Origin: an uncultured Paracoccaceae bacterium
Lineage (GTDB): Bacteria; Pseudomonadota; Alphaproteobacteria; Rhodobacterales; Rhodobacteraceae
DNA: 64,000 bases
Assembly: GCA_947488175.1 (NCBI GenBank)
Contig: CANKYO010000013.1
Coordinates: 1-64,000 of the forward strand
Direction: 5' to 3'
Below, piece after piece: positions 1 to 64,000 of this stretch. The position numbers and the translations under genes were made by a program. The first letter of the stretch is position 1. Each line of letters begins with the position of its first letter. The notes below the pieces were generated by a model. That model worked only from the letters and a program-made list of their open reading frames with translations. It ran no database searches and was not told where the DNA came from.

Positions 1-1
1 A

Positions 2-79
2 TTCTGCGAAGAGAAGCAAGACTGGCACCTCATACCGGAGGATATCCCAGCTTTCGATACACTCCCCCCACAAAACTGA
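2..79 (+). CDS. C-terminal end of an unidentified protein (partial)
   Basis: The first bases stay open in frame 2 for 25 codons and end at a TGA. The peptide closes with ...PEDIPAFDTLPPQN, which reads like a true protein C-terminus (Trp, Pro and acidic residues in a natural mix). The start lies left of the window. I do not recognise the family, and so short a piece could be chance. Confidence 0.35.
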   Translation, partial: FCEEKQDWHLIPEDIPAFDTLPPQN

Positions 80-506
80 AGGCGCGTTAGTAGCGTAGTC
101 GAGTCGGTTGTGATGGGCTGCTGGTTATACGGCACAGCTTGGCGGCTAAGCTAAGGACCGGTCAGCAAAGCGCCAACTTATGGCCACGACTGTACCCTGT
201 CGCAAAAATAGACCTCATTGTCGTCACCGCGACTGCGGCCCATTGCTGCCTTTGGCCATTCCGTGTCGATGCTGCGGTGCAGCCCGTCAGAGGAGACATT
301 CGCCGCGAGCGCGAAGACAAGAGCCAGTCGAACTTACGGTCTGCGGACTTTGCCGCCGTTCAGGATATCATCTCGAATGTCCGCTGTTGGCAAAATACGA
401 TTGACTGTACTGATCCCCTTCGCCTTTATGGCATGGCGTTTTGTTCAAAAAGCAGGGTTTTGGCGACTTGCCGCCCGCCAGCGAGATCAGTTGAGGAGCG
501 CAGTAA
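80..506. repeat. Gene-free stretch with degenerate intergenic repeat (family A, copy 1)
   Basis: No open frame here looks coding. Bases 268-283 read GATGCTGCGGTGCAGC. They are followed by CCCGTCAG, then CATTCGCCGCGAGCGC, then GTCGAACTTACGGTCTGCGGAC near 327-350. The same ordered blocks, diverged, recur at about 2315, 9519, 11751, 17688 and 34355. It looks like a decayed dispersed repeat rather than a gene. The last bases (about 490-506) hold the ribosome-binding site of the LysE gene that follows. Confidence 0.55.
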
Positions 507-1142
507 ATGACATTTGAGACTTGGCTTGCTTTCTTAGTGGCATCGACCGTGTTTCTGATCTTTCCAATTGGTCCGACCATCCTTCTCGTGATTACCCTCG
601 GTCTTTCAAACGGACCGCGTGTTGCACCGGTCGCCGCATCTGGTGTTGCGTTGGGGGACTTCACGGCGATGACGGTCTCCCTCGCTGGTCTAGGCGCAGT
701 GATGATGGCATCCGCTGAAGTTTTCACTTTGTTCAAGTGGGTTGGCGCGGCTTATCTCGTCTGGCTTGGCATTCGAACGATTCAGTCAGCGGGCAGCAGC
801 ATCGGGCAGTCGAAGACGGACGGTTCGCGAATGAGTTCGTACCGAATATTCCGCCAGTGTTTTGCCGTGACTGCATTAAACCCAAAGCCCATTGCGTTTT
901 TCATCGCGTTTGTGCCTCAGTTCATCAACACCTCTGTACCTCTCTTGCCTCAGTTCGTTGCAGCGATTGCAACGTTCACCTGCCTCGCTTGGCTGAATGC
1001 GTTTTTCTATGGGAGGCTGGCTAGCCGTATGCGGGGCGTGATCCGCAGGCCTTCCATCATTGCTTGGTTCAAGCGCGTCAGCGGCAGCATTCTGATCGGC
1101 ATGGGATTGGCTACACTTACATTGCGCCGGTCTTCAATCTAA
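507..1142 (+). CDS. LysE/RhtB family amino-acid exporter
   Basis: A 211-residue inner-membrane protein of the LysE/RhtB superfamily, which exports amino acids or related small metabolites. Five to six hydrophobic segments are visible, starting within the first 25 residues (FLVASTVFLIFPIGPTILLV). The family's N-terminal P-G-P-type turn is present in altered form as PIGPT. The middle 'ALNPKPIAFFIAFVPQF' is the conserved N-P-K segment. The ATG at 507 follows a GAGGAG-like ribosome-binding site. The next gene, convergent at 1197-1820, is a second LysE paralogue, so the pair may export related compounds. The substrate cannot be read from sequence. Confidence 0.85.
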   Translation: MTFETWLAFLVASTVFLIFPIGPTILLVITLGLSNGPRVAPVAASGVALGDFTAMTVSLAGLGAVMMASAEVFTLFKWVGAAYLVWLGIRTIQSAGSSIGQSKTDGSRMSSYRIFRQCFAVTALNPKPIAFFIAFVPQFINTSVPLLPQFVAAIATFTCLAWLNAFFYGRLASRMRGVIRRPSIIAWFKRVSGSILIGMGLATLTLRRSSI

Positions 1143-1196
1143 CCAAGCCCAGTGATATCTGCGCGCTGTCGTTGCCGGACGGCTTGAAAGTGGATG

Positions 1197-1820
1197 TCAC
1201 GCACGAAGTCTGATGTTCGAGACCGACGTGCCGATAGACTTCGCACCGGCCGCAATAAACACAACTCCGATGGCGCGCGTGATGAGACGACTGTGGCGTG
1301 CGAAGATGCGTCTTGTTAAAGGAAGCCCTGTCCAGAACACCACACCAAGCGTCGCGACGCAGAACCCAAGAAACGCTGCGAGGACGAGCGGAACAGCATT
1401 CTGAAAGGTCATCGCGTCTTCAAATCGAGCGAAAACAGCCGTGAACATCGCCAGCGCAAATGGATAGGCTTTGGGATTTGTGAACCCGAAAATGAGCCCT
1501 GATTTCCATGGCACGTCGACAATAGTGCCGTTGTTCGAACCATGACTACGGAGCGCCTTTATCCCCAACCAAATGAGATAAGCGCCACACGTGAGTCCCA
1601 AAACATCGAAAAGCAAAGGGCCAGCTTGCGAGACGCCGATGATGGCTGAAATTGCAAGGATCGTCCAAGCCAGATCACCAAGAAGGTGACATGTTAGGAA
1701 CGTTGCGCAAGCCATGCGTCCGGGGCCTGCTGAGAGGCTGAGTGCCGCCAGCGTCGCCGGTCCGGGGATAAACACATACAGCAATCCAGCAACAAAAGTC
1801 GTCGCGAACAGTTCCAACAT
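1197..1820 (-). CDS. LysE family translocator
   Basis: A 207-residue membrane exporter of the LysE family. The N-terminus has the signature VFIPGPATLAALSLSAGPG, and the conserved FGFTNPKAYPFALAMF sits mid-protein; about six transmembrane segments are expected. The ATG at 1820 is chosen over an upstream TTG at 1847 because AAGGGG lies about 10 bases before it and the hydrophobic segment starts immediately after. It converges on the LysE gene at 507-1142, from which it is clearly diverged. No regulator is adjacent; the substrate is unknown. Confidence 0.85.
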   Translation of the reverse strand: MLELFATTFVAGLLYVFIPGPATLAALSLSAGPGRMACATFLTCHLLGDLAWTILAISAIIGVSQAGPLLFDVLGLTCGAYLIWLGIKALRSHGSNNGTIVDVPWKSGLIFGFTNPKAYPFALAMFTAVFARFEDAMTFQNAVPLVLAAFLGFCVATLGVVFWTGLPLTRRIFARHSRLITRAIGVVFIAAGAKSIGTSVSNIRLRA

Positions 1821-2017
1821 AGTCTGACCGCCCCTTTTGCCTAGCAACCAAAGCTGACCTTCGCTTCAACGCAGAAAATTTGCAACATGGGCTCCAAGCC
1901 GACCTCGGATGCATCGCAGCATCTACTAGCGCTGGCCCAGAGGGAATACTGGTTTATCAGAGCGGTTGCATCCATGACAGCTTGACGACACCCTCATTAC
2001 TGGCGTTTCCTACCGTC

Positions 2018-2254
2018 ATGGAGATAAATGATGACAAAGTTGACGAAGCAGTTCTGGCGCTGCTTTGGCTGACGCTTCACGACGGGCGTCGAGCTTGGAA
2101 GGGCCACGATTGGGATGTGCTCTCTCGGCTACATCAGAAAGGACTAATTCTTGATCCAGTTGGCAAGGCAAAGTCTGTAGTATTGACAAACGATGGTTTG
2201 CGCCGGTCGGAAGAATTGTTCAAAGCCCTCTTTACCAACGCGCCAAAACCTTGA
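2018..2254 (+). CDS. DUF6429 family small protein
   Basis: A 78-residue protein matching what I remember of DUF6429: the conserved core reads LALLWLTLHDGRRAWKGHDW, followed by LSRLHQKG and DPVGKAKSVVLT. The family is small, cytoplasmic and of unknown function; the helical pattern with a terminal 'TNDGLRRSEELF' looks like a winged-helix fold. The frame stays open upstream to 1880, but similarity and composition start at ATG 2018. It stands alone, with a degenerate repeat downstream. Confidence 0.75.
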   Translation: MEINDDKVDEAVLALLWLTLHDGRRAWKGHDWDVLSRLHQKGLILDPVGKAKSVVLTNDGLRRSEELFKALFTNAPKP

Positions 2255-2307
2255 CTGAACAAAGAGGTATCACTGGCAAAGACAAGGCCCGTTGCTGCGG
2301 TTGGCCA

Positions 2308-2435
2308 ACGTCCAGCTGTGCTGCGGTGCGAGCCGTAGAACCTGCCATTCGCTGCGTGAGCAAAATCAGAACGCGGTCAAACTCACGTTCTGCCGACACA
2401 GGCGGCCTTCGCGAAATTGCGCCAATGTCTGTTTT
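2308..2435. repeat. Degenerate intergenic repeat (family A, copy 2)
   Basis: GCTGTGCTGCGGTGCGAGCC at about 2315-2334 is followed by CCTGCCATTCGCTGCGTGAG and, near 2380, by CTCACGTTCTGCCGAC. These are the same blocks, in the same order, as in copy 1 (268 onward). It is non-coding and lies between two convergent genes. Confidence 0.5.
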
Positions 2436-2855
2436 TTATAACAACGCCCGCAGTCGGTTGTTTCGCGCATTGTGCTCGAGTTCCACGAGTCCCAAAAGCT
2501 CTAGCGTTGGGGCCACGTAGTTGGCAAACCGACCCCGGTATCCCTTTCGAAGTCCGTAGTATCCACCAACGGGATTGCTCTCAGATCGCGCCCAATATTC
2601 CAAAGTTCCCTCTTTGACAGGTTTCCCTTCGTCTGCATTGCCAAGTGGCATCCAGTCACCGTGCCGTTTCAGCATAGCATGAGCGTCTTCAAGGCAACGC
2701 AACTGGTACGAAAGCTGGGTCGTGCCGACCTGAACGACCAACGCTTCCGGGTCTTTGGTTTCGTCTTTCCAAACCTGGAATTCTGACGAGAGGGGCGGCG
2801 TTTTTAGGATCCAAGGGTCGTCCTCGGTTCCCGAGCCATAAATCACATCATCCAT
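2436..2855 (-). CDS. DUF6855-like protein
   Basis: A 139-residue soluble protein. It starts DDVIYGSGTEDDPW and carries GDWMPLGNADE, NPVGGYYGLRKGYRGRF and a terminal LEHNARNNRLRAL, which matches my memory of the family catalogued as DUF6855 (function unknown; family number recalled, not searched). Its start overlaps the end of the SRPBCC gene at 2848-3270 by 8 bases, so the two form a translationally coupled pair. That pairing suggests a shared but unknown role. Confidence 0.75.
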   Translation of the reverse strand: MDDVIYGSGTEDDPWILKTPPLSSEFQVWKDETKDPEALVVQVGTTQLSYQLRCLEDAHAMLKRHGDWMPLGNADEGKPVKEGTLEYWARSESNPVGGYYGLRKGYRGRFANYVAPTLELLGLVELEHNARNNRLRALL

Positions 2856-3270
2856 CTTGTTCTGCTTCCTCTTTTAGCGTCATCGCAAATTTCTTGAAAC
2901 TTGGTGTCAGGTCGGGCATGGACTTGGTGATTGGTCCTGCGAACAGGCCTGAAAACTCTTCGCGCATCGCAAATACGCTTCCTTGCGGGGTCGCTGAAAT
3001 CGTAAAAGTACGCGTACCGACAAAAAGTCCAAACGGCATTCCACCGCGCCACACCATCTTGTTGGGCGCGTCGAATTTGATCACTTTCAACGAAAAGGCT
3101 CGGTCGGGCGCCACCTCGGACCAAAGCTTGATTTTTGCGTTCTGCGCGATGCTACCGTCGAACCGTACAATCCCATAACGCTCTGGCGCGCGTGGCATTT
3201 CCGCTGTCAGTGTCTGCCATACACGCGTCGGCGGCGATGCGATTTCAATCTTGGTTTCATAGAACTTCAC
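2848..3270 (-). CDS. SRPBCC (START/Bet v1-like) domain protein
   Basis: A 140-residue protein filling one SRPBCC fold: an N-terminal strand ETKIEIASPPTRVWQTLTAE, a central LKVIKFDAPNKMVWRGGMP, the strand RTFTISATPQGSVFAMREEF, and a C-terminal long helix ending in LKEEAEQDG. Such folds bind hydrophobic ligands in a cavity; the ligand is unknown. The start is GTG at 3270 with AAGGA upstream. It heads a two-gene operon with the DUF6855-like gene. A perfect 11-bp dyad lies 39 bases upstream and is a likely operator. Confidence 0.8.
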   Translation of the reverse strand: MKFYETKIEIASPPTRVWQTLTAEMPRAPERYGIVRFDGSIAQNAKIKLWSEVAPDRAFSLKVIKFDAPNKMVWRGGMPFGLFVGTRTFTISATPQGSVFAMREEFSGLFAGPITKSMPDLTPSFKKFAMTLKEEAEQDG

Positions 3271-3308
3271 GGTTTTTCCTTATGTTGACACCTTGCGACT
3301 TAGCACCC

Positions 3309-3335
3309 CTAATATGACATCTTCTGTCATATTAG
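3309..3335. promoter_or_regulatory. Perfect inverted repeat upstream of the SRPBCC operon
   Basis: CTAATATGACA at 3309-3319 and TGTCATATTAG at 3325-3335 are perfect inverse complements, separated by 5 bases. It lies just upstream of the SRPBCC gene (start 3270). PadR- and TetR-type repressors use such TGACA/TGTCA dyads. A T-run follows on the + strand, so a weak AT-rich terminator is the alternative reading. No regulator gene is adjacent. Confidence 0.5.
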
Positions 3336-3487
3336 TTTTTCTGAAATGCGCGCTTCTCGACTTCTTCAAATCCTGCTCCTGTTGCAGAATCGTGGACGTC
3401 AAACCTCGGCTCAATTGGTGTCACTGTGCCGTTAATTCTTGGACGCTGATGTATTGGCAGGGATTTGGACGAGTCTTGTGCCTTTAA

Positions 3488-4168
3488 TTACTGGATATCC
3501 ATAGATCGCTGTCTGGCAGATTGAAGGATAGTTTCGGCGTACTTGAGCAGTTCGCTGCGGTCCGCATTTGCACCGAGTTGTATGATCGCCAACTTTGCCG
3601 CTGCGAGATACTTGGGCTGAGGCGAAGCGCTGATATATGCGGGTTGTCGCTTTGTTTGGTCTTGCTGATTGTCTCCGCTCCAGACTTTGCGGATACGTAG
3701 TTTGCCGGCGCGGCTTGCCAATCGATCTACCAGTTTCCGTCTATGTGGCAAGGCAGCACGGAGTTTGCGGTCCAAGGTGGGATCGTTCTTCATCAACAAC
3801 GCAACCGCTAGCAAAGGTCGGGTCATTCCGATGTCGATTGCGGCGAGGGCTTTGAAGCGATCTATTCGGTTCTGGGAAAAGAGCGCGCCGTGACGGAGTT
3901 CCGGCGCGAGCACACCAGAGGCTTGCAGCGTCAAATCCATCCGTCGACCAGCATGCCGGTCCCTGTGCCGATTGGCGAGCCTCAGCCACTTCGCTCCTTC
4001 TTTGGCGCGGGTGCGGAGCCGGGTGGGCAGGTGCGCATGTGCCGTTGGATCACGGCGCACTGGCGACAGCTCGGACCCGCAGACTTCGCATTGCAAGGAC
4101 CAGGCGTAGCGCCAATGGCGCAGAGATAGCGGACTTTGATCAACAAGTGTCGCGTCAAGCGCGAACAT
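3488..4168 (-). pseudogene. TniQ-like zinc-ribbon protein, probably 5'-truncated
   Basis: The frame encodes 226 residues. The N-terminal part, LRHWRYAWSLQCEVCGSELSP, recalls the W...C..CG region of TniQ, the targeting subunit of Tn7/Tn5053-like transposons. The rest is basic and lacks recognisable domains. The N-terminal zinc-binding half expected of TniQ is absent and no transposase genes surround it, so I read it as a remnant. The assignment is weak; it may be an unrelated hypothetical protein. Confidence 0.3.
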
Positions 4169-4305
4169 CTCCTGATCCTGGACGTGCTGGCCATAGATCT
4201 CCTGTCATTTGACAACACTAGAATGGAACCTCGGGCGCTCGCGCTGCATCACTTGAAACTTAATAAACCACTTGTTTAATTAACTTATTAGTATAATAAT
4301 GCCCT

Positions 4306-4641
4306 ATGACTAAAGATGACCGACTAGACGCCGCGTTTTCCGCCCTTGCGCATCCAGCGCGTCGGGCAATCCTGGCACACCTTTCGGAAGGAACAGCCAG
4401 CGTGAACGCTTTGGCGGAGCCGTTTGATATGACCTTGCCTGCAGTGTCGAAACACATTCGGGTGCTGGAACACGCCGGCCTGATTTCCCGAGAGAAGGAC
4501 GCCCAGTTTCGGCTGTGCAAACTCGAAACGGCACCGATCCAAGAAATCGCAAGTTGGACCGAGAGGTATCGGTCGATTTGGGAGGCGCGCTTCGACACGT
4601 TGGACACTCTTCTGGCTGACATGAAGGAAAACGATACATGA
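4306..4641 (+). CDS. ArsR/SmtB-like helix-turn-helix regulator
   Basis: A 111-residue winged-helix repressor. HPARRAILAHLSEGTASVNALAEPFDMTLPAVSKHIRVLEHAGLI is the ArsR-type DNA-binding core; no metal-binding CVC pair is present, so it is of the non-metal subgroup usually found beside AHSA1 genes. It overlaps the next gene by four bases (ATGA), forming an operon with the AHSA1 and RibD-like genes. The upstream region is AT-rich with TATAAT at 4292-4297 and an imperfect dyad (TTAATAAAC / GTTTAATTAA), probably its own operator. Confidence 0.85.
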   Translation: MTKDDRLDAAFSALAHPARRAILAHLSEGTASVNALAEPFDMTLPAVSKHIRVLEHAGLISREKDAQFRLCKLETAPIQEIASWTERYRSIWEARFDTLDTLLADMKENDT

Positions 4642-5135
4642 GCGAAGAGAACAACTGGGTTCGGATCGAGAGGGTGTTTGATGCGCCGATCGATCTTGTG
4701 TGGAAATTGTGGACCGATCCGACCTTGTTCAAGCAATGGTACGGACCGAACGGGATGTCGGTCCCAACGGCCGAAATGGATGTGAGAGTCGGCGGAACTC
4801 GCAAGGTCAGTATGGCAATGCAATCGCCCGAACGCTCGATGGAGATGTGGTTCACCGGCGTCTACAAAGAGGTCAGCGCGCCAGATCGTCTCGTCTACAC
4901 GGAAAGTATGTGTGATGCGGATGGCACCCTCATCTCACCACAGTCGATGGGAATGCCGGACACTGTTCCAGACATTACCGAGGTCATCGTCGAACTGAGC
5001 GAGGTCGACGGAAAAACGCGCATGGTGATGGTCCATGTGGGTGTCACCGAAGGCACTGCTGGCGCTGGAGGTTGGAACCAGGCCTTCGACAAGCTGGCTG
5101 CCTTCGCACAGTCGCTGGACGATGAGCGGTCATAA
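4638..5135 (+). CDS. SRPBCC/AHSA1 family protein
   Basis: A 165-residue protein of the activator-of-Hsp90-ATPase-1-like SRPBCC family: RIERVFDAPIDLVWKLWTDP at the start, the conserved QWYGPNGMSVP, then GGTRKVSM and a C-terminal GWNQAFDKLAAFAQSL helix. ArsR-AHSA1 pairs are common, and the partner usually represses the operon; the ligand is unknown. It begins inside the ArsR stop codon and ends one base before the next start, so the three genes are very likely co-translated. Confidence 0.85.
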   Translation: MSEENNWVRIERVFDAPIDLVWKLWTDPTLFKQWYGPNGMSVPTAEMDVRVGGTRKVSMAMQSPERSMEMWFTGVYKEVSAPDRLVYTESMCDADGTLISPQSMGMPDTVPDITEVIVELSEVDGKTRMVMVHVGVTEGTAGAGGWNQAFDKLAAFAQSLDDERS

Positions 5136-5136
5136 C

Positions 5137-5715
5137 ATGCGTGAACTTGCGGTGCTATCCTTCGTGACACTGGACGGGGTGATGCAGTCGCCAAGCATGC
5201 CCGAGGAAGACCCCTCGGGCGGCTTTATGCAAGGCGGTTGGGCAGCCCCCTATTGGGAAGGCGTGATGCCACATGTTGAACACGTCGCAATGTCGGAACC
5301 TTACGACATCCTTTTTGGGCGCAAGACCTATGACATCTTTGCTGGACACTGGCCAAACGCGCCGCGTTCTGATCTTGGCGATCGGTTGAATGCGGCGCGA
5401 AAGCATGTGGCCACATCGCAAACTCAATCGTTGGGCTGGGAAAACTCGCATGTGTTGAATGACGACGTGGCAAAAGCGGTGCAAGAGTTGAAGAACGAAG
5501 GCGGGCCACTTCTACAGGTCCATGGCAGCTCTGCGTTGATCCAAACACTGCAAGCGCATGATCTGATCGATGAATTTCGGATCTGGACGTTTCCGGTTGT
5601 CGTCGGCGAGGGGAAGCGGCTGTTTGAAGGCACCGCTTCGCCGTGCACCTACGCTTTGGCGCGTGCGGAAGCCCTTGAGAATGGTGTGACCCATAATTGC
5701 TTTAGGCGGGCGTGA
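5137..5715 (+). CDS. Dihydrofolate reductase/RibD-like family protein
   Basis: A 192-residue protein with the RibD C-terminal (DHFR-like) fold: RELAVLSFVTLDGVMQSP at the start, DILFGRKTYDIFAGHWP, LLQVHGSSALIQTL and FPVVVGEGKRLF. Members are NADPH-type oxidoreductases of mostly unknown substrate. The ATG at 5137, one base after the AHSA1 stop, is preferred because the family starts with M-R-x-L; an in-frame ATG at 5122 overlaps the upstream gene. It is the third gene of the ArsR operon. Confidence 0.85.
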   Translation: MRELAVLSFVTLDGVMQSPSMPEEDPSGGFMQGGWAAPYWEGVMPHVEHVAMSEPYDILFGRKTYDIFAGHWPNAPRSDLGDRLNAARKHVATSQTQSLGWENSHVLNDDVAKAVQELKNEGGPLLQVHGSSALIQTLQAHDLIDEFRIWTFPVVVGEGKRLFEGTASPCTYALARAEALENGVTHNCFRRA

Positions 5716-6136
5716 CAGACGGCCGCCCTGCCCCGCGAAAAATCAAACCTAGGGCCAGTGCGAACAGACCAAATTGCAAACACAGATAGAGTGTCTCCAT
5801 CAAGATGAACGAGCCTGCTTGCGGCACGTTTTGCTTGGCCACCAGCGCCAGCACATGACTTGTCCAGAAAAATAGCCCCAGCAAGGCTGCGAATGTGACT
5901 GCCCGCCTTAGACCGCTGCGACCGAACCGAAACATAGGGTAAATGGCTGCCAACACGGCACCCTGGATACCCATCGACGCCAGACCGACAGCGATGTTCG
6001 GCTCGCCTTCGAAATATCCGAAGCTCATGTACCTGTCTTTGAACAGGACCAAATGCCAAATGATGGCCAGGGGAAAAACGATCAGAGGATAGGCAGCGGC
6101 AGCCAGGATCTGTTGCTTCAACATGTCGGGTCTCAT
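5702..6136 (-). CDS. Four-helix integral membrane protein, unknown function
   Basis: A 144-residue hydrophobic protein with four membrane segments: one after the N-terminal MLKQQ, one around VGLASMGIQGAVLAAIYPMF, one at VTFAALLGLFFWTSHVLALV and one at LCLQFGLFALALGLIF. I do not recognise a named family. Its ATG at 6136 overlaps the stop of the upstream VOC gene (ATGA), so they form an operon, probably controlled by the dual operators at 6494-6544. The 3' end overlaps the convergent RibD-like gene by 14 bases. Confidence 0.7.
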   Translation of the reverse strand: MRPDMLKQQILAAAAYPLIVFPLAIIWHLVLFKDRYMSFGYFEGEPNIAVGLASMGIQGAVLAAIYPMFRFGRSGLRRAVTFAALLGLFFWTSHVLALVAKQNVPQAGSFILMETLYLCLQFGLFALALGLIFRGAGRPSVTPA

Positions 6137-6483
6137 GCCCCCTCGCCCCGCTTCCAAAGAGCCATTGGGCTGCCGCCGGGATCGCGGATGAAACTTGCAT
6201 CCCCTGCTGGGCCTTTGACGTTTTCGGCAATGATACTGGCACCGCTTTCGCGCGCGCGACCTGTCGCGGCCTCCAGATCATCAACCTCAAAGTAAGGCAC
6301 CCAGCCGGTGATCCCGTCCATCTCATTGCAAGTGGCGGCGAAGGGCATGTCGCCCCCTTGCTCGGTCAGAAATGTCATCGAGCCGATATCTTTGGGCTGC
6401 CATCCAAACATCGATTGCAGGAACACGGTCGTTTCTTGCGGCTTGTTCGTCATGTTGTCGTACCAAACGAAAGGTGCAGGCAT
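6133..6483 (-). CDS. VOC (glyoxalase/bleomycin-resistance fold) protein
   Basis: A 116-residue VOC protein: PAPFVWYDNMTNKPQETTVF at the N-terminus, GWVPYFEVDDLEAATGRARE in the middle, and FIRDPGGSPMALWK at the end, typical of the second VOC module. VOC proteins are metal-dependent isomerases, dioxygenases or drug-binding proteins; the substrate here is unknown. ATG 6483 follows GGAGAG; an upstream ATG at 6501 lies inside an operator palindrome and is less likely. It is divergent from the HxlR regulator at 6571, with two palindromes between. Confidence 0.8.
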   Translation of the reverse strand: MPAPFVWYDNMTNKPQETTVFLQSMFGWQPKDIGSMTFLTEQGGDMPFAATCNEMDGITGWVPYFEVDDLEAATGRARESGASIIAENVKGPAGDASFIRDPGGSPMALWKRGEGA

Positions 6484-6493
6484 TTTTCTCTCC

Positions 6494-6510
6494 ACTTGCA
6501 TTTTGCAAGT
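6494..6510. promoter_or_regulatory. Operator 1, ACTTGCATTTTGCAAGT
   Basis: A 17-bp palindrome (ACTTGCA/TGCAAGT arms, 3-base spacer) just upstream of the VOC gene start. Its twin lies 34 bp away. The arrangement suggests cooperative binding by the divergently encoded HxlR-type regulator. Confidence 0.7.
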
Positions 6511-6527
6511 AATTTAATACTTCGGCC

Positions 6528-6544
6528 ACTTGCATATTGCAAGT
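6528..6544. promoter_or_regulatory. Operator 2, ACTTGCATATTGCAAGT
   Basis: The second copy of the palindrome, with identical 7-bp arms and a different 3-base centre. Its centre is 34 bp from operator 1, close to three helical turns, so two dimers would bind on the same DNA face. It lies 26 bases upstream of the HxlR start at 6571, so autoregulation is likely. Confidence 0.7.
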
Positions 6545-6570
6545 ACATTTCGGTCGCCTATATCTGCACC

Positions 6571-7008
6571 ATGAACTCGAACGAAAAACCTCAATGGAAC
6601 GGATGCCCCACCCGCTATGCCGCTGGCATCGTCGGCGACAAGTGGTGCTTTCTTTTGCTGAGGGATGTCCTGCTGCACGGCAAGCGCACTTACCGCGAGT
6701 TCCTTGCCTCGCCCGAAGGCATCTCGACCAACATCCTTGCGAACCGACTATCCAAGCTTGAGACGCTGGGCATGCTGACCCGCGAAGCCGACCCTCGCAA
6801 AGCCAGCAGCGTTTGCTATTTTCCGACACAAAAATCCAAGGATTTTCTACTCGCCTTGGTGTCGATGATGGTTTGGGCGACGCAGTATGACGAGGTCACC
6901 GAAGCGCCCGCCTCATTCGCGGAAAGCTTTTCCAACGATCCTGCCGGAACGATCGCTTGGTACGAAGCAGAGATTGACCGCGTCGATCAGGCGTTACGAT
7001 CCAGCTGA
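6571..7008 (+). CDS. HxlR family transcriptional regulator
   Basis: A 145-residue winged-helix regulator of the HxlR type: CPTRYAAGIVGDKWCFLLLRDVL, then RTYREFLASPEGISTNILANRLSKLETLGML as the recognition helix and wing. ATG 6571 is chosen because the family starts shortly before the C-P motif. Divergent from the VOC/membrane-protein operon, it probably represses both from the palindromes at 6494-6544. Cys residues near the N-terminus could sense electrophiles, as in other HxlR members (inference). Its 3' end overlaps the next, convergent HxlR gene by 15 bases. Confidence 0.85.
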   Translation: MNSNEKPQWNGCPTRYAAGIVGDKWCFLLLRDVLLHGKRTYREFLASPEGISTNILANRLSKLETLGMLTREADPRKASSVCYFPTQKSKDFLLALVSMMVWATQYDEVTEAPASFAESFSNDPAGTIAWYEAEIDRVDQALRSS

Positions 7009-7347
7009 CCGATTGACCCACCAGTCGTGCATCGATGTGAACACCGGGGCCAGCGCCAGTCCATCTGCGCTGGCAGAGTATTCAACCCGGGGCGGCACCT
7101 CGGCATAGACCTTTCTGGTGACCAGCCCGTCAGCTTCCAACGCGCGAAGCTGGTTGGTCAGCATCGTCTGAGTGATGCCGTCGATGGATTTGCGCAATTC
7201 GCCAAAACGCTTGGTGCCCTGAAAGATCAGAATCTGCAGAATAAGCAGCTTCCATTTGCCGCCGATCATCCCGATCACCCGTGGCGCGGGGCATGTGCTT
7301 TGGTCGGGAACAGCCGGTTGAACGGCATCAGCAAGGGCCTCGGACAT
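6994..7347 (-). CDS. HxlR family transcriptional regulator (second copy)
   Basis: A 117-residue HxlR regulator: CPAPRVIGMIGGKWKLLILQIL, RFGELRKSIDGITQTMLTNQLRALEADGLV and a wing VPPRVEYSASADG. It is diverged from the HxlR regulator encoded tail-to-tail with it. It is divergent from the GST gene at 7464, with an imperfect palindrome at 7361-7382 between them, so it probably represses the GST/SRPBCC genes and itself. Confidence 0.85.
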   Translation of the reverse strand: MSEALADAVQPAVPDQSTCPAPRVIGMIGGKWKLLILQILIFQGTKRFGELRKSIDGITQTMLTNQLRALEADGLVTRKVYAEVPPRVEYSASADGLALAPVFTSMHDWWVNRSAGS

Positions 7348-7360
7348 CTTGTTTTCCTCA

Positions 7361-7382
7361 ATAGTATCATTTTCGATAGTAT
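7361..7382. promoter_or_regulatory. Imperfect palindrome between hxlR and GST genes
   Basis: ATAGTATC, six bases, GATAGTAT: the arms are inverse complements with one mismatch each side. It lies 14 bases upstream of the HxlR start and 82 upstream of the GST start, as expected of a shared operator. Confidence 0.5.
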
Positions 7383-7463
7383 AGCAAAAAATTCTGCCTA
7401 CTTTTCAGATCATACCGTGGTGGCTATGTCTCTGCAAACACCCACCCACGGAGGAATGTGAGT

Positions 7464-8132
7464 ATGTCCCTGGAAATCTGGACCGTAAGCGGTGCCCCCA
7501 GCCCCTGGCGTGCGACCCTTGGAATGGCCTTCAAGGGCCTCGATTATGACGTCCACCTGCTGTCCGCCGCACAAAAAGAGCACAAGTCAGACGCCTACCT
7601 TGCCATCAATCCACGCGGCACCGTACCGACCGTGAAAAACGGCGACACGACCCTAAGCCAATCCGTTGCGATCCTGGCTTGGCTGGATCGGGAATACCCG
7701 GCCAAACCCTTGTTTGGGGAAACACCGCTGGACGCAGCGATGATCTGGCAGCGCACCATGGAGATTTTCGACTATCTGCCAGATGCCACAAGCGATGTGC
7801 TGTCGCCCATCTTTTTCCAAGGCGCGGATCAAGCGACCGACGACCTGAAAATCGCCAGCGAAAGGCTTCGGTCCGAACTTGCGAACCTAGCCGACATCTT
7901 GGCCGAAACCCCATTTCTGTCCGGTGAACGCCCGGGGGCGGCTGACGCTGTGGCCTTTCCCCATGTGCGACTGATCCAACGGGCCATGGAGACGAAGCCA
8001 ACGATCATGCAAGCGCTTGACTTGCCGGACCTGGCGACCGTGTCGCCTGATATCGCGGATTGGGTTGGGCGGATCGAAACCCTTCCAAATGTCGCCGCAA
8101 CCTTTCCGCCCCATTGGGCCGACGTTGCTTAA
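7464..8132 (+). CDS. Glutathione S-transferase family protein
   Basis: A 222-residue GST: an N-terminal thioredoxin-like domain (SLEIWTVSGAPSPWRATLGMAFKGLDYDVHL; INPRGTVPTVKNGD with the conserved cis-Pro; LSQSVAILAWLDREYP with the Ser binding the gamma-glutamyl group) and an all-helical C-terminal domain (LSGERPGAADAVAFPHVRL). It likely conjugates or isomerises electrophiles in the cytoplasm. ATG 7464 has GGAGG nine bases upstream. The SRPBCC gene follows after 11 bases. Control by the neighbouring HxlR regulator is likely. Confidence 0.88.
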   Translation: MSLEIWTVSGAPSPWRATLGMAFKGLDYDVHLLSAAQKEHKSDAYLAINPRGTVPTVKNGDTTLSQSVAILAWLDREYPAKPLFGETPLDAAMIWQRTMEIFDYLPDATSDVLSPIFFQGADQATDDLKIASERLRSELANLADILAETPFLSGERPGAADAVAFPHVRLIQRAMETKPTIMQALDLPDLATVSPDIADWVGRIETLPNVAATFPPHWADVA

Positions 8133-8143
8133 GGACAACCAAG

Positions 8144-8602
8144 ATGACCGCACCAAGCTATACAAAGTCCATAGACGTCAAGGCATCCGCCTCCACTGCA
8201 TTCGACGCGGTAACCAGGGGTGTCGCACATTGGTGGACCCGACCCGATCAGCCGCTGAACAACATCGGGGACCGCGCTAAATTCACCTTCCCACCCGGCG
8301 TGTCCTATTGGACGTTCGAGTTGACCAGCACTGACCAACCAACACATGTCGAATGGACCTGCGTCGATGCCCTGCACATCCACGAGGGCCAACCCAAAGA
8401 GATTGAAACCGAGTGGCTCAACACCAAGGTGCTGTGGCAAATCACCGAACAAGAAGGTGGCTCTAGAATTGAGATGCGGCACCAAGGGCTCACCCCCGAC
8501 TTGCTATGCTATGATGTTTGTGAGGCGGGCTGGGATATGTTTTTTCTGGGCAGCCTCAAACAATACCTCGACACAGGGCAAGGCAAGCCTCACCAAGGAT
8601 AA
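8144..8602 (+). CDS. SRPBCC/AHSA1-like domain protein
   Basis: A 152-residue single-domain SRPBCC protein: SYTKSIDVKASASTAFDAVTRGVAHWW, then FTFPPGVSYWTFEL, HVEWTCVDALHI and a C-terminal helix CEAGWDMFFLGSLKQYLDTG. The final 'SLKQYLxTGxGxP' is typical of AHSA1-like proteins. It follows the GST by 11 bases, so the two are co-transcribed. The ligand is unknown. Confidence 0.8.
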   Translation: MTAPSYTKSIDVKASASTAFDAVTRGVAHWWTRPDQPLNNIGDRAKFTFPPGVSYWTFELTSTDQPTHVEWTCVDALHIHEGQPKEIETEWLNTKVLWQITEQEGGSRIEMRHQGLTPDLLCYDVCEAGWDMFFLGSLKQYLDTGQGKPHQG

Positions 8603-8657
8603 TCCGGGCGTGAATTGGAAAGGACTAAGTTTGGCCGCCTCAGACCGCCGCAGAAGC

Positions 8658-9485
8658 ATGAAAGTCCAATTGAAGGCCGCTATTTTTCTGGGCCTTTATG
8701 CCGCCGGATGGCTTGCCATTGCGCTGTCGTCGCCGCTCGCAGCCGATGCAGTAGATGTCGAGCTCAATGTAACTGCCGGAGGCGGCGAGATTGAAAGCAC
8801 GACGATTGTGATCAAACGCCTGTCTGATGGCCAGCTTTGGGTCGCAAATCCTGTCCGCGCCCAACAGCAATTTTCGCCAGCCTCCACGTCCAAGATCCCA
8901 CACAGCTTGATTGCGCTGGAAAATGGATTGGCGACGCCCGAAACTGTGTTTCAGTGGGACAGTGTTCCACGAAGTAACCGCGCATGGAACCAGGACCATT
9001 CACTCGAATCCGCGTTCCAATACTCGGTGGTTTGGGTCTATCAGGAGATTGCCCGAGCCGGGGGACAGGCTGTGATGGCGCACGGGTTGAAGAGCTTCCA
9101 GTACGGAAATGCAGATGTCGGCACCATCGACCAGCTCACCACCTATTGGCTGGACGGAACACTTTCAATCTCGGCGCAGGAACAAGTTGCGTTCCTGTCG
9201 AAACTTGCCCTGGAACGGTTGCCACTGTCTAAAACCACCTATGCGGCGGCCAGGAGCATCATGGTAAGCGATTTCCATCCAGATTGGACCATGCGTTCCA
9301 AGACCGGTTGGTGGTACAGCAAAACGGATATGGACATCGGATGGTTCGTCGGCTGGCTGGAATGCGCGAGCGATAATTATGTCTTTGCTCTGAACATGGA
9401 TATGCCAGACACAACATATCTCTCAAAGCGAAAGGCAGTCACGTACCGTGTTCTCCAAGACATCGGGGCCTTTGACTGCGAATGA
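8658..9485 (+). CDS. Class D (OXA-type) beta-lactamase
   Basis: A 275-residue exported serine beta-lactamase. All class D motifs are present in order: STSK at 76-79 (nucleophile Ser76, Lys79 to be carboxylated), S-V-V at 123-125, YGN at 149-151, W-L-D-G at 164-167 and KTG at 215-217, followed by GWFVGWLE. Residues 1-29 form a signal peptide ending near PLAADA. Length is normal for the family. ATG 8658 gives the signal peptide directly; the frame is open further upstream. It lies after the GST/SRPBCC genes with a 55-base gap. No mobile element, integron site or regulator is adjacent, so it looks like a resident chromosomal enzyme. An active enzyme is likely, its spectrum unknown. Confidence 0.88.
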   Translation: MKVQLKAAIFLGLYAAGWLAIALSSPLAADAVDVELNVTAGGGEIESTTIVIKRLSDGQLWVANPVRAQQQFSPASTSKIPHSLIALENGLATPETVFQWDSVPRSNRAWNQDHSLESAFQYSVVWVYQEIARAGGQAVMAHGLKSFQYGNADVGTIDQLTTYWLDGTLSISAQEQVAFLSKLALERLPLSKTTYAAARSIMVSDFHPDWTMRSKTGWWYSKTDMDIGWFVGWLECASDNYVFALNMDMPDTTYLSKRKAVTYRVLQDIGAFDCE

Positions 9486-9511
9486 AGCGGCCCATTCCCG
9501 ACGCCCAGCGT

Positions 9512-9560
9512 AGTTGTCGATGCTGCGTTGCAGCTTCCCGGAAGCGGTCATTGATTTGGG
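9512..9560. repeat. Degenerate intergenic repeat (family A, copy 3)
   Basis: CGATGCTGCGTTGCAGC at 9519-9535 is followed by TTCCCGGAAGCGGTCATTG, matching the core of copies 1, 4, 5 and 6. Only a short piece survives, between the beta-lactamase and the convergent hydrolase. Confidence 0.45.
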
Positions 9561-9622
9561 TACGCGCCCAAAGACTTGGCTCACCCAGTTACAAACGCGC
9601 GCCCTCATCCAGAGCGCATTCG

Positions 9623-10594
9623 CTACCCCCGAAACTGATCTTTCAAGAATGCGTTTGCCGTGCGGAACACCTGTGGGCCAAGGCGTTCGGCACTGGCAAA
9701 ATGCGCGCCATTGGCCAGCTCGACATAGCGTTTCACCGGCGCGGCGAGCGCGTCAAACAAGGCCAGTGCATCCGCCCGCGTCGATGTTGTATCTGCCCCG
9801 CCCCGGATCAACAGGGTCGGGCAGGTGATGCGCGACGGATCATAAAGTGGGCGTCCGTTAAACGCCTCCCACAGATCCAACAGCGTGCCATTGGGAGCCA
9901 GAAAGGCCGGGGGATCGCGATGCGTGGCTTGCGGGTCATCACTGAGACTGGATTGAACAAGGGCCTGAAACACGGCTTCGTCACGCCAGTCTTGCCCGGC
10001 GGGGATTTCCGCGTCCCATCGCGCGCGAGTTGAGGGTTCGCACACCGGCCGCGCGCCTTTGAAGGCTGGATTGAATTGGCTTGGGTGAGAGGGATCCGAC
10101 AGGAAAGAGAGCCAGCCCGGGTTTGTTTCACCAAAGATCGGCGCATAAAGCACAAGCGCCGCGATCTGGGATTTCGACCCGCCAGAGGCAAACAGCGCGG
10201 TGGTGATCGACCCCCACGAACCACCGATCAGACCGATCTGGTCGCGGTAATGTCGCGCGCAAAGCCACGTGACAGCATCAGAGATGTCGTTGACCGCATC
10301 GGAGCCACGAGCATAAGGTTCTGCAGTCTCGGCCAGGTTTGAAGCAAAGGATTTTCCGTACCCGCGAATATCCAGGGCATAGGCAGCATACCCCGCCTCC
10401 GCCGTGGCCTTAAGCCAACTCGCCCCCGGATGCGGCACATCGTAGAGGCGGCTGGCATATGTGGCCCCATGCACGAACAAAACAGGCGGGCGGTCTTGGT
10501 CCTCCGCATGCGCGCGTAAGTGTAAGTGCAACTCCGGATCATCCGACGAGGGGATGAAGTACGAGGTCGCGGTATCGTACTGCCTCCAGGTCAT
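9623..10594 (-). CDS. Alpha/beta hydrolase
   Basis: A 323-residue alpha/beta-hydrolase. The oxyanion segment is LFVHGATY, the nucleophile elbow is GGSWG with Ser126, and the likely triad is completed by Asp268 (RGGADTT) and His298 (ANGAHFA). It is probably a serine esterase, lipase or peptidase of unknown substrate, cytoplasmic (no signal peptide). ATG 10594 overlaps the TRAP stop by four bases (ATGA), so it is translationally coupled to the truncated TRAP gene; in intact relatives such a hydrolase would act on the imported substrate (inference). Confidence 0.85.
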   Translation of the reverse strand: MTWRQYDTATSYFIPSSDDPELHLHLRAHAEDQDRPPVLFVHGATYASRLYDVPHPGASWLKATAEAGYAAYALDIRGYGKSFASNLAETAEPYARGSDAVNDISDAVTWLCARHYRDQIGLIGGSWGSITTALFASGGSKSQIAALVLYAPIFGETNPGWLSFLSDPSHPSQFNPAFKGARPVCEPSTRARWDAEIPAGQDWRDEAVFQALVQSSLSDDPQATHRDPPAFLAPNGTLLDLWEAFNGRPLYDPSRITCPTLLIRGGADTTSTRADALALFDALAAPVKRYVELANGAHFASAERLGPQVFRTANAFLKDQFRG

Positions 10595-11811
10595 TGCAAA
10601 AAGCCCGGGATCAGCGTGACAATGCCCGGCACGGCCCACAGGATAGCCATGCCTGTGACAAATATCCCGACAATGGGCCACGCCGCACCGAACACGTCTG
10701 CGGTCGTCAGCCGGTCATTGGCCCCCTTCAAGGCAAAGAGCGTATAGCCGAAAGGCGGTGTCAGGCTGCCGACCGTCAGGTTGACCATGAACAACGTCCA
10801 GAACCAGATCGGATCAAACCCCATCGCCGCGACAATGGGCTGATAGATCGGGATGGCCAGTAGCATGAAGGCGATCTGGTCGATGAACATGCACAAAACA
10901 AACGGGATCAGCATCATCATCAGAAACGTCATGTCCGGCCCAAGCCCCAGATCGGAGACCAGCGCGACCAGACCGCGCGTCGCTCCGGCGAATGACAAAA
11001 GCTGACTGAACAGTTTGGCCGAGGCGACAATGATCAGGATCACCACACTGATCGTCAGGGCCGAGGTCACGGTCTCGCGAAGCATCTGCATATCCAGACG
11101 CCCAAACAGCCCCGCGACGATCAACGCGCCGACCACTCCTGTTGCCGCCGACTCCGACGGTGTCGCGATCCCAAGGATGATCAGGCCCATCACCGCAAAG
11201 ATCACCAGCAGAAAGGGCAACATGTCCAACATGGCACGCAAGGCCGAGCCTTCGGGTCGTGACTGCTCAGGTATGGCGCTGCCGCGTTCCGTGATAAACA
11301 CATAAGCCAGCGTGAGACTGGCAAACAGCAGCCCCGGCAACAGCCCCGCCACCAACAGCCCCGCGATCGAAACATCCGCAAGCGATCCCACGATGATCGC
11401 AAGCAGGCTGGGCGGGATGATGGGCGCAAGACTGGCCCCCGCGAGAATGGTGCCTGCTGACCGCCGTGTGTCATATCCGCGATCCTGCATCAGCGGCATC
11501 ACCGACCGGCCCAGCATGGCCGCCACCGCCACAGCCGACCCCGACAGCGCACCAAACACCGTAGAGAGCGCAATCGTGATCACATAAAGCCGCCCTCTGA
11601 GCCGTCCGATCAACCGGTCGACGCTGCGAAACAGGATATCGACCGTACCCGAGCGGAACAGAACCTCACCCATCAGCACAAACAGGGCAACGGTGACCAG
11701 CGTGGGCGACGTGGCGGTCTCGAATATGGAATTGGTGAACAACCCAAACCGATGCTGCGGTGCGGCTTCCCGAAAGCGGACACTAGAAATTTCCAGCTTC
11801 CTGCTAGTCAA
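10591..11811 (-). pseudogene. TRAP transporter large permease (DctM-like), 5'-truncated
   Basis: From about residue 28 on this is a typical DctM large subunit: VTVALFVLMGEVLFRSG, the conserved GALSGSAVAVAAMLG, AGASLAPIIPPSLLAII and a C-terminal VNLTVGSLTPPFGYTLFALKG, with about ten membrane segments. The first 25 or so residues (TSRKLEISSVRFREAAPQHR) come from the antisense of a family A intergenic repeat (11751-11785), and the normal N-terminal membrane helix is missing. No DctP or DctQ partner is nearby. Most likely a remnant left by recombination at the repeat. Confidence 0.7.
11751..11785. repeat. Degenerate intergenic repeat (family A, copy 4)
   Basis: GATGCTGCGGTGCGGCTTCC, then CGAAAGCGGACACTAG. 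It is the family A core, here forming the false 5' end of the truncated TRAP gene. Confidence 0.5.
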
Positions 11812-12372
11812 TCAAAAGAGATCAGGTTTGCTCGTCCGCCGTTCCGATAGCTCTCGATAGAGCGCTGGAGGCGACACTCCGATCCAATCAGCGACACGCA
11901 CCCACCCGCCTAATTCCGGCGGACCGTAAAGCTCAAGATAGGCATCAAGGCGATCTGCCACCTTCCGCAAACGCATGATCTCAATGCGGGTCCGGAGGTT
12001 CTGCAGCTCTCTCGCGGTACGTTCAAAGGCTTTGACCGAAAGTCGCTTTGATGTGGCAGAGTTCTCAAGGCTCGCCTTCAACTCGGTCTTTGAAATCAGA
12101 GAGACCTTTGTCGGCATTTCGGTGACAGCATCGCAATGATAGCGATCCGCAAAGAGGGATGCTTCGGCAACTAGTTCTGTTGCCTCGACCGTGTGCAGGG
12201 TCAAGAGCCCGCCGTCTTGCAGCGCACGCCGAAGGGAAATCTGCCCTTCACGGACCAAGAAGGCCCATTCAACTTCATCGTCCCGACGAAAAAGCGTTTC
12301 GCCTTCGTCCAGCGTGCGTTCTGGCGCGCCATCAAAACAGTTGAGCCAATGATCCGACATGATTTCTATCAT
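11812..12372 (-). CDS. Crp/Fnr-type transcriptional regulator
   Basis: A protein of about 186 residues with an N-terminal cyclic-nucleotide-binding-like fold (LDEGETLFRRDDEVEWAFLVREGQISLRRAL) and a C-terminal winged helix (LRKVADRLDAYLE ... VADWIGVSPPALYRELSER). No Fe-S cysteine pattern of FNR is seen. ATG 12372 or 12360 are both possible; AAGGG lies before both. It is divergent from the Spy/CpxP-like gene at 12438, so it may control that gene or the copper island. Its stop directly abuts the truncated TRAP gene. Confidence 0.75.
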   Translation of the reverse strand: MIEIMSDHWLNCFDGAPERTLDEGETLFRRDDEVEWAFLVREGQISLRRALQDGGLLTLHTVEATELVAEASLFADRYHCDAVTEMPTKVSLISKTELKASLENSATSKRLSVKAFERTARELQNLRTRIEIMRLRKVADRLDAYLELYGPPELGGWVRVADWIGVSPPALYRELSERRTSKPDLF

Positions 12373-12437
12373 GCCCTTGGAGGCGCAGATTGTGCAACAC
12401 CTTCGGGCCAATCCCGGATCAATCAAGGACTTCACTC

Positions 12438-13034
12438 ATGGAAACAAAACACGTCGCAATGTTGATGGTTCTCATCCCCACCGCAGTCTTTGCCCAAACA
12501 CACGATGAAAACCATAGCACATCGCCGTCAGCTTACGCGGGTGAGGAAACACGCTTAATCAAGTCTCTTTCGGAGAAAGACTTAGAGGAAATCGCACGTG
12601 GCGGCGGATGGGGGCTTGCGCGTGCTGCCGAACTCAATGGTGTGCCGGGGCCGACGCATCTGCTTGAGCTTGCCGAAGAGATCGCTCTGACTGAGCAACA
12701 GCGTGACAATATCGAAGCGATCCGAGCGCAGATGCAAGCAGACGCCATAACTGCCGGGGAGCGGTTCGTCGTAGCTGAACTAGCGCTGGACGCAGCCTTT
12801 CAAAACGGTGCGCCTGGTACTGAGGCGCTTGAACGGCTGGTGGCCGAAGCAGGTCAAGCACGAGCAGTCCTCCGCCTCGTTCATCTGAATGCCCATCTGT
12901 TGACTTTGCCATTGCTGACCGATGCCCAAATCAGCCAGTACGCGGTGTTGCGCGGTTATTCAGATGATCCATGCGCCTCTGTACCAGACGGGCACGACCC
13001 GGACATGTGGCGCAGCCATAACGGATGCAATTAG
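12438..13034 (+). CDS. Periplasmic Spy/CpxP-like protein (heavy-metal sensor type)
   Basis: A 198-residue exported protein. The signal peptide is KHVAMLMVLIPTAVFAQ; the mature chain is helical (LLELAEEIALTEQQRDNIEAIRAQMQA; a later TLPLLTDAQISQYAVLRGY) like the LTxxQ-repeat proteins of the CpxP/Spy class, and it ends in DPDMWRSHNGCN. Such proteins bind metal or misfolded proteins in the periplasm. It has an AAGGA ribosome-binding site and starts the copper island, divergent from the Crp-like regulator. I see no CsoR-type operator in front of it. Confidence 0.65.
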   Translation: METKHVAMLMVLIPTAVFAQTHDENHSTSPSAYAGEETRLIKSLSEKDLEEIARGGGWGLARAAELNGVPGPTHLLELAEEIALTEQQRDNIEAIRAQMQADAITAGERFVVAELALDAAFQNGAPGTEALERLVAEAGQARAVLRLVHLNAHLLTLPLLTDAQISQYAVLRGYSDDPCASVPDGHDPDMWRSHNGCN

Positions 13035-13076
13035 GTTCGATTGCGGCGACACATCCTCGTGACTTGTCAAAGCCAT

Positions 13077-13093
13077 ATACCCCCAGTAGGTAT
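13077..13093. promoter_or_regulatory. CsoR-type copper operator, site 1
   Basis: ATACCCCCAGTAGGTAT, a G/C-tract dyad flanked by AT, immediately before the ATG at 13099. It resembles the site at 16001-16023 next to the csoR gene and the published TACCC-GGGTA style of CsoR operators. Binding here would block the copper operon 13099-15656. Confidence 0.6.
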
Positions 13094-13098
13094 TTGTT

Positions 13099-13434
13099 AT
13101 GTTTCGTTTGGTTCTGTCGATCATTCTTGTTTTTGCATTCGCTGGTGCATCCACCGCATCTGTGATGCATGGCTTGAACCATGGATCGGATCACGCCGCC
13201 CACCACGCCGAAATGTCAGAAAGCGATCCAGTGGCTGATGCTGAGAAGGCACTCGCGGACTGCTGCGATGCCACCAGCGGAATGGGATCAACCCCCTGTT
13301 TTGGCGATCTTGCGGCCACGTCGGCGACTTCGCCGGATAATTCCGCAAACAGATCGGTTGTTGATGTTCTGTACGCCGATTTCGATTTTGCGAACCTAAC
13401 GCTGGCTGTCCCTACTGGTCCTCCGAAAGTCTGA
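13099..13434 (+). CDS. Small secreted His/Cys-containing protein, unknown function
   Basis: A 111-residue exported protein: signal peptide FRLVLSIILVFAFAGASTAS, then a His cluster (HGLNHGSDHAAHHAEM) and two cysteine-bearing segments (ADCCDATS, STPCFGDL). The His and Cys groups suggest periplasmic metal binding, likely copper given the neighbours, but this is inference. No named family recognised. A CsoR-type operator lies six bases before the ATG, which makes it the first gene of the copper operon. Confidence 0.7.
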   Translation: MFRLVLSIILVFAFAGASTASVMHGLNHGSDHAAHHAEMSESDPVADAEKALADCCDATSGMGSTPCFGDLAATSATSPDNSANRSVVDVLYADFDFANLTLAVPTGPPKV

Positions 13435-13492
13435 ACGGCAACAGGCGCTTGCCCGCAATCTATTCAACTTTCAAATTAAAGGACCGACTGAC

Positions 13493-13960
13493 ATGATCAC
13501 ACGTCGTCACTTCACTACCCTATCCGCATCTGCTCTTGTGATGGCTGCTCTGCCTGCGCGTGCAGGTGCGCCGATGCGCGTTCTCGCCTCACCAGGTTGC
13601 GGATGCTGTCACGCCTGGGCTGACTTGGCACGCGCTCGCGGTTACACCGTCACCGTCGAGGAACTGACCGACCCAGAGGCGCAGAAGTCAGAGCGTGGCA
13701 TTCCGCTTGAGCTCGCCTCCTGTCACACCATTGAAGCGGCTGGATATGTCTTCGAAGGGCATGTGCCGTTCGAAGCATTGGAAGCCGTCTTGAAGGATCG
13801 CCCGGACATCACTGGGCTTGCTGTTCCCGGCATGCCGATGGGCTCTCCTGGCATGGGAGATGATCCGTCCGCGCGTTTCGACGTCATTGCATTTGGTGGA
13901 GAGGCTGGCACCGGCATGGTGTACTACCGTGCTGGTACAGTTCAGCCGTTCGACACCTGA
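13493..13960 (+). CDS. DUF411 family copper-associated protein
   Basis: A 155-residue DUF411 protein with a twin-Arg-like leader (ITRRHFTTLSASALVMAALPARAG), the conserved PGCGCCHAW thiol motif near residue 38, and ASCHTIEAAGYVFEGHVPFEAL. DUF411 proteins sit with copper resistance genes and are thought to bind metal in the periplasm. Its stop overlaps the ATG of the cytochrome gene by one base. Second gene of the copper operon. Confidence 0.88.
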   Translation: MITRRHFTTLSASALVMAALPARAGAPMRVLASPGCGCCHAWADLARARGYTVTVEELTDPEAQKSERGIPLELASCHTIEAAGYVFEGHVPFEALEAVLKDRPDITGLAVPGMPMGSPGMGDDPSARFDVIAFGGEAGTGMVYYRAGTVQPFDT

Positions 13961-14424
13961 TGGTAAGTAACAAGGCAGTTTTGCTCACCGGCGGGCTCGC
14001 GCTCGTCGGTTTTGCCGCCGCACTCGTTCTGGCCCAGCCCTCGGAAGCTGTCGGTCTTTTAACACCGGACGACGCCGAAGTGGCCGCCTTGGGCCAAAGC
14101 ATCTACGCAGAGCAATGTGCCGCCTGCCATGGTGCGCGCCTGGAGGGACAACCGAACTGGCGGATGCGTGGCGAGGATGGTTTGCTACCTGCGCCGCCGC
14201 ATGACGCCACTGGGCATACGTGGCACCACGATGATAAAACGCTCTTCACCTTGACCAAATATGGGCTTGCTGGACTGATGGAGAACGCGCCTCCATCCAG
14301 TATGCCCGTCTATGAAGGCGTGCTCAGCGATGACGAAATCATTGCGGTGCTGTCCTTCATCAAGTCGACTTGGCCTGACGACCTTCGTCAGTATCACGAC
14401 GACATGAATGCCCAGTCCGAATAA
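13960..14424 (+). CDS. Class I cytochrome c
   Basis: A 154-residue monohaem cytochrome: N-terminal hydrophobic anchor or signal (LLTGGLALVGFAAALVLA), haem motif CAACH near residue 52, and a distal Met ligand probably in SSMPVYEG. It ends with the usual ILSDDEIIAVLSFIKSTWP-type helix. It is periplasmic; the Met/His-rich middle (HTWHHDD) is noteworthy. Placed between DUF411 and CopC, it may deliver or receive electrons in periplasmic copper oxidation (inference). Confidence 0.88.
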   Translation: MVSNKAVLLTGGLALVGFAAALVLAQPSEAVGLLTPDDAEVAALGQSIYAEQCAACHGARLEGQPNWRMRGEDGLLPAPPHDATGHTWHHDDKTLFTLTKYGLAGLMENAPPSSMPVYEGVLSDDEIIAVLSFIKSTWPDDLRQYHDDMNAQSE

Positions 14425-14436
14425 AGGAAAATTCAG

Positions 14437-14781
14437 ATGATCAAACAAACTCTTCTCAGCTTGGCCGTTATAGTTGCTCCCGCTCTTGCCTTTGCCCATT
14501 CGAAATCTGAGGCCACAACACCCGCCAACGGTGCGACAGTCACAGAGGTGCCGGAGCTTTCAATGCGGTTCGATGATCCGATGCGCATCATTTCAGTCAC
14601 GCTAACCTCTCCAGATGGAGATGTCGAAATCGAACGCGAGACAGGTATGGACCCCGCGACAGAGTTCCGGGCTTTGCCATCGGAAGAGCTTCCGCCTGGA
14701 AACTATCGCTTCGACTGGCGCGGTATGGCGTCGGACGGCCACCCGATGCAGGGCAGCTTCTCCTTCACGGTCACTGAGTGA
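14437..14781 (+). CDS. copC: Copper resistance protein CopC
   Basis: A 114-residue periplasmic copper-binding beta-barrel. The signal peptide ends at FAHSKSEATTPANG, so His is at or next to the mature N-terminus (the Cu(II) ligand of CopC); the fold is shown by LSMRFDDPMRIISVTL and PPGNYRFDWRGMASDGHPMQGSFSFTV, with the conserved SDGHP. CopC carries copper to CopD for uptake. It overlaps copD by four bases. Confidence 0.9.
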   Translation: MIKQTLLSLAVIVAPALAFAHSKSEATTPANGATVTEVPELSMRFDDPMRIISVTLTSPDGDVEIERETGMDPATEFRALPSEELPPGNYRFDWRGMASDGHPMQGSFSFTVTE

Positions 14782-15656
14782 CCGGACTGGCACCGATCGA
14801 CGGTCTTGTCGTTTTGGCCATCTTGGCCAAGGCGATTGGCTATGGCGCGGCTTTGCTCGCTATGGGGGGCGTGCTATTTTCCGTCATCTTTGCCAAGCGC
14901 GCAGAGGTGTCTGTGCTTCGCCTTGCCCGTCAAATTGCATTAGTTGCGGCGCTTGTTGGGCTTGCTGTGCTAGCCGTCCGGTTCGGCATTCGTGCTGCCC
15001 GGATATCCGGGATGGGCTTAGAGGGCGCGTCCGATCCTGTGATGCTTGGCTTCGTTTGGGAAAGTCCACTAGGGACCGCCGCAATTTGGCGCGGGATGGG
15101 TGAACTTGCGATACTGGCAATTCTGGTCCCCCGAATTGGGCAATGGATCGCTCTGGCAGGGACCGTTGCCGTAGCGATATCCTATGCTCAGGTGGGCCAC
15201 GCTCTTGGGGAGCCCCGAGTGTTTCTGACCGTCATGTTGGTGCTGCATCTTCTTGCCGCTGCTTTCTGGGTTGGTGCGCTTGTGCCATTGCGGCGGGCGG
15301 CGCTCACCCCTGCTGGTGCCGACATTCTGCACTACTTTGGCAATGTCGCCGCTTTCGGAGTGGCCCTCCTGATCTTTGCAGGCACAGCGCTCGCTTGGCT
15401 CCTTGCAGGCTCCGTCACTGCCTTGTTTGGAACAGCCTATGGTTTAGGACTTTTGCTAAAAGTCGCGATTGTTGCGATGCTCCTGGGCTTTGCAGCTTTC
15501 AATAAGTTGAGGTTGGTCCCGGCTTTGCGTGCTGAGATACCCGGTGCAGCACATGCCCTGAGGCGATCTATTTCAATGGAAATGCTGGCTGTAGTCCTGA
15601 TCCTGTTGGCAACGGCGACACTCACAAGCGTCACGACGCCACCAGTCAATCTTTAG
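14778..15656 (+). CDS. copD: Copper resistance protein CopD
   Basis: A 292-residue inner-membrane protein with eight or so hydrophobic segments. The GTG start at 14778 overlaps the copC stop (GTGA). The CopD domain is recognised by HLLAAAFWVGALVPL, FGNVAAFGVALLIFAG and a terminal LRRSISMEMLAVVLILLATATLTSVTTPP. It forms the copper channel partner of CopC. It ends four bases before the convergent csoR. Confidence 0.88.
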   Translation: MTGLAPIDGLVVLAILAKAIGYGAALLAMGGVLFSVIFAKRAEVSVLRLARQIALVAALVGLAVLAVRFGIRAARISGMGLEGASDPVMLGFVWESPLGTAAIWRGMGELAILAILVPRIGQWIALAGTVAVAISYAQVGHALGEPRVFLTVMLVLHLLAAAFWVGALVPLRRAALTPAGADILHYFGNVAAFGVALLIFAGTALAWLLAGSVTALFGTAYGLGLLLKVAIVAMLLGFAAFNKLRLVPALRAEIPGAAHALRRSISMEMLAVVLILLATATLTSVTTPPVNL

Positions 15657-15660
15657 AGAC

Positions 15661-15933
15661 TTAGCCGCGCGCTTTGTCGAGCAGTTCAAGGAGCTCAGTG
15701 AACTTCGCCCGCTGGTCTTCCCGATCACCTGAGGCAAGTGCATCCTCGATACAATGTGACGCGTGATCATCAATCACGAGCTTTTCGACGCCTTTCAGCG
15801 CGGCCCGTACTGCCGCGATCTGCGTCAGGACATCAACGCAATAGCGGTCTTCTTCCACCATCCGGGCGATCCCTCGGACCTGGCCTTCCAGGCGTTTAAG
15901 GCGTTTCAAGGTAGCTTCGCGGTTTTCGTGCAT
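15661..15933 (-). CDS. csoR: CsoR-type copper-sensing repressor
   Basis: A 90-residue all-helical CsoR/RcnR family protein: LKRLKRLEGQVRGIARMVEEDRYCVDVLTQ and DHASHCIEDAL. The Cu(I) ligand set of CsoR, Cys32, His57, Cys61, is present with the right spacing. It would repress its regulon and release DNA on binding Cu(I). Dyads of the right type lie upstream of it (16001-16023) and before the copper operon (13077-13093). It is divergent from the glutaredoxin-MauE gene. Confidence 0.88.
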   Translation of the reverse strand: MHENREATLKRLKRLEGQVRGIARMVEEDRYCVDVLTQIAAVRAALKGVEKLVIDDHASHCIEDALASGDREDQRAKFTELLELLDKARG

Positions 15934-16000
15934 GACTCTCTTTTCGCATGTTGGCAGAGAAAAAGTCGAGTGAGTATGGCATCAAGCTCAAACTATTGAA

Positions 16001-16023
16001 TATATACCCTAAGGGGGTATATA
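16001..16023. promoter_or_regulatory. CsoR-type copper operator, site 2
   Basis: A 23-bp near-perfect palindrome, TATATACCCTAAGGGGGTATATA, between the divergent csoR and glutaredoxin-MauE genes (68 and 63 bases from the starts). C/G tracts flanked by TATA are the hallmark of CsoR/RcnR sites. Confidence 0.75.
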
Positions 16024-16085
16024 GGTTAATACAGAGCCCAAGCAAGCACAGCCCTCAAAACAAGCTTACCGAAAAAGAAAAGCCA

Positions 16086-16871
16086 ATGCCCAAGGACACG
16101 CGCGACGTTGCCCACATTGATACAAACCCGGCCGAAGTGGCGTTGGGCAAAACGGCTGTGCTTTACCGGATGGCGCTGCCTGATCATCTGTGCCCATCCG
16201 GGCAAAAGGCGCGCTGGCTTCTCGAACGTCAGGGATATGATGTCGATGACAGACTTTTCCGAACACGCGCCGAAGTTGACGCCTTCAAAACTGAGTATGA
16301 CGTCAAGACGACGCCCCAAGCATGGATCGAAGGCGAACGCGTTGGCGGCTACACCGACCTGCGCGAAAAACTGACCGGCTGGGACCCAAAGGCGACCACC
16401 TATCGACCAGTGCTCTATCTCTTTGCCGTCGCTGCTCTCACCGCTATTGCGCTATCCATTGGTTTCCTCGGCACCATCACGTGGCAGACACTCGGCTGGT
16501 TCATCTCAGTCTCAATGATCCTTCTCGGCATGCAGAAAATGCGGGATGTCGAGGGCTTCTCCACGATGTTCCTCAACTACGACCTTCTCGCGCGGAAATG
16601 GGTGCCTTACGCCTATATCTACCCGTTCGTCGAAACAGGCGCGGGAATTCTAATGACCGGCATGATCCTGACTTGGGTGTCAGCTCCCGCGGCACTTTTC
16701 GTTGCGGGCATTGGAGCCGTAAGCGTCTTTAAGGCTGTCTACATCGATAAACGTGAGCTCAAATGCGCCTGCGTCGGTGGAAATTCAAACGTCCCGCTTG
16801 GGTTTGTGAGCCTCACCGAAAACCTGATGATGGTCGGAATGGCGGTCGTGATGCTTTGGCTGATGGTTTGA
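16086..16871 (+). CDS. Glutaredoxin-MauE fusion membrane protein
   Basis: A 261-residue two-domain protein. Residues about 20-95 form a glutaredoxin-like domain: LPDHLCPSGQKARWLLERQG, cis-Pro in VKTTPQAWIEGERVGGYTDL. Residues about 105-260 are a four-helix MauE/DoxX-like membrane domain ending with LKCACVGGNSNVPLGFVSL. The motif is CPSG, not CPYC, so only a monothiol-type mechanism is open to the soluble domain, while the membrane domain keeps a C-x-C. Likely delivers reductant or handles copper at the membrane (inference). Start ATG 16086, with the CsoR site 63 bases upstream. Confidence 0.85.
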   Translation: MPKDTRDVAHIDTNPAEVALGKTAVLYRMALPDHLCPSGQKARWLLERQGYDVDDRLFRTRAEVDAFKTEYDVKTTPQAWIEGERVGGYTDLREKLTGWDPKATTYRPVLYLFAVAALTAIALSIGFLGTITWQTLGWFISVSMILLGMQKMRDVEGFSTMFLNYDLLARKWVPYAYIYPFVETGAGILMTGMILTWVSAPAALFVAGIGAVSVFKAVYIDKRELKCACVGGNSNVPLGFVSLTENLMMVGMAVVMLWLMV

Positions 16872-16998
16872 ACCAAAGCGGCTCATCTTTCTGACTGGTC
16901 ATCTAGGCGCCAAGACGGGAATTGGTGTTCTATGTTATTCTTCCGTGTCAACAAAGGGTTGTCGTTTCGGGAGGGCATGGCGGATCGGAGGATCAGTC

Positions 16999-17631
16999 AT
17001 GGAAACACCAAACCTACCAGCCATTCGCGCACTTCGCCCTGCATGGAACAAAGGTCGCATCGTCGGTCAGAAACGGCCTCTAAAACCCAAGCATGTCTGG
17101 GCGATCCGTGTCCGCCTTGAATTGGCAGAAAATCATCGCGACCTCGCTCTCTTCAACATGGCGATCGACAGCAAGTTGCGCGGTTGCGATTTGGTCAAGA
17201 TGAAGGTCGTCGACGTCATGGCATCTGGCCAGGTCAAAGAACGTGCATCGGTGTTGCAAAGCAAGACGAAGAAACCTGTGCGCTTTGAAATTTCCGAAGG
17301 CACCCGGGCCTCGGTCGAGAAGTGGATGGAGGACGAGCTCATGGTCGGCTCCGAATATCTATGGCCTGGCCGCTTCCACGAGCGCCTGCATATCTCGACA
17401 CGCCAGTATGCACGGATCGTCCGCGATTGGGTTATATCCATCGGTTTAGAAGCGAGCGCATCCGGCACGCATTCGATGAGGCGAACGAAGGTGACCCAGA
17501 TCTACAAGAAGACCGGCAACCTGCGCGCCATTCAACTTTTGCTCGGCCACACGAAGATGGACAGCACGGTGCGATACCTAGGCGTCGAGCTTGAAGATGC
17601 GCTAGCCATTGCGGAGGCCATTGAAATCTGA
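16999..17631 (+). CDS. Short tyrosine recombinase/integrase (copy 1, intact)
   Basis: A 210-residue tyrosine recombinase. The catalytic set is visible: Arg in DSKLRGCDLVKM, HSMRRTKVTQIYKKTG (H-x-x-R), LLGHTKMDSTVRYLGVE (His and nucleophile Tyr). It lacks most of the N-terminal core-binding domain of phage integrases. The ATG has GGAGG upstream, within a leader (about 16955-16998) that is conserved in copies at 21520 and 35175. It probably catalyses strand exchange at an unknown site. No other mobile-element gene adjoins it. Confidence 0.85.
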   Translation: METPNLPAIRALRPAWNKGRIVGQKRPLKPKHVWAIRVRLELAENHRDLALFNMAIDSKLRGCDLVKMKVVDVMASGQVKERASVLQSKTKKPVRFEISEGTRASVEKWMEDELMVGSEYLWPGRFHERLHISTRQYARIVRDWVISIGLEASASGTHSMRRTKVTQIYKKTGNLRAIQLLLGHTKMDSTVRYLGVELEDALAIAEAIEI

Positions 17632-17684
17632 GCCTACCGGGCCGTCTTCACTGGCGGCCCATTCCTGCCGTTAGCCGATAGGTC

Positions 17685-17810
17685 AAGATGCTGCAGCGCG
17701 GCCCGTCAGAGCCGCCATTCGCTGCAGCTGCGAACTATAGAACGAATGGAACTTACGGTCTGCCGGACCTTTCAGACCTTCAGGTTTGACCACCGAATGT
17801 CCGGTTCAGT
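17685..17810. repeat. Degenerate intergenic repeat (family A, copy 5)
   Basis: AGATGCTGCAGCGCGGCCCG at 17687, CCGCCATTCGCTGCAGC near 17712 and GGAACTTACGGTCTGCCGG near 17748 give the full set of family A blocks in order. It follows the recombinase gene directly. Confidence 0.5.
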
Positions 17811-17843
17811 CAGCTTCGCCAAAGTCGCATTCATAGTTTCAGC

Positions 17844-19007
17844 TCACTTCCCAACGCCACGGACACGTCCTGTGAAATAGAACAGCGTGAGGAAACCAAT
17901 GCCGTAGATCACCGAAGTGGTTACAAGCAAAGAGGCGAGGTCCGAAACCTTCAAGACGTATAACAACAAGGGCGTTCCTATTAGGTTTCCCAAGTTTCCG
18001 CTCTGCGCCATGGCACCATAGCCAAGCGTCCGCGCATCGGTTGAGTGATTTAGCTCGGCCACGGCAGCAAAAGTTCCACTTTGTATGATGCCGAGAATGG
18101 CGAACAACGCAATTGCGAGGACTAGCGGGTTACTCCAAGCACCCACAGCTGTGATCAAACTCGCCAGTAGGAAACCCGCAAGAACCGCCGTCGTAGCTTT
18201 AAAGTATAGTAGGGCGACAGGTAGAATGAGAATGCCTGTCGCGATGCCGACAAGAGACATGGCAGTTGTAATTTGTGGCTTCAGGTCTTCGGACAATTGA
18301 GCAGGCAAAATCGTCAGCAAGGCGAGAAAAGTCAGCGTGTAAAATAGCCAGCCAATCCCGGACCAAACGACCCTCGCATTTTGAAAAGCCAACAAAGCTG
18401 ATTTTCCATGCTGCCACGAGGAAGTGCTTGGCCCATCCGATACGCGATGGCCCCTTAGCAAAAGACCGACAAGCACCGCGATCAGCAATAGACAAGCACC
18501 GTGGAGTTGGAAAAGACCACTGACACCAACAAGATCTACAAAAGGGATGCCAAACCAACCAAAGACCGCAAATGATACGCCGAAGAAGGTGCCCCAAAGG
18601 GCCATGGTGGCACCGCGCCACCTTTCAGTGCTTATCTCGGCCATTAACGCTGGCGCGGTCACAACAATCCCTAAATGCGTTACACCTTCCACAAACCGAG
18701 ACAGCGCCATGAGTGCGAATGAAGGATAGGTGGATTGCCAGAGGGATAAACCGCCCGCTGCGATCAAAGACAAAATTAGCACATGCCGCAAGCCAAACCG
18801 GTTCGCCAGGCTGGCCGCAACACCGCCAAGAAGTGCACCAACAACGCTCACGAGCGTGAGCAGCCATGCGACCTGATCAGTCTGCCGTGGATAGATAATC
18901 TGAAACTCAGACAGGATGACCGAGACTTTAGCAAACTGACCGCCGGCCAAAAGACCTGCACCCCAGAGGGTGAAAATCAGCAAAATCTTTATACGGTTAC
19001 CAGCCAT
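17844..19007 (-). CDS. Major facilitator superfamily transporter
   Basis: A 387-residue, 12-helix MFS protein: KILLIFTLWGAGLLAGGQFA at the start, the loop 2-3 region ANRFGLRHVLILSLIAAGG (variant of the G-x-x-x-D-R-x-G-R-R motif), and a C-terminal ending at LTLFYFTGRVRGVG. It is probably a drug or metabolite efflux or uptake system. The XRE-type regulator gene lies 43 bases upstream in the same direction and likely controls it. Confidence 0.85.
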   Translation of the reverse strand: MAGNRIKILLIFTLWGAGLLAGGQFAKVSVILSEFQIIYPRQTDQVAWLLTLVSVVGALLGGVAASLANRFGLRHVLILSLIAAGGLSLWQSTYPSFALMALSRFVEGVTHLGIVVTAPALMAEISTERWRGATMALWGTFFGVSFAVFGWFGIPFVDLVGVSGLFQLHGACLLLIAVLVGLLLRGHRVSDGPSTSSWQHGKSALLAFQNARVVWSGIGWLFYTLTFLALLTILPAQLSEDLKPQITTAMSLVGIATGILILPVALLYFKATTAVLAGFLLASLITAVGAWSNPLVLAIALFAILGIIQSGTFAAVAELNHSTDARTLGYGAMAQSGNLGNLIGTPLLLYVLKVSDLASLLVTTSVIYGIGFLTLFYFTGRVRGVGK

Positions 19008-19050
19008 TCATAGATGGTATCTACGCAGTGTTCATTGACCCACGCATAAA

Positions 19051-19620
19051 TTATGCGGCGCGATCTCTTCCGCTGACAAGCCGGGCAGGTGTTCCATCCG
19101 CTAGATAGACGCGTTCCCACAAAATCTGCCCCGCATTGATCCGAATGTGGCTATCATCCGCTTGGGACGTCACGAACAGTTTGGGCTCCGGCAACAAAGC
19201 AGACCACCAATCAGAAGAATCGAGTTCCTCTTCCGCCTTTTGGATTTCTTCAGTTGCAAACTGCCACAGAGAAATGCCGAGCATATCTCTTTGCCCGACT
19301 TTCCAGTCTCGGGCCCGACTGGCGGAGTAAGCCAGGCAAACGTGCGTGGCTTCATCGACCAAGTGCACGCATTCGGGGGAAGTTTCCACCAACCGGCGGA
19401 GCGCTGCATCATCAGAACGATAGGGCATCAGAGCTTGGAAGACCTTTGCTTGTACATCGACCTCAGGCGTTTGACAGCCACTTTCCCATCTCGATACGGT
19501 CGCCTGATCCACGCCAAGCAAGTCAGCCAGTCCCTGCTGCTTCAAACGCACCGCAGTGCGCACGCGTCTTAATCGTGCGCCAAACACCGGCAAAGGTGTC
19601 GATCTCTTCATCATGTTCAA
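19051..19620 (-). CDS. XRE-type helix-turn-helix regulator with C-terminal sensor
   Basis: A 189-residue protein. Residues about 12-60 form a Cro/C1 helix-turn-helix (ARLRRVRTAVRLKQQGLADLL, ATVSRWESG). The C-terminal 110 residues (CVHLVDEATHVCLAYSASRA ... ISLWQFATEEIQ) look like a PAS-like sensor. It precedes the MFS gene with 43 bases between, so a ligand-controlled transporter unit is likely. The ligand is unknown. Confidence 0.75.
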   Translation of the reverse strand: MNMMKRSTPLPVFGARLRRVRTAVRLKQQGLADLLGVDQATVSRWESGCQTPEVDVQAKVFQALMPYRSDDAALRRLVETSPECVHLVDEATHVCLAYSASRARDWKVGQRDMLGISLWQFATEEIQKAEEELDSSDWWSALLPEPKLFVTSQADDSHIRINAGQILWERVYLADGTPARLVSGRDRAA

Positions 19621-19737
19621 CTCGCCATATGTCAGCCTTATTGCGATTTTACGTTCTCAGCTATGCACTTCAAAGTCGAGTTTCCGAGGAAATCTTCAAG
19701 GTCAAATATTACTACGATCCTGTCGAAAGTCTGGCCA

Positions 19738-20346
19738 TCAAACCAATCCCACCAATTTTGCAAAAGGATCTTCGTTTGGGTCGCGATGCCAAGTGTATTC
19801 GCATCCAAAGGCAGTCTTTTTTGCTTCTTCCTCACCGTAGAGATTTGCCAAGGCCCCGAGCGCCATGTCTATGCCAGCCGATACACCTGAAGACGTAAGG
19901 AACTTGCCATCCTCAACCCATCTTGCCTGCTTCACCCAATTGACCTTTGGGGCGAGGTGTACCGTAGACGTGAAGTCCAACTTGTTTGTTGTCGCCCTTC
20001 TTGCATCCAGCACACCCGCCATGCCAAGGATTATGGTGCCCGTGCAAACAGCCATGACCCGTTCGGCGTTATCTGAGACATCGCGAATCCACTGAAGGGT
20101 TTCAGACGTGGTGCACTCTTCCAATGCGCTGTCGCCGCCGGGGATAAAGAGCAAGTCGTAATCGGTGCGCTCGTCCATTGTAATGTCCGGCACGACCCTT
20201 TGACCATGTCGACTAGGAACCGGTTCAGACGTCGCGGCAACGGTCGTCACTTCAATTTCATAGGTCGGATCGCCAAGCATTTCGATCGGACCAAAGTAGT
20301 CCAAGGTTTGAAAACCCGGAAAAACAAGCGCGGCAAGAGTTCTCAT
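19738..20346 (-). CDS. DJ-1/PfpI family protein
   Basis: A 202-residue DJ-1/PfpI protein resembling isonitrile hydratases: LAALVFPGFQTLDYFGPIEML, LLFIPGGDSALEE, nucleophile elbow AVCTGTIILGMAG and TSSGVSAGIDMALGAL. The Cys in AVCTG is the expected catalytic residue. It is divergent from a GlxA-type regulator (20411) that carries its own DJ-1 domain, so the regulator probably controls this gene. The substrate is unknown. Confidence 0.85.
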   Translation of the reverse strand: MRTLAALVFPGFQTLDYFGPIEMLGDPTYEIEVTTVAATSEPVPSRHGQRVVPDITMDERTDYDLLFIPGGDSALEECTTSETLQWIRDVSDNAERVMAVCTGTIILGMAGVLDARRATTNKLDFTSTVHLAPKVNWVKQARWVEDGKFLTSSGVSAGIDMALGALANLYGEEEAKKTAFGCEYTWHRDPNEDPFAKLVGLV

Positions 20347-20410
20347 CTGAAGTCTCCTAATAGTTCATGCGCTCTGGATAGCGGGCTGCTCTCATGGCAT
20401 AAATGACAAT

Positions 20411-21427
20411 GTGCCCTCTTTTCACGCCAACGTGCCTAAGCCAGACCGCCGCAAACCCAATGTTGTGTTTCTGGTCTATGACGGCATTGTTCTGCTTGAT
20501 CTTGTCGGACCCCTGCATGTGTTTTCGCGTGCCTGCGCTGACGGAACAGTTGAACTTGCCTATAAAACCCACATTGCGTCGGTCAGTGGTGGTCCCGTTC
20601 AAACCAACACCATTGTTCAGGTCGATAGCGTGCCTTTGGAAGAGTTGTGCGATGTTTCAAAAGGCCTAGAGATTGATACTTTGGTGATTGTTGGTGGTGA
20701 TGGGGCAAATGTAGCTGAGACCAACAAGAAATTGGTGGAGCATGTCGCGACACTCTCAGCCAGAGCAAAGCGGATTTGTTCTGTTTGCTGCGGTGCCTTT
20801 GTGCTCGCCGCTGCTGGATTGTTGGATGGTCGGCGGGCGGTGACACATTGGGAAGACTGCGCATTGCTGGCCAGAAGATTCCCGAATGTTAGGGTCGAAG
20901 TGGACCCAATTTACATCAAGGAAGGCTCAATCTGGACGTCAGCCGGTATTACAGCGGGCACCGACATGGCACTGGCCGTAGTGCGAGAGGATTTGGGCCC
21001 GGACCCCGCATTACACTTGGCTCGGTCGTTGGTGACCCCGATGATTAGATCGGCAGGACAGTCCCAGTTCAGCTCCGATCTTGCTCGCCAAACTCAAGAC
21101 TCGGCAGGCGAATTTTCTAAACTACATATCTGGCTACGAGAAAACCTCGCGAAGCGTATCAGTGTCAGCAGTATGGCCGCAAAATGCTCCATGAGTGCGC
21201 GCAATTTCTCTCGACGCTATGCAGCGAAAGTCGGCCTGACGCCAGCCAGTTCGTTGGAAAAAATGAGGGTGGACGCTGCGAGAAATCTGCTTCTTGAGAC
21301 GGATCACAGCATCAAAATCGTAGCAAGAGAATGTGGCTTTGGAGATCAAGAAAGGATGCGAAGAGCCTTCCACAGACATCTTCGCACATCACCGTCCACC
21401 TATCAGTCGTCATTCCGCGAGAGCTGA
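20411..21427 (+). CDS. GlxA-type regulator (DJ-1/PfpI plus AraC domains)
   Basis: A 338-residue protein: DJ-1/PfpI domain at about 15-200 (VVFLVYDGIVLLDLVGPLHVF, ICSVCCGAFVLAAAG, TSAGITAGTDMALAVV) and a C-terminal AraC helix-turn-helix at about 235-335 (SMAAKCSMSARNFSRRYAAKVGLTPASSLEKMRVDAAR, VARECGFGDQERMRRAF). GTG 20411 is the start. The DJ-1 domain senses a small molecule in this family. It probably activates the divergent DJ-1 gene across the 64-base gap. Confidence 0.87.
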   Translation: MPSFHANVPKPDRRKPNVVFLVYDGIVLLDLVGPLHVFSRACADGTVELAYKTHIASVSGGPVQTNTIVQVDSVPLEELCDVSKGLEIDTLVIVGGDGANVAETNKKLVEHVATLSARAKRICSVCCGAFVLAAAGLLDGRRAVTHWEDCALLARRFPNVRVEVDPIYIKEGSIWTSAGITAGTDMALAVVREDLGPDPALHLARSLVTPMIRSAGQSQFSSDLARQTQDSAGEFSKLHIWLRENLAKRISVSSMAAKCSMSARNFSRRYAAKVGLTPASSLEKMRVDAARNLLLETDHSIKIVARECGFGDQERMRRAFHRHLRTSPSTYQSSFRES

Positions 21428-21563
21428 CATTCAAGCCTTCCGCAGCATCAGGTAAAGTGGGCTCATTGCTGTCACAGGAGCGCTTGCAACATCCTGTGAT
21501 ATATTTCTTCGGTCAACGTCGGGTTGTCGTTTTGGGAGGGAATGGCGGATCGGAGGATCAGTC

Positions 21564-21695
21564 ATGGAAACACTAAACCTACCCGCCATTCGTGCGCTTC
21601 GCCCTGCTTGCAACAAGGGCCGGATAGTCGGTCAGACACGACGTTTCAAGCCAAAGCATGTCTGGGCTACCCAACTGCGGAGTTATGGCGGATAG
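21564..21695 (+). pseudogene. Tyrosine recombinase fragment (copy 2)
   Basis: The ATG and next 35 or so codons match copy 1 (METLNLPAIRALRPACNKGR..., KPKHVWA), then similarity stops and a TAG ends the frame at 21695. The leader before it (GTCAACGTCGGGTTGTCGTT, GGAGGATCAGTC) is also conserved. All catalytic residues are lost. The stretch 21696-21818 has nothing I recognise. Confidence 0.75.
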
Positions 21696-21818
21696 AATGA
21701 TGCGGAGGAGGTCCGTGAGAACCCTTTTCTGAAAGATCAAGTGTGAGGTATGCGCCACTATCAGCTGCGCCTGTCGGTTATGCGGGACCAGCCTGATCAT
21801 GCTATGTTAAGCTAACAC

Positions 21819-22604
21819 ATGTCCGATAAATACCATAGCTGCCTCGTCAGCCGTCTGTCTCGCTTTGTGTCCCTCACAGACCACGAATGCGCCTTCATTG
21901 CTGACTTGGAAAAGGAGGAACTTGCATATCGAAAAGGCCGTCCGGTGGTAAGCGTGGGTGATGCGACCGAGGGCATTGTGGTCCTAAAGTCAGGTTGGGC
22001 CGTGGTTAAAGCAGACAGTTCGGATGGGCGTAGTCAGATCCTGCGAGTGTATCTGCCCGGGGAAGTGATCGGTCTGGCCGAGATCGGATCTGCGCATGCC
22101 AACCACCGGGTCGTCATGCAAACGGACGGCATGATCTGCCCATTTCCGCGCAAGGGTCTGGCCCCGCTTTTTATCGATTATCCGCGTTTGGGCGCGTTAC
22201 TAACCTCAATCGGTAGCCTTGATCAGATCGCATTGCGTCACCACGCCAGTAGCCTTGGATCGATGGATGCGACGGGAAAGCTCAAATTCTGGCTGCTGCA
22301 ACTGCGCGCGCGTCTTGAGGTCGCCAATGTGGGACTGGGCAACCGGTTTCGTGTGCCATTCAGTCAAGTCGAGATTGGGCAGGCAGTCGGGCTGACCTCA
22401 ATCTATGTCAACAAGCTGCTACGAGGATTTGTCGAGAATGGCGATATTGAGATCGACCGGCCCTATGTTCGGTTGCTCAAGCGCGACAGCTGGGAAAAAG
22501 ACTGCGAATTTGTGAACCCCTTCGTCGACATGGACACGTCTTGGTTCCCGCCAGCCATTGGCCAAGAAGTGACCGGCGCGACCGACTTGGTCGAACCGGT
22601 CTGA
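21819..22604 (+). CDS. Crp/Fnr family transcriptional regulator
   Basis: A 261-residue regulator with a cyclic-nucleotide-binding-type beta-roll (RPVVSVGDATEGIVVLKSGWAVVKA, LRVYLPGEVIGLAEIG) and a C-terminal winged helix (FSQVEIGQAVGLTSIYVNKLLRGFVENGDIEI). No FNR-type N-terminal cysteine cluster. It sits at the edge of the envelope-stress cluster and converges on the YciE-like gene with a two-base gap; it may control that cluster, but no binding site can be named. Confidence 0.83.
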   Translation: MSDKYHSCLVSRLSRFVSLTDHECAFIADLEKEELAYRKGRPVVSVGDATEGIVVLKSGWAVVKADSSDGRSQILRVYLPGEVIGLAEIGSAHANHRVVMQTDGMICPFPRKGLAPLFIDYPRLGALLTSIGSLDQIALRHHASSLGSMDATGKLKFWLLQLRARLEVANVGLGNRFRVPFSQVEIGQAVGLTSIYVNKLLRGFVENGDIEIDRPYVRLLKRDSWEKDCEFVNPFVDMDTSWFPPAIGQEVTGATDLVEPV

Positions 22605-22606
22605 TA

Positions 22607-23104
22607 TCACGCCACGGCCTCTGCATTGATCCCGCCGGTCGCAATCTGCGTCATCGTACGATCGCCCTCGTAAGATACATCCAAGCACTTTTTCAATACC
22701 GTTACATCGCTGTCCAGCTCAAGCCGGTCTGCAAAAGCGGCCAAACATCCATAGCCCGCAATCGCGTAGTGGACGAGGCGCTGATACTGGGTAATGATCA
22801 TCGCATCTTTTGTCGCGTCGTCGCCGAATGTCTCTTCGAGCACGTGGGCGCGGGCTTCTTTCACCAGACCTTCCATGCCTTTGCAGTGCTCTCCGACAGC
22901 GCTTTCCTCGTGACTTTTGGCAATGGCCTCTAGCGCGTCGATACCACTTTGAATTCCGTCGGCACCTGCGTCCAAGGTTTCGGTCAGTTCCTCGTCAGAC
23001 GCCGCCTTTGCCATCTCCTTCGTCACCTCCAACGCCTGTCGATTGGCGCTGTGGATATCCTTGAGTTGTTCAAGGTAGAGGTCTTCGAGGGTATCGATGC
23101 TCAT
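22607..23104 (-). CDS. YciE/YciF-type ferritin-like protein (DUF892)
   Basis: A 165-residue four-helix ferritin-like protein of the DUF892 family: TLEDLYLEQLKDIHSANRQALEVTKEMAKAA, AHVLEETFGDDATKDAMIITQYQRLVHYAIAGYG. Members are general-stress proteins with a di-metal site. ATG 23104 lies in AAAGGATAAATC context. It is divergent from the stress genes at 23304 onward. Confidence 0.87.
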   Translation of the reverse strand: MSIDTLEDLYLEQLKDIHSANRQALEVTKEMAKAASDEELTETLDAGADGIQSGIDALEAIAKSHEESAVGEHCKGMEGLVKEARAHVLEETFGDDATKDAMIITQYQRLVHYAIAGYGCLAAFADRLELDSDVTVLKKCLDVSYEGDRTMTQIATGGINAEAVA

Positions 23105-23303
23105 GATTTATCCTTTCAAGATAGGCCATCACGCTAGCTGAACGTGATATGCACAACAGCCACTTTCGGTGCTTCACTCCGTATGATTGGCCAAAGCCTA
23201 AACCAGATTAGTAAGTCCGGCGCACGGAGCCGCCATATTCACGGCTACCTTATGTGAAGAAGGGGTCGCCATCGCAGCTCCACTCAAACAAAGGACTGAA
23301 TCC

Positions 23304-23372
23304 ATGCGAAACATAATCTATCTCGTCGGACTGGTTGTCATCGTTCTGGCCATCGTCAGCTTTGTACTCTGA
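23304..23372 (+). CDS. 22-residue single-helix membrane peptide
   Basis: An ATG with AAAGGA seven bases upstream opens a 22-codon frame, MRNIIYLVGLVVIVLAIVSF followed by VL and a stop. It is one hydrophobic helix with a basic N-terminus, so a type II or I small membrane protein is expected. I recall similar peptides before stress-type genes in other Rhodobacteraceae (from memory). It starts the operon 23304-25399; the next gene begins 20 bases later. Confidence 0.65.
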   Translation: MRNIIYLVGLVVIVLAIVSFVL

Positions 23373-23392
23373 AGCTCAAAAGGAGTGTGAAT

Positions 23393-23866
23393 ATGACCAC
23401 CAATACCCCAAAAACCACCAAGGAAACCGTCGCCGCCACGGCTAAGCGCACAGCATCCGACCTTGCTGATCGCACCCGTGATGCGGCAGGTTCAGCCGCA
23501 CAAGACGCAGCGCATGCGGCCAAAACACACGCCGACGCAGCCAAGTCATCGGTCGCGAACGAGATGTCTGGAGTGGCGTCCGCATTGCGTACCGCCGCTG
23601 AAGAAATGCGCAACGGCTCTCCTCAGGAACGTACGTTCGGCCAGATTGCGGAAGGTCTGGCGGACGCCTCCGACGCTGTGCGCAACAAGGATCTCAGCAC
23701 GATGGTTCAGGACGTGACCGTGTTTGCGCGCAATAATCCTCTCGTGTTTTTGGGCGGTGCCGCGTTGATCGGCTTTGCCGCGACACGATTTGCCAAGGCT
23801 TCTGGCACGTCGAGCGCCCACACGGCGCAAGCGCCCTACACGTCCACGAATGGAGATTTCTCATGA
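23393..23866 (+). CDS. Ala-rich tail-anchored ElaB/YqjD-like protein
   Basis: A 157-residue protein: a charged, Ala-rich helical body (SDLADRTRDAAGSAAQDAAHA, VASALRTAAEEMRN) and a C-terminal hydrophobic hairpin VFARNNPLVFLGGAALIGFA, the 'RxNP' anchor of ElaB/YqjD/DUF883-type proteins. These bind the inner membrane and, in E. coli, associate with ribosomes in stationary phase. ATG 23393 has AGGAG seven bases upstream. It overlaps the next gene by four bases. Confidence 0.75.
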   Translation: MTTNTPKTTKETVAATAKRTASDLADRTRDAAGSAAQDAAHAAKTHADAAKSSVANEMSGVASALRTAAEEMRNGSPQERTFGQIAEGLADASDAVRNKDLSTMVQDVTVFARNNPLVFLGGAALIGFAATRFAKASGTSSAHTAQAPYTSTNGDFS

Positions 23867-24258
23867 GCAAGGATGACAAAAGCGCAGGCGGCATTCTGTC
23901 GGATGCCATGCAAAACGTGAGTGCGCTGGTCCGCAATGAAGTCGACTTGGCCCGCGCCGAAATCAGCGAGAACGTAACGCGCGCGGGTGTAGCTCTTGGC
24001 TTGATCGGCGCCTCTGCGATTGTTGCACTGGTCGCACTCAATGTACTGGTCGCAGCAATCGTGGCAGCGTTGACCGAAGCAGGTCTTGACGCTGGCTGGG
24101 CAGCGTTGATCGTCGGCGCCCTGTTGGGTGTGCTGGCCTATGTGTTGCTCAACAAAGGCACAAACGACCTCAAACTCTCAAGCCTCGCACCAACGCGAAC
24201 CGTGAAAAACGTGCGTCGCGATGCAGCAGCTGTAAAGGACGCCTACGATGACAAATGA
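23863..24258 (+). CDS. Holin-X/DUF1469-type membrane protein (YqjE-like)
   Basis: A 131-residue protein with a two-helix membrane hairpin: ARAEISENVTRAGVALGLIGASAIVALVALNVLVAAIVAAL then AALIVGALLGVLAYVLL, typical of the 'phage holin family' Holin_X / YqjE. The N-terminal AMQNVSALVRNEVDLARAE is the family entry helix. It overlaps both neighbours (ATGA at 23863, 11 bases at 24248), so the three genes form a YqjD-YqjE-YqjK-like unit. Confidence 0.82.
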   Translation: MSKDDKSAGGILSDAMQNVSALVRNEVDLARAEISENVTRAGVALGLIGASAIVALVALNVLVAAIVAALTEAGLDAGWAALIVGALLGVLAYVLLNKGTNDLKLSSLAPTRTVKNVRRDAAAVKDAYDDK

Positions 24259-25399
24259 TACCCGCTCACCTGATGAAATTGAACGCGAGATCGAAGAGCA
24301 ACGTTCTGATCTGTCCTCAAACCTTGAGGACTTGCAGAACAAGTTCTCTATAGACACCATTGTGCGCCAAATTGGCGACCAATTTCGCGAACATGGCGGC
24401 GACATGGGCCGCTCCATCTCTGATCAGGTCAAGGCGAACCCGATCCCGTTGGCTTTGACGGGCATTGGCTTGGCATGGTTGATGTTCGGCAATGGCACTC
24501 AGAAGCAGCCAGCGCAGGCGCGAATTTCGGATCGTCTTGACGATGATCGCTACAGCGATGTTGAGACCGACTTTCGCCGCACGCGCGAACGGCAGGGGCG
24601 TCCCGATATCGCTCCAACCACCTATCCAGCCGCTCGCAACGATGGCCCCTCTTGGTCACGCGATGATACGGACAATGGTCTATCGCTGACCGATCGGGCG
24701 TCTTCCGGTGCCGCAGTAATCAAGGACGGTGCTTCATCCGCCGCAGCGCCGGTTTCAGACGCCGCCCGCAATGCCGGATCATCCGCTGCGGATGCAGCGG
24801 CGACTGCCGGTTCGAAAATCTCGGGTGCAGCGGCCTCTGCAAAGTCATCTGTGAAGAGGGCTGCACAAACAGCCCGCGATGGTACGAGTGCAGCGGCCAG
24901 CCGCATCGCCGAAGGCACCGAAAACCTGACGGAAGAAGGCCGCAGGCGCGTCATCGCTGCACGGCAAAAGGCCATCGACCTGCGCCGTCAGACAGCACGG
25001 TCCGCGCAGGACGGTGCGGATGCAGCGGCTGACTTCTATGACCGTCAGCCGCTGGTCGTGGGCGCGTTGGCCCTGGCCGTCGGTGCCGCTCTTGGCGGTG
25101 CCTTGCCGCGCACAAAGGCCGAAGACAACCTGATGGGATCACAAAGCGACGATCTGATCGATCGGGCTGAGCGGATTTTCGAGGAAGAAAAGGACAAGGC
25201 CATGTCTGTTGCTAAATCCGTCAAGGAAGAGATGACCGATATAGCGTCCGAGGCCAAAGCCGACCTCGATCGCGGTACACCCGGCGATCAGACCGCAGCG
25301 CAGGCGATTGGCCATAAGGCCAAATCTGTTGCGGGCCGCGTGACCGACAGAGCCAAGTCGGCTGCCAAGGAAGAAAAGCTGGGAAAACCCAAGACATGA
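24248..25399 (+). CDS. DUF3618 protein with Ala-rich apolipoprotein-like body
   Basis: A 383-residue protein. Residues about 8-50 are DUF3618 (PDEIEREIEEQRSDLSSNLEDL); a short hydrophobic segment follows (IPLALTGIGLAWLMFGN). Residues 130-265 are strongly Ala/Ser/Lys-rich with repeated AASA/SAAD patterns and amphipathic helices. A second anchor, DRQPLVVGALALAVGAALGG, precedes an acidic-basic helical tail (EEKDKAMSVAKSVKEEM). Likely coats or stabilises the inner membrane. It is followed by a strong terminator. Confidence 0.82.
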   Translation: MTNDTRSPDEIEREIEEQRSDLSSNLEDLQNKFSIDTIVRQIGDQFREHGGDMGRSISDQVKANPIPLALTGIGLAWLMFGNGTQKQPAQARISDRLDDDRYSDVETDFRRTRERQGRPDIAPTTYPAARNDGPSWSRDDTDNGLSLTDRASSGAAVIKDGASSAAAPVSDAARNAGSSAADAAATAGSKISGAAASAKSSVKRAAQTARDGTSAAASRIAEGTENLTEEGRRRVIAARQKAIDLRRQTARSAQDGADAAADFYDRQPLVVGALALAVGAALGGALPRTKAEDNLMGSQSDDLIDRAERIFEEEKDKAMSVAKSVKEEMTDIASEAKADLDRGTPGDQTAAQAIGHKAKSVAGRVTDRAKSAAKEEKLGKPKT

Positions 25400-25407
25400 T
25401 TCGTAGC

Positions 25408-25435
25408 GAAAGGGGCCACACGGCCCCTTTCTTTT
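25408..25435 (+). terminator. Rho-independent terminator
   Basis: GAAAGGGGCC, loop ACAC, GGCCCCTTTC, then TTTT: a perfect 10-bp GC-rich stem just after the DUF3618 stop, ending the operon that starts at 23304. Confidence 0.88.
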
Positions 25436-25468
25436 CGACCTTGTGATGTCCCTTAAGAAAGCTGTGCC

Positions 25469-26416
25469 ATGTCCCGCGGTCGAAATGCTGAGACACCTGT
25501 AGACATTCCAGCGACTGGCTGGAAGGACGTCGCGTTTCGTCTCAAAGACGAGATTGCTGCCGACCGCGTCGGGCTGATTGCCGCGGGAGTGGCCTTTTAC
25601 GGGCTATTGGCCCTGTTTCCAGCAATTACAGCGCTGATAGCGATTAGCGGCTTGCTTGTTGAGCCGAACGATATCGTCGATCAACTGAGCAGCCTGTCAG
25701 GCGTCATGCCTGAAGAAGTGATCTCGATTATCACAAATCAGGCCACCGCTGTAGCGGGCTCTCGCGAAGGCGGGTTGGGTCTGGCGGCCGCTTTCGGCAT
25801 TTTGGTGGCGCTCTATTCGGCGTCCAAAGGCATGGCGAGCCTGATCCAGGGAATTAATGTTGCTTATGACGAAGAAGAAGAACGCGGCTTTATCAAACTC
25901 AAGCTTGTCACCTTCGGCCTGACTATTTTTCTTGTGGTCGGCGTTTTGATTGCACTTCTTTCCACGCTTGGCTTGCCTGCGCTTCTGGCGTTTATCGATC
26001 GTGGCCCAATGATCGAAATCATTCTTACCGGCGGCTTGTGGCTGGGGCTGGTTGCTTTGACAATTTTCGGGCTGTCTGTTTTGTACCGCTACGCGCCGTC
26101 GCGCGACGCTGCTGAATGGAAGTGGGCATCAGTGGGTGCCATTGTCGGTTGTTTGATGTGGGTCGTGGCCTCGGCTGGTTTCGCATTCTACGTCAACAAC
26201 TTTGGTTCCTATAACGAAAGCTTCGGCACCCTTGCAGGCGTCATTGTTTTGCTGATGTGGTTTTGGATTTCCGGGTTCATTATTTTATTGGGTGCAGAAT
26301 TGAACGCAGAGTTGGAGGCACAGACACGAGTTGATACTACCGTAGGGCGCGACCTGCCAATGGGCGCACGGGATGCGAAAAAGGCGGACGTACTGGGCGA
26401 GGCCGCCGCTAAATGA
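25469..26416 (+). CDS. YihY/BrkB family inner-membrane protein
   Basis: A 315-residue, six-helix YihY protein: LIAAGVAFYGLLALFPAITALIA, the conserved LYSASKGMASLIQGINVAYDEEEERGF, LYRYAPSR and GAIVGCLMWVVASAGFAFYV. Once called RNase BN, the family has no proven function; membrane or envelope roles are assumed. It starts a set with the EEP and AI-2E genes (17-base gap and 11-base overlap). Confidence 0.88.
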   Translation: MSRGRNAETPVDIPATGWKDVAFRLKDEIAADRVGLIAAGVAFYGLLALFPAITALIAISGLLVEPNDIVDQLSSLSGVMPEEVISIITNQATAVAGSREGGLGLAAAFGILVALYSASKGMASLIQGINVAYDEEEERGFIKLKLVTFGLTIFLVVGVLIALLSTLGLPALLAFIDRGPMIEIILTGGLWLGLVALTIFGLSVLYRYAPSRDAAEWKWASVGAIVGCLMWVVASAGFAFYVNNFGSYNESFGTLAGVIVLLMWFWISGFIILLGAELNAELEAQTRVDTTVGRDLPMGARDAKKADVLGEAAAK

Positions 26417-26432
26417 ATGACGAGAAATACAG

Positions 26433-27413
26433 ATGTTGAATGCGTTATTGTGGGTCTTGGCCCTTTCAGTCCTGGTTGTGACCGCATTGCCTTTGACCAA
26501 CAGTGTGACGTGGTGGGTGCGCATGTGGGACTTTCCGCGTGTCCATATCGCAATCGTGGCACTTGTGGTTTTGATCGGGTGCCTGCCGTTTACAGTATCG
26601 TTCAAGCTACCAATGATTGTTTTGATGGCCGCAGCCATGTGCTACCAATCCGTGCAGGTTTTTCCCTACACACCGCTCGCCAAAACCGAGGTTGAGCTGG
26701 TCGAGGTACCCGCATCGGTCCGGCCGGTTTCGATGATGTCTGTAAACGTCTTGATGGAAAACACGCGTTATGCTGATCTGGCTCGCATCATTGACCGAGA
26801 AGACCCCGATATCCTGCTATTGATGGAAACAGATCAGGTTTGGCATGACGCTCTTGGTAACGTTCTTGACCGCTATGCAACGGTGAAAATGCACATCGCC
26901 GATGACCACTATGGTCTGATCTTTGCCACACGGCTTGATCCGGTCAGCGTTGACCTGCTGTGGCCCGATGCGGACGATACACCAGCACTGAAAGCGGTGC
27001 TGCGCGCGCGCGATGGTACAGAGTTCAACTTTATCGGCCTGCATCCTCGGCCCCCGGTACCGGGCAACGACACAGCGGTCCGTGACAAACAGATCAAGAA
27101 TGCCGCACTGATGACATCCTCGTCGGAACGACCCACAATATGCATGGGCGACTTCAATGACGTGGCATGGTCATGGACCACGAAACGGTTTAAGCGCTAT
27201 GGCGGCTTTGTCGAACCGCGCGTTGGACGCGGCATGTATGCCAGCTTTCATGCAGACTATCCGTTCATGCGCCTTCCTATTGACCAGATATTTTTGACGA
27301 AGGACGTCAATCTAGCATCGTTCGACCGGCTTGAGAGCTTTGGCTCCGACCACTTCCCCATGGCCGTCACCGTCTACTTCGACAATGACGGGAGCACAGA
27401 TCATGAAAGCTGA
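26433..27413 (+). CDS. Membrane-anchored endonuclease/exonuclease/phosphatase protein
   Basis: A 326-residue protein with two to three N-terminal membrane helices (LLWVLALSVLVVTALPL, VHIAIVALVVLIGCLPFTV) and an EEP catalytic domain from about 95: MSVNVLMENTRY (N-term Asn), ILLLMETDQVW (Glu), FIGLHPRPP (His), MGDFNDVAWS (D-x-N) and FGSDHFPMAV (D-H). All catalytic motifs are present. Such anchored EEP proteins hydrolyse phosphodiesters, possibly lipid headgroups. Its 3' end overlaps the AI-2E gene by 11 bases. Confidence 0.87.
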   Translation: MLNALLWVLALSVLVVTALPLTNSVTWWVRMWDFPRVHIAIVALVVLIGCLPFTVSFKLPMIVLMAAAMCYQSVQVFPYTPLAKTEVELVEVPASVRPVSMMSVNVLMENTRYADLARIIDREDPDILLLMETDQVWHDALGNVLDRYATVKMHIADDHYGLIFATRLDPVSVDLLWPDADDTPALKAVLRARDGTEFNFIGLHPRPPVPGNDTAVRDKQIKNAALMTSSSERPTICMGDFNDVAWSWTTKRFKRYGGFVEPRVGRGMYASFHADYPFMRLPIDQIFLTKDVNLASFDRLESFGSDHFPMAVTVYFDNDGSTDHES

Positions 27414-28542
27414 CACCAAATCTTCGGATACGACCGACGTTGTGTTGACGCAGGCCCCCTCGAAACGACTGGAGATAGCGGCAATCGGTATTTTTTGTCT
27501 GTTGCTCCTTCAGACAATGGTGTGGGCAAGCGATTTTCTGATCCCCGTAACAGCAGCATTTCTGGGCTATTTCGTTTTGAACAGACCCCGCCGCTGGCTG
27601 GCAAAAATCGGGTTTGCGCCTGTCATTTCAGCAACATTGTTTACATCGATCCTGACGGCGTTGATCGTGCTCTTATTGGTGCAACTCAGTGAGCCCGCCG
27701 CGCAGTTCATCGAAGACCTTCCTTCGCTGATGGAACAAATCAAGCAAAAACTGTCGACGTCTGGCGGGACACTTGAAGCCATCAACGACGCAACCGTCGC
27801 CGCAGAAGAAATCATCGCAGATCAAGACGCCGAAACGGTCGCAGTTGAGGTCGTCTCGAACACTGGGGTTGCGGCAACTATATTCAGCATGGCTCCGGGC
27901 TTTTTGAGCCGTATCCTCTTCGCACTGATCCTGCTTTTTTTCCTCGTGGCCTCCGGTGACATGTTCTTGACCAAGACCGTGCAGAGCTTTGACCGTTTCA
28001 GCGACAAGCGTCGCGCCGTCGAAGTCCTTCATGCCATTGAGGACCGTTTGGGGTACTATCTGGGTGGCATTACCATCATCAACGCGGGCCTCGGGGCGGC
28101 CGTCGCGGTCGCGATGACACTTTGGGGTCTGCCCGGTGCGGTCTTGCTCGGGTTTATGGCGTTCGGGTTGAACTTTGTGCCCTTCTTAGGCGGGCTTGCT
28201 GGCGCGACCATCGCGGCCGCCATTGCATTCGTCAGCCTTGACGGCACTTGGGCGGCGGCAGGGGTATTTGGCACATACATCTTCTTGACCTCTATCGAAG
28301 GGCAGTTCGTCACGCCGGTCGTCATTTCTCGCAGGATGAGGTTGAACACCACAGTCGTGTTTCTGTCTGTCGCGTTCTTTGCGTGGATATGGTCGGTGAT
28401 GGGAATGGTCGTCGCCCTGCCGATCCTGATCGTCCTCAAGATCGCCTGCGACGAGACTGAATCATTGGAGACACTGGCCCGTTTCTTAGGGGATGTGGAC
28501 GATGATCGAAATCTGGACAAGACCGATATCCAGCAAAAATAG
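27403..28542 (+). CDS. AI-2E family transporter (TqsA/PerM-like)
   Basis: A 379-residue permease of the AI-2E exporter family: PVTAAFLGYFVLNRPRRWLAKI, a cytoplasmic-periplasmic charged stretch about residues 115-155, LGYYLGGITIINAGLGAAVAVAMTLWGLPGAVLLGFMAF and IEGQFVTPVVISRRMRLNTTVVF (the conserved E-G-x-x-x-T-P). Family members move small molecules or Na+; the cargo here is unknown. ATG 27403 has GGGAG upstream. A terminator follows the stop. Confidence 0.87.
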   Translation: MKADTKSSDTTDVVLTQAPSKRLEIAAIGIFCLLLLQTMVWASDFLIPVTAAFLGYFVLNRPRRWLAKIGFAPVISATLFTSILTALIVLLLVQLSEPAAQFIEDLPSLMEQIKQKLSTSGGTLEAINDATVAAEEIIADQDAETVAVEVVSNTGVAATIFSMAPGFLSRILFALILLFFLVASGDMFLTKTVQSFDRFSDKRRAVEVLHAIEDRLGYYLGGITIINAGLGAAVAVAMTLWGLPGAVLLGFMAFGLNFVPFLGGLAGATIAAAIAFVSLDGTWAAAGVFGTYIFLTSIEGQFVTPVVISRRMRLNTTVVFLSVAFFAWIWSVMGMVVALPILIVLKIACDETESLETLARFLGDVDDDRNLDKTDIQQK

Positions 28543-28578
28543 ACAGGCGAAACCATCTTCCGCCTGTCTGTCTCTGTT
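28541..28578. terminator. Bidirectional terminator
   Basis: AGACAGGCG and CGCCTGTCT flank an 11-base loop; T-runs follow in both directions (CTGTTTTAG on +, ATTTTTGC on -). It serves the convergent AI-2E and GlsB genes. Confidence 0.8.
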
Positions 28579-28833
28579 TTAGGTTCGGCCACGCACCATG
28601 CGTACTGCATAGATGAGCAAGCATGCGCCCGCTGCCGCGACAATCAACTGCCCGATCCAACCGCCCAGCGTGGTGCCGATGATCGCAAACAATAACCAGT
28701 TCAGAACCACTGCGCCGAGAATACCAAGCACGATATTCATCAACAGGCTCTGATCCGTCTTCATGATCTTCTCTGCAATCCAGCCCGCTAGCGCGCCGAT
28801 GATCAGCGAACCGATCCAACCTATACCAGTCAT
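28579..28833 (-). CDS. GlsB/YeaQ/YmgE family stress membrane protein
   Basis: An 84-residue, three-helix small membrane protein: GWIGSLIIGALAGWIAEKIM, NIVLGILGAVVLNWLLF, LGGWIGQLIVAAAGACLLIYA. The Gly-rich 'transglycosylase-associated' family accompanies general stress responses. Fits the surrounding stress cluster. The AAGGAAGACAGGA region before 28833 is the ribosome-binding site. Confidence 0.87.
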   Translation of the reverse strand: MTGIGWIGSLIIGALAGWIAEKIMKTDQSLLMNIVLGILGAVVLNWLLFAIIGTTLGGWIGQLIVAAAGACLLIYAVRMVRGRT

Positions 28834-29010
28834 TCCTGTCTTCCTTTTTTACCCTCTAGGGTCGTTGAAGTGAGATGGGCGAAGCATCGAATCCAAAGTG
28901 ACATTGGCTTTCGGCACCCCGCCCGCAAGCGCCGTGATCAAAAAAACAACCACAACGCTGTCGTTCACTGGCTGGTGAAAAAGGCCCAGAAGGACTTTTT
29001 CCTGGCCAGC

Positions 29011-30087
29011 TTAGTCGAGGCCAAGCTCTTCCGCCAGACGCACACCCGGATCGAGAACGCGTACTTCACGCTCGTTATACTCCGGCATATTCTCAAGCTG
29101 CGACTGGGTGAATTCAGGAAGGATCAGTTCATCGCGGCGCATAATCAGCTTTTCAACCGGAATCGCCACTTCGTTCTCGCCCATGCCGAGAAAGCCGCCG
29201 ACACCGATGATCGCAACGAGGGTCTGACCACGGATACCAATAAAATCGACCTCTCCCACGTCTTCACCTGTTTCTGTGGCGACGCTGCGACCGATCAGAT
29301 CTTCTGCGTTTTGGTTGAAGATTGGCAGGATCTTGACAGATTCCTGGTAGCGCGCCCGATCTTCGTTGGTCATGTTGCCGGCGGCATCAGCCCTGAAGTC
29401 TTCCATGACGACACGCGCCTGCATCTGTTCGATCTCGACGTCCGCTTCACCACCGCCAACGACGTTGACTTCTGCCTCTTCACTTGTAACGGAAACATCG
29501 GCGCTTTCACCTTGCTGCACATTCACTTGTGCTTCCTCCTGCGTCACGTTGACATCAGCAGCCTCCGAGCCTGTGATGTTGACCTGTGCGTCACCCTGCT
29601 GGAATTCGATGCGCGGCTGGGCCTCCTGAATGGTGATTTTCGGTTCAGGACGGACAAAGCGCACAACGGGGGCGGGTTGGTTCAGATCGATTATCGGTTC
29701 ACCGGTCTCAACATCGACAACGGGCTTTGGCACCATGACCGTGACGACAGGTTCAGGAATGAACACGGTGATCTGCGGCTGTGCCTGCTCTACTGTGATG
29801 ATGGGGGCCTGTTGACGAACCCGCACGGTGGGCTCCGGCACAACGACAGTGATTTCCGGCTGTGGTTGAGTGACAGTCACCACGGGCTGGCCCTGGGTCA
29901 CTTCGACATTGGGGTCAGGTACGATCACGTTTACAGTTGCGTCCTCTTGCTGGACAACGACCTGGCCGCCTTGAGTGTCTACAATGGACTCGGCCGTATC
30001 GGTAGTATTGGTCTGAGCGATCGTGCCGCCAGCAAAAGCAGCGCTGAAAGCTACGGTGCCGAGCAGTGTTTTCATGATCGAATTCAT
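29011..30087 (-). CDS. Exported repetitive beta-rich protein with C-terminal PRC-barrel
   Basis: A 358-residue exported protein. After a signal peptide (KTLLGTVAFSAAFAGGTIAQ), residues about 40-230 repeat a V-x-V / P-x-P pattern every 13-15 residues (VTVTQPQPEITVVVPEP, IITVEQAQPQITVFIPEP, VVRFVRPEPKITIQEAQP), turning acidic near the end (QVNITGSE, DVNVTQEEAQVNV). Residues about 255-345 form a PRC-barrel (LIGRSVATETGEDVGEVDFIGI, AIPVEKLIMRRDELI). The repeats suggest a beta-solenoid or extended stalk. ATG 30087 has AAGGAAG upstream. Likely periplasmic; stress-associated by context. Confidence 0.78.
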   Translation of the reverse strand: MNSIMKTLLGTVAFSAAFAGGTIAQTNTTDTAESIVDTQGGQVVVQQEDATVNVIVPDPNVEVTQGQPVVTVTQPQPEITVVVPEPTVRVRQQAPIITVEQAQPQITVFIPEPVVTVMVPKPVVDVETGEPIIDLNQPAPVVRFVRPEPKITIQEAQPRIEFQQGDAQVNITGSEAADVNVTQEEAQVNVQQGESADVSVTSEEAEVNVVGGGEADVEIEQMQARVVMEDFRADAAGNMTNEDRARYQESVKILPIFNQNAEDLIGRSVATETGEDVGEVDFIGIRGQTLVAIIGVGGFLGMGENEVAIPVEKLIMRRDELILPEFTQSQLENMPEYNEREVRVLDPGVRLAEELGLD

Positions 30088-30097
30088 AGTTTCTTCC

Positions 30098-30604
30098 TTA
30101 TAAAGACGGAACAGAACCCAGCACCCCATCAGGGTACAGATGGTCCATGTTGCCCGTCCATTGATTACCCAATGGGGAGTCAACGACACGTTTTGCAACG
30201 GCTATGCATCCCCACCGGACGCTTGAATCAGCAATGCCGCCAATCCTTGAAGCTGTAAGCAGCCTAGCAGGCCGCCTTGTAAGATGCCGGGTCGTGGCAC
30301 TAATCTCTGATAAGTTTGGAGGCTTTTTCGGGGTTCCAGACGCTCTTGGGTCATGGGCTAGTCTGGTCCGCTTTTCCGGCGGTAAGGCCAATACAGCATC
30401 CTTGACCGCTACCAGCGCGGCTTCCAGCGTGTCAGAGACGCCGTGAATGTGGGGATCGGTCCATGTCATCCATGACCACCTGTGGGGGGTCGTGCGTTGA
30501 TCGAGAATGACCCGCATACCGCCCTGATACCGGATCAACCAGTCATCGCCGCTGCGGGCGAGGTAGTGGGGAGTGAACACCCCAGTTTTCTGCCGGAAGT
30601 TCAT
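30098..30604 (-). CDS. Hypothetical protein (uncertain)
   Basis: The frame from ATG 30604 gives 168 residues. The first 80 look coding (MNFRQKTGVFTPHYLAR, DDWLIRYQGG, TDPHIHGVSDTLEAALVAVK); the tail is Arg/Ser-rich and less convincing. No family recognised. The nearby YedK-type gene is decayed, so this too may be a fragment. Confidence 0.33.
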   Translation of the reverse strand: MNFRQKTGVFTPHYLARSGDDWLIRYQGGMRVILDQRTTPHRWSWMTWTDPHIHGVSDTLEAALVAVKDAVLALPPEKRTRLAHDPRASGTPKKPPNLSEISATTRHLTRRPARLLTASRIGGIADSSVRWGCIAVAKRVVDSPLGNQWTGNMDHLYPDGVLGSVPSL

Positions 30605-30779
30605 TTTCTGTTCCAAGGCAAAACTGTGACGCCGCTGCACAAAAAGACAGGCTATAAAAACGCAATCTCGTCACATTCCAACGCCAAAAAACAGGTAATT
30701 CGGTTTTGGCTGTGAGTGGCGCGACTGAATATGTTAGTGAGTGATTGGCGGTGGTTCTTATTGCAGGACCGCCGCCATG

Positions 30780-31399
30780 TTATTCTGGGCCATCAACCAT
30801 GACTAACTGATCATCCGGCAAGGGCCGTTGCAGGGTCAGGGCGTCTTCCACCGGAGCCGTCATCCACAGGTCAATTTCGTCTTTGGTGATTAAGATGACC
30901 GGCATGGCCTTGGGATGGATCGCGGCGACCATAGAATTGGATTCGGTGGTCAAGAACGCGAACAGGTCATCCGTGGTTTTGCCATCTTTCACCTTCCGCA
31001 CGGATGTCCATTGCGTCCAGATGCCAGCGAAGACGGCCAGTGGCTGGGTGGTGTTCAGGGCGAACCATTTTGGACCCTTGTGAACTCCGAAAAGGCCGAG
31101 AAAGGAACCATACAGCGATTGCAAGGCCCCAGCCAGCGCCGCCAGTGCGGTGACTTGGTGTTGCGCACATTGGCAACGCCCTTGTCATAGTTCTTCCCCT
31201 TCGACGTGAACTGTGGCGATGGCATCCCCCAACGCATGTTTGTCAGGACGCGCCGCTGATCCGAATTGATGACCACGGGGGCAATCTTGTCGGGATAGAT
31301 GCCGAGAAGACAGGGAAGGTTGCCGGTGCGGTCATCTCAGATCTTGATCAGATCAATGATGGCAGCTTGGGAACTCGTCATCGAATATAGGTTACACAT
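30780..31399 (-). pseudogene. YedK/HMCES (SRAP) abasic-site protein, broken
   Basis: Reading from ATG 31399 gives MCNLYSMTSSQAAIIDLIKI, then TGA (31338-31340) where CGA for Arg is expected, then in the same frame DDRTGNLP...GIYPDKIAPVV, LTNMRWGMPSP, NTKSPHWRRWLGP, NRCMVPFSAFSE. Near 31066-31075 one base is missing and the frame shifts to PKWFALNTTQPLAVFAGIWT, ...MPVILI to the end. So one nonsense and one frameshift separate it from a full SRAP protein, which crosslinks abasic sites through Cys2. Catalytic Cys2 itself is intact. Confidence 0.8.
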
Positions 31400-31841
31400 G
31401 GGCACTCACAAACCGGAAGAACTGGATCAAGCGTACATGGCGCGACAACTGGACTCAATCGCGGGCATAGAGGGACAAAAATATGGGTGGTCCGAATGGC
31501 AGTCGAACGTTTCTTAAGTACTACTACTACCGTTTAAAATCAGCGTTTTACATGAACCAATCGACGCACTGTCCCTCTGCCACTGTCCACCTCAAATTCA
31601 CGCTGCGACCGATAACGGGTACCCTCAAAGGCCGCGCATGAACAGACCCGTTGCCGCAGTTGGGTCAGAGGCTTGGTATGGCAAGCGCATGCCTAGATAC
31701 CTGCATTTTCCAAAGAGAGTTGGACTAACCCGCCCGACAAGGTCAGCTCACGACTTAAATAGCGAGACGGGGGGGGTCGCTTCGCTAACAAAGCTGACAT
31801 TTTGAGGCTTTTGTTGTAACGTTTGAAGCGGAGGAACAGCG
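31400..31841. other. Gene-free stretch
   Basis: I see no coding frame or clear structure. A run of short frames, a poly-G run near 31770 and a GGAGG (about 31830) serving the next gene are all that stand out. Confidence 0.4.
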
Positions 31842-32231
31842 ATGTCAGAGCGAATGCTTGGTGGATGCAAATGTGGGCTGGTTCGCTATGAAGGCATCCG
31901 TTTAGACGCCCCAATGTTTCGTTGCCACTGTCGTGATTGCCAACAACTCACCGGCTCGGGGCATTCAGAGATGATGCCTCTCGCACGCGAGGACTTTGCG
32001 ATAACTGATACCTGCAAAACATACGAAATGTCGGGTGGATCAGGGCAGTCAACCTTCAGTGGTTTCTGTCCGAATTGCGGATCACAGATTACGCGGAACA
32101 GCCAAAGGATGAGTGACCGAATCTATGTACACGCGTCTTCACTGGACGATCCCGGCAAGTATGAACCAGAAAAATCAATTTATCCGAACTCTGCGCAGGT
32201 GTGGGATGAGGCAGCAATCATCAAAGGATAA
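31842..32231 (+). CDS. GFA family (glutathione-dependent formaldehyde-activating-like) protein
   Basis: A 129-residue zinc protein of the GFA/CENP-V fold. Zinc ligands are seen in GGCKCGLVRY, FRCHCRDCQQLTG and GFCPNCGSQI. The family includes Gfa but most members have unknown small-molecule substrates. ATG 31842 has GGAGG upstream. Stand-alone gene. Confidence 0.87.
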   Translation: MSERMLGGCKCGLVRYEGIRLDAPMFRCHCRDCQQLTGSGHSEMMPLAREDFAITDTCKTYEMSGGSGQSTFSGFCPNCGSQITRNSQRMSDRIYVHASSLDDPGKYEPEKSIYPNSAQVWDEAAIIKG

Positions 32232-32398
32232 TTATGGACTCACTGCAGACCTCAGAGGCATTTGGTCGTCTGTTTTTGTTCACAAGAACCTAGTCGATGA
32301 CTGCAAAGCAGGAAGACACGGTCGTCGGAATTTCCATCCACAATGACAGCTATGAGAAACGCCATACTTGAAGTACGCTCGAGATCTACAAACCCAGG

Positions 32399-33037
32399 GT
32401 GTGTATTGTGCTGGAGTTCGATGAACAGATTGAGACCGTAGAACGCCTCCGAGAACTCCTGCCCACCGAGGGTTTTACCAATACATTCCTCAAAGTGACC
32501 AATCGACTGAACGACGTTGCACGAAAGTTCATTACCCTTGCACCGTTCATCATCGTGGCGACCAAGACGTCAGAGGGATTGATCGACATATCGCCGAAAG
32601 GAGATCCGGCTGGTTTCGTAGAGGTCTACGATGACAAAACCCTGATCATCCCGGATCGGCTTGGTAATCACCGGGTCGACGGCTTTCAGAACCTTCTAGA
32701 AGACCCCAATATAGCCCTTTTGTTCATAGTGCCCGGCCATGGCGATACTCTACGAATTGCGGGAACGGCCCGTATCGTCCGGGACACCAAAATCAGCAAG
32801 CGCCATGCCATCAATGGGAGAGAGCCCCTGCTCGCTCTCGTGGTCAATGTTGAGGAAGCCTTCATGCATTGTTCGAAATCATTCATTCGCTCGCACCTTT
32901 GGCATCCAGATCACTGGCCAGAGCGCAAATCTGCCCCGACCCTGGCAGAGTGGGTCATCGCAACGGTCGATAGAGAACAAACACTTGATGAGGTGCAGGA
33001 CGATCATACGGCTGATGAGGGCACGCGTTTGTATTGA
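32399..33037 (+). CDS. Pyridoxamine 5'-phosphate oxidase-fold FMN-binding protein
   Basis: A 212-residue protein of the PPOX-class split-barrel family (MSMEG_1061 type): FITLAPFIIVATKTSEGLIDISPKGDPAGF, LIIPDRLGNHRVDGFQNLLEDPNIALLFIVPGHGDTLRIAGTARI and CSKSFIRSHLWHP. The R-G-N and N-L motifs bind FMN phosphate in this fold. A flavin oxidoreductase of unknown substrate. GTG 32399 is the start; the 167 bases before it contain nothing I recognise. Confidence 0.85.
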   Translation: MCIVLEFDEQIETVERLRELLPTEGFTNTFLKVTNRLNDVARKFITLAPFIIVATKTSEGLIDISPKGDPAGFVEVYDDKTLIIPDRLGNHRVDGFQNLLEDPNIALLFIVPGHGDTLRIAGTARIVRDTKISKRHAINGREPLLALVVNVEEAFMHCSKSFIRSHLWHPDHWPERKSAPTLAEWVIATVDREQTLDEVQDDHTADEGTRLY

Positions 33038-33237
33038 TCCGCAAGGCCGACATTTCTGCCATTCTCGCCTCTAAATGCACATCGGTTGGATTTCAGACGC
33101 AACTGTAAGAAAGCTAGGACGCTGCTGCAATTCGTTGAGGTTGCACAAATGTCGGCTTCCACCATTGCGAAATCATTTGCTAGAATTCCTTGTCTGGAAC
33201 ATAGTGTGAACACAACAGCGCTGCGAAAGGTCGAACC

Positions 33238-33879
33238 ATGCAAGACGTATCTCTATATCTCCCCGGCATTCTGCTCGCCTATTCGGCCTTTCTTCTCGCC
33301 ATCGCCAGTCCCGGGCCGAACATCCTTGCCGTCATTGGCACTTCGATGAGTGTCAATCGCGCGTCAGGCATGGCGCTAGCCTTGGGGGTCGCGACTGGCT
33401 CATTTACCTGGGCACTGCTCACGGTGTTTGGCCTGTCGGCCATCTTGGCGACGTATGCCTCGGCGCTGCTTTTGATCAAGATTTTTGGTGGGCTTTACCT
33501 GCTTTGGCTGGCCTACAAGTCCTTCAAATCCGCCACTTCCAGCCACGATATCGAGGCGAAGGAACTGGCCGGGGGACGTCGCACGCCGTTCGGCTACCTT
33601 CAGCGGGGCTACATCATCCAGATGACCAACCCGAAAGCGGCATTGGCCTGGATCGCGATCATTTCGCTGGGTTTGCAGGAAGGTGCGCCGCTCTGGGTCG
33701 GGGCCGTAATCGTGTTAGGCACTTTCGCGCTATCGATGGTCATCCACCTCCTCTACGCGATTGCATTCTCTACGCCTGCTATGGTTCGGATTTACGGTAA
33801 GGCGCGCCGGGGTATCCAAGTAGTCTTGGGCACATTCTTCGCGCTCGCCGGTTTGCGTCTACTGACCAGCAGGAACTGA
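33238..33879 (+). CDS. LysE family translocator (third in window)
   Basis: A 213-residue exporter: GILLAYSAFLLAIASPGPNIL with the family S-P-G-P-N, GVATGSFTWALLTVFGLSAI, MTNPKAALAWIAIISLGLQ. About six membrane helices. Closest in look to RhtB/RhtC types. ATG 33238 follows AAAGG. The ABM monooxygenase gene starts four bases after it, so both are co-transcribed. Confidence 0.87.
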   Translation: MQDVSLYLPGILLAYSAFLLAIASPGPNILAVIGTSMSVNRASGMALALGVATGSFTWALLTVFGLSAILATYASALLLIKIFGGLYLLWLAYKSFKSATSSHDIEAKELAGGRRTPFGYLQRGYIIQMTNPKAALAWIAIISLGLQEGAPLWVGAVIVLGTFALSMVIHLLYAIAFSTPAMVRIYGKARRGIQVVLGTFFALAGLRLLTSRN

Positions 33880-33883
33880 AGGC

Positions 33884-34213
33884 ATGACGCAATATCCCGA
33901 CCCTGCCGCTGCCAACCTTAATGACGGCTTCGTGGTTGCTATCAATATAGTTGCGAAAGAAGGCGAAGCGGACGCTGTCGCCGACATTCTTGAGCGCCTG
34001 ATTGCGCCGACGATGGCTGAGGAAGGCGTTAAGTTCTTTATGCCCTACCGGTCACCGACAGATCCAAACGCATTTTTTGTCTACGAGTTATACAGAGGCG
34101 CTGACGGGTGGGATGCACACAACGAGTCAGCGCATTTCCAAAGCGCCGTTGAAGAGTTGCTGCCGAAAGTCGAGCTGCGAGAGCGCGTTCCTTTTGTCCC
34201 CTACGCCTGTTGA
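33884..34213 (+). CDS. Putative quinol monooxygenase (ABM domain)
   Basis: A 109-residue antibiotic-biosynthesis-monooxygenase (ABM/YgiN) fold: FVVAINIVAKEGEADAVADILERLIAPTMAEEGVKFFMPYRSPTDPNAFFVYELYRGADGWDAHNESAHFQ. Members oxidise quinols or bind small aromatics without cofactor. It lies four bases after the LysE gene. Substrate unknown. Confidence 0.85.
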   Translation: MTQYPDPAAANLNDGFVVAINIVAKEGEADAVADILERLIAPTMAEEGVKFFMPYRSPTDPNAFFVYELYRGADGWDAHNESAHFQSAVEELLPKVELRERVPFVPYAC

Positions 34214-34586
34214 GGCATTCTTTCAAACCCGACATTCATCCCGTTGCAGCACTTCGGAGGCAATAGGCTCGGATCCTGCCGTTCTCCGCCAAGCATCATC
34301 TCTAGAACTATCTGCCCATTCCCGGCCCATAAGAGACATTCGGCATGCTGTTGCCATGCTGCGGTTGCAACCCGCTTTCCGGTCATTCGCTGCAGGCGCA
34401 AAATTCAACGCTGGTCGAACTTACAGATCGCGGGACCAAGGGGACATTCGTTGCAACTTCGTCTATGGCTGCTTAGGGTCACGCTTGTAGGAATAGCAGG
34501 TACCATTTGTGAGACACGCCTCTAGATTTTGGCACATCTTGCAATGCGGCAAAAGACTATAGCAAGCCCAGCTTGGCGACTGAGTA
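34214..34586. repeat. Gene-free stretch with degenerate repeat (family A, copy 6)
   Basis: CATGCTGCGGTTGCAACCCG at 34355, CCGGTCATTCGCTGCAGGCGC near 34379 and GGTCGAACTTACAGATCGCGGG near 34413 give the family A blocks in order; a diverged second copy may start at about 34235. Nothing coding is seen. Confidence 0.5.
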
Positions 34587-34925
34587 TTAAGTCATGTCAT
34601 TGCCAGTTATTCTGACCTTGACTACTTTTCCCAGCTGTCTCCCAAGCCACCCAACAGCAACAACAAAAGCAAGAAATACTGCGGCGCTAATGGGGCCGAC
34701 AAGTGAATTTTCTCGATCAGACGAACTGTAGATCGCTACGGTTGTTGCCCCATCGGGCAAAACTTGCATTAGAAAAAAGACTGGTACTGCGGCCAGCAAG
34801 GCCCACGCGCCCCAACACAAAAGTCTCTTCTTCAGACCGACGCCCTTGGTTGCGTCCATAACACCAGCAAGAAAACTCAGGGTCAAAAGGCAAATCGCGA
34901 AAACAAGTAGTTCGGAGGCGTCCAT
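34587..34925 (-). CDS. Small integral membrane protein, unknown
   Basis: A 112-residue protein with three hydrophobic segments: LLVFAICLLTLSFLAGVM, RLLCWGAWALLAAVPVFFLMQVL and VGPISAAVFLAFVVAVGWLG. No family recognised. ATG 34925 is taken because the hydrophobic part follows it; an ATG at 34961 adds 12 residues. No clear ribosome-binding site. No partner genes. Confidence 0.5.
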   Translation of the reverse strand: MDASELLVFAICLLTLSFLAGVMDATKGVGLKKRLLCWGAWALLAAVPVFFLMQVLPDGATTVAIYSSSDRENSLVGPISAAVFLAFVVAVGWLGRQLGKVVKVRITGNDMT

Positions 34926-35221
34926 GCAACCCAGATAAGATATCGGGTTTGCAGATGCCATGAAAAAATCTGACCGCCTGATCTGCGTAAAGTTCGTTCA
35001 TCCACACACATTTTCTATATGCAACAAACCCTTGCAAAACTGTCCTTGATTTTGGCGCGTCTGTAGCCGCAGCTCCGAGAAGCGGACATTTGTTCAAGGC
35101 GCAGCATCGGTGAGTCTGGGCTCGTTGCCGACCTCAGAGGCAGCGCAGCAATCATGTGATATGGTACCTCGTCAACGTCGGGTTGTCGTTGTGGAGGGCA
35201 TGGCGGATCGGAGGATCAGTC

Positions 35222-35852
35222 ATGGAAACACCAAACCTACCAGCCATTCGTGCACTGCGCCCTGCATGGAACAAGGGCCGGATCGTTGGTCAGAAACGGC
35301 CTTTGAAGCCCAAACACGTTTGGGCAATCCGAGTTCGGCTTGAACTGGCCGAGAACCATCGAGACCTCGCGCTGTTCAACATGGCGATCGATAGCAAACT
35401 GCGCGGCTGCGATCTGGTGAAGATGGAGGTCGTTGATGTCATGGCTTCAGGTCAGATCAAGGAACGGGCGTCGGTACTGCAAAGTAAGACGCAGAAACCT
35501 GTGCGATTTGAGATATCCGAAGGCACACGCGCCTCGGTCGAAAAGTGGATGGAAGATGAGCTCATGGTCGGCTCGGAGTACCTTTGGCCGGGTCGGTTAC
35601 ATGAACGCCTGCACATCTCCACACGCCAGTATGCACGGATCGTCCGCGATTGGGTCACGTCGATCGGTCTAGAAGCGAGCGCATATGGCACGCATTCGAT
35701 GAGGCGAACAAAGGTGACCCAGATCTATAAATACCGGCAACTTGCGGGCGGTTCAGCTTCTGCTTGGTCACACCAAGATGGACAGCACAGTTCGGTACCT
35801 GGGCGTCGAACTTGAGGACGCTCTAGCAATCGCCGAGGCCATTGAAATCTAG
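35222..35852 (+). pseudogene. Tyrosine recombinase (copy 3), frameshifted
   Basis: Nearly identical in protein to copy 1 through TKVTQIYK (METPNLPAIRALRPAWNKG, DSKLRGCDLVKMEVVDVM, HSMRRTKV). At about 35730 two bases are missing relative to copy 1 (AAATACC versus AAGAAGACC), shifting the frame. The true C-terminus, LLGHTKMDSTVRYLGVELED to EAIEI and TAG 35852, continues in another frame. The nucleophile Tyr is therefore lost. Leader 35175-35221 matches copies 1 and 2. Confidence 0.85.
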
Positions 35853-36057
35853 CAACCTTAGGGTCGTTGTCGCGGGCGGCCCTTGGCATCCATCTGCGCA
35901 ACCAGCAGATTCCGTGTCGTGTTTTTGAAAGCAGACATTCAAATCTGTCGGACGCGCAATCTTGGTCGCGAATGGGGACGTAGACAGCGGCTTCGCCGCT
36001 TCCTCGTTGCGAAAGGTGAATCTCACCGCTTGTTTTCTACCGGTCATTTGTTCCAGA

Positions 36058-37482
36058 TTAATGCGCGATCATCACATGTCGCACAGCGGTATAATCTTCC
36101 AAAGCATACATCGACATGTCTTTGCCGTAACCTGATTGCTTCAGGCCGCCGTGCGGCATTTCGTTGACCAGCATGAAGTGCGTGTTCACCCAAGTGCAGC
36201 CGTATTGCAGTGCTGCAGAGGCTTCCATCGCCTTACCGATATCACTGGTCCAAACGGACGACGCAAGGCCGTAGGGGCTGTCATTTGCCCAATCGATGAC
36301 CGGATCATCGTCGGTAAACCGCGTGACGGACACAACTGGGCCAAACACCTCGCGTTGCACAATCTCGTCGGCTTGCTGCGCACCGGCAATCACTGTCGGG
36401 CTATAGTAGAAGCCCGACCCGTCGACTGCGGTGCCGCCGGTTGCAATTTCAATGTGTGATTGCTCAGACGCGCGTTCCACAAAGCTGGCCACGCGGTCGC
36501 GTTGGCGTAGCGAAATAAGGGGAGGGATCTCGTTCACGGTATCATCGGCGTTGTTGTAGACGATGCTGGCAGCGGCAGAACTCAGGTCCGCGACGAAGTT
36601 GTCGTAGATGCTCGCATGCGCATAAACGCGGCAGGCGGCAGTGCAGTCTTGCCCCGCGTTGTAGTAACCGAAGGCTTTCAGTCCATCGACTGTCCGCGCA
36701 AGGTCCGCATCGCCGTATACAATGACCGGTGCCTTTCCGCCAAGTTCCAGATGCGTGCGTTTGACGGTTTTGGAGGCCGCAACCAGAACCTTCTTGCCGG
36801 TCGCCACATCGCCAGTGATCGAGATCATGTCGACGTCTGAATGGTTCACTAGTGTATTTCCAACGGAACTGCCTTGCCCCGTGATAACATTCACTACGCC
36901 TTCGGGCAGAATGTCTGACAGGATCTTGCCAAAGGCCAGGGCCGTAAGCGGTGTTTGCTCGGATGGTTTCAGCACGACTGTGTTTCCACCTGCAAGTGCT
37001 GGCGCGAGTTTCCAAGCCATCATCATGATGGGATAGTTCCAAGGTGCGATCGAGGCCACGACACCAATCGGATCCCGCCGGATCATGGAAGTATGCCCTT
37101 CCATATAGGCCCCCGCGACCGGCCCGTGCATGTTCCGCACGGCCCCTGCGAAATAGCGAAAGCAATCGGCAACTGCGGGAATTTCCTCACCGCGCACCTC
37201 GTTGATCGGTTTGCCACAATTCAGCGCCTCCAAGGCAGCGAGGTTGTCGAGATCTGCCTCAACCGCATCCGCGATTCTGAGCAAGAGCGTTGCGCGTTCT
37301 GCCGGTGTGGTCTTGGCCCAGCCCGGGAACGCAGCGCGGGCCGCGGCAACAGCGCGGTCGATCTGATCTGCGTTTGCCTCGGGCATTTTGACGATCACCT
37401 CGCCGGTGCGCGGATTGAATACGGTTTCCTCAGTCTCGGTCCCCGCCTCGAAGGCGCTGCCGATCAGCATTTTAGTTTCCAT
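36058..37482 (-). CDS. Aldehyde dehydrogenase, gamma-aminobutyraldehyde type
   Basis: A 474-residue NAD-dependent aldehyde dehydrogenase. Catalytic residues: Asn149 (APWNYP), Glu246 (LELGGKAP) and nucleophile Cys280 ([10 protein letters not shown]). The [11 protein letters not shown] context is that of PatD/YdcW, which oxidises 4-aminobutanal (from putrescine) to GABA. It is the last gene of the polyamine-type ABC operon, 15 bases after the permease gene, which supports that substrate class. Confidence 0.87.
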
Positions 37483-37497
37483 AAGAGATCTCCCTTT

Positions 37498-38301
37498 TCA
37501 TTTGCCTTGGCCCGCGACCGTTTCGGTCCCACGGGTCAAATAGTAAGCGCCGAGGATCGGCAGGAACGTGACAAGCACGACCACCATGGCCACCACGTTA
37601 GTGACAGGGCGTTGGCGTGGGCGCACCAGTTCTTCCAGCATCCAGATTGGCAGGGTTTGTTGCTGTCCCGCAGTGAATGTTGTGACGATGACCTCGTCAA
37701 AACTAAGCGCGAAGGCGAGCATGCCGCCTGCCAGAATTGCAGTTGCCATGTTTGGCAGAATGACAAAGCGCAGGGTTTGCCAATACGTCGCGCCCAAATC
37801 CATGGAAGCCTCGATCAGACTGCTGGAAGTTCGGCGAAAGCGTGCGACGGCGTTGTTGTAGACCACCACGATGCAGAATGTTGCGTGACCAAGGATGATG
37901 GTCCAGGTGCTGAATGGAATGTCTGCGATGTTGAAGGCTGATCGCAGCGAGATACCGGTAATGATCCCCGGCAGCGCGATGGGCAGGATCACCAGCAATG
38001 AAATGGTTTCGCGGCCAAAGAACTTTGACCGCGCCACGGCTGCTGCGCAGAGCGTCCCAAGAACGATAGCAATGAGTGTCGAGATGCTGGCGACCTTCAA
38101 CGACAGGCCAAGTGCCTGCCAGACGTCCGGACGGTTCCAGGTCACCTCGAACCACTGCAGCGTCAGGCCGGGTGGCGGCCATTGATAGCTTTTGTCCTCG
38201 GTCGTGAAGGCATAGACAAAGATGAGCAAGATCGGCAGGTGCAAAAACAAAAGCCCTCCGATGGCCGCGATCTTCAACCCAAGAGAGGCTTTAGAGTGCA
38301 T
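37498..38301 (-). CDS. ABC transporter permease, PotC-like
   Basis: A 267-residue, six-helix permease of the spermidine/putrescine class: [50 protein letters not shown] and the EAA loop around [22 protein letters not shown] (E-A-x-x-D-x-G-A). Overlaps the upstream permease by 11 bases. ATG 38301 is used; 38316 would lengthen the overlap. Confidence 0.88.
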
Positions 38302-39217
38302 CGAAAGCCCCCGCACGTTTGGCCAAGGTCAGATAAATGCCCATGACAACGATGGGCACCACGGCAAATGCGGCGGCCAGTGGAATGTTCCCGGCGGTGC
38401 CTTGAAACTGATACACAGCCTGTCCGATCATGCGCGCCGAGGTGCCGACGATCTGTGGAATGATGTAATCACCCATTGTGAGGCTAAAGGTGAAGATCGA
38501 CCCTGCAATGATCCCCGGTAAAGCCAGCGGCAGGATCACATGGCGTAGTGTCTGGCCGGGCTTTGCACCCAAGTCCCCCGAAGCCTCGAGCATTGACGGT
38601 GGCACCCGTTCAAGAGAAGCTTGGATTGGTAAGATCATGAAAGGCAACCAGACATACAGGAAGACGAGGAAGGTTCCGGTCCAGCTGACCGACAAGGAAT
38701 TCCCACCAATTCCGGGAATAGAAAGATAGGCCTCAAGTACCCACGAAAGGTGCAGTGTTTCGAAGAGCCAGTTTAGGATGCCCTCTTTTGCAAGGATGAG
38801 CTTCCAGGAGTAGACCTTGACCAGATAGCTGGACCACAGCGGCAACATCACACCCAGATAAAAAACCGCTTTCCATTTGCCGCGTGCGTAACGCGCCGCA
38901 TAATAGGCAATGGGAAAGGCAACGATCGCCGCCCCGATCGTGACAGCGGAGGCCATGGCGATCGTGCGCACAAGAATGTCAAAGTTTGAGGCGCGAAGAA
39001 GCTCGCCATAAGTCTTCAAGGTGAATTCGTAGTTGATGAGGCCCGAGAATTCATCAATCGAGAAGAAACTCTGCACCAGAAGCGCAAAGAGTGACCCGAT
39101 GTACACGATCCCCAGCCAGAGCAACGGGGGCGTGATCAGCAACAAAAGCAGCAAATTCGGGCGGCGCCAGAGCGCATCCGACAGGGGTGAACGCACAGCC
39201 TTAGCCATGCGCGCCAT
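38291..39217 (-). CDS. ABC transporter permease, PotB-like
   Basis: A 308-residue permease: [88 protein letters not shown] containing the EAA loop. It pairs with the PotC-like protein to form the membrane pore. It overlaps the ATPase gene by 17 bases. Confidence 0.88.
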
Positions 39218-40190
39218 CCATCATATGCAGCGCACCCGGTGCCCAACCCATTTGAACCACTTCGCCAATGGCGGGAACAACGCCTCCTTTCGGGATAAGC
39301 ACTTTGATGATTTGCCGATTGCAACGCACCTCGATCCGTGTTGCTGATCCAAGGAATGCCTGCGCTTCAACCACGCCGCCAAGCGGACCCGACCCAAGTG
39401 TAATCGCTTCGGGGCGCAAGCTGGCCGCGGCGTGTGTTCCGATAACAGCATTAACGATGTCAGCTGGAAGCACGTTGGACGCGCCAACGAAATCCGCCAC
39501 GAAGGGGGCCTGCGGCCTGTCATAGACATCTTCTGGGCTGCCGACCTGCTGGATCTGCCCTTCATTGAACACTGCAACGCGGTCGGCCATCGACAAGGCT
39601 TCGCCCTGATCATGAGTGACGAAAACGAACGCAATGCCAAGGCGTCGTTGCAAGGACTTCAGTTCGCTTTGCATCTGCTCACGCAGCTTGAGATCCAGGG
39701 CACCAAGTGGCTCGTCCAACAGCAGCACTTTGGGCTTCATGACCAAGGCCCGCGCCAAAGCAACACGCTGTCGCTGCCCGCCGGAAAGCTCAGACGGTTT
39801 GCGATCACCGAAGCCGTCGAGCGCCACCAGTTCCAACCCCTCATCGGCAGCGGCCCGGCGGGCTGATTTGCCATCACCGCGCACCATCAGCCCGTAGGCT
39901 ATGTTATCGCGGACGTTCAAATGCGGGAACAATGCATAGTCTTGAAACACCGTGTTCACTGGCCGGCGATAGGGCGGGACCTGCGTAGCGTCTTCGCCGA
40001 AAATCGCAATTGAACCGGCGGTTGGTTGTTCAAAACCGGCAATCAGGCGCAGGCATGTCGTCTTGCCTGACCCTGATGGGCCAAGCAGAGCAAAGAACTC
40101 GCCTTCCGCAATCTCAAGGTTGACCCCATCCACCGCGCGCACGATTCCGAAATGGCGCGAAACCCCGGAAAATTTGATTGCTACTGTCAT
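39201..40190 (-). CDS. ABC transporter ATP-binding protein, PotA-like
   Basis: A 329-residue importer ATPase. Walker A GPSGSGKTT at about 37-45, signature LSGGQRQRVALARAL, Walker B VLLLDEPLGALD, H-loop FVTHDQGEAL, and a C-terminal TOBE domain (LRPEAITLG...). FGIVRAVDGVNLEIAEGEFFALLG is typical of PotA/PotG. ATG 40190 is taken for the family start; an upstream ATG at 40211 exists. Confidence 0.9.
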   Translation of the reverse strand: MTVAIKFSGVSRHFGIVRAVDGVNLEIAEGEFFALLGPSGSGKTTCLRLIAGFEQPTAGSIAIFGEDATQVPPYRRPVNTVFQDYALFPHLNVRDNIAYGLMVRGDGKSARRAAADEGLELVALDGFGDRKPSELSGGQRQRVALARALVMKPKVLLLDEPLGALDLKLREQMQSELKSLQRRLGIAFVFVTHDQGEALSMADRVAVFNEGQIQQVGSPEDVYDRPQAPFVADFVGASNVLPADIVNAVIGTHAAASLRPEAITLGSGPLGGVVEAQAFLGSATRIEVRCNRQIIKVLIPKGGVVPAIGEVVQMGWAPGALHMMDGAHG

Positions 40191-40243
40191 ATCTCGCCTG
40201 AAATCCTGCACGGTGGACGCGCCACGGTGCAGGAAAAGTTCAG

Positions 40244-41407
40244 TTAACGCCCACCAATCACGCCGATGTAGTCAGAGACCCACCGGTAGTAGGGCACACA
40301 TTCGCCCTGGCTTTCGCATTGGGTGACGGGTGTGGTCCAGAAACGCACCTGATCGAAGTTATCGAAACCGTTAACCGTGCAACCTTCGGCAGTTTGCATT
40401 CCGCGCCCATCAGTACAGGCCGCTGGCACCGCTGGGTTGGCTCCAAACCAGACCGAAAGGTCAGACATCAGGTTCGATGAGAGCGTATGCTCCATCCACA
40501 TGTAGGCGCAGTTCGGGTTTGCACTGTCGATGTGCATCATCGTCGTATCGGCCCAGCCTGTCACACCTTCCTCCGGGAAGACACTCGACACCGGTGCACC
40601 GTCGCCTTGCAATAGGTTGCGCTGGAACGGCCAGGACCCCGAGGCGGCCATGCCTTCGTTCTTAAAGTCGTCGATCTGGATGAAGGCATCATGCCAATAG
40701 CGGCTGACCAGCGTGCGCTGTGTGCGCAGCAAATCAAGGGCTGCGTCATACTGATCTTGGTTCAGCTCATACGGGCTTTCGATCCCCAGTTCAGGCTGGT
40801 GCGTCATAAGATAAAGCGCCGCATCCGCGATGTGGATCGGTCCGTCATAGGCTTGCACCCGGCCCACGTTGGACACCCCATCGGGAAGCCTCATTTCTTC
40901 AAAGACGACGTTCCAGGACTCTGGCGGCGTGTCCCCGAAGACTTCGGTGTTGTACATCAGGATGTTCGGCCCCCACATATACGGTGTTCCATAGTGGGTG
41001 CCGTCCACGAAGTGCCACGGCGCCTCTTTGAGGCGGTCATCAATTGTGTCCCAGCTTGGGATAAGGCTCGTGTTAATGGGCTGGACACGGTTGCCTGCGA
41101 CCATCCGCAGCGATGCATCGCCAGAGGCCGTAACAAGGTCAAAACCGCCTTCGTTCATCAACGCGACCATTTCATCTGACGTATTGGCCGTCTTGACGTT
41201 CACCATACAGCCGGTGGCCTCTTCAAATCCGGTGACCCAGTCAAAAGTATCGACGGTCTCACCACGCTCGATGTAGCCCGGCCAAGCAACGATGTTCACC
41301 TGGCCTTCGCTCTCACCAAGTTCGGTCACCATGTCGGCGGCCAAGGGCTGCGCGATGACCGAAGCCACGACAACCGCCGATACAGTTGAGTTCAAAATAC
41401 GTCTCAC
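40244..41407 (-). CDS. Periplasmic solute-binding protein of the polyamine type
   Basis: A 387-residue binding protein. GTG 41407, with GGGGAG upstream, starts a signal peptide (RRILNSTVSAVVVASVIAQPLAAD). Mature part: EGQVNIVAWPGYIERGETVDTFDWVTGFEEATGC, LVTASGDASLRMV, TPYMWGPNILMYN; a PotD-like fold with an unusual number of Cys near the end (ACTDGRGMQTAEGC, TQCESQGEC), probably disulfide-bonded. It heads the operon, and imports polyamine-like substrates with the three following gene products. Confidence 0.88.
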   Translation of the reverse strand: MRRILNSTVSAVVVASVIAQPLAADMVTELGESEGQVNIVAWPGYIERGETVDTFDWVTGFEEATGCMVNVKTANTSDEMVALMNEGGFDLVTASGDASLRMVAGNRVQPINTSLIPSWDTIDDRLKEAPWHFVDGTHYGTPYMWGPNILMYNTEVFGDTPPESWNVVFEEMRLPDGVSNVGRVQAYDGPIHIADAALYLMTHQPELGIESPYELNQDQYDAALDLLRTQRTLVSRYWHDAFIQIDDFKNEGMAASGSWPFQRNLLQGDGAPVSSVFPEEGVTGWADTTMMHIDSANPNCAYMWMEHTLSSNLMSDLSVWFGANPAVPAACTDGRGMQTAEGCTVNGFDNFDQVRFWTTPVTQCESQGECVPYYRWVSDYIGVIGGR

Positions 41408-41514
41408 GATGCATACTCCCCATTTCTTTGATATACTTTCTTTGGGGAACAATGTCGGACCTATCGAATTCAGGCAAATTCAAATTTCCGAGGTATATTA
41501 TCGGTTTTTCCGAA

Positions 41515-42423
41515 TTAACGAAGGCGTGGCGCGTGAAAGCTTTGTGCCACTGACAGGAACATGCGCGTCGCGTCTGAAACGCTCGCTCCGCGCCGCCACA
41601 CCAGACCAACCTGAATCACCGGCAACTGAGCCGAAACATCGCGGCTGTCGATCCGATCACCCTCCAAAGACCAAGGTCGATAGACCAAGTCTGGCAGAAA
41701 CGAAATGCCAGCCCCGCTTGCCACCAAGGACCGCACGGCTTCGACGGATCGCGTGCGAAATGCCACGCGCGGCTTGGTTGGAAAACTAGACAACAGCCGG
41801 GCCGCTTCGTCCTGTATTTCTTCCACGTTCAAGACAATCTGAGGCTCTGACGAAAGATCATCCAGCGAAATGCTTTCAAGCGAACTCAAAGGATGCCCGA
41901 GCGGTAGCCACAACCTGTACGGCGACACCGCCAAGAGTTCCGAATGAAGTGCTGCCGGGTTGCGAAGCCGGTCAACCAGCATAATAGCGACATCCAGTTC
42001 GCCACCTACCAAAAGATGTTCTAGGTACTCGGGGGTATCTTCGATTGCACTGACTTCGATTTCCGGCTGGGCTCTGCGAAATCGCGACAACAGGTCAGAG
42101 AGCACATAGCCTGAGGTCAGCGACGACACGCCGATGTTTATGTTTCCCGACAGGTTGCTTTGCTTCCCTCCGAGGCTCAATTCTGCATTTGATATCTCGG
42201 CTAATATCGCCTTGGCGTGGCGCATAAATACATGCCCCTGATGAGTCATCTCAACGCCGCGCCTTCGCCGCTCAAAAAGCTTCAGACCCAGATGCCCTTC
42301 GAGATCCTTCACAGCTTCCGTCAGCGTGCTTTGGGAAATTGCCAGCTCTGTAGCGGCTCGACTGAACGAGCCATGTTCAGCAACACCAACAAAATATTTC
42401 GCCTGCTTGAGTGTAAAAGGCAT
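41515..42423 (-). CDS. LysR family transcriptional regulator
   Basis: A 302-residue LysR regulator: PFTLKQAKYFVGVAEHGSFSRAATELAISQSTLTEAVKDLEGHLGLKLFERRRRGVEMT is the N-terminal helix-turn-helix; from about 92 the effector domain (GNINIGVSSLTSGYVLSDLL). It lies 107 bases upstream of, and in the same direction as, the polyamine-type operon and is its likely regulator. The effector may be a polyamine or its aldehyde (inference). Confidence 0.86.
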   Translation of the reverse strand: MPFTLKQAKYFVGVAEHGSFSRAATELAISQSTLTEAVKDLEGHLGLKLFERRRRGVEMTHQGHVFMRHAKAILAEISNAELSLGGKQSNLSGNINIGVSSLTSGYVLSDLLSRFRRAQPEIEVSAIEDTPEYLEHLLVGGELDVAIMLVDRLRNPAALHSELLAVSPYRLWLPLGHPLSSLESISLDDLSSEPQIVLNVEEIQDEAARLLSSFPTKPRVAFRTRSVEAVRSLVASGAGISFLPDLVYRPWSLEGDRIDSRDVSAQLPVIQVGLVWRRGASVSDATRMFLSVAQSFHAPRLR

Positions 42424-42666
42424 GTCTCTTCCTATCGGAGCCGAAGATGTAAATGGCCATTTTCAACGATGCAACAAGGTTGGCAATCGGCTTTGTACCG
42501 ACTGTGCTCAGTTGAGGCGGCCAATTGCACCACTGCCCTCAATGTCCGGTTTGACCGACTTAAGGGCAAGTTTCGCATACGCAGCGAAAGTCCGGAATCC
42601 GCCGGCCCTGCGTGAATCATGGGTACCAGGACGCGGTAGGATCGGGTCCGCTTTGGGGCCGTGCGG

Positions 42667-43266
42667 TCATCGTTGCCTCGCAAAATACGTCTCAAGTCGA
42701 GCATTGCTAATGTCGCTATCATAGCAGATTGGGCTATATCCACCGGGCCGTGACCACGCGCTCCTTGCGCCACAACGCCGCCCCCCACGATCGACATTGT
42801 AAGGGCACGGGCAAGAGCCAGGATACGCTGCTATACTCTGGCGGATGATCTCCCGCCGAGCCGTTTGAATCTCACGACTAGTTGGCGTTGCGATGCTCCG
42901 TACGGGTGCTCGGGTCGTTGGAACGTCAACAGATGGCCGTGAGCTTGACAGGTAAGTCGAGGAAATCCAGCCGCGTCCGAGCGATGACACGATTTGTGTC
43001 CAGCCGTCGGATGCAGACACAAATCGTACACGCGCCGCTTCATTTAGTTGCCCCATAACCCTGTGGTCTGTTCCGGGCCCAATGCGCTGATTCACACGGC
43101 TTCCCGTCACGTACAAATATGATGACACATTTGTTGATGTGATGCTTTCCCGTGGCGATGTGATTGTCGAACTTGACCCTGAAGTCCCGCCCGTTTCTGT
43201 CGGGTCGGACTGTCCAACCGTATAGAGGAAAAAGGCGACCAGTCCGATCCAAATCCAGTGTTTCAT
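42667..43266 (-). CDS. Exported SH3b-domain protein
   Basis: A 199-residue protein with an N-terminal hydrophobic segment (HWIWIGLVAFFLYTVG), a Ser/Thr-rich linker, an SH3b domain at about 53-107 (LYVTGSRVNQRIGPGTDHRVMGQLNEAARVRFV, GWTQIVSSLGRGWISSTYLS) and a Cys-bearing C-terminus (YPGSCPCPYNVDRGGRRCGARSAW), the 'YPG-C-x-C-P' pattern seen in other SH3 exported proteins. Probably cell-wall associated. Stand-alone. Confidence 0.8.
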   Translation of the reverse strand: MKHWIWIGLVAFFLYTVGQSDPTETGGTSGSSSTITSPRESITSTNVSSYLYVTGSRVNQRIGPGTDHRVMGQLNEAARVRFVSASDGWTQIVSSLGRGWISSTYLSSSRPSVDVPTTRAPVRSIATPTSREIQTARREIIRQSIAAYPGSCPCPYNVDRGGRRCGARSAWSRPGGYSPICYDSDISNARLETYFARQR

Positions 43267-43487
43267 AGCGTTCTCGCAAATGATCAAAGCTGTGCTCAGA
43301 GGCGCATGATCGTGCTACTGCCGATCAAGCTTGATGAAGTAATGAAATAAATCTTCTAAAAAGGTACTGGCCTAGGGCGTGTGCAGTCAATGCGGCTTCA
43401 GAATAGACCCCGTTGAAAGCGCATTTCGCTGGCCTCGCATGGACGCAATGCTAACAATTGCGCCAACCATCCCGACAACAGGTTTGT

Positions 43488-43802
43488 CCATTGACTGAAC
43501 GGCTCAGTCGAGAATCCAACGTCTGCTTCGGGCTGATTGTGTTGAAAAACTCCGATTTTGGCGAAAACTGCTCAAAAGTTGGCCCATAGAAAGCCCCTTG
43601 GAAAATCCGGCGAGGGGGTCGGCAAAAACGCTGACTTAGCAATGAGAGAGGCTATGATGGCTCACGATGACCGTTCGGTGTGGAATTGGGCGATGCAATG
43701 GATCTTGGCAGAAAAATGTGGCGGTCGAATTTTGGAGTTTTTCAACACAATCGGCTGGCACCAGTCATCCGACCAAAACCGTCAGATGTCGGCAGCGAGC
43801 CC
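43488..43802. repeat. Repeat family G, copy 1 (split by a MITE)
   Basis: Left part about 43488-43534, ending CCAACGTCTGCTTCGGGCT; right part 43757-43802, GGCACCAGTCATCCGACCAA to GGCAGCGAGCCC. Joined, they match copies 2-4 (45095, 45666, 46371). The MITE sits exactly inside. Confidence 0.65.
43535..43752. mobile_element. 218-bp MITE with 19-bp perfect terminal inverted repeats
   Basis: Left end GATTGTGTTGAAAAACTCC (43535-43553), right end GGAGTTTTTCAACACAATC (43734-43752): perfect inverse complements over 19 bp. GGCT flanks both ends (43531-43534, 43753-43756), a 4-bp target duplication. Removing one GGCT and the element restores TTCGGGCTGGCACCAGTC of the surrounding repeat. There is no transposase; the ends resemble those of IS5/IS1182-like elements (from memory). 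Confidence 0.85.
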
Positions 43803-43959
43803 GAAACAGCCATTCCTATTCAGTGCGGTGTCCGCTCTGTGTCAGTACCGGTTTTCTCCAAAACCCCGTCATCGACAACCCGAAAGCTTAGGACAGAATC
43901 CAATGCGTTCATTCGATTGGTTGGCGTCCGTACATCAACGACGATCAAGACCACTTGCA

Positions 43960-44595
43960 TCATACTTCCACATGCTCATGGTCGGTCATCCCCCGCCGCT
44001 CCGCCAAGGCTTGGCGCACGATCTGGAAGGCCGATGATAGGAACAATCCGGCCATGATGGTTGCCACGATCAGGTCAGGCCAGCCCGTCGCCGTGCCCCA
44101 CACACCAAGTGCTGCAAACATCACTGCCACGTTCCCAATCGCGTCATTGCGCGAACATAGCCAAACCGACCGGACATTGGCATCACCGTCCTTGTAACGA
44201 ACCAACAGCAATACGCTTGCCACATTGGTGAGCAGCGCAAGAAAGCCGACGATACCCATGATCTCTGCGGTGGGGACGCCAACATAGAATACGCGATAGA
44301 CCGTCGATCCGAACACCCAAAGACCCATCAGAAGAAGGCTGACGCCTTTGAACAATGCCGCGTTCGTTCGCGCGCGGAGCGATGCCCCGATGACTGCAAG
44401 TGAAATTCCGTAGGTCAGCGCATCGCCCGCAAAGTCGAGGGCGTCGGCTTGCAACGCTTGAGACTTGGCCAGATGGCCCGCTGTCATCTCGACAAAGAAC
44501 ATCGTCGCGTTGAGCGCAATGACGATCCACAGCCGCCTTTTGTAATCATCTGAAACGCCGTCAAACTTGGCATCATGTCCGCAGCAACCTGCCAT
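43960..44595 (-). CDS. Cation diffusion facilitator family exporter
   Basis: A 211-residue CDF protein with about six helices: RLWIVIALNATMFFVEMTAGHLAKSQALQADALDFAGDALTYGISL carries the metal-site Asp residues (A-D-A-L-D-F-A-G-D), and SRNDAIGNVAVMFAALGVW the second set (N-D). His ends (CCGHDAKFDG, DHEHVEV) may bind metal. It lacks the long cytoplasmic domain of larger CDFs. It exports Zn, Co or Cd type ions. Its promoter, at 44626-44656, is of the MerR class. Confidence 0.87.
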   Translation of the reverse strand: MAGCCGHDAKFDGVSDDYKRRLWIVIALNATMFFVEMTAGHLAKSQALQADALDFAGDALTYGISLAVIGASLRARTNAALFKGVSLLLMGLWVFGSTVYRVFYVGVPTAEIMGIVGFLALLTNVASVLLLVRYKDGDANVRSVWLCSRNDAIGNVAVMFAALGVWGTATGWPDLIVATIMAGLFLSSAFQIVRQALAERRGMTDHEHVEV

Positions 44596-44625
44596 GGGAA
44601 TCCTCTTTCATCTTTGGTTGCGCAT

Positions 44626-44656
44626 AGTGTAATGTCTCTAGTGACTAGAGGTTCAA
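44626..44656 (-). promoter_or_regulatory. MerR-type promoter of the CDF gene
   Basis: Reading the minus strand: -35 TTGAAC (44656-44651), a 19-bp spacer, -10 TACACT (44631-44626). The spacer holds the perfect dyad CTCTAGT-C-ACTAGAG (44636-44650). An overlong spacer with a central dyad is how MerR activators work: metal-bound protein untwists the DNA. Confidence 0.82.
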
Positions 44657-44667
44657 GAGGTTTCTTT

Positions 44668-45084
44668 ATGTTTTCCATCGGCGAGCTTGCAAAGCGCACA
44701 AAGGTCAAGGTTCCGACAATCCGGTATTACGAGGAAATGGGGTTATTGGCCGAGGCAGAACGCACGTCCGGTAACCAACGGCGATACGACAAAGTTGGGT
44801 TAGAGCGGCTGAGTTTCATCCGCCATGCGCGTGACCTTGGGTTTTCGATTGAAGCGATTTCGTCGTTGATCGAACTGCAAGATCATCCAGACCGATCGTG
44901 CGAGGCTGCGACGGACATTGCAACGTCTCAACTTGAAGAAGTGCGCGCGAAGATCAAACGTTTAAGAACACTTGAAAAGGAACTCAGCCGGATATCGAAA
45001 GGCTGCGACGGTGGTGGCCTAACGGAGGACTGCTATGTGCTGGCGTCATTGGCCGATCACAACTTGTGCGACCGAGAACACTAG
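44668..45084 (+). CDS. MerR family heavy-metal regulator
   Basis: A 138-residue MerR regulator: FSIGELAKRTKVKVPTIRYYEEMGLL (helix-turn-helix), wing RTSGNQRRYDKVGLERLSFIRHARDLGFSI, and metal-binding Cys in RSCEAATDIA plus SKGCDG, TEDCYV and HNLCDREH. The C-terminal Cys set suits Zn/Cd/Pb or Co sensing. ATG 44668 is the family start. It is divergent from the CDF gene and should control both across the dyad at 44636-44650. Confidence 0.87.
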   Translation: MFSIGELAKRTKVKVPTIRYYEEMGLLAEAERTSGNQRRYDKVGLERLSFIRHARDLGFSIEAISSLIELQDHPDRSCEAATDIATSQLEEVRAKIKRLRTLEKELSRISKGCDGGGLTEDCYVLASLADHNLCDREH

Positions 45085-45094
45085 AAACCCTAAT

Positions 45095-45229
45095 TGCGGA
45101 CATTACACTCACTAAAATGAACGGCAGCAAAGTCCCACTGACGGGCCAATCCAGCCCGGAGATCGAATGGCCGGTTCGGGCTGGCACCAGTCAACTGACC
45201 AAATCAGTCAGATGTCGGTAGAGAGCCCA
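45095..45229. repeat. Repeat family G, copy 2
   Basis: GAACGGCAGCAAAGTCCC (from 45119), then GATCGAATGGCCGGTTCGGG, CTGGCACCAGTCAACTGACC and GTCAGATGTCGG. It shares about 85 aligned bases with copy 4 with few differences. Non-coding, between the MerR and VOC genes. Confidence 0.7.
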
Positions 45230-45276
45230 TTTTGTTGAATGCTGCAAATTGCACCGACGTCTGTTATCAGTTCAGG

Positions 45277-45657
45277 ATGGAAGCTCCGCGGAAACCAATT
45301 TCGTTCATAGCAACTGACAGCCCAGACGAGGCGACGATTTTCTATGCCGATGTTTTGGGCCTTGAGCTGCGTGAAGCATCTCCCTTCGCACTGGTCTTTA
45401 GCGATGGCGATCAAACCCTTCGGGTACAAATCGTCGCTGCGCTTGAACCCACGTCGCACACCGTTCACGGTTGGCAGGTTGCAAATATCTCGGATGAGAT
45501 AGAGGCATTGGTTTCGAAAGGCGCGACTTTTCAACGCTTCGGTCAACTTCCTCAAGATGAACTTGGCATCTGGACCACACGAGATGGTCACAAAATCGCA
45601 TGGTTCACCGACCCGAGCGGAAACATCCTTTCATTAACTCAGCTCGGAAAAACATAG
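45277..45657 (+). CDS. VOC family protein
   Basis: A 126-residue glyoxalase-fold protein: PISFIATDSPDEATIFYADVLGLELREA at the start, VHGWQVANISDEIEALVSKGATFQRF and HKIAWFTDPSGNILSLTQ at the end. Substrate unknown. ATG 45277 gives the usual family start. Repeats of family G lie on both sides. Confidence 0.83.
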   Translation: MEAPRKPISFIATDSPDEATIFYADVLGLELREASPFALVFSDGDQTLRVQIVAALEPTSHTVHGWQVANISDEIEALVSKGATFQRFGQLPQDELGIWTTRDGHKIAWFTDPSGNILSLTQLGKT

Positions 45658-45665
45658 CCCACATA

Positions 45666-45800
45666 GAGCGGACTTTGAACAAAACCAAATGAATGGCAGA
45701 AAAGTCCCGCTCCGCAGGCTTTCGAAGGTCGCGAACCAACGTCAGGTTTGGGCTGACACCGGTCAACTGACCAAAACCGCCAGATGTCAGGAACGAGCCT
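45666..45800. repeat. Repeat family G, copy 3
   Basis: GAGCGGACTTTGAAC at 45666, GAATGGCAGAAAAGTCCCGC, then GAACCAACGTCAGGTTTGGG and CTGACACCGGTCAACTGACC, CCGCCAGATGTCAGGAACGA. Its middle is closest to the left half of copy 1. Confidence 0.65.
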
Positions 45801-45810
45801 AATGTGATAT

Positions 45811-46323
45811 TCAGGCGCGGCGCAAAAATAGGTAGCCGCGACGAGACACTTCCGTGGTCCAATCGGCCAAATGGCTCGAATGGACCGCCGCAAATTCTTG
45901 AATATTGGAGGCTTCGTCAGCGATCAGTACCCAGCCGTTCTGGCGTACATGATCAAGCATTGTCTTCAATACCGTCAGCCGTGTCGGAAGTGGCAGCATG
46001 TGCAATGTTCGGTCAATCAAAATGATGTCGAATTCGCTTTTGGGCTCGAAGGTCGCTAGATCAGCTACAATACCTTCAATCGGCAAATTCTCATTCGTAG
46101 CTACCGCTTTGAGATCGCGGATACCATTTGGGGAGATATCCACCCCGACAACATGGTGGCCCTTTCGTGCGATGAAAATTGCATCGCGACCTTGTCCGCA
46201 TCCGACATCCAAAACACGTAGGTCGTGCCGATCTAGTCGGTCAAAGAAATCCACGAAAATCGAGGCTGGTTGGCCCAAGGCGTCGTGGGTCTCACCATAG
46301 AGTCTGTCGTAATCGTAAACCAT
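45811..46323 (-). CDS. Class I SAM-dependent methyltransferase
   Basis: A 170-residue methyltransferase. Motif I is LRVLDVGCGQGRDAIFIARKG, then VVGVDISPNGIRDL, NLPIEGIVADLATFEPKSEFDIILIDRTLHML. Length suits a small-molecule methyltransferase. Substrate unknown. Stand-alone between two family G repeats. Confidence 0.86.
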   Translation of the reverse strand: MVYDYDRLYGETHDALGQPASIFVDFFDRLDRHDLRVLDVGCGQGRDAIFIARKGHHVVGVDISPNGIRDLKAVATNENLPIEGIVADLATFEPKSEFDIILIDRTLHMLPLPTRLTVLKTMLDHVRQNGWVLIADEASNIQEFAAVHSSHLADWTTEVSRRGYLFLRRA

Positions 46324-46370
46324 GAGATCAACGTTAGTAGATTGCCCGTCGAATACCTAAGCGACTTTTC

Positions 46371-46483
46371 CCTGAACGGCGGCTTCGTCCGCGCGACTGG
46401 CCAATCCTGCCCAGAGATCGAATGGCCGGTTCGGGCTGGCACCAGTCATCCGACCAAAACCGTCAGTTGTCGGCAGCAAGCCC
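46371..46483. repeat. Repeat family G, copy 4
   Basis: CTGAACGGCGGCTTCGTCCG, ACTGGCCAATCCTGCCCAGA, GATCGAATGGCCGGTTCGGG, CTGGCACCAGTCATCCGACC, CGTCAGTTGTCGGCAGCAAG. This is the best preserved together with copy 2. Confidence 0.7.
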
Positions 46484-46519
46484 ATACTTCTACAATTCTG
46501 TGGCACAGCGAACGTCAGC

Positions 46520-47505
46520 TTAAGGTGCGCGGGCAGCAGTCACGATCTGTTTCATGTGGCGCATGTCGGTCCCACAACACCCCCCAAAACCTGAATATGT
46601 GGAAACCTTCGTCTGATATCGGAAAGCTGAACACCTAGCTCGGTCGGATTGCCGTCGTCCAGTTCTTCGGCTTCGTCCAGCTCGGCATGGCTACAGCGAG
46701 AGGCATTGGCAATGAAACCTCTTACACGCTGCATCCACGGTGCGTCTTCGAGGACTCCGGAAAAACGCTCAGGATGGGCGCAGTTGATCATGAAGTAGGC
46801 TGCATAGCTGTCAGTCGCAGCATCGACCTCCTTTATTGCTTCCTCTAGCGCATCTCCGGTTGGCAACCGCCCGTCGGTTTCCACTGTGAAAGAAATGATC
46901 ACCGGTAGCCCAAACCGGCGGGCCGCCCTAACCATCCCGATCGCTTCAGATGGATACGCCAAAGTGTATCCGCTGATCACATCAACTTCTGTTTCTGCCA
47001 ATGCCGATATTTGCTCTAAATGATAGCGTTCTGCCCCATCCGAGTTCATTTGCGCTTCCGGGGCATAGGCATCTTCGCGCGGCCCAATATTTGCACTGAT
47101 GACCGTTGGGGAGTGGCCGCTTTCCGAACGAACTGCCGCCATCATGGCGACTGCATCTTGATTGAGCTTTTTGAGGTCGCTGGAAGCGTATCCCAGCGCA
47201 GCCCCGCGATCTCGGTTTGCAACCCATGTCGGGCTTTCTAGAATGACGCCGGTACCCGCTTCTTTGCCTAGTGCGATTAGGTCTTTCAGATACCCTCTGA
47301 GAATTTCTCGACCCTCTGTGGTTTTCAAAAGCGGGTATGAGGCAAATCCCGGCAGGTCTATTCCGTGATTGAATATCAAGTCGGTTTCCATACCGACATA
47401 GGCCAAGAACATGTCGGCATTGCTGGGAGGAAAAGGGTCTCGATAAATTGACAACGTGGTGGACCTATCGCCTGAATTGCCCTCAGACCATAACAACCAG
47501 TTCAT
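46520..47505 (-). pseudogene. Homocysteine S-methyltransferase family protein with frameshift in a G tract
   Basis: The first 309 residues are a homocysteine-binding barrel (GMETDLIFNHGIDLPGFASY, VISANIGPREDAY, Cys242 in FMINCAHPERF as first zinc ligand). The zinc pair should follow in GGCCGT, but a run of six G (46580-46585 on the complement) is one base short: the frame reads GGVVGPTCAT and stops at 46552. With seven G it reads LGGCCGTDMRHMKQIVTAAR and stops at 46520. Either a real frameshift, a phase-variable tract or a sequencing error. Confidence 0.78.
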
Positions 47506-48130
47506 GACGTGTCACTGATGCAGCCTCAAAGATGCAGCCATTGGCGCAACCGCAGCGAAGGCTCACTTCGTCTCCAGACTGTGATTTCGAGCAACTCCAA
47601 GTTTTGCACTTGTAGCGAATGCCCGCAATGCGGGCTGCGACTGCAGCATCTGAAGACCACGCTCAATGTCCGGAATGGGCCGTCCACGTTGTACTGACGG
47701 AACGTGAAAATCAAATTCTTCGATGAAGCCGACAACAGCCCAAGATAATCACCGTCATCTTGAACTCCCGAAGCTTTTATGGTGAATGGATGTTTACTAA
47801 TCAATGCGTGCTATCTAGTTGTCTTAGAACGATATTATAACATGATGGACGTGTTATGAATTTGTGTAACTGCGCCTTCGACTAGTAAAAGAACGATCGT
47901 TGTCAAAACGGCCAGTGGAAAAAATGTATTGTGGTTTCCGCGAAGCCGCTCCTAATTTACAGACTTAAAGAGGATGAGGCCTTCCCAGAATGCATCACCC
48001 CTCAACGCGGTTTTCTAGGCTGAGACAGCCGACGTTGCCGTTCATTGCCAACGCAGCGAGTTGTCATTTCGAACACCTATTGAACGGCAGCCTCAGGTGG
48101 AAGATGTCGAAAAGATAGCCATCGTCACAC
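47506..48130. other. Gene-free stretch upstream of the exopolysaccharide locus
   Basis: No coding frame is convincing. It contains decayed repeat pieces (CTGCGACTGCAGCATC near 47640) and a hairpin GCCCGC-AAT-GCGGGC at about 47619-47633. The part 47800-48000 is AT-rich with no motif I can name. Confidence 0.4.
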
Positions 48131-49387
48131 CTATGATCGATGCCCAGTTTCGCGCGCGTGAATTCCCAGAATGACCAAAACCGGCCACAGCATATAGGCC
48201 TCGATTTCTATATTTTCCCCAAAGGACAAGAGCGTCAGCGTCATCATGATGCCCATCGGCAACCGACCGCGTGGGCCTTTGGCTGCGTCAATGATCGCGA
48301 TCAGGGTTTGCCAGACGAACGGAACCAGCAGGGCCAGCATGCCGACGACACCTTTAACAAACAACAATCCCCACCACGTGTGATGGCTGCCAATCGGCAT
48401 GTATTCCACCAAATGCGGCCCCGGCTGCACCCGTCCGTGCCCAAACCAGAAAGCTTCGTTGATCCAACGCTCACCCGCAATGCGCTGCAGTGTTTCCCGC
48501 ACGCGGGTGCTGTCGGCCCGTGCGCCTTTGAATGCTGCAATCACCTCCCCCGCCGCTGACGCTAAGGCCGCTCCAACGATGGCCAGTGATGCGGTCAGCC
48601 CCGCCACCATTTGCCAGGCCCATCCGCGCAGGATCAGTGGCATCATCCGCGGACCAATCGTGCAAGCAACCAATCCAACCAGCCCCATGCGCGACTTGGA
48701 CGCGACGATCATCAATATGCCCGCAGCGATGCCGATCGTTTTCCATTTGATCGCCTTCTCTTCCAGCGCAAACAGGATCATGACGACACCTAGTAACGCT
48801 GCAAATGGCGACCAAGGTGCGTAAAACTGCCAGCGCGGTGTCCAGCTGGACGGATCGTATGTGAAGAAATAGACGCTGAAATATTCGGGCCCCGGCCCGC
48901 CGATGGCTTTGAATGGTGAGGTGAAGATTTTTTCGGGCAGCCCAATATGCGGCGCGGCCAGCAAAATGGGCGCCAATATCAATGTGCCCAACCCGATCAC
49001 GCATTGCCCCCGGATCAGAACCTCTCTGCGGATGGGAAGCACGGCGCCGGCCAATGGAAACAGCGCCATCAAGGCCCAGCCTTTGGCCCAGCCAATCGTT
49101 GATTTGATGGTTTGCACGATGCCCAATGACCAATCGAGATGACCGACCCACAGGGCAACAAGCATCACGAACATGCCGATGATCCACGCCCAGATGACAG
49201 GCGGGATACGCCCTGTGGCCCGGAGATCCGGGCGCATCGCGGGTCCAAGAAACAGCGCCAAGACCGCCAGCCCACCCAGGACCCACGCCAGAACCGGGCC
49301 GACCACATACAGCGCGCCAATGGCGTAGAACGGCCAAGTGTAGACAAGGGTTTTGTAGACCAATCGCTCGACCGGGTTCATGATCAT
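48131..49387 (-). CDS. O-antigen ligase/polymerase-like membrane protein (Wzy type)
   Basis: A 418-residue protein with ten or more membrane segments (FYAIGALYVVGPVLAWVLGGLAVLAL, IGIAAGILMIVASKSRMGLVGLVAC) and a periplasmic loop with WINEAFWFGHGRVQPGPHLVEYMPIGSHHTWWGLL, the Wzy_C/WaaL-type region (H-x-x-W). It probably polymerises or ligates the exopolysaccharide repeat unit. ATG 49387 overlaps the stop of the chain-length gene by one base. Confidence 0.82.
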   Translation of the reverse strand: MIMNPVERLVYKTLVYTWPFYAIGALYVVGPVLAWVLGGLAVLALFLGPAMRPDLRATGRIPPVIWAWIIGMFVMLVALWVGHLDWSLGIVQTIKSTIGWAKGWALMALFPLAGAVLPIRREVLIRGQCVIGLGTLILAPILLAAPHIGLPEKIFTSPFKAIGGPGPEYFSVYFFTYDPSSWTPRWQFYAPWSPFAALLGVVMILFALEEKAIKWKTIGIAAGILMIVASKSRMGLVGLVACTIGPRMMPLILRGWAWQMVAGLTASLAIVGAALASAAGEVIAAFKGARADSTRVRETLQRIAGERWINEAFWFGHGRVQPGPHLVEYMPIGSHHTWWGLLFVKGVVGMLALLVPFVWQTLIAIIDAAKGPRGRLPMGIMMTLTLLSFGENIEIEAYMLWPVLVILGIHARETGHRS

Positions 49388-50829
49388 CAGGCCACTCCGG
49401 TCGTTTTCTTGATCAGCGTTGTGATGATGGCGGACCGGGTCCAGCCAAGCAGTAAACCGATAATCATCATGAAGGTTGCAGCCCCACCCGCCGCAATGGC
49501 GAGTTTGCGGTTCGGAGATGAGGGTGCGTCAGGCAATGACGGATTTTCAAGCACCTGAACCAGCGGGTATGACGCGTAGACATCAGACTTTGTCGTCTGT
49601 GTTCGGGCAATTGCCGATGCAAAAACTGCCTCTGCCACGGAGAAATCCCGCTGCAAATCCTGAAGAAGTGCGGCGGCTGAGGCCATCTCATCCAGTCGCG
49701 CGGATTGCGCGGTGTTTTGCGCAACCATGGCGTCAAACTGTTCCTTCGCGCCCATGTATTTTGCATGCATGCCAACCAATTCGGCCAACAGCGCTGCGCG
49801 TTCGCCGTTGGGTGCGACATCCAATCCTGCCAATTGCGCGGCAGAAAGCCCTGTCAAACCGACGGCACGCGCTGTTGCCGCGCCATCTGCCTGTGCCTTG
49901 GCACGCCCGGCGTCTTGGACCTTTGGATGGCTTGTACCATATTGCGACAATGCATCAGCAAGGTCAGCCGCATGATCTGCCGCCTGATCGATCAGCTGTC
50001 GGTATTCATTGTCCGCAAACAGTTTCAACGTGACTGCGGCCAAGGACACATCGATGCCCAAGCTAACCGCTAACGCATTCAAGGCCGCTTCTTGTTCAAA
50101 GACGATGGCCTGCTGATTGCGAAGTTCAGCCTCTAGTATCGTGTGTTGGGCCAACAACGCGTCATATTGCGCGACAGACAAAAGCCCGGTCGAAGCCTGT
50201 AGGTCTTCGATGTCAATACGCGTCGACGCCACTGAATCGCGGTAGTCTTGAATGGCGCCCAGACTGCTATCTTCTCGGGTTTGTTGTTCGTCAGCACGTA
50301 GCGCATCTAATTCGGCAAAGAAGGCCGCCAGAATAGCATCGCCGCGCGCTTGCGCCTCTGCCGGTGATCCGCCTGTCGTCTCAAAATGGATCAGGCTGGT
50401 TTGATCCACCAGATTGACCCGGGGCCTGCCAAGATCAGCCCGCGACAAATCAAGACTGTCCGCTGCCGCATCAACAATGCGGTCGGCATCCAGCAGGCGT
50501 TTATATGTCTCTGTCGGGCTGACAGCGTTACTGGCAAAAGCCGAGTTTGCGTAGGAAGAGGCTTGGCCGATCCCATTTAGGTTCATCGATGCCGATGCCC
50601 CCGACCCCGGCAAGATCAAGGACGTCGTCGATTTATAGGTAAGCGGAGCGGCCTTAAGGTAGCCGGTGATCGGCCCCCAAATGGCTGCCCCGCCAAGAAG
50701 CGCAAACGCGATGTAGCGGGGCAACCGCCCCAAATCCGCCAGTTTGCCGCCAATGATTGCGCGCTTTAATCGTCCCTTAACTGTAGGGGCGTCCAGGTTC
50801 GTGAGTGGTGGATGTATCGCTGTTGTCAT
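49387..50829 (-). CDS. Polysaccharide chain-length/GumC-like (Wzz) protein without kinase
   Basis: A 480-residue protein: two membrane helices (about 36-57, YIAFALLGGAAIWGPITGYL; about 444-466, LAIAAGGAATFMMIIGLLLG) enclosing a Wzz domain with long coiled coils (DSVASTRIDIEDLQASTG, RQLIDQAADHAADLADALSQYGTSHPKV). Pro-rich LPDAPSSPNRKLA before the last helix is the Wzz motif. There is no tyrosine-kinase domain. Ribosome-binding site AAGGAG. A CTATCC-type dyad lies 100 bases upstream. Confidence 0.85.
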   Translation of the reverse strand: MTTAIHPPLTNLDAPTVKGRLKRAIIGGKLADLGRLPRYIAFALLGGAAIWGPITGYLKAAPLTYKSTTSLILPGSGASASMNLNGIGQASSYANSAFASNAVSPTETYKRLLDADRIVDAAADSLDLSRADLGRPRVNLVDQTSLIHFETTGGSPAEAQARGDAILAAFFAELDALRADEQQTREDSSLGAIQDYRDSVASTRIDIEDLQASTGLLSVAQYDALLAQHTILEAELRNQQAIVFEQEAALNALAVSLGIDVSLAAVTLKLFADNEYRQLIDQAADHAADLADALSQYGTSHPKVQDAGRAKAQADGAATARAVGLTGLSAAQLAGLDVAPNGERAALLAELVGMHAKYMGAKEQFDAMVAQNTAQSARLDEMASAAALLQDLQRDFSVAEAVFASAIARTQTTKSDVYASYPLVQVLENPSLPDAPSSPNRKLAIAAGGAATFMMIIGLLLGWTRSAIITTLIKKTTGVA

Positions 50830-50921
50830 CGGGCATCTCCTTGCCTGAAAACACTAGCGGTATGGGCTGCCGATTGCGCGGACGCGAAAGCCTTGTTTGG
50901 CAGGACAATGGGGCACGCCCC

Positions 50922-50937
50922 CTACCCGTTCGGATAG
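50922..50937. promoter_or_regulatory. CTATCC-N4-GGATAG dyad, site 1
   Basis: CTACCCGTTCGGATAG, one mismatch from the consensus. It lies between the response-regulator stop (50939) and the GumC-like start (50829), centred 100 bases upstream of that start. Confidence 0.6.
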
Positions 50938-50938
50938 T

Positions 50939-51553
50939 TCAGAACAGGCCAGCCTCGCGGGCAGTCAAAGCCGCTTGCGTGCGGTTGGTTGCATCGACTT
51001 TGCGAAACAGGGTCTTCATATGCAGCTTCACGGTTGGTTCAGTAATATCCAGATCGCGGGCGATTTCCTTGTTGGATTTGCCTTCAGTCAGACCTTTGAG
51101 CACCTCAAGCTCTCTGGCGGATAGTTTGTCTGCCAGCGGGTTGCTTGGGGTCTCTTCGACCGCTGTCATGAAATCAACAGGCGCGTATTGTTCGCCCATG
51201 GCCATGAAACGGACGGCGTTGATCATGGACTTGGCCGACAAGGTCTTGGGCACAAATCCGGCTGCCCCCGCCTCTAACGCTTGTTCGGCGATTTCACGTT
51301 TCGCCTCGCCAGAGATCAGGGCCACCCGCTGGCCACCCTCCATTTCCAGCGTCCGGATCAATCCGCTGAGCCCGTTCATGCCGGGCATGTTGTAGTCCAG
51401 CAAGATCAGATCATAGGGCTCATCGGATGTAATGCGTGTATGGGCCGCGTCCAATGTGCCGACAGCGGCTGTTTCGATGCCGTTTTCGCTCTGCAAGTAC
51501 AGAACCAGCATGTCTCTGAGCAGGTCGTGATCGTCAGCAATGAGTACGCGCAC
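50939..51553 (-). CDS. NarL/FixJ (LuxR-type) response regulator
   Basis: A 204-residue two-domain regulator. Receiver: Asp7, Asp8, phosphoacceptor Asp53 (LLDYNMPGMNG), Lys103 (FVPKT). Output: LuxR helix-turn-helix at about 143-204 (LSARELEVLKGLTEGKSNKEIARDLDITEPTVKLHM). Its own promoter region has the dyad at 51645-51660, centred 100 bases upstream. It probably acts with the hybrid kinase at 54755-57265 to control the locus, binding the CTATCC dyads (inference). Confidence 0.88.
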   Translation of the reverse strand: MRVLIADDHDLLRDMLVLYLQSENGIETAAVGTLDAAHTRITSDEPYDLILLDYNMPGMNGLSGLIRTLEMEGGQRVALISGEAKREIAEQALEAGAAGFVPKTLSAKSMINAVRFMAMGEQYAPVDFMTAVEETPSNPLADKLSARELEVLKGLTEGKSNKEIARDLDITEPTVKLHMKTLFRKVDATNRTQAALTAREAGLF

Positions 51554-51644
51554 AGATTATTCCTTTTTAACGCACGCGCCCCCGCGTGCTGCGATCATAC
51601 ACCTCTTAGGTGTGTTGCGTCACCCACGAATTCGGTGATGCATC

Positions 51645-51660
51645 CTATCCGGATGGATAG
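51645..51660. promoter_or_regulatory. CTATCC-N4-GGATAG dyad, site 2
   Basis: CTATCCGGATGGATAG, arms perfect. It lies between the divergent response regulator (start 51553) and the WecG fusion gene (start 51807). A possible -35 TTGACA at 51674-51679 follows on the + strand, placing the dyad where class I activators bind. Confidence 0.7.
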
Positions 51661-51806
51661 TTTTCCGTCGAATTTGACAAAAATTTAGCTCATCAGCGCC
51701 AATCCTCTCTCCTCTGACCCACGCACCTGTCCCGTCGCTTCGTTGAGCGGTCGCAGCCTTTCCCACAACCTTAGGTCAACAGAAATCAAACCTAAGGACG
51801 ACCCAG

Positions 51807-53195
51807 ATGCAACACAGCAAAATCGACTTTCTTAAAGCCACGCCACTGGAAGCACGCAGCGGCACAAAGACCACCTATTTACCCGCGCTGGGTTTGACTT
51901 TGGTCGACGCCGATAAGCAGACAGCCATCAATGCATTGCTGGCACCGGGATACCGCACAGCGTTCTTCATGAACGCCCATTGCTGCAATGTGATGGCGCA
52001 GGACCAAAAGTACGCGGGCGCGGTGCGTCGGGCAGATGTTCTGCTGCCCGATGGGATTGGGGTTAAACTGGCAGGCAAAATGACCGGTCACGAACTGGCG
52101 GCCAACCTAAATGGCACGGACCTCATTCCGCTATTGTTGACGCAAGCGGCGGACATGGGCAAATCCGTGTATCTATTCGGCGGCACACCCGGCACCGCTG
52201 AAGCTGCAGCAAACAAACTGACGACGGACATTCCTCACTTGCGTATCGCAGGCACAAGAGACGGCTTTGTCGGCGCACTTGATCCCAATTTGGTGGTTGC
52301 CGATATTAACGCAAGCCGCGCGGACATCGTCATCGTTGCGATGGGTGTGCCCATGCAGGAAATGTGGATTGACCGCTACGCGCACCGGCTTGATGCGCCC
52401 TTATGTTTAGGTGTCGGTGCCGCACTTGATTTTCTTGCGGGCAACGTAACACGCGCGCCCAAAGTCGTGCGCAAGGCAAAGATGGAATGGGTGTGGCGTT
52501 TGGCGATGGAGCCAAAGCGCCTGGCCAAACGTTACCTGATCGGCAACGCCACATTCCTGGCCCGTGCAGCAACAAAAGCGCTGCAACAAACCCCGAGGCG
52601 GCACATCAAAACCCGGGTGATGGATGTCAGCATTGCAGCGCTTGCCTTGGTTGCCCTCGCACCCGTCTTTGCGGCAACCGCCATCGCTGTCAAAGCCGAA
52701 ACAAAAGGCCCTGCCCTTTTCCGTCAGACCCGCATTGGCAAGAATGGTGAAAAATTCTCGATGTTGAAGTTTCGATCCATGCATCAGGATGCCGAAGCGC
52801 GGCAGGCCGAGATATTGAACGCTTCGGACCGCGAAGGTGTGTGTTTCAAGTCGCGCACGGATCCACGGATCACGAAGGTGGGCCGGTTTATCCGCCGCGC
52901 CTCTATCGATGAGCTTCCGCAGTTGATCAACGTGCTGCGCGGTGACATGTCGATTGTTGGCCCAAGACCCGCCCTGCCCCGTGAAGTCGCCCGATATCCG
53001 ATGCGCGCATTCGGCAGGCTGGCAGTAAAACCCGGCATCACAGGTCTCTGGCAGGTCTCTGGCCGCGCGAACATCGGCTTCGACAAAATGGTCGAGATGG
53101 ATCTGGCTTATGTCAGCGCCCGCACCATGCTGCTTGATATCATCCTGATCCTCATGACCTTCCGCGCCGTCATGTCCGGCCGTGGCGCCTATTGA
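51807..53195 (+). CDS. Fusion of WecG/TagA/CpsF glycosyltransferase and polyprenyl-phosphate sugar transferase
   Basis: A 462-residue protein with two enzymes. Residues about 25-250: WecG/TagA/CpsF transferase (FFMNAHCCNVMAQDQKYAGAVRRADVLLPDGIGV, LNGTDLIPLLL, VIVAMGVPMQEMWIDRY). Residues about 265-462: WbaP/PssY-type priming transferase (TRVMDVSIAALALVALAPVF membrane helix, LFRQTRIGKNGEKFSMLKFRSM, SIDELPQLINVLRGDMSIVGPRP, GITGLWQVSGR). It could attach the first sugar-phosphate to undecaprenyl phosphate and then the second sugar. Ribosome-binding site AAGGA. The site 2 dyad is upstream. Confidence 0.88.
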   Translation: MQHSKIDFLKATPLEARSGTKTTYLPALGLTLVDADKQTAINALLAPGYRTAFFMNAHCCNVMAQDQKYAGAVRRADVLLPDGIGVKLAGKMTGHELAANLNGTDLIPLLLTQAADMGKSVYLFGGTPGTAEAAANKLTTDIPHLRIAGTRDGFVGALDPNLVVADINASRADIVIVAMGVPMQEMWIDRYAHRLDAPLCLGVGAALDFLAGNVTRAPKVVRKAKMEWVWRLAMEPKRLAKRYLIGNATFLARAATKALQQTPRRHIKTRVMDVSIAALALVALAPVFAATAIAVKAETKGPALFRQTRIGKNGEKFSMLKFRSMHQDAEARQAEILNASDREGVCFKSRTDPRITKVGRFIRRASIDELPQLINVLRGDMSIVGPRPALPREVARYPMRAFGRLAVKPGITGLWQVSGRANIGFDKMVEMDLAYVSARTMLLDIILILMTFRAVMSGRGAY

Positions 53196-53221
53196 TCCGA
53201 TACACCTGAAAGGACTTTCCA

Positions 53222-54109
53222 ATGACCCGGATTCGCAAAGCAGTCTTCCCCGTCGCCGGCATGGGCACCCGTTTTCTTCCGGCCACAAAATCCATCCCAA
53301 AAGAGATGCTGCCACTGGTTGACCGGCCTCTGATCCAATATGCAATTGATGAGGCGCGCCAGGCTGGCATCGAGGAATTCATCTTTGTCACAGCCGCAGG
53401 CAAAGGCGCGTTAGAGGACTATTCCGACACGGCTGCGGCCTTGGAACAGCGGCTCGAAAAGAATGGCAAAACCAAAGCGCTGGCAGCGTTAGAGCCAACC
53501 CAGATGCCCGAAGGCGCGCTGACATTCATCCGCCAAAGCCAACCCAAGGGTTTGGGGCATGCCGTCAAACTTGCAGCGCGTGCCGTCGGCGATGAACCCT
53601 TTGCGGTGCTTTTGCCTGACGACGTCATCCGCGCGCCACGCGGTGCGTTGGCTCAGATGGTCGACGCACACGCATCTACCGGCGGGCACATGGTGGCCAC
53701 GATGAACGTACCACGCAATGACACATCGTCCTACGGTGTTTTGGATGTCGAAACGGAGAATGCCAAATTCGCCAAGGCCCGTGGGTTGGTTGAAAAGCCC
53801 CGCCCCGATATCGCACCGTCAACACTGGCGGTCGTGGGACGATATATCTTGGAGCCATCAATCTTTGATCGACTGGCAGATCAGGGGCCCGGCGCAGGTG
53901 GGGAAATTCAATTGACCGACGCCATCAACGCGGATGTGCAAAATGCAGACGTGACAGGCTACCGCTTTGACGGCAAACGTTTCGATTGCGGCTCAGTCCA
54001 GGGGTTTGTGCAAGCCACCACAACTTTTGCGCTCGATCGTCCTGAATTACGTGCCGAATATGACCAGTTCCTCAGGGGGCGTCAGGAACACCTGTCTCAG
54101 GTTGCCTGA
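53222..54109 (+). CDS. galU: UTP-glucose-1-phosphate uridylyltransferase
   Basis: A 295-residue nucleotidyltransferase: AVFPVAGMGTRFLPATKSIPKEMLPLVDRPLIQYAIDEA, SQPKGLGHAVKLAARAVGDEPFAVLLPDD, GEIQLTDAINADV and FDCGSVQGFVQA. It makes UDP-glucose for the exopolysaccharide. It starts 26 bases after the fusion gene, with GAAAGGA as ribosome-binding site. A hairpin containing the site 3 dyad follows the stop. Confidence 0.92.
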   Translation: MTRIRKAVFPVAGMGTRFLPATKSIPKEMLPLVDRPLIQYAIDEARQAGIEEFIFVTAAGKGALEDYSDTAAALEQRLEKNGKTKALAALEPTQMPEGALTFIRQSQPKGLGHAVKLAARAVGDEPFAVLLPDDVIRAPRGALAQMVDAHASTGGHMVATMNVPRNDTSSYGVLDVETENAKFAKARGLVEKPRPDIAPSTLAVVGRYILEPSIFDRLADQGPGAGGEIQLTDAINADVQNADVTGYRFDGKRFDCGSVQGFVQATTTFALDRPELRAEYDQFLRGRQEHLSQVA

Positions 54110-54113
54110 TGCC

Positions 54114-54143
54114 TAGCCACCTATCCGAACGGATAGGTGGCTA
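54114..54143. promoter_or_regulatory. CTATCC-N4-GGATAG dyad, site 3, within a longer palindrome
   Basis: CTATCCGAACGGATAG at 54121-54136, arms perfect, extended to 14-bp arms (TAGCCACCTATCCG / CGGATAGGTGGCTA). A half-site CTATCCG follows at 54141. It lies 80 bases before the SUOX-fold gene. A TATAAT at 54185-54190 is the likely -10. Confidence 0.7.
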
Positions 54144-54215
54144 TCCGTCTGCCTTCGTGAGTCTGAAACGGCTTTGTGCCAGAATATAATCAACACCACT
54201 TATTGGAGCTAACCC

Positions 54216-54725
54216 ATGACATCGTTTTCCAAGAACTTCGCCGCTGCGATGGCGATTGTATCTGCATCGACGGGCAATGCTCAAACGCTGGATATGCCCA
54301 AAGACACCGTTGTTCTGACCGTCAGCGGGGCTATCGCGGCTGCAAATATTGATGACACGGCCCAGTTTGATATCGCGATGCTGACCCAAATTGATGCCAC
54401 CATGATCGAAACGACAACCATCTGGACCGAAGGCGAACAAACCTTTGAAGGTGTCTCACTTGATGTCTTGATGGATCAGCTTGGCGTCAACGAAGGCACA
54501 ATTTTGGCCACCGCAATCAATGACTACACCGTCGAAATTCCGGTGTCCGATGCCGTTCCCGGCGGGCCCATCATTGCGTATCACATGAATGGGAACGCCA
54601 TGTCTGTGCGCGACAAGGGCCCTTTGTGGGTTGTCTATCCCTACGATAGCGGCACAGACTTTCAATCAGAAGTAATCTACTCTCGCAGCATTTGGCAGCT
54701 CGACCGGTTGGAAATCGTCGAGTAA
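54216..54725 (+). CDS. Exported sulfite-oxidase-fold (molybdopterin-binding-like) protein without cysteine
   Basis: A 169-residue protein with a signal peptide (FSKNFAAAMAIVSASTGNAQ) and the SUOX core: VVLTVSGAIAA, QFDIAMLTQIDATMIETTTIWTEGEQTFEGVSLDVLMDQLG, YTVEIPVSDA, VRDKGPLWVVYPYD. There is no cysteine in the whole chain, so the Mo-ligating Cys is missing and no enzyme activity of the usual type is expected. It lies directly before the hybrid kinase, 29 bases apart, and may be its periplasmic input (inference). Confidence 0.82.
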   Translation: MTSFSKNFAAAMAIVSASTGNAQTLDMPKDTVVLTVSGAIAAANIDDTAQFDIAMLTQIDATMIETTTIWTEGEQTFEGVSLDVLMDQLGVNEGTILATAINDYTVEIPVSDAVPGGPIIAYHMNGNAMSVRDKGPLWVVYPYDSGTDFQSEVIYSRSIWQLDRLEIVE

Positions 54726-54754
54726 CAATCGTCTCAGGATCGAAGGGATCACTT

Positions 54755-57265
54755 TTGACAGAGACTGAAACGCCCCCCAAATGGATCCGCCGAGGGCAAG
54801 TTGCCGTGGTGGGTCTTCTCGTTCTGGCCGCCATCGCGGTTTTGGGGTTTTCTGTTGCTGAAGATCTGGAGGAGCTTGAAACCGCACGCTCTGACAACCT
54901 GCAGTGGCATCTGGCGCAAACCGAGGTTGAATTCCTGGCCTTCGCCACCAGTCTGAGCATGGCCAACTCGGGCCGACTGGAGGATCTCACAGAGGTCCGC
55001 CAACGATTTGATGTGTTCTATAGCCGTATTGCGACCATCGAATCTGCCGCAAACTACAAGCCTTTGATGGAGGTTTCTGAATTTGAGAACGCACTGACCA
55101 AGGTGCGTGCCTTTCTTGATGAAACCGTGCCTTATGTGGATGCGGATGATGCCGGTTTTCAGGCCGCGCTGCCCGACATTGCGGCACAGATCGAAATGGC
55201 CAGATCGGATGTACGTCAGGTCGCCACCTCCGCGCTGCATTTCTTCACGATCAGAGCAGACGAGCGCAGGGCCGACTTTGCACAAACGTTGATAAAGCTT
55301 GCAGCAGCGGTCGCTCTACTTATCGCGGCTCTTGGCACAACGATATTCTACCTGCGCCGTCTGAACATCCAGCGGACACTGCGTCAACGTGAGGTCGAAG
55401 AAACAGCAGCGCGTATGGATACCGTGATCCAGACCTCGCTTGATGGCGTCATTGTAGCGAATGAAGAAGGGCACATACTGGCCTTCAACGCGGCAGCAGA
55501 AACGATATTTGGCCACATGGCCGAAGACGTGTTGGGCAAATCGCTGGGCCCGTTGATCGTACCTGAGCACATGCTTGATGCCCACGAAGCTGGTATGGAA
55601 CGCATGCGTCAAGGCGGTGAAAAGCGTGTTGTTGGCAAAGGACGTGTAAAGCTAGAAGCCAAGCACAGCGACGGGTCGATCTTTCCTGTCGAACTTGCCA
55701 TTCAAACCGCTGAAACCAACCAAGGCACTATTTTCGTGGCCTTTTTGCGGGATATTTCCGCCAGTGTGGCCGCCGAAAGAGAACTGATTTCAGCACGCGA
55801 TCAGGCCCTTGCCGCGGACCGGCTCAAGACTGAATTTCTTGCCACTATGAGCCATGAAATCAGGACCCCACTGAATGGTCTGTTGGGGAACCTAACGCTT
55901 CTTCAGGATACGCATCTTAACGCCAATCAACTCCGCTACATCCGCAATATGGATACGTCAGGGGCTTTGCTGCTGAAACATGTCACCGACGTGCTTGATT
56001 TGTCGCGATACGACGTGGGTCGATTGGATTTACGGTCAGAGCCGGTCAATTTGGCAGACCTGATCCAATCCATCGTCGACAGCCAAAGTGGGCTGGCGAC
56101 AAGCAATAACACATCGATTGAATGGCGCTGGATTGGGGAAGCTTCCAATTGGGTGAAATCCGATCCCGATGCACTGCAACACATGTTGATAAATCTGGTC
56201 GGCAATGCGGTGAAATTCACCCACGACGGAAATGTTTCAATCACCGTTGAAGCGCGCAAGATTCAGGACACATCTGCGGATGTGCTGTTTCAGGTCCACG
56301 ATACTGGCGTTGGGATGGATGACGATCTGCGTGAAAAGATATTTGACGATTTTGTCACCGGCACAGTGGCCTACGACCGGGATGTGGGCGGCACCGGGCT
56401 GGGATTAGGGATCGTGCGCCGCTCGGTCGACGCCTTAGGCGGTATGATACATGTTGAAAGCGCGCCGGGCAAAGGCAGCCGTTTTGAGGTCAATGTGCCT
56501 TTGACGCTAACATGCCGACCAAATCAAGATCCAGTTCTGAAACAAGCGACCGAACCTTTGGGTGGTCTGCATATCCTGGTTGTTGAAGACAACGAAATCA
56601 ATCGTGCGGTGGTCCGCGAAATGCTGCGTGCCGATGGACATATGATCGAAGAGGTATCAAACGGGAAAGAAGCCGTGGAACTGGCGGCCGAGGCACACTT
56701 TGATCTGATCCTCATGGATATCAGCATGCCCATCATGGACGGTCAGACAGCGACACGCGCGATTCGACAGGGGAATGGCGCCTGCGCAACGACACCCATC
56801 ATCGCATTGACCGCAAATGCGATGGCGTCGGAACAAGCAGCCTTTTTAGAGGACGGGATGAACAGTGTTTTGATCAAACCACTGTCGCGCACCGCACTAC
56901 GCAAAGAGATCAACGAAATTGCCGCGAAATCGATTCTGGCCGAAGCGCTTGAAGAACACCCAAACCCCGGCAATGAAATGCGAGCGGTGCTGGGGGATGA
57001 CGCCTATAACGTGATGCGCTCTCGGTTCATTGCTGAGGTCGACGATTTACATGGCTGGCTCGGTGCAACCTCCCTGCCCCCATTGTCTGAAGTTGTACAA
57101 CGTTGTCACAAGACCGCAGGCAGCGCGGGCATGTTCGGCGCAGAAGAGTATTGCGCTGTTCTGATCGCTATCGAAGATTCCGCCAAGGAATTCGATCAGC
57201 AGGCGGTGATGACAACCATATCGACATTAGACGAAGTCTGGCAGCGATCTCAGCGTACCTTCTAG
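54755..57265 (+). CDS. Hybrid sensor histidine kinase with receiver and HPt domains
   Basis: An 836-residue kinase from TTG 54755 (AAGGGA six bases upstream). Two membrane helices (about 15-38 and 173-197) bound a periplasmic helical sensor; then PAS (MDTVIQTSLDGVIVANEEGHILAFNAAAETIF), HisKA with His367 (MSHEIRTPLNG), HATPase (NAVKFTHDG, GGTGLGLGIV), receiver with Asp655 (LILMDISMPIMDG) and HPt with His785 (CHKTAGSAGMFGA). A full internal phosphorelay, likely ending on the LuxR-type regulator at 50939-51553. Its 3' end overlaps the convergent Wza gene by four bases. Confidence 0.9.
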   Translation: MTETETPPKWIRRGQVAVVGLLVLAAIAVLGFSVAEDLEELETARSDNLQWHLAQTEVEFLAFATSLSMANSGRLEDLTEVRQRFDVFYSRIATIESAANYKPLMEVSEFENALTKVRAFLDETVPYVDADDAGFQAALPDIAAQIEMARSDVRQVATSALHFFTIRADERRADFAQTLIKLAAAVALLIAALGTTIFYLRRLNIQRTLRQREVEETAARMDTVIQTSLDGVIVANEEGHILAFNAAAETIFGHMAEDVLGKSLGPLIVPEHMLDAHEAGMERMRQGGEKRVVGKGRVKLEAKHSDGSIFPVELAIQTAETNQGTIFVAFLRDISASVAAERELISARDQALAADRLKTEFLATMSHEIRTPLNGLLGNLTLLQDTHLNANQLRYIRNMDTSGALLLKHVTDVLDLSRYDVGRLDLRSEPVNLADLIQSIVDSQSGLATSNNTSIEWRWIGEASNWVKSDPDALQHMLINLVGNAVKFTHDGNVSITVEARKIQDTSADVLFQVHDTGVGMDDDLREKIFDDFVTGTVAYDRDVGGTGLGLGIVRRSVDALGGMIHVESAPGKGSRFEVNVPLTLTCRPNQDPVLKQATEPLGGLHILVVEDNEINRAVVREMLRADGHMIEEVSNGKEAVELAAEAHFDLILMDISMPIMDGQTATRAIRQGNGACATTPIIALTANAMASEQAAFLEDGMNSVLIKPLSRTALRKEINEIAAKSILAEALEEHPNPGNEMRAVLGDDAYNVMRSRFIAEVDDLHGWLGATSLPPLSEVVQRCHKTAGSAGMFGAEEYCAVLIAIEDSAKEFDQQAVMTTISTLDEVWQRSQRTF

Positions 57266-58491
57266 CTTTTTTCTCGAAGCAGGGCTGCAGCGCCGATGAC
57301 CCCGATCACCCGACCAATCTCGGTCACGTTCGTCACCGCGCTGTCGTAGCAAGCAAGTGCATCACCGGGCAACAGATAGGGATCAAAATCGTCCCGATCC
57401 GCCCTGCGTAACAAGTCTTCAATGTCGCGTTCGATCACAACCGATACACCCGTCACCGGATTGCGTGAAAACAAAACCGATGACCGGTCCGCACTTGTCC
57501 CGCGGGCACCACCGACGCAATTACTGTCAATCACGGCCTGCATATAGCGGGTGCCATAGGGTACTTCGCGGACGGTTTGTCCAATTGCAGACGCCGCATT
57601 ATTCGTGGCTGGCTGCGTCAGGTTCGACAAAAACATGCTGACGCCCGGTGGGCTTATTGGACTGGGCCGCATCAGGTCTTCTTGAAAACACTGGCGACTG
57701 GGCACGTCTATCTCGTCCCCGGTCAGCAACATAATGTCCACAACATTCTGTCCCCGGAAAACGCCGCGCATATCCAGCCTATAAACCGTTGCCCCCCGAC
57801 GCACAGTGACCGCCGAAATATCCGCGTCCGGACGCACACCGCCAGCGGCGCGCAAAGCAGCCGATAGGTTGCGGCCTTCGCTGGAAGCACCCAGCGCGTC
57901 CTGCCTGCGGCCATCAACCTGATCCCCGGTCACGCCACCGATTTCTACGGAATGGGGTTCGAAAACGGCGCCTGACACGCCCACCGTCACTGAGGCAAAA
58001 TCAGCAACCCTTACAGATATGCGCGGAAGTTCGTCATAAAATGCGTCACTAAGAAGTTGGCTGGCAATATCATCTTCGATCTGATCCGTTGTCCGCCCCT
58101 GCGCAGGAATGGGGCGCAGAAACGGTAATTTCAGCGTCCCGTCACGGGATATGACGTAGTCGCCATTGAACGTCTCATCGTCGCCGACACGAATATCGAC
58201 AAGATCATTGCGCGTGAGCCGCTCCCCCCTCAGCGCGGCTGCCGAAAAACCTGATCCTTTGCCCCCATTCTGCTGTGCTTCAACGCCGCCGCGTAAAGGC
58301 AGACATTTGCTTTCATTGATGCGCGCAGATCTTAGAAACTCTGCGTCGCTGCGGGCGACATCAATGTCCCGGTATTGCGCCTGATACCCGTCACCAACCG
58401 CCACAGATTCAAGGTTGTCAGGCACATCATAAGTTGCGCAGCAACTCAGAAATGCCGTGGCTAGGCCAGGAAGGATTGTACGCACTGGCAT
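57262..58491 (-). CDS. Polysaccharide export outer-membrane protein (Wza-like)
   Basis: A 409-residue exporter: N-terminal export signal with CC at 17-18 (possible lipoprotein, weak lipobox), Poly_export domain (LVDIRVGDDETFNGDYVISRDGTLKLPFLRPIPAQG, YDELPRISVRVAD), SLBB-type domains (GVSGAVFEPHSVEIGGVTG, DISAVTVRRGATVYRLDMRGVF, GDEIDVPS). It forms the outer-membrane pore of the polysaccharide machinery. The site 4 dyad lies 82 bases upstream. Confidence 0.87.
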   Translation of the reverse strand: MPVRTILPGLATAFLSCCATYDVPDNLESVAVGDGYQAQYRDIDVARSDAEFLRSARINESKCLPLRGGVEAQQNGGKGSGFSAAALRGERLTRNDLVDIRVGDDETFNGDYVISRDGTLKLPFLRPIPAQGRTTDQIEDDIASQLLSDAFYDELPRISVRVADFASVTVGVSGAVFEPHSVEIGGVTGDQVDGRRQDALGASSEGRNLSAALRAAGGVRPDADISAVTVRRGATVYRLDMRGVFRGQNVVDIMLLTGDEIDVPSRQCFQEDLMRPSPISPPGVSMFLSNLTQPATNNAASAIGQTVREVPYGTRYMQAVIDSNCVGGARGTSADRSSVLFSRNPVTGVSVVIERDIEDLLRRADRDDFDPYLLPGDALACYDSAVTNVTEIGRVIGVIGAAALLREKS

Positions 58492-58572
58492 AGGGCACTC
58501 CGCTCACAAAATTACTGTCCCTTTGTTAGGCCAAGATGACCGAGCGGTCCATGATGCAATCAGGGCGTGATC

Positions 58573-58588
58573 CTATCCAAACGGATAT
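58573..58588. promoter_or_regulatory. CTATCC-N4-GGATAG dyad, site 4
   Basis: CTATCCAAACGGATAT, one mismatch at the last base. It lies between the divergent Wza-like gene (start 58491) and the flippase (start 58687), able to serve both. Confidence 0.62.
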
Positions 58589-58686
58589 CGGGGTGACCCG
58601 TTGCCCCGTTGGACTGGCCTTACAGGACGAAGACGGGGGTGGTTTTGCGTTGGTATGACGGGGCAACGCACTCGAAAGCTGACGCT

Positions 58687-59916
58687 ATGCCCTGGACCAC
58701 GAAAACCCTTGCCCAAAACTTGTTCGCCTACGGCGCATCCGAAGTCGCGGCCAAGGCGTCACGTCTGTTGGTCGTGGTTGCTGTAGCCCGCACGTTAGAG
58801 TTGACCGAGATCGGCCTTGCTGCTGCGGCCTTCGCCGCCGGTGATGTGCTAAAGTCCGTGACCGAAAACGGCGTTGGTCAACGGATCATCGCGGCACATG
58901 ACGATAAACTGGACGCGACATGCGCCACCGCCCACCGCATCTTTTGGGTTTGGTGTGTCGGGCTATTCATCGCGCAGGTTGGCATCGGGGCCGCGATCTA
59001 CGCCACCGCTGGCAGTGCGATGCTGTTTGCGCTGATCGCAATCCTGGCCGCAGAATATCTGTTCATGCCCGCAGGATTGGTACAAGCCGCCCTTGCGATG
59101 CGGGCCGGTCAGCTGCGGGCCACGGCAGGGATCGCTGGTGCACAGGTCGTCGGTGCCAACATCATGTCGGTCATCCTGGTCTTCTTTTGGCCAAGCGCCA
59201 TCGCATTGGTACTGCCCCGCTTGCTGGCCGCGCCGATCTGGTTGATCGCCATGCGGCGGCTGCACCCTTGGCAGCGGAACACCCAAGCGGGTTTTGCGCC
59301 ACTGCCCCCATTCATCCAATTCGGTTGGGCTGTTCTGGGCGTCGAAATCGTCAAGGCGCTACGCCTTCAGGCCGATAAGATCATCATCGGGGCGATGATG
59401 GGGGCGGAAGCACTTGGCCTTTACTTCATGGCGTTCAATGCGGGCCTAAGCCTGTCCAACGCCTTCTCGACAGCCTTCTCGACAGTACTGTTCCCCCATC
59501 TTAGCCAAGCGCGGGACAAGGCTATAGCCCTGCGCCAAAGCATCCTGTTAGGGATTGGCCTAATCACCCCGGCGGTCCTGATCCAAGCGGCACTGGCCCC
59601 GGTTTACGTGCCCGTCCTGTTCGGCCCCGGTTGGGACGAAGTGGCCGGCATCGTGTCCGTGCTCTGCCTGGTCGCAATCCCAACAACGCTATGGTCAGCC
59701 ATCGCAGGCTGGTTGCGCAGCGAAGGACGCCCGCAAGCAGAACTGGTCGGCACAATCGGCATCACCCTTGGCCTCGCATGCAGCACCATCATGCTTGTCC
59801 CTTACGGCCTTTTGGCAGTGGCCACTGGATATGCCGTCGCCTGTTTCACGTTGATGTCCATCGCCTCCCTTCCCGTCATTCTGGCCAACCTTGGCCCCAC
59901 CAAAGAAAGCGTCTGA
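58687..59916 (+). CDS. Polysaccharide flippase (Wzx/MOP type)
   Basis: A 409-residue, 12-helix MOP superfamily protein: TLAQNLFAYGASEVAAKASRLLVVVAVARTLELTEIGLAAAAFA at the start, KALRLQADKIIIGAMMGAEALGLYFMAFNAGLSLSNAF in the middle, and SVLCLVAIPTTLWSAIAGWLRSEGRPQ. It flips lipid-linked units to the periplasm. ATG 58687 is the typical family start; the frame is open upstream to 58609. The GT2 gene follows after two bases. Confidence 0.87.
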   Translation: MPWTTKTLAQNLFAYGASEVAAKASRLLVVVAVARTLELTEIGLAAAAFAAGDVLKSVTENGVGQRIIAAHDDKLDATCATAHRIFWVWCVGLFIAQVGIGAAIYATAGSAMLFALIAILAAEYLFMPAGLVQAALAMRAGQLRATAGIAGAQVVGANIMSVILVFFWPSAIALVLPRLLAAPIWLIAMRRLHPWQRNTQAGFAPLPPFIQFGWAVLGVEIVKALRLQADKIIIGAMMGAEALGLYFMAFNAGLSLSNAFSTAFSTVLFPHLSQARDKAIALRQSILLGIGLITPAVLIQAALAPVYVPVLFGPGWDEVAGIVSVLCLVAIPTTLWSAIAGWLRSEGRPQAELVGTIGITLGLACSTIMLVPYGLLAVATGYAVACFTLMSIASLPVILANLGPTKESV

Positions 59917-59918
59917 AT

Positions 59919-60842
59919 ATGCCCGTCTTTTCCATTGTGATGCCCTGCTTTGACGCGGCGAACACCATCCTCGACACGATCGACAGCATCCAGAAACAGA
60001 CACTTCAGGACTGGGAAATGATCTGTGTCGATGACGGCTCAACTGACCTGACCACACAGCTGATTGCGGACGCCGGACAGCGGGACAAACGGATCAAACT
60101 GGTCCGCAACCCCGGCAAAGGGCCAAGTGCAGCCCGTAATTTTGGGGCCAGCCATATTGCTGCGGGCACTTATATCGCCTTCTGCGACGCCGACGATATC
60201 TGGGCTACAGACAAGCTAGCTGGTGTCGCGCACCAGTTTGATATCACGCCGCATGATGCCGTCTTCGGTCAAATCGGGTTCTTTGTCGATGACCCCGCGC
60301 AGGCCCACGTTCTTTCAACGGTGCCCACAGAGCCCCTGACGATTGATATGCTCTTGGGCGAGAACCCCGTTTGCACCATGTCGAACCTGAGCATTCGTAA
60401 GGATAGCTTTCTGGAATATGGTGGGTTTGACCCCAAGGTTGTACATAACGAAGATCTTGAATGGCTGATCCGTCTTGTGGGTCAAGGGGCGACTCTCGGC
60501 GGAATGCAAGCCCTGCAAACCTGGTATCGAAGCAATCCCAATGGGTTATCTGCCGATCTTGCAGCGATGCAGGCTGGACGCCAGCATGCCATTCGGACCG
60601 CCAAGACATTCGGCGTCACCCCGTCGCCCAAAGCCGAAGCCGTGTATCAACGCTATCTTGCGCGACGGGCCTTGCGCCTTGGGCAAGATAAGGTGTGGGC
60701 CGCAAAGACCGCGCTTCGAGGGTTACGGCAAAGCCCATCGGGCTTCCTCAACCCGCCCCGGCGCGGTGCGCTCACGCTGGTCGGCGCACTCTCCAATCTT
60801 GTTTTGCCACGCTGCTTCGCACGCGCACTTTTCTCTCAGTAA
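59919..60842 (+). CDS. Family 2 glycosyltransferase
   Basis: A 307-residue GT-A enzyme: FSIVMPCFDAANTILDTIDSIQKQTLQDWEMICVDDGSTD, RNPGKGPSAARNFGA, YIAFCDADDIWATDKL (D-x-D), and NEDLEWLIRLVGQG. Adds a sugar to the lipid-linked repeat unit. ATG 59919 starts two bases after the flippase stop. The next GT2 is a clear paralogue, 11 bases downstream. Confidence 0.89.
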   Translation: MPVFSIVMPCFDAANTILDTIDSIQKQTLQDWEMICVDDGSTDLTTQLIADAGQRDKRIKLVRNPGKGPSAARNFGASHIAAGTYIAFCDADDIWATDKLAGVAHQFDITPHDAVFGQIGFFVDDPAQAHVLSTVPTEPLTIDMLLGENPVCTMSNLSIRKDSFLEYGGFDPKVVHNEDLEWLIRLVGQGATLGGMQALQTWYRSNPNGLSADLAAMQAGRQHAIRTAKTFGVTPSPKAEAVYQRYLARRALRLGQDKVWAAKTALRGLRQSPSGFLNPPRRGALTLVGALSNLVLPRCFARALFSQ

Positions 60843-60853
60843 AGGAATACCCA

Positions 60854-61837
60854 ATGACCCTCGCTTCTATAGTTGTGCCCGCTTTCAACGTCAGCGCCAC
60901 ATTGGCCGAAACCCTGACCGCCCTGCGCGCGCAGACCTATGAAAACTACGAAATCATCGTTGTCGATGATGGCTCGTCAGATGACACCATAAGGATCGCG
61001 AAAAGCTTCGGGGGTGACCCACGCCTGCGCATTATCCAACAACCTAACCGGGGTCTCGCCGGGGCACGCAACAGCGGCATTGCAGCTGCAAAGGGCGACT
61101 ATATCGGGTTCTGCGACGCGGATGATTTGTGGGAGCCGACAAAATTGGCAGCTCATGTCGCGCATCTGAATGAATGCATAGATGTCGGCGTTAGTTACGC
61201 CGGATCGCGCTTAATGCATGATGACGGTCGCCCGATGTCACAAGCGCAACGCCCCCTTCTGCATGGAGTATCAGCAGCCCATATCCTGAAACGAAACCCC
61301 ATCGGAAACGGTTCTGCCCCCGTTATCAGGCGTGCGGTTTTTGACGACATTGCCTATCGACCAAAGCACGAAACAGAACGCGACTGGTATTTTGATGAAA
61401 CCTTTCGGCAATCCGAAGATATCGAATGCTGGCTGCGAATGGCATTGACGACGGACTGGACGTTCGAAGGGGTGGAAGGTTTGCTGACACGCTACCGGAT
61501 CAACCGGGGTGGCCTTTCTGCAGGGACAGACAAACAACTGGCGGCGTGGGAACGTATGATCGAAAAGTTGACGCCACTGACGCCCGAGTTCTTCGCCGAA
61601 AACGCGAACCTCGCAAGGGCTTACCAGCATCGCTACCTGTGCCGCCGGGCCATCAGCGATTTCGACATTTCAAAAGCAAAATACTGGGCTGACGCATGGC
61701 TGAAAACATCAAAGCGGACGTTTTTGGAAGAACCACGGAAGTCCATCGAAACCTATGCCGCATTGCAGATCATGCGGATGATCGGCGCGGGTACATTACG
61801 CGGCTTGGCCGCAATGCGCACGGGACATGCGGCATGA
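60854..61837 (+). CDS. Family 2 glycosyltransferase (second)
   Basis: A 327-residue GT-A enzyme: ASIVVPAFNVSATLAETLTALRAQTYENYEIIVVDDGSSDD, QQPNRGLAGARNSGIAAAKGDYIGFCDADDLWEPTKL, and SEDIECWLRMALTTDW. Ribosome-binding site AAAGGA. Its stop overlaps the GT4 start (ATGA). Donor and acceptor unknown. Confidence 0.89.
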   Translation: MTLASIVVPAFNVSATLAETLTALRAQTYENYEIIVVDDGSSDDTIRIAKSFGGDPRLRIIQQPNRGLAGARNSGIAAAKGDYIGFCDADDLWEPTKLAAHVAHLNECIDVGVSYAGSRLMHDDGRPMSQAQRPLLHGVSAAHILKRNPIGNGSAPVIRRAVFDDIAYRPKHETERDWYFDETFRQSEDIECWLRMALTTDWTFEGVEGLLTRYRINRGGLSAGTDKQLAAWERMIEKLTPLTPEFFAENANLARAYQHRYLCRRAISDFDISKAKYWADAWLKTSKRTFLEEPRKSIETYAALQIMRMIGAGTLRGLAAMRTGHAA

Positions 61838-62811
61838 GAAATACTCAACACCCAAAGGTCGTGCACCTGATTGATGACACGACCGCAGGCGGCGTCATGC
61901 GGGTTCTGGACCACCTGACCCGATCAACCGAGCTGGCCCAGGACGCCAACCACAAGGTGCATACGGTTAAAAGAGGGCGCATATCCCTGCGCCGTCTCAA
62001 AGCGGATGTCATCGTATCACATCTATCGATTAGCTGGCGGACTCTGCCCGCTCTGATGGCGCTTCGGGCAAGGCACTCATCCACGAAACTCTTTCATGTC
62101 GAACATAGCTATACCGACGGGTTTGTGCGGCACAATGTCACCAACAAGCGGCGGTTCTCCACACTGCTGCGAACGGCGTTTCGTCTGTTTGACCAAGTCA
62201 TTGCCGTCAGTGAAGGACAAGGCAAATGGCTGAAAGAAGAAGGTTATCTCGATCCGTCAAAGATGACTGTCATTCGATCCTACGTCGACTTGGAGCCATT
62301 TACGGCACTCCCATCAGCAACGAGCCCTGTCAGACATTTCGGTGCGATTGGACGGCTGAATAAACAAAAGGGGTTTGATGTGCTCATCTTGGCTTTCCAA
62401 AAGGTCGAAGGGGACGACCTGCGCTTGTCAATCTTTGGCCAAGGGCCAGAAGAATCCAACCTGCGCGCCCTCGCCAAGAATGACCCACGTATCATCTTCG
62501 AAGGCTTTGCGGAAAGCCCGACAGCACCCTATCAAGCAGTAGACGCCGTCCTGATGCCGTCACGCTGGGAAGCTTACGGTTTGGTCGCCATCGAAGCACT
62601 TGCCGCTGGACGCGCGCTGATTTGCAGTGGCGTTGATGGATTACAGGATCACACGGAATTCGGCGCCCAGATGGTTGCAGTTAACGATGTCGAAGGCTGG
62701 ACGGCAAAAATCGGTGAATTTGCTGGACAGATGATACGCCCAAAGCCCATCTGCATTGGCTCGATACGTGCATTGGACAACCGGTGGGGTTGGAAAAACG
62801 CACTTTCATGA
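61834..62811 (+). CDS. Family 4 glycosyltransferase
   Basis: A 325-residue GT-B enzyme: VVHLIDDTTAGGVMRVLDHL at the start, KLFHVEHSYTDGFV, FGAIGRLNKQKGFDVLILAFQ, LSIFGQGPEESNLRALA and PSRWEAYGLVAIEALAAG (the E-x7-E motif). Last transferase of the locus; ATGA overlap with the GT2 gene. Confidence 0.88.
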   Translation: MRNTQHPKVVHLIDDTTAGGVMRVLDHLTRSTELAQDANHKVHTVKRGRISLRRLKADVIVSHLSISWRTLPALMALRARHSSTKLFHVEHSYTDGFVRHNVTNKRRFSTLLRTAFRLFDQVIAVSEGQGKWLKEEGYLDPSKMTVIRSYVDLEPFTALPSATSPVRHFGAIGRLNKQKGFDVLILAFQKVEGDDLRLSIFGQGPEESNLRALAKNDPRIIFEGFAESPTAPYQAVDAVLMPSRWEAYGLVAIEALAAGRALICSGVDGLQDHTEFGAQMVAVNDVEGWTAKIGEFAGQMIRPKPICIGSIRALDNRWGWKNALS

Positions 62812-62826
62812 AATGCCACTAGTTTA

Positions 62827-63249
62827 TTGCTACCCCATTTCGTACGCGGGTTAGCGATCGCGCTTGTTGTCAATCTTATCTTACCTGCTACAGGAAGAAC
62901 TGAGGGGGCTACATTCTTCGAAATAGGCAAATCCAATGATAGCGCATATATCATCGTTTCTGATGAAGTTGGACCGTACCTTATGTTTTCCTGTGGTCTG
63001 GGTTTTCGTGCAGAAGACTATGCCGACAGCGACCGTGAAGAAAACCGCCTGACTGAACCTCCGTTTTCAACGTACCTGCGCACGGAGAGGTTCTTTGCGC
63101 TCAATCAAGTCAACGACGCGATACTGCGTTTTAACTTTCGAGTCGGACGCAATACCTATGAAGCGTTCGCCAACCGTCTAGGCGCTCCATACACATTCTG
63201 GACGGAGGTCAGTCTTCCGTTCGAGGGAAGAGATCATTGTGCAGCTTAG
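62827..63249 (+). CDS. Exported protein of unknown function
   Basis: From TTG 62827 a 140-residue protein: signal peptide VRGLAIALVVNLILPATGR, then TFFEIGKSNDSAYIIVSDEVGPYLMFSCGLGFR, a beta-rich pattern with two Cys (FSCGLG, RDHCAA) and RVGRNTYEAFANRLG. No family recognised. It is 15 bases after the GT4 gene, so it likely belongs to the exopolysaccharide operon. No strong ribosome-binding site. Confidence 0.6.
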   Translation: MLPHFVRGLAIALVVNLILPATGRTEGATFFEIGKSNDSAYIIVSDEVGPYLMFSCGLGFRAEDYADSDREENRLTEPPFSTYLRTERFFALNQVNDAILRFNFRVGRNTYEAFANRLGAPYTFWTEVSLPFEGRDHCAA

Positions 63250-64000
63250 ATAAAGGCCTGCCAAGAAAAACGAACATCTGACGGGCAGATTGTGTCAGCG
63301 TTTGCCAGAACTTGTCGTTTCTGTACCCGGCGGAAACGACCGTTTGTGACCGGGCACCTTCATCCAAAGCCGTCGTTGGGGCAGCTGCGGCGAAAGTCGG
63401 CAAAGTCCGCGATTTGATCGTAGAAGCTGGCTGCAGCGAAAGCTATAGGAAGAAAAGTTCGAACCTTAAATGGGCTTTGTTTTGAGCCCTAAATTGCCGA
63501 TTCTACGTTCCCGTCCCTTACTCCCCAAAAACCAGAGTTCGAACCAGAATGTAGCCTTACTTACAAGGCTACTATCGAGTTATCCACAGGGTCCGTCCCT
63601 TAATGCGGGCTTATCCGAGTCACTCTTCGACAAAACATCAGCAAGAGTGGTACTGCAGCTACTATTCTGGAACCAAGATCTGTCGCCTAGGCATCTTGTT
63701 TTTTAGACACAGCGGCGCTGCTAGTTGTGAGTGGCGTTGGTGTGCTTTTCTCCTTCTCTAATATCCGCCTGCCGGATTTGCGAAGGAAAGAGGTATGATG
63801 TAGACAGAGGCCCTGTACCAAAAAGCACAGGGCCTCTCCCCCACATACGATGCCCTGGAAGCGCCTTTGCTTGACCCGGGCATCAAGAGCAATGGAACGC
63901 ACCCGATTGGGCCAGAGCTTTAACAAACGCAAGTGTTCCGACTGCTTGTTTTGCCGTCCATTGGTAACCATTCGATTAAGCTGACATGATGTTAGGCGAG
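63250..64000. other. Gene-free right end
   Basis: No convincing gene. Decayed repeat-like words (GTCGGCAAAGTCCGCGATTT, AGAAGCTGGCTGCAGCGAAAG) lie at 63395-63440. The frame 63687-63971 on the minus strand has a natural-looking start (VTNGRQNKQSEHLRLLKLWPNRVRSIALDARVKQRRFQGIV) that might be the decayed N-terminus of some gene, but I cannot name it. Confidence 0.4.
63806..63837. terminator. Strong hairpin, terminator-like
   Basis: AGAGGCCCTGT (63806-63816), loop ACCAAAAAGC, ACAGGGCCTCT (63827-63837): a perfect 11-bp GC-rich stem. No T-run follows on either strand, so either a terminator of reduced type or a structured repeat or RNA element. Confidence 0.5.

Follow-up and report, generated by a model that had tools for sequence, protein, structure and literature searches.

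Pterins outside the cell are emerging as a signal used by bacteria. In the PruR-DcpA-PruA pathway of Agrobacterium tumefaciens, a pterin-binding PruR is coupled to a periplasmic domain and surface polysaccharide is controlled, with c-di-GMP turnover as the output (PMC13259868). A second arm, PruR-DTB, in which PruR is found with a DcpA-TorS-BaeS-type kinase, is described from Proteobacteria including Ruegeria pomeroyi; the sections of this 2026 review that treat the two arms give an output only to the c-di-GMP arm and present PruR-DTB without a named response regulator, DNA site or target (PMC13259868). No paper describing an output, regulator or site for PruR-DTB, or the DNA motif reported here, was found in the open-access library searched. 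Among other two-component systems, BvgS-BvgA and EvgS-EvgA use a hybrid kinase with receiver and Hpt domains that acts on a LuxR-family regulator, and NarL recognizes inverted-repeat sites of the form TACYYMT in a 7-2-7 arrangement.

The exopolysaccharide locus studied here belongs to a marine bacterium. It lies in a window of 64,000 nt, the whole stretch of DNA that was analysed, and contains the following genes.

48131-49387, minus strand: protein co-oriented with gumC, perhaps O-antigen-ligase/polymerase-like (function guessed by eye)
49387-50829, minus strand: GumC-like chain-length/export protein (PF13807 GNVR, under the curated cut-off)
50939-51553, minus strand: NarL/FixJ-type response regulator with receiver and GerE/LuxR HTH (PF00072, PF00196), the proposed dyad binder
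51807-53195, plus strand: WecG/TagA glycosyltransferase fused to a sugar-phosphate transferase, for priming (PF03808 and PF02397)
53222-54109, plus strand: GalU-like nucleotidyltransferase (PF00483), probably co-transcribed with the WecG fusion across a 26-bp gap
54216-54725, plus strand: homolog of the PruR-type periplasmic pterin-binding protein, SUOX fold (Oxidored_molyb Pfam match, 169 aa)
54692-57265, plus strand: DTB-type hybrid kinase with N-terminal WX7E domain, PAS, HisKA, HATPase, receiver and Hpt-like C-terminus (Pfam)
57262-58491, minus strand: Wza-like polysaccharide export protein (PF02563)
58609-59916, plus strand: Wzx-like flippase (PF13440), likely start ATG 58687

The initial annotation of this DNA had labelled the products of the two sensor genes a SUOX-fold protein and a hybrid kinase. 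What it missed was the identity of the sensor, a PruR-type pterin-binding homolog with a DcpA-like kinase partner, as indicated by Pfam, solved structures and conserved residues. Compared with the solved chains named 'Pterin Binding Protein', PruR gave E-values of 1.7e-37 (7rkb) and 1.3e-35 (7kos). The protein has zero cysteines, so that the Mo-ligating Cys is absent, and its N-terminus appears hydrophobic, by eye only, a possible sign of secretion to the periplasm. Asn102, Tyr104 and Trp160, positions considered in the review (PMC13259868) in connection with how the Agrobacterium PruR binds pterins, are kept in 64/64 aligned orthologs. The kinase, whose true start is probably the in-frame TTG at 54755, carries WX7E, listed in the review as a motif of DcpA-type periplasmic domains (PMC13259868), with W72 in 66/66 and E80 in 63/66 rows with letters, and it is on this motif that the likeness of its N-terminal domain to the DcpA domain rests. 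His388, receiver Asp676 and Hpt His806 are conserved in a 68-row alignment, the Hpt domain scoring below the Pfam cut-off.

Because of the PruR homology and residues, together with the WX7E motif and conserved phosphorelay residues of the kinase, the pair matches the PruR-DTB configuration. As in the review's outline of PruR-DTB, there is a two-gene pair comprising a PruR of ~170 aa that lacks the Mo-binding Cys and an adjacent WX7E sensor with PAS, HisKA, HATPase and receiver domains, giving a cytoplasmic histidine-kinase output. Unlike the system as outlined there, the kinase adds an Hpt-like domain, and a response regulator, DNA site and targets are proposed here. Pfam found kinase domains and no GGDEF or EAL domain in the sensor, which sets it apart from the PruR-DcpA c-di-GMP pathway. 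With the A. tumefaciens system, as far as the review describes it, the locus would share the coupling of a pterin-binding PruR to a periplasmic domain and the control of surface polysaccharide, but its output is c-di-GMP turnover, in contrast to the kinase and transcription factor of this locus.

The response regulator has NarL (1a04) as its nearest solved chain and has the features of the NarL/FixJ family, namely a receiver with its phospho-acceptor Asp53 (81/81) and a GerE HTH. The helix EPT(V/I)KLH is almost invariant in the regulator-anchored set described below, and reads TVKLHMK here against TVKVHVK in NarL. By sequence this regulator is very probably the output of the PruR-DTB pair. The arrangement of a hybrid kinase with receiver and Hpt domains acting on a LuxR-family regulator is that of BvgS-BvgA and EvgS-EvgA, but periplasmic sensing here would lie in a separate PruR-type protein plus the WX7E domain.

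Four copies of a 16-bp dyad, CTATCC-N4-GGATAG, occur in the locus, with mismatches counted against this pattern.

50922-50937, no strand: CTACCC-GTTC-GGATAG, one mismatch, gumC promoter region, 1 bp past the stop codon of the response regulator gene
51645-51660, no strand: CTATCC-GGAT-GGATAG, exact, divergent response regulator/wecG promoter region
54121-54136, no strand: CTATCC-GAAC-GGATAG, exact, pruR-kinase promoter
58573-58588, no strand: CTATCC-AAAC-GGATAT, one mismatch, divergent wza/wzx promoter region

The initial annotation had reported these four dyads, with centres 88-155 bp before six gene starts and two of them 100 bp from a start codon. A pattern scan of the window returned the same coordinates with 1, 0, 0 and 1 mismatches, and the distances came to ~100 bp for GumC, 100 bp for the response regulator, 154 bp for WecG, 88 bp for SUOX/PruR, 90 bp for Wza and 106 bp for the flippase, the last assuming the in-frame ATG 58687 instead of the mechanical TTG 58609. 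The initial annotation had not found the dyad elsewhere in the window, and no fifth copy was found in the 64,000 nt at up to one mismatch. The sole two-mismatch copy in the window, at 43210-43225, lies outside the locus and is within chance expectation. The full consensus is CCTATCC-GWWC-GGATAGG. The half-sites are 10 bp apart and their TAYCC resembles the TACYY of NarL, whereas the outer half-site letters, the spacer and the regulon differ from those of NarL.

In the source genome (4.74 Mb, 36 contigs), the dyad matched at 7 places with up to one mismatch, 4 of them within the locus. Only two exact dyads occur genome-wide, both in this locus, and the three places elsewhere (L176, L177 and L178) all fall inside long ORFs of 446-650 aa. 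The expectation from density for a 7.7-kb stretch is 0.01 site, giving P(≥4) of ~4e-10, a post hoc figure; the real proof of the dyads is their conservation in relatives. The reversed control pattern matched 6 times in the same genome, much as if four similar palindromes had been spotted by eye through chance, but the conservation of the dyad, followed over 80 loci and 195 genomes, and the permuted-palindrome control below lead us to reject that reading as having a negligible probability.

Conservation was assessed in a regulator-anchored set made up of the regulator's best 80 relatives among named genomes, to which the per-gene counts add L179 and L180. In total, 155 dyads with up to one mismatch, 79 of them exact, were spread over 64 of these best 80 loci. 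By comparison, 59 palindromes made by permuting the dyad's letters gave a mean of 1.8 sites (maximum 13) and 0.05 exact, and spacers other than 4 gave 0-8 sites and zero exact. The 'private regulon' put forward in the initial annotation is thus borne out by the comparison with relatives as well as by the genome-wide scan. The dyad was present in 42/44 polymer loci, defined by a match to GumC or WecG or by Wza and PruR together, with partial matches in a few cases. It was present in 20/26 loci with PruR, kinase and regulator that lack a GumC, WecG or Wza match (some with GalU, some on short contigs), and in 2/10 regulator loci without a PruR match, some of which are truncated by contig ends. 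At up to two mismatches, a dyad stood upstream of 41/43 GumC, 66/70 PruR, 37/40 Wza and 37/39 Wzx orthologs in this set, less frequently upstream of the regulator (52/81) and WecG (32/45), and upstream of GalU in 4/27. The median distance for Wzx, 35 bp, uses the mechanical TTG and is ~78 bp short if the start is ATG 58687. Two loci, L106 and L113, have Wza/Wzx relocated by ~7 kb to the far side of the regulator, and there the pair has an exact dyad of its own. The 48131-49387 protein, for which a Pfam search gave no match, was found in 41/80 loci, the same number as have GumC.

The promoter of pruR carries two further elements.

54141-54146, plus strand: third half-site, CTATCC, at offset +20 from the start of the 54121 dyad
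54177-54185, plus strand: candidate extended -10, TGc-CAGAAT, at offset +56 from the 54121 dyad

Among the 104 distinct pruR promoters that have a dyad with up to one mismatch, 52% carry the third half-site at +20 (at least five of six letters of CTATCC) and 58% carry TGn with a weak -10 (at least three of six letters) at +56 or +57. Because the extended -10 stands at a fixed offset, the centre of the pruR dyad is predicted to lie ~63 bp before the transcription start, a placement common to many activators. The same offset analysis of the GumC, Wza, regulator and WecG promoters gave no sharp -10. That the regulator 'drives' its targets, as the initial annotation had it, is a reading of promoter geometry with a predicted transcription start. 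It could instead bind the dyads as a repressor that keeps the polymer genes silent until the kinase switches to phosphatase activity, in line with the lower biofilm formation caused by the PruR pathway in A. tumefaciens and the limit on attachment imposed by PruR-DcpA, as the review relates them (PMC13259868). Repression is nevertheless unlikely, as the predicted distance of ~63 bp and the extension of the third half-site toward the -35 are activator-like, and the pruR-promoter dyad is clear of the predicted -10.

The site at 54121 also extends to AGCCACCTATCC-GAAC-GGATAGGTGGCT, a 12-bp perfect stem after galU, which could suggest a role for the dyads at the RNA level, as terminators or as hairpins in leaders. 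A T-run is absent after this stem, however, and the extra symmetry comes partly from the third half-site. Moreover, it is the letters of the half-sites that are conserved and not their pairing, since 54/76 one-mismatch sites break a pair, although two-sided changes are excluded by the selection for up to one mismatch. An intrinsic terminator or RNA hairpin was accordingly rejected, and we consider such a role very improbable. On sequence grounds, the dyads very probably serve the local NarL-type regulator as its operators.

Support for the regulator as the binder comes from its co-occurrence with the dyad. PruR matches were found in 125/195 genomes of the order, and a PruR-anchored set of 96 further regions was drawn from at least 120 among the matches listed, every fifth being omitted; it overlaps the regulator-anchored set by at least 5 loci (identical regulators). 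Where a close regulator (at least 250 bits) was present, a dyad with up to one mismatch stood upstream of pruR in 13/13 cases. With a distant regulator it did so in 17/57 at up to one mismatch and 32/57 at up to two, and with a very weak or no regulator match in 0/26 and 1/26, respectively. Permuted controls upstream of pruR gave means of 0.03 and 0.9 of 96. Exact dyads anywhere in the genome followed the same trend: 36/40 genomes with a close regulator, counting the source genome (68 sites), 24/74 whose regulator is more distant (32 sites), and 5/81 without a regulator at E≤1e-45 (5 sites), which is background. The reversed control gave 9 sites over all 195 genomes. Comparison of close regulator against none yielded a Fisher p of 7e-21, a value uncorrected for kinship. 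Among the nine window genes compared, the regulator is the sole DNA-binding one present in both kinds of dyad locus, those that have polymer genes and those that lack them.

The form of the site also varies with the regulator, a CTATAC form of the half-site appearing among distant regulators. For scoring, base 5 of the half-site was left free, the remaining letters were allowed up to one mismatch, and each distinct regulator protein was counted once. Among regulators with Pro173 (n=71), base 5 was C in 136/142 half-sites; among those with Val173 (n=43), it was C in 36, A in 38, G in 6 and T in 6 of 86. The outermost base and the spacer showed smaller shifts between the clades. By alignment to NarL, residue 173 immediately precedes the TVK of the HTH, a position we take to be the start of the recognition helix. 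Pro and Val switched once on the receiver-domain tree, and therefore the form of the site follows the regulator clade, which leaves residue 173 as a candidate cause. Scorable sites for both clades occur together in four sampled genomes; two differ as expected (G209, CC/AA; G203, CC/CA) and in two the expected difference is absent (G182, CC/CC; G113, CA/AC). With one switch on the tree and 2/4 two-clade genomes as expected, co-variation of site and residue is weakened as an independent proof. The pruR promoters of L225, L234, L252, L291 and L295, from the Val173 clade, have dyads of the CTATAC-N4-GTATAG type with 0-1 mismatches.

A regulator encoded elsewhere could bind the dyads, the local one being merely nearby. 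This would account for the regulator-bearing loci that lack a dyad (8/10 without a PruR match, 6/26 with PruR, kinase and regulator, and 2/44 polymer loci) and for the two-clade genomes in which the expected site difference is absent, and binding by the local regulator is itself deduced from sequence. But exact dyads drop to background in genomes without the regulator, the form of the site tracks the regulator clade overall, and no other DNA-binding gene among the nine compared is common to both kinds of dyad locus, so that we regard a distant binder as quite improbable. The local regulator as the dyad binder is well supported because of conservation, co-occurrence and the clade-linked relaxation of the site; the dyads in loci without a GumC, WecG or Wza match likewise support it.

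We infer regulator binding, the sign of regulation, phosphotransfer and the pterin signal from the sites and from homology, and consider the following model likely as a whole. Periplasmic PruR would bind a pterin and report it to the hybrid kinase at the latter's periplasmic domain; the His-Asp-His relay of the kinase would then set the phosphorylation of the regulator. A phosphorylated regulator dimer would bind the dyad, with a further subunit probably joining on the third half-site at pruR. The regulator would then turn on gumC, wecG-galU, wza and wzx, as well as pruR-kinase and its own gene, and thereby place polymer priming, flipping and export, along with its own synthesis, under one self-reinforcing exopolysaccharide regulon, almost private in this species and controlled by a PruR-DTB phosphorelay.

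The dyad recurs in relatives where the regulator adjoins a relative of known pterin-binding sensor proteins, and therefore probably marks genes that such sensors control. In L111, a metagenome-assembled genome labelled Reyranellaceae and hence outside the order, PruR, kinase and regulator are contiguous and exact dyads occur at 6561 and 12349, one upstream of pruR and the other between a mannose-1-phosphate guanylyltransferase (ManC-type) gene and a divergent HlyD-like and GT2 pair. This layout is presumably alginate-like, and the assignment outside the order may reflect a binning error. L041 has PruR, kinase and regulator without polymer genes, and one-mismatch dyads at 21 and 10616, one of which precedes the gene for a GEVED/DUF11/SdrD_B surface protein of 1963 aa. 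The broader proposal, for which we see the case as evenly balanced, is that PruR-DTB pairs, in Rhodobacterales and outside it, act as transcription switches that respond to pterins, and that their whole regulon can be read through one DNA code, CTATCC-N4-GGATAG (CTATMC in the second clade). Reduced pterins would then directly set exopolysaccharide transcription, and the code would be reused across different polymers (Wzx/Wza, the HlyD/GT2/ManC type of L111, and the giant surface protein of L041). If true, this supplies the PruR-DTB arm with its regulator, operator and regulon, and target genes become predictable in many marine bacteria from sequence alone. The reduced pterins would perhaps be shared between cells or with algae, and any dyad promoter would serve as a simple reporter for identifying the pterin signal.

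Further dyads were seen near other genes. In L053 and L062, a family 2 glycosyltransferase gene comes after a dyad situated past the kinase, and in L094 one ORF intervenes between the two. These, like the dyads of L111 and L041 above and of L160 below, are single cases. A selection of non-locus sites in 16 genomes that have only PruR, kinase and regulator, with canonical-looking sites preferred (L150-L175), placed 15/30 sites inside mechanical ORFs, a few of them spurious, such as one antisense to PruR in L157. Intergenic sites precede varied genes, including a LysR-type regulator (L150), a Hint/Big protein (L163) and a sugar-transferase ORF (L160, a one-mismatch site ~80 bp upstream), and the site in L162 sits between convergent genes. 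No extra regulon members are claimed for these genomes, in which no common target emerged beyond a protein of 118-120 aa (L153, L169). Dyads lie near its gene at 3657 and 4196 in L169 and at 3658 in L153 (Yoonia maritima and Loktanella sp. S4079). The protein is 57% identical between L153 and L169, two genera, and a transthyretin-like gene is nearby by eye. In L169, the two dyads terminate two copies of a direct repeat of ~230 bp beside a tRNA-like gene, again by eye, and the dyad region of L169 and L153 is possibly a non-coding element. Finally, a CTATCC/GGGTAG dyad is found at L159 3783 in genome G070, in a second locus that holds WecG, GumC and a kinase and, truncated where the fetched sequence stops, a regulator of only ~50% identity; G070 has a separate locus with PruR, kinase and regulator.
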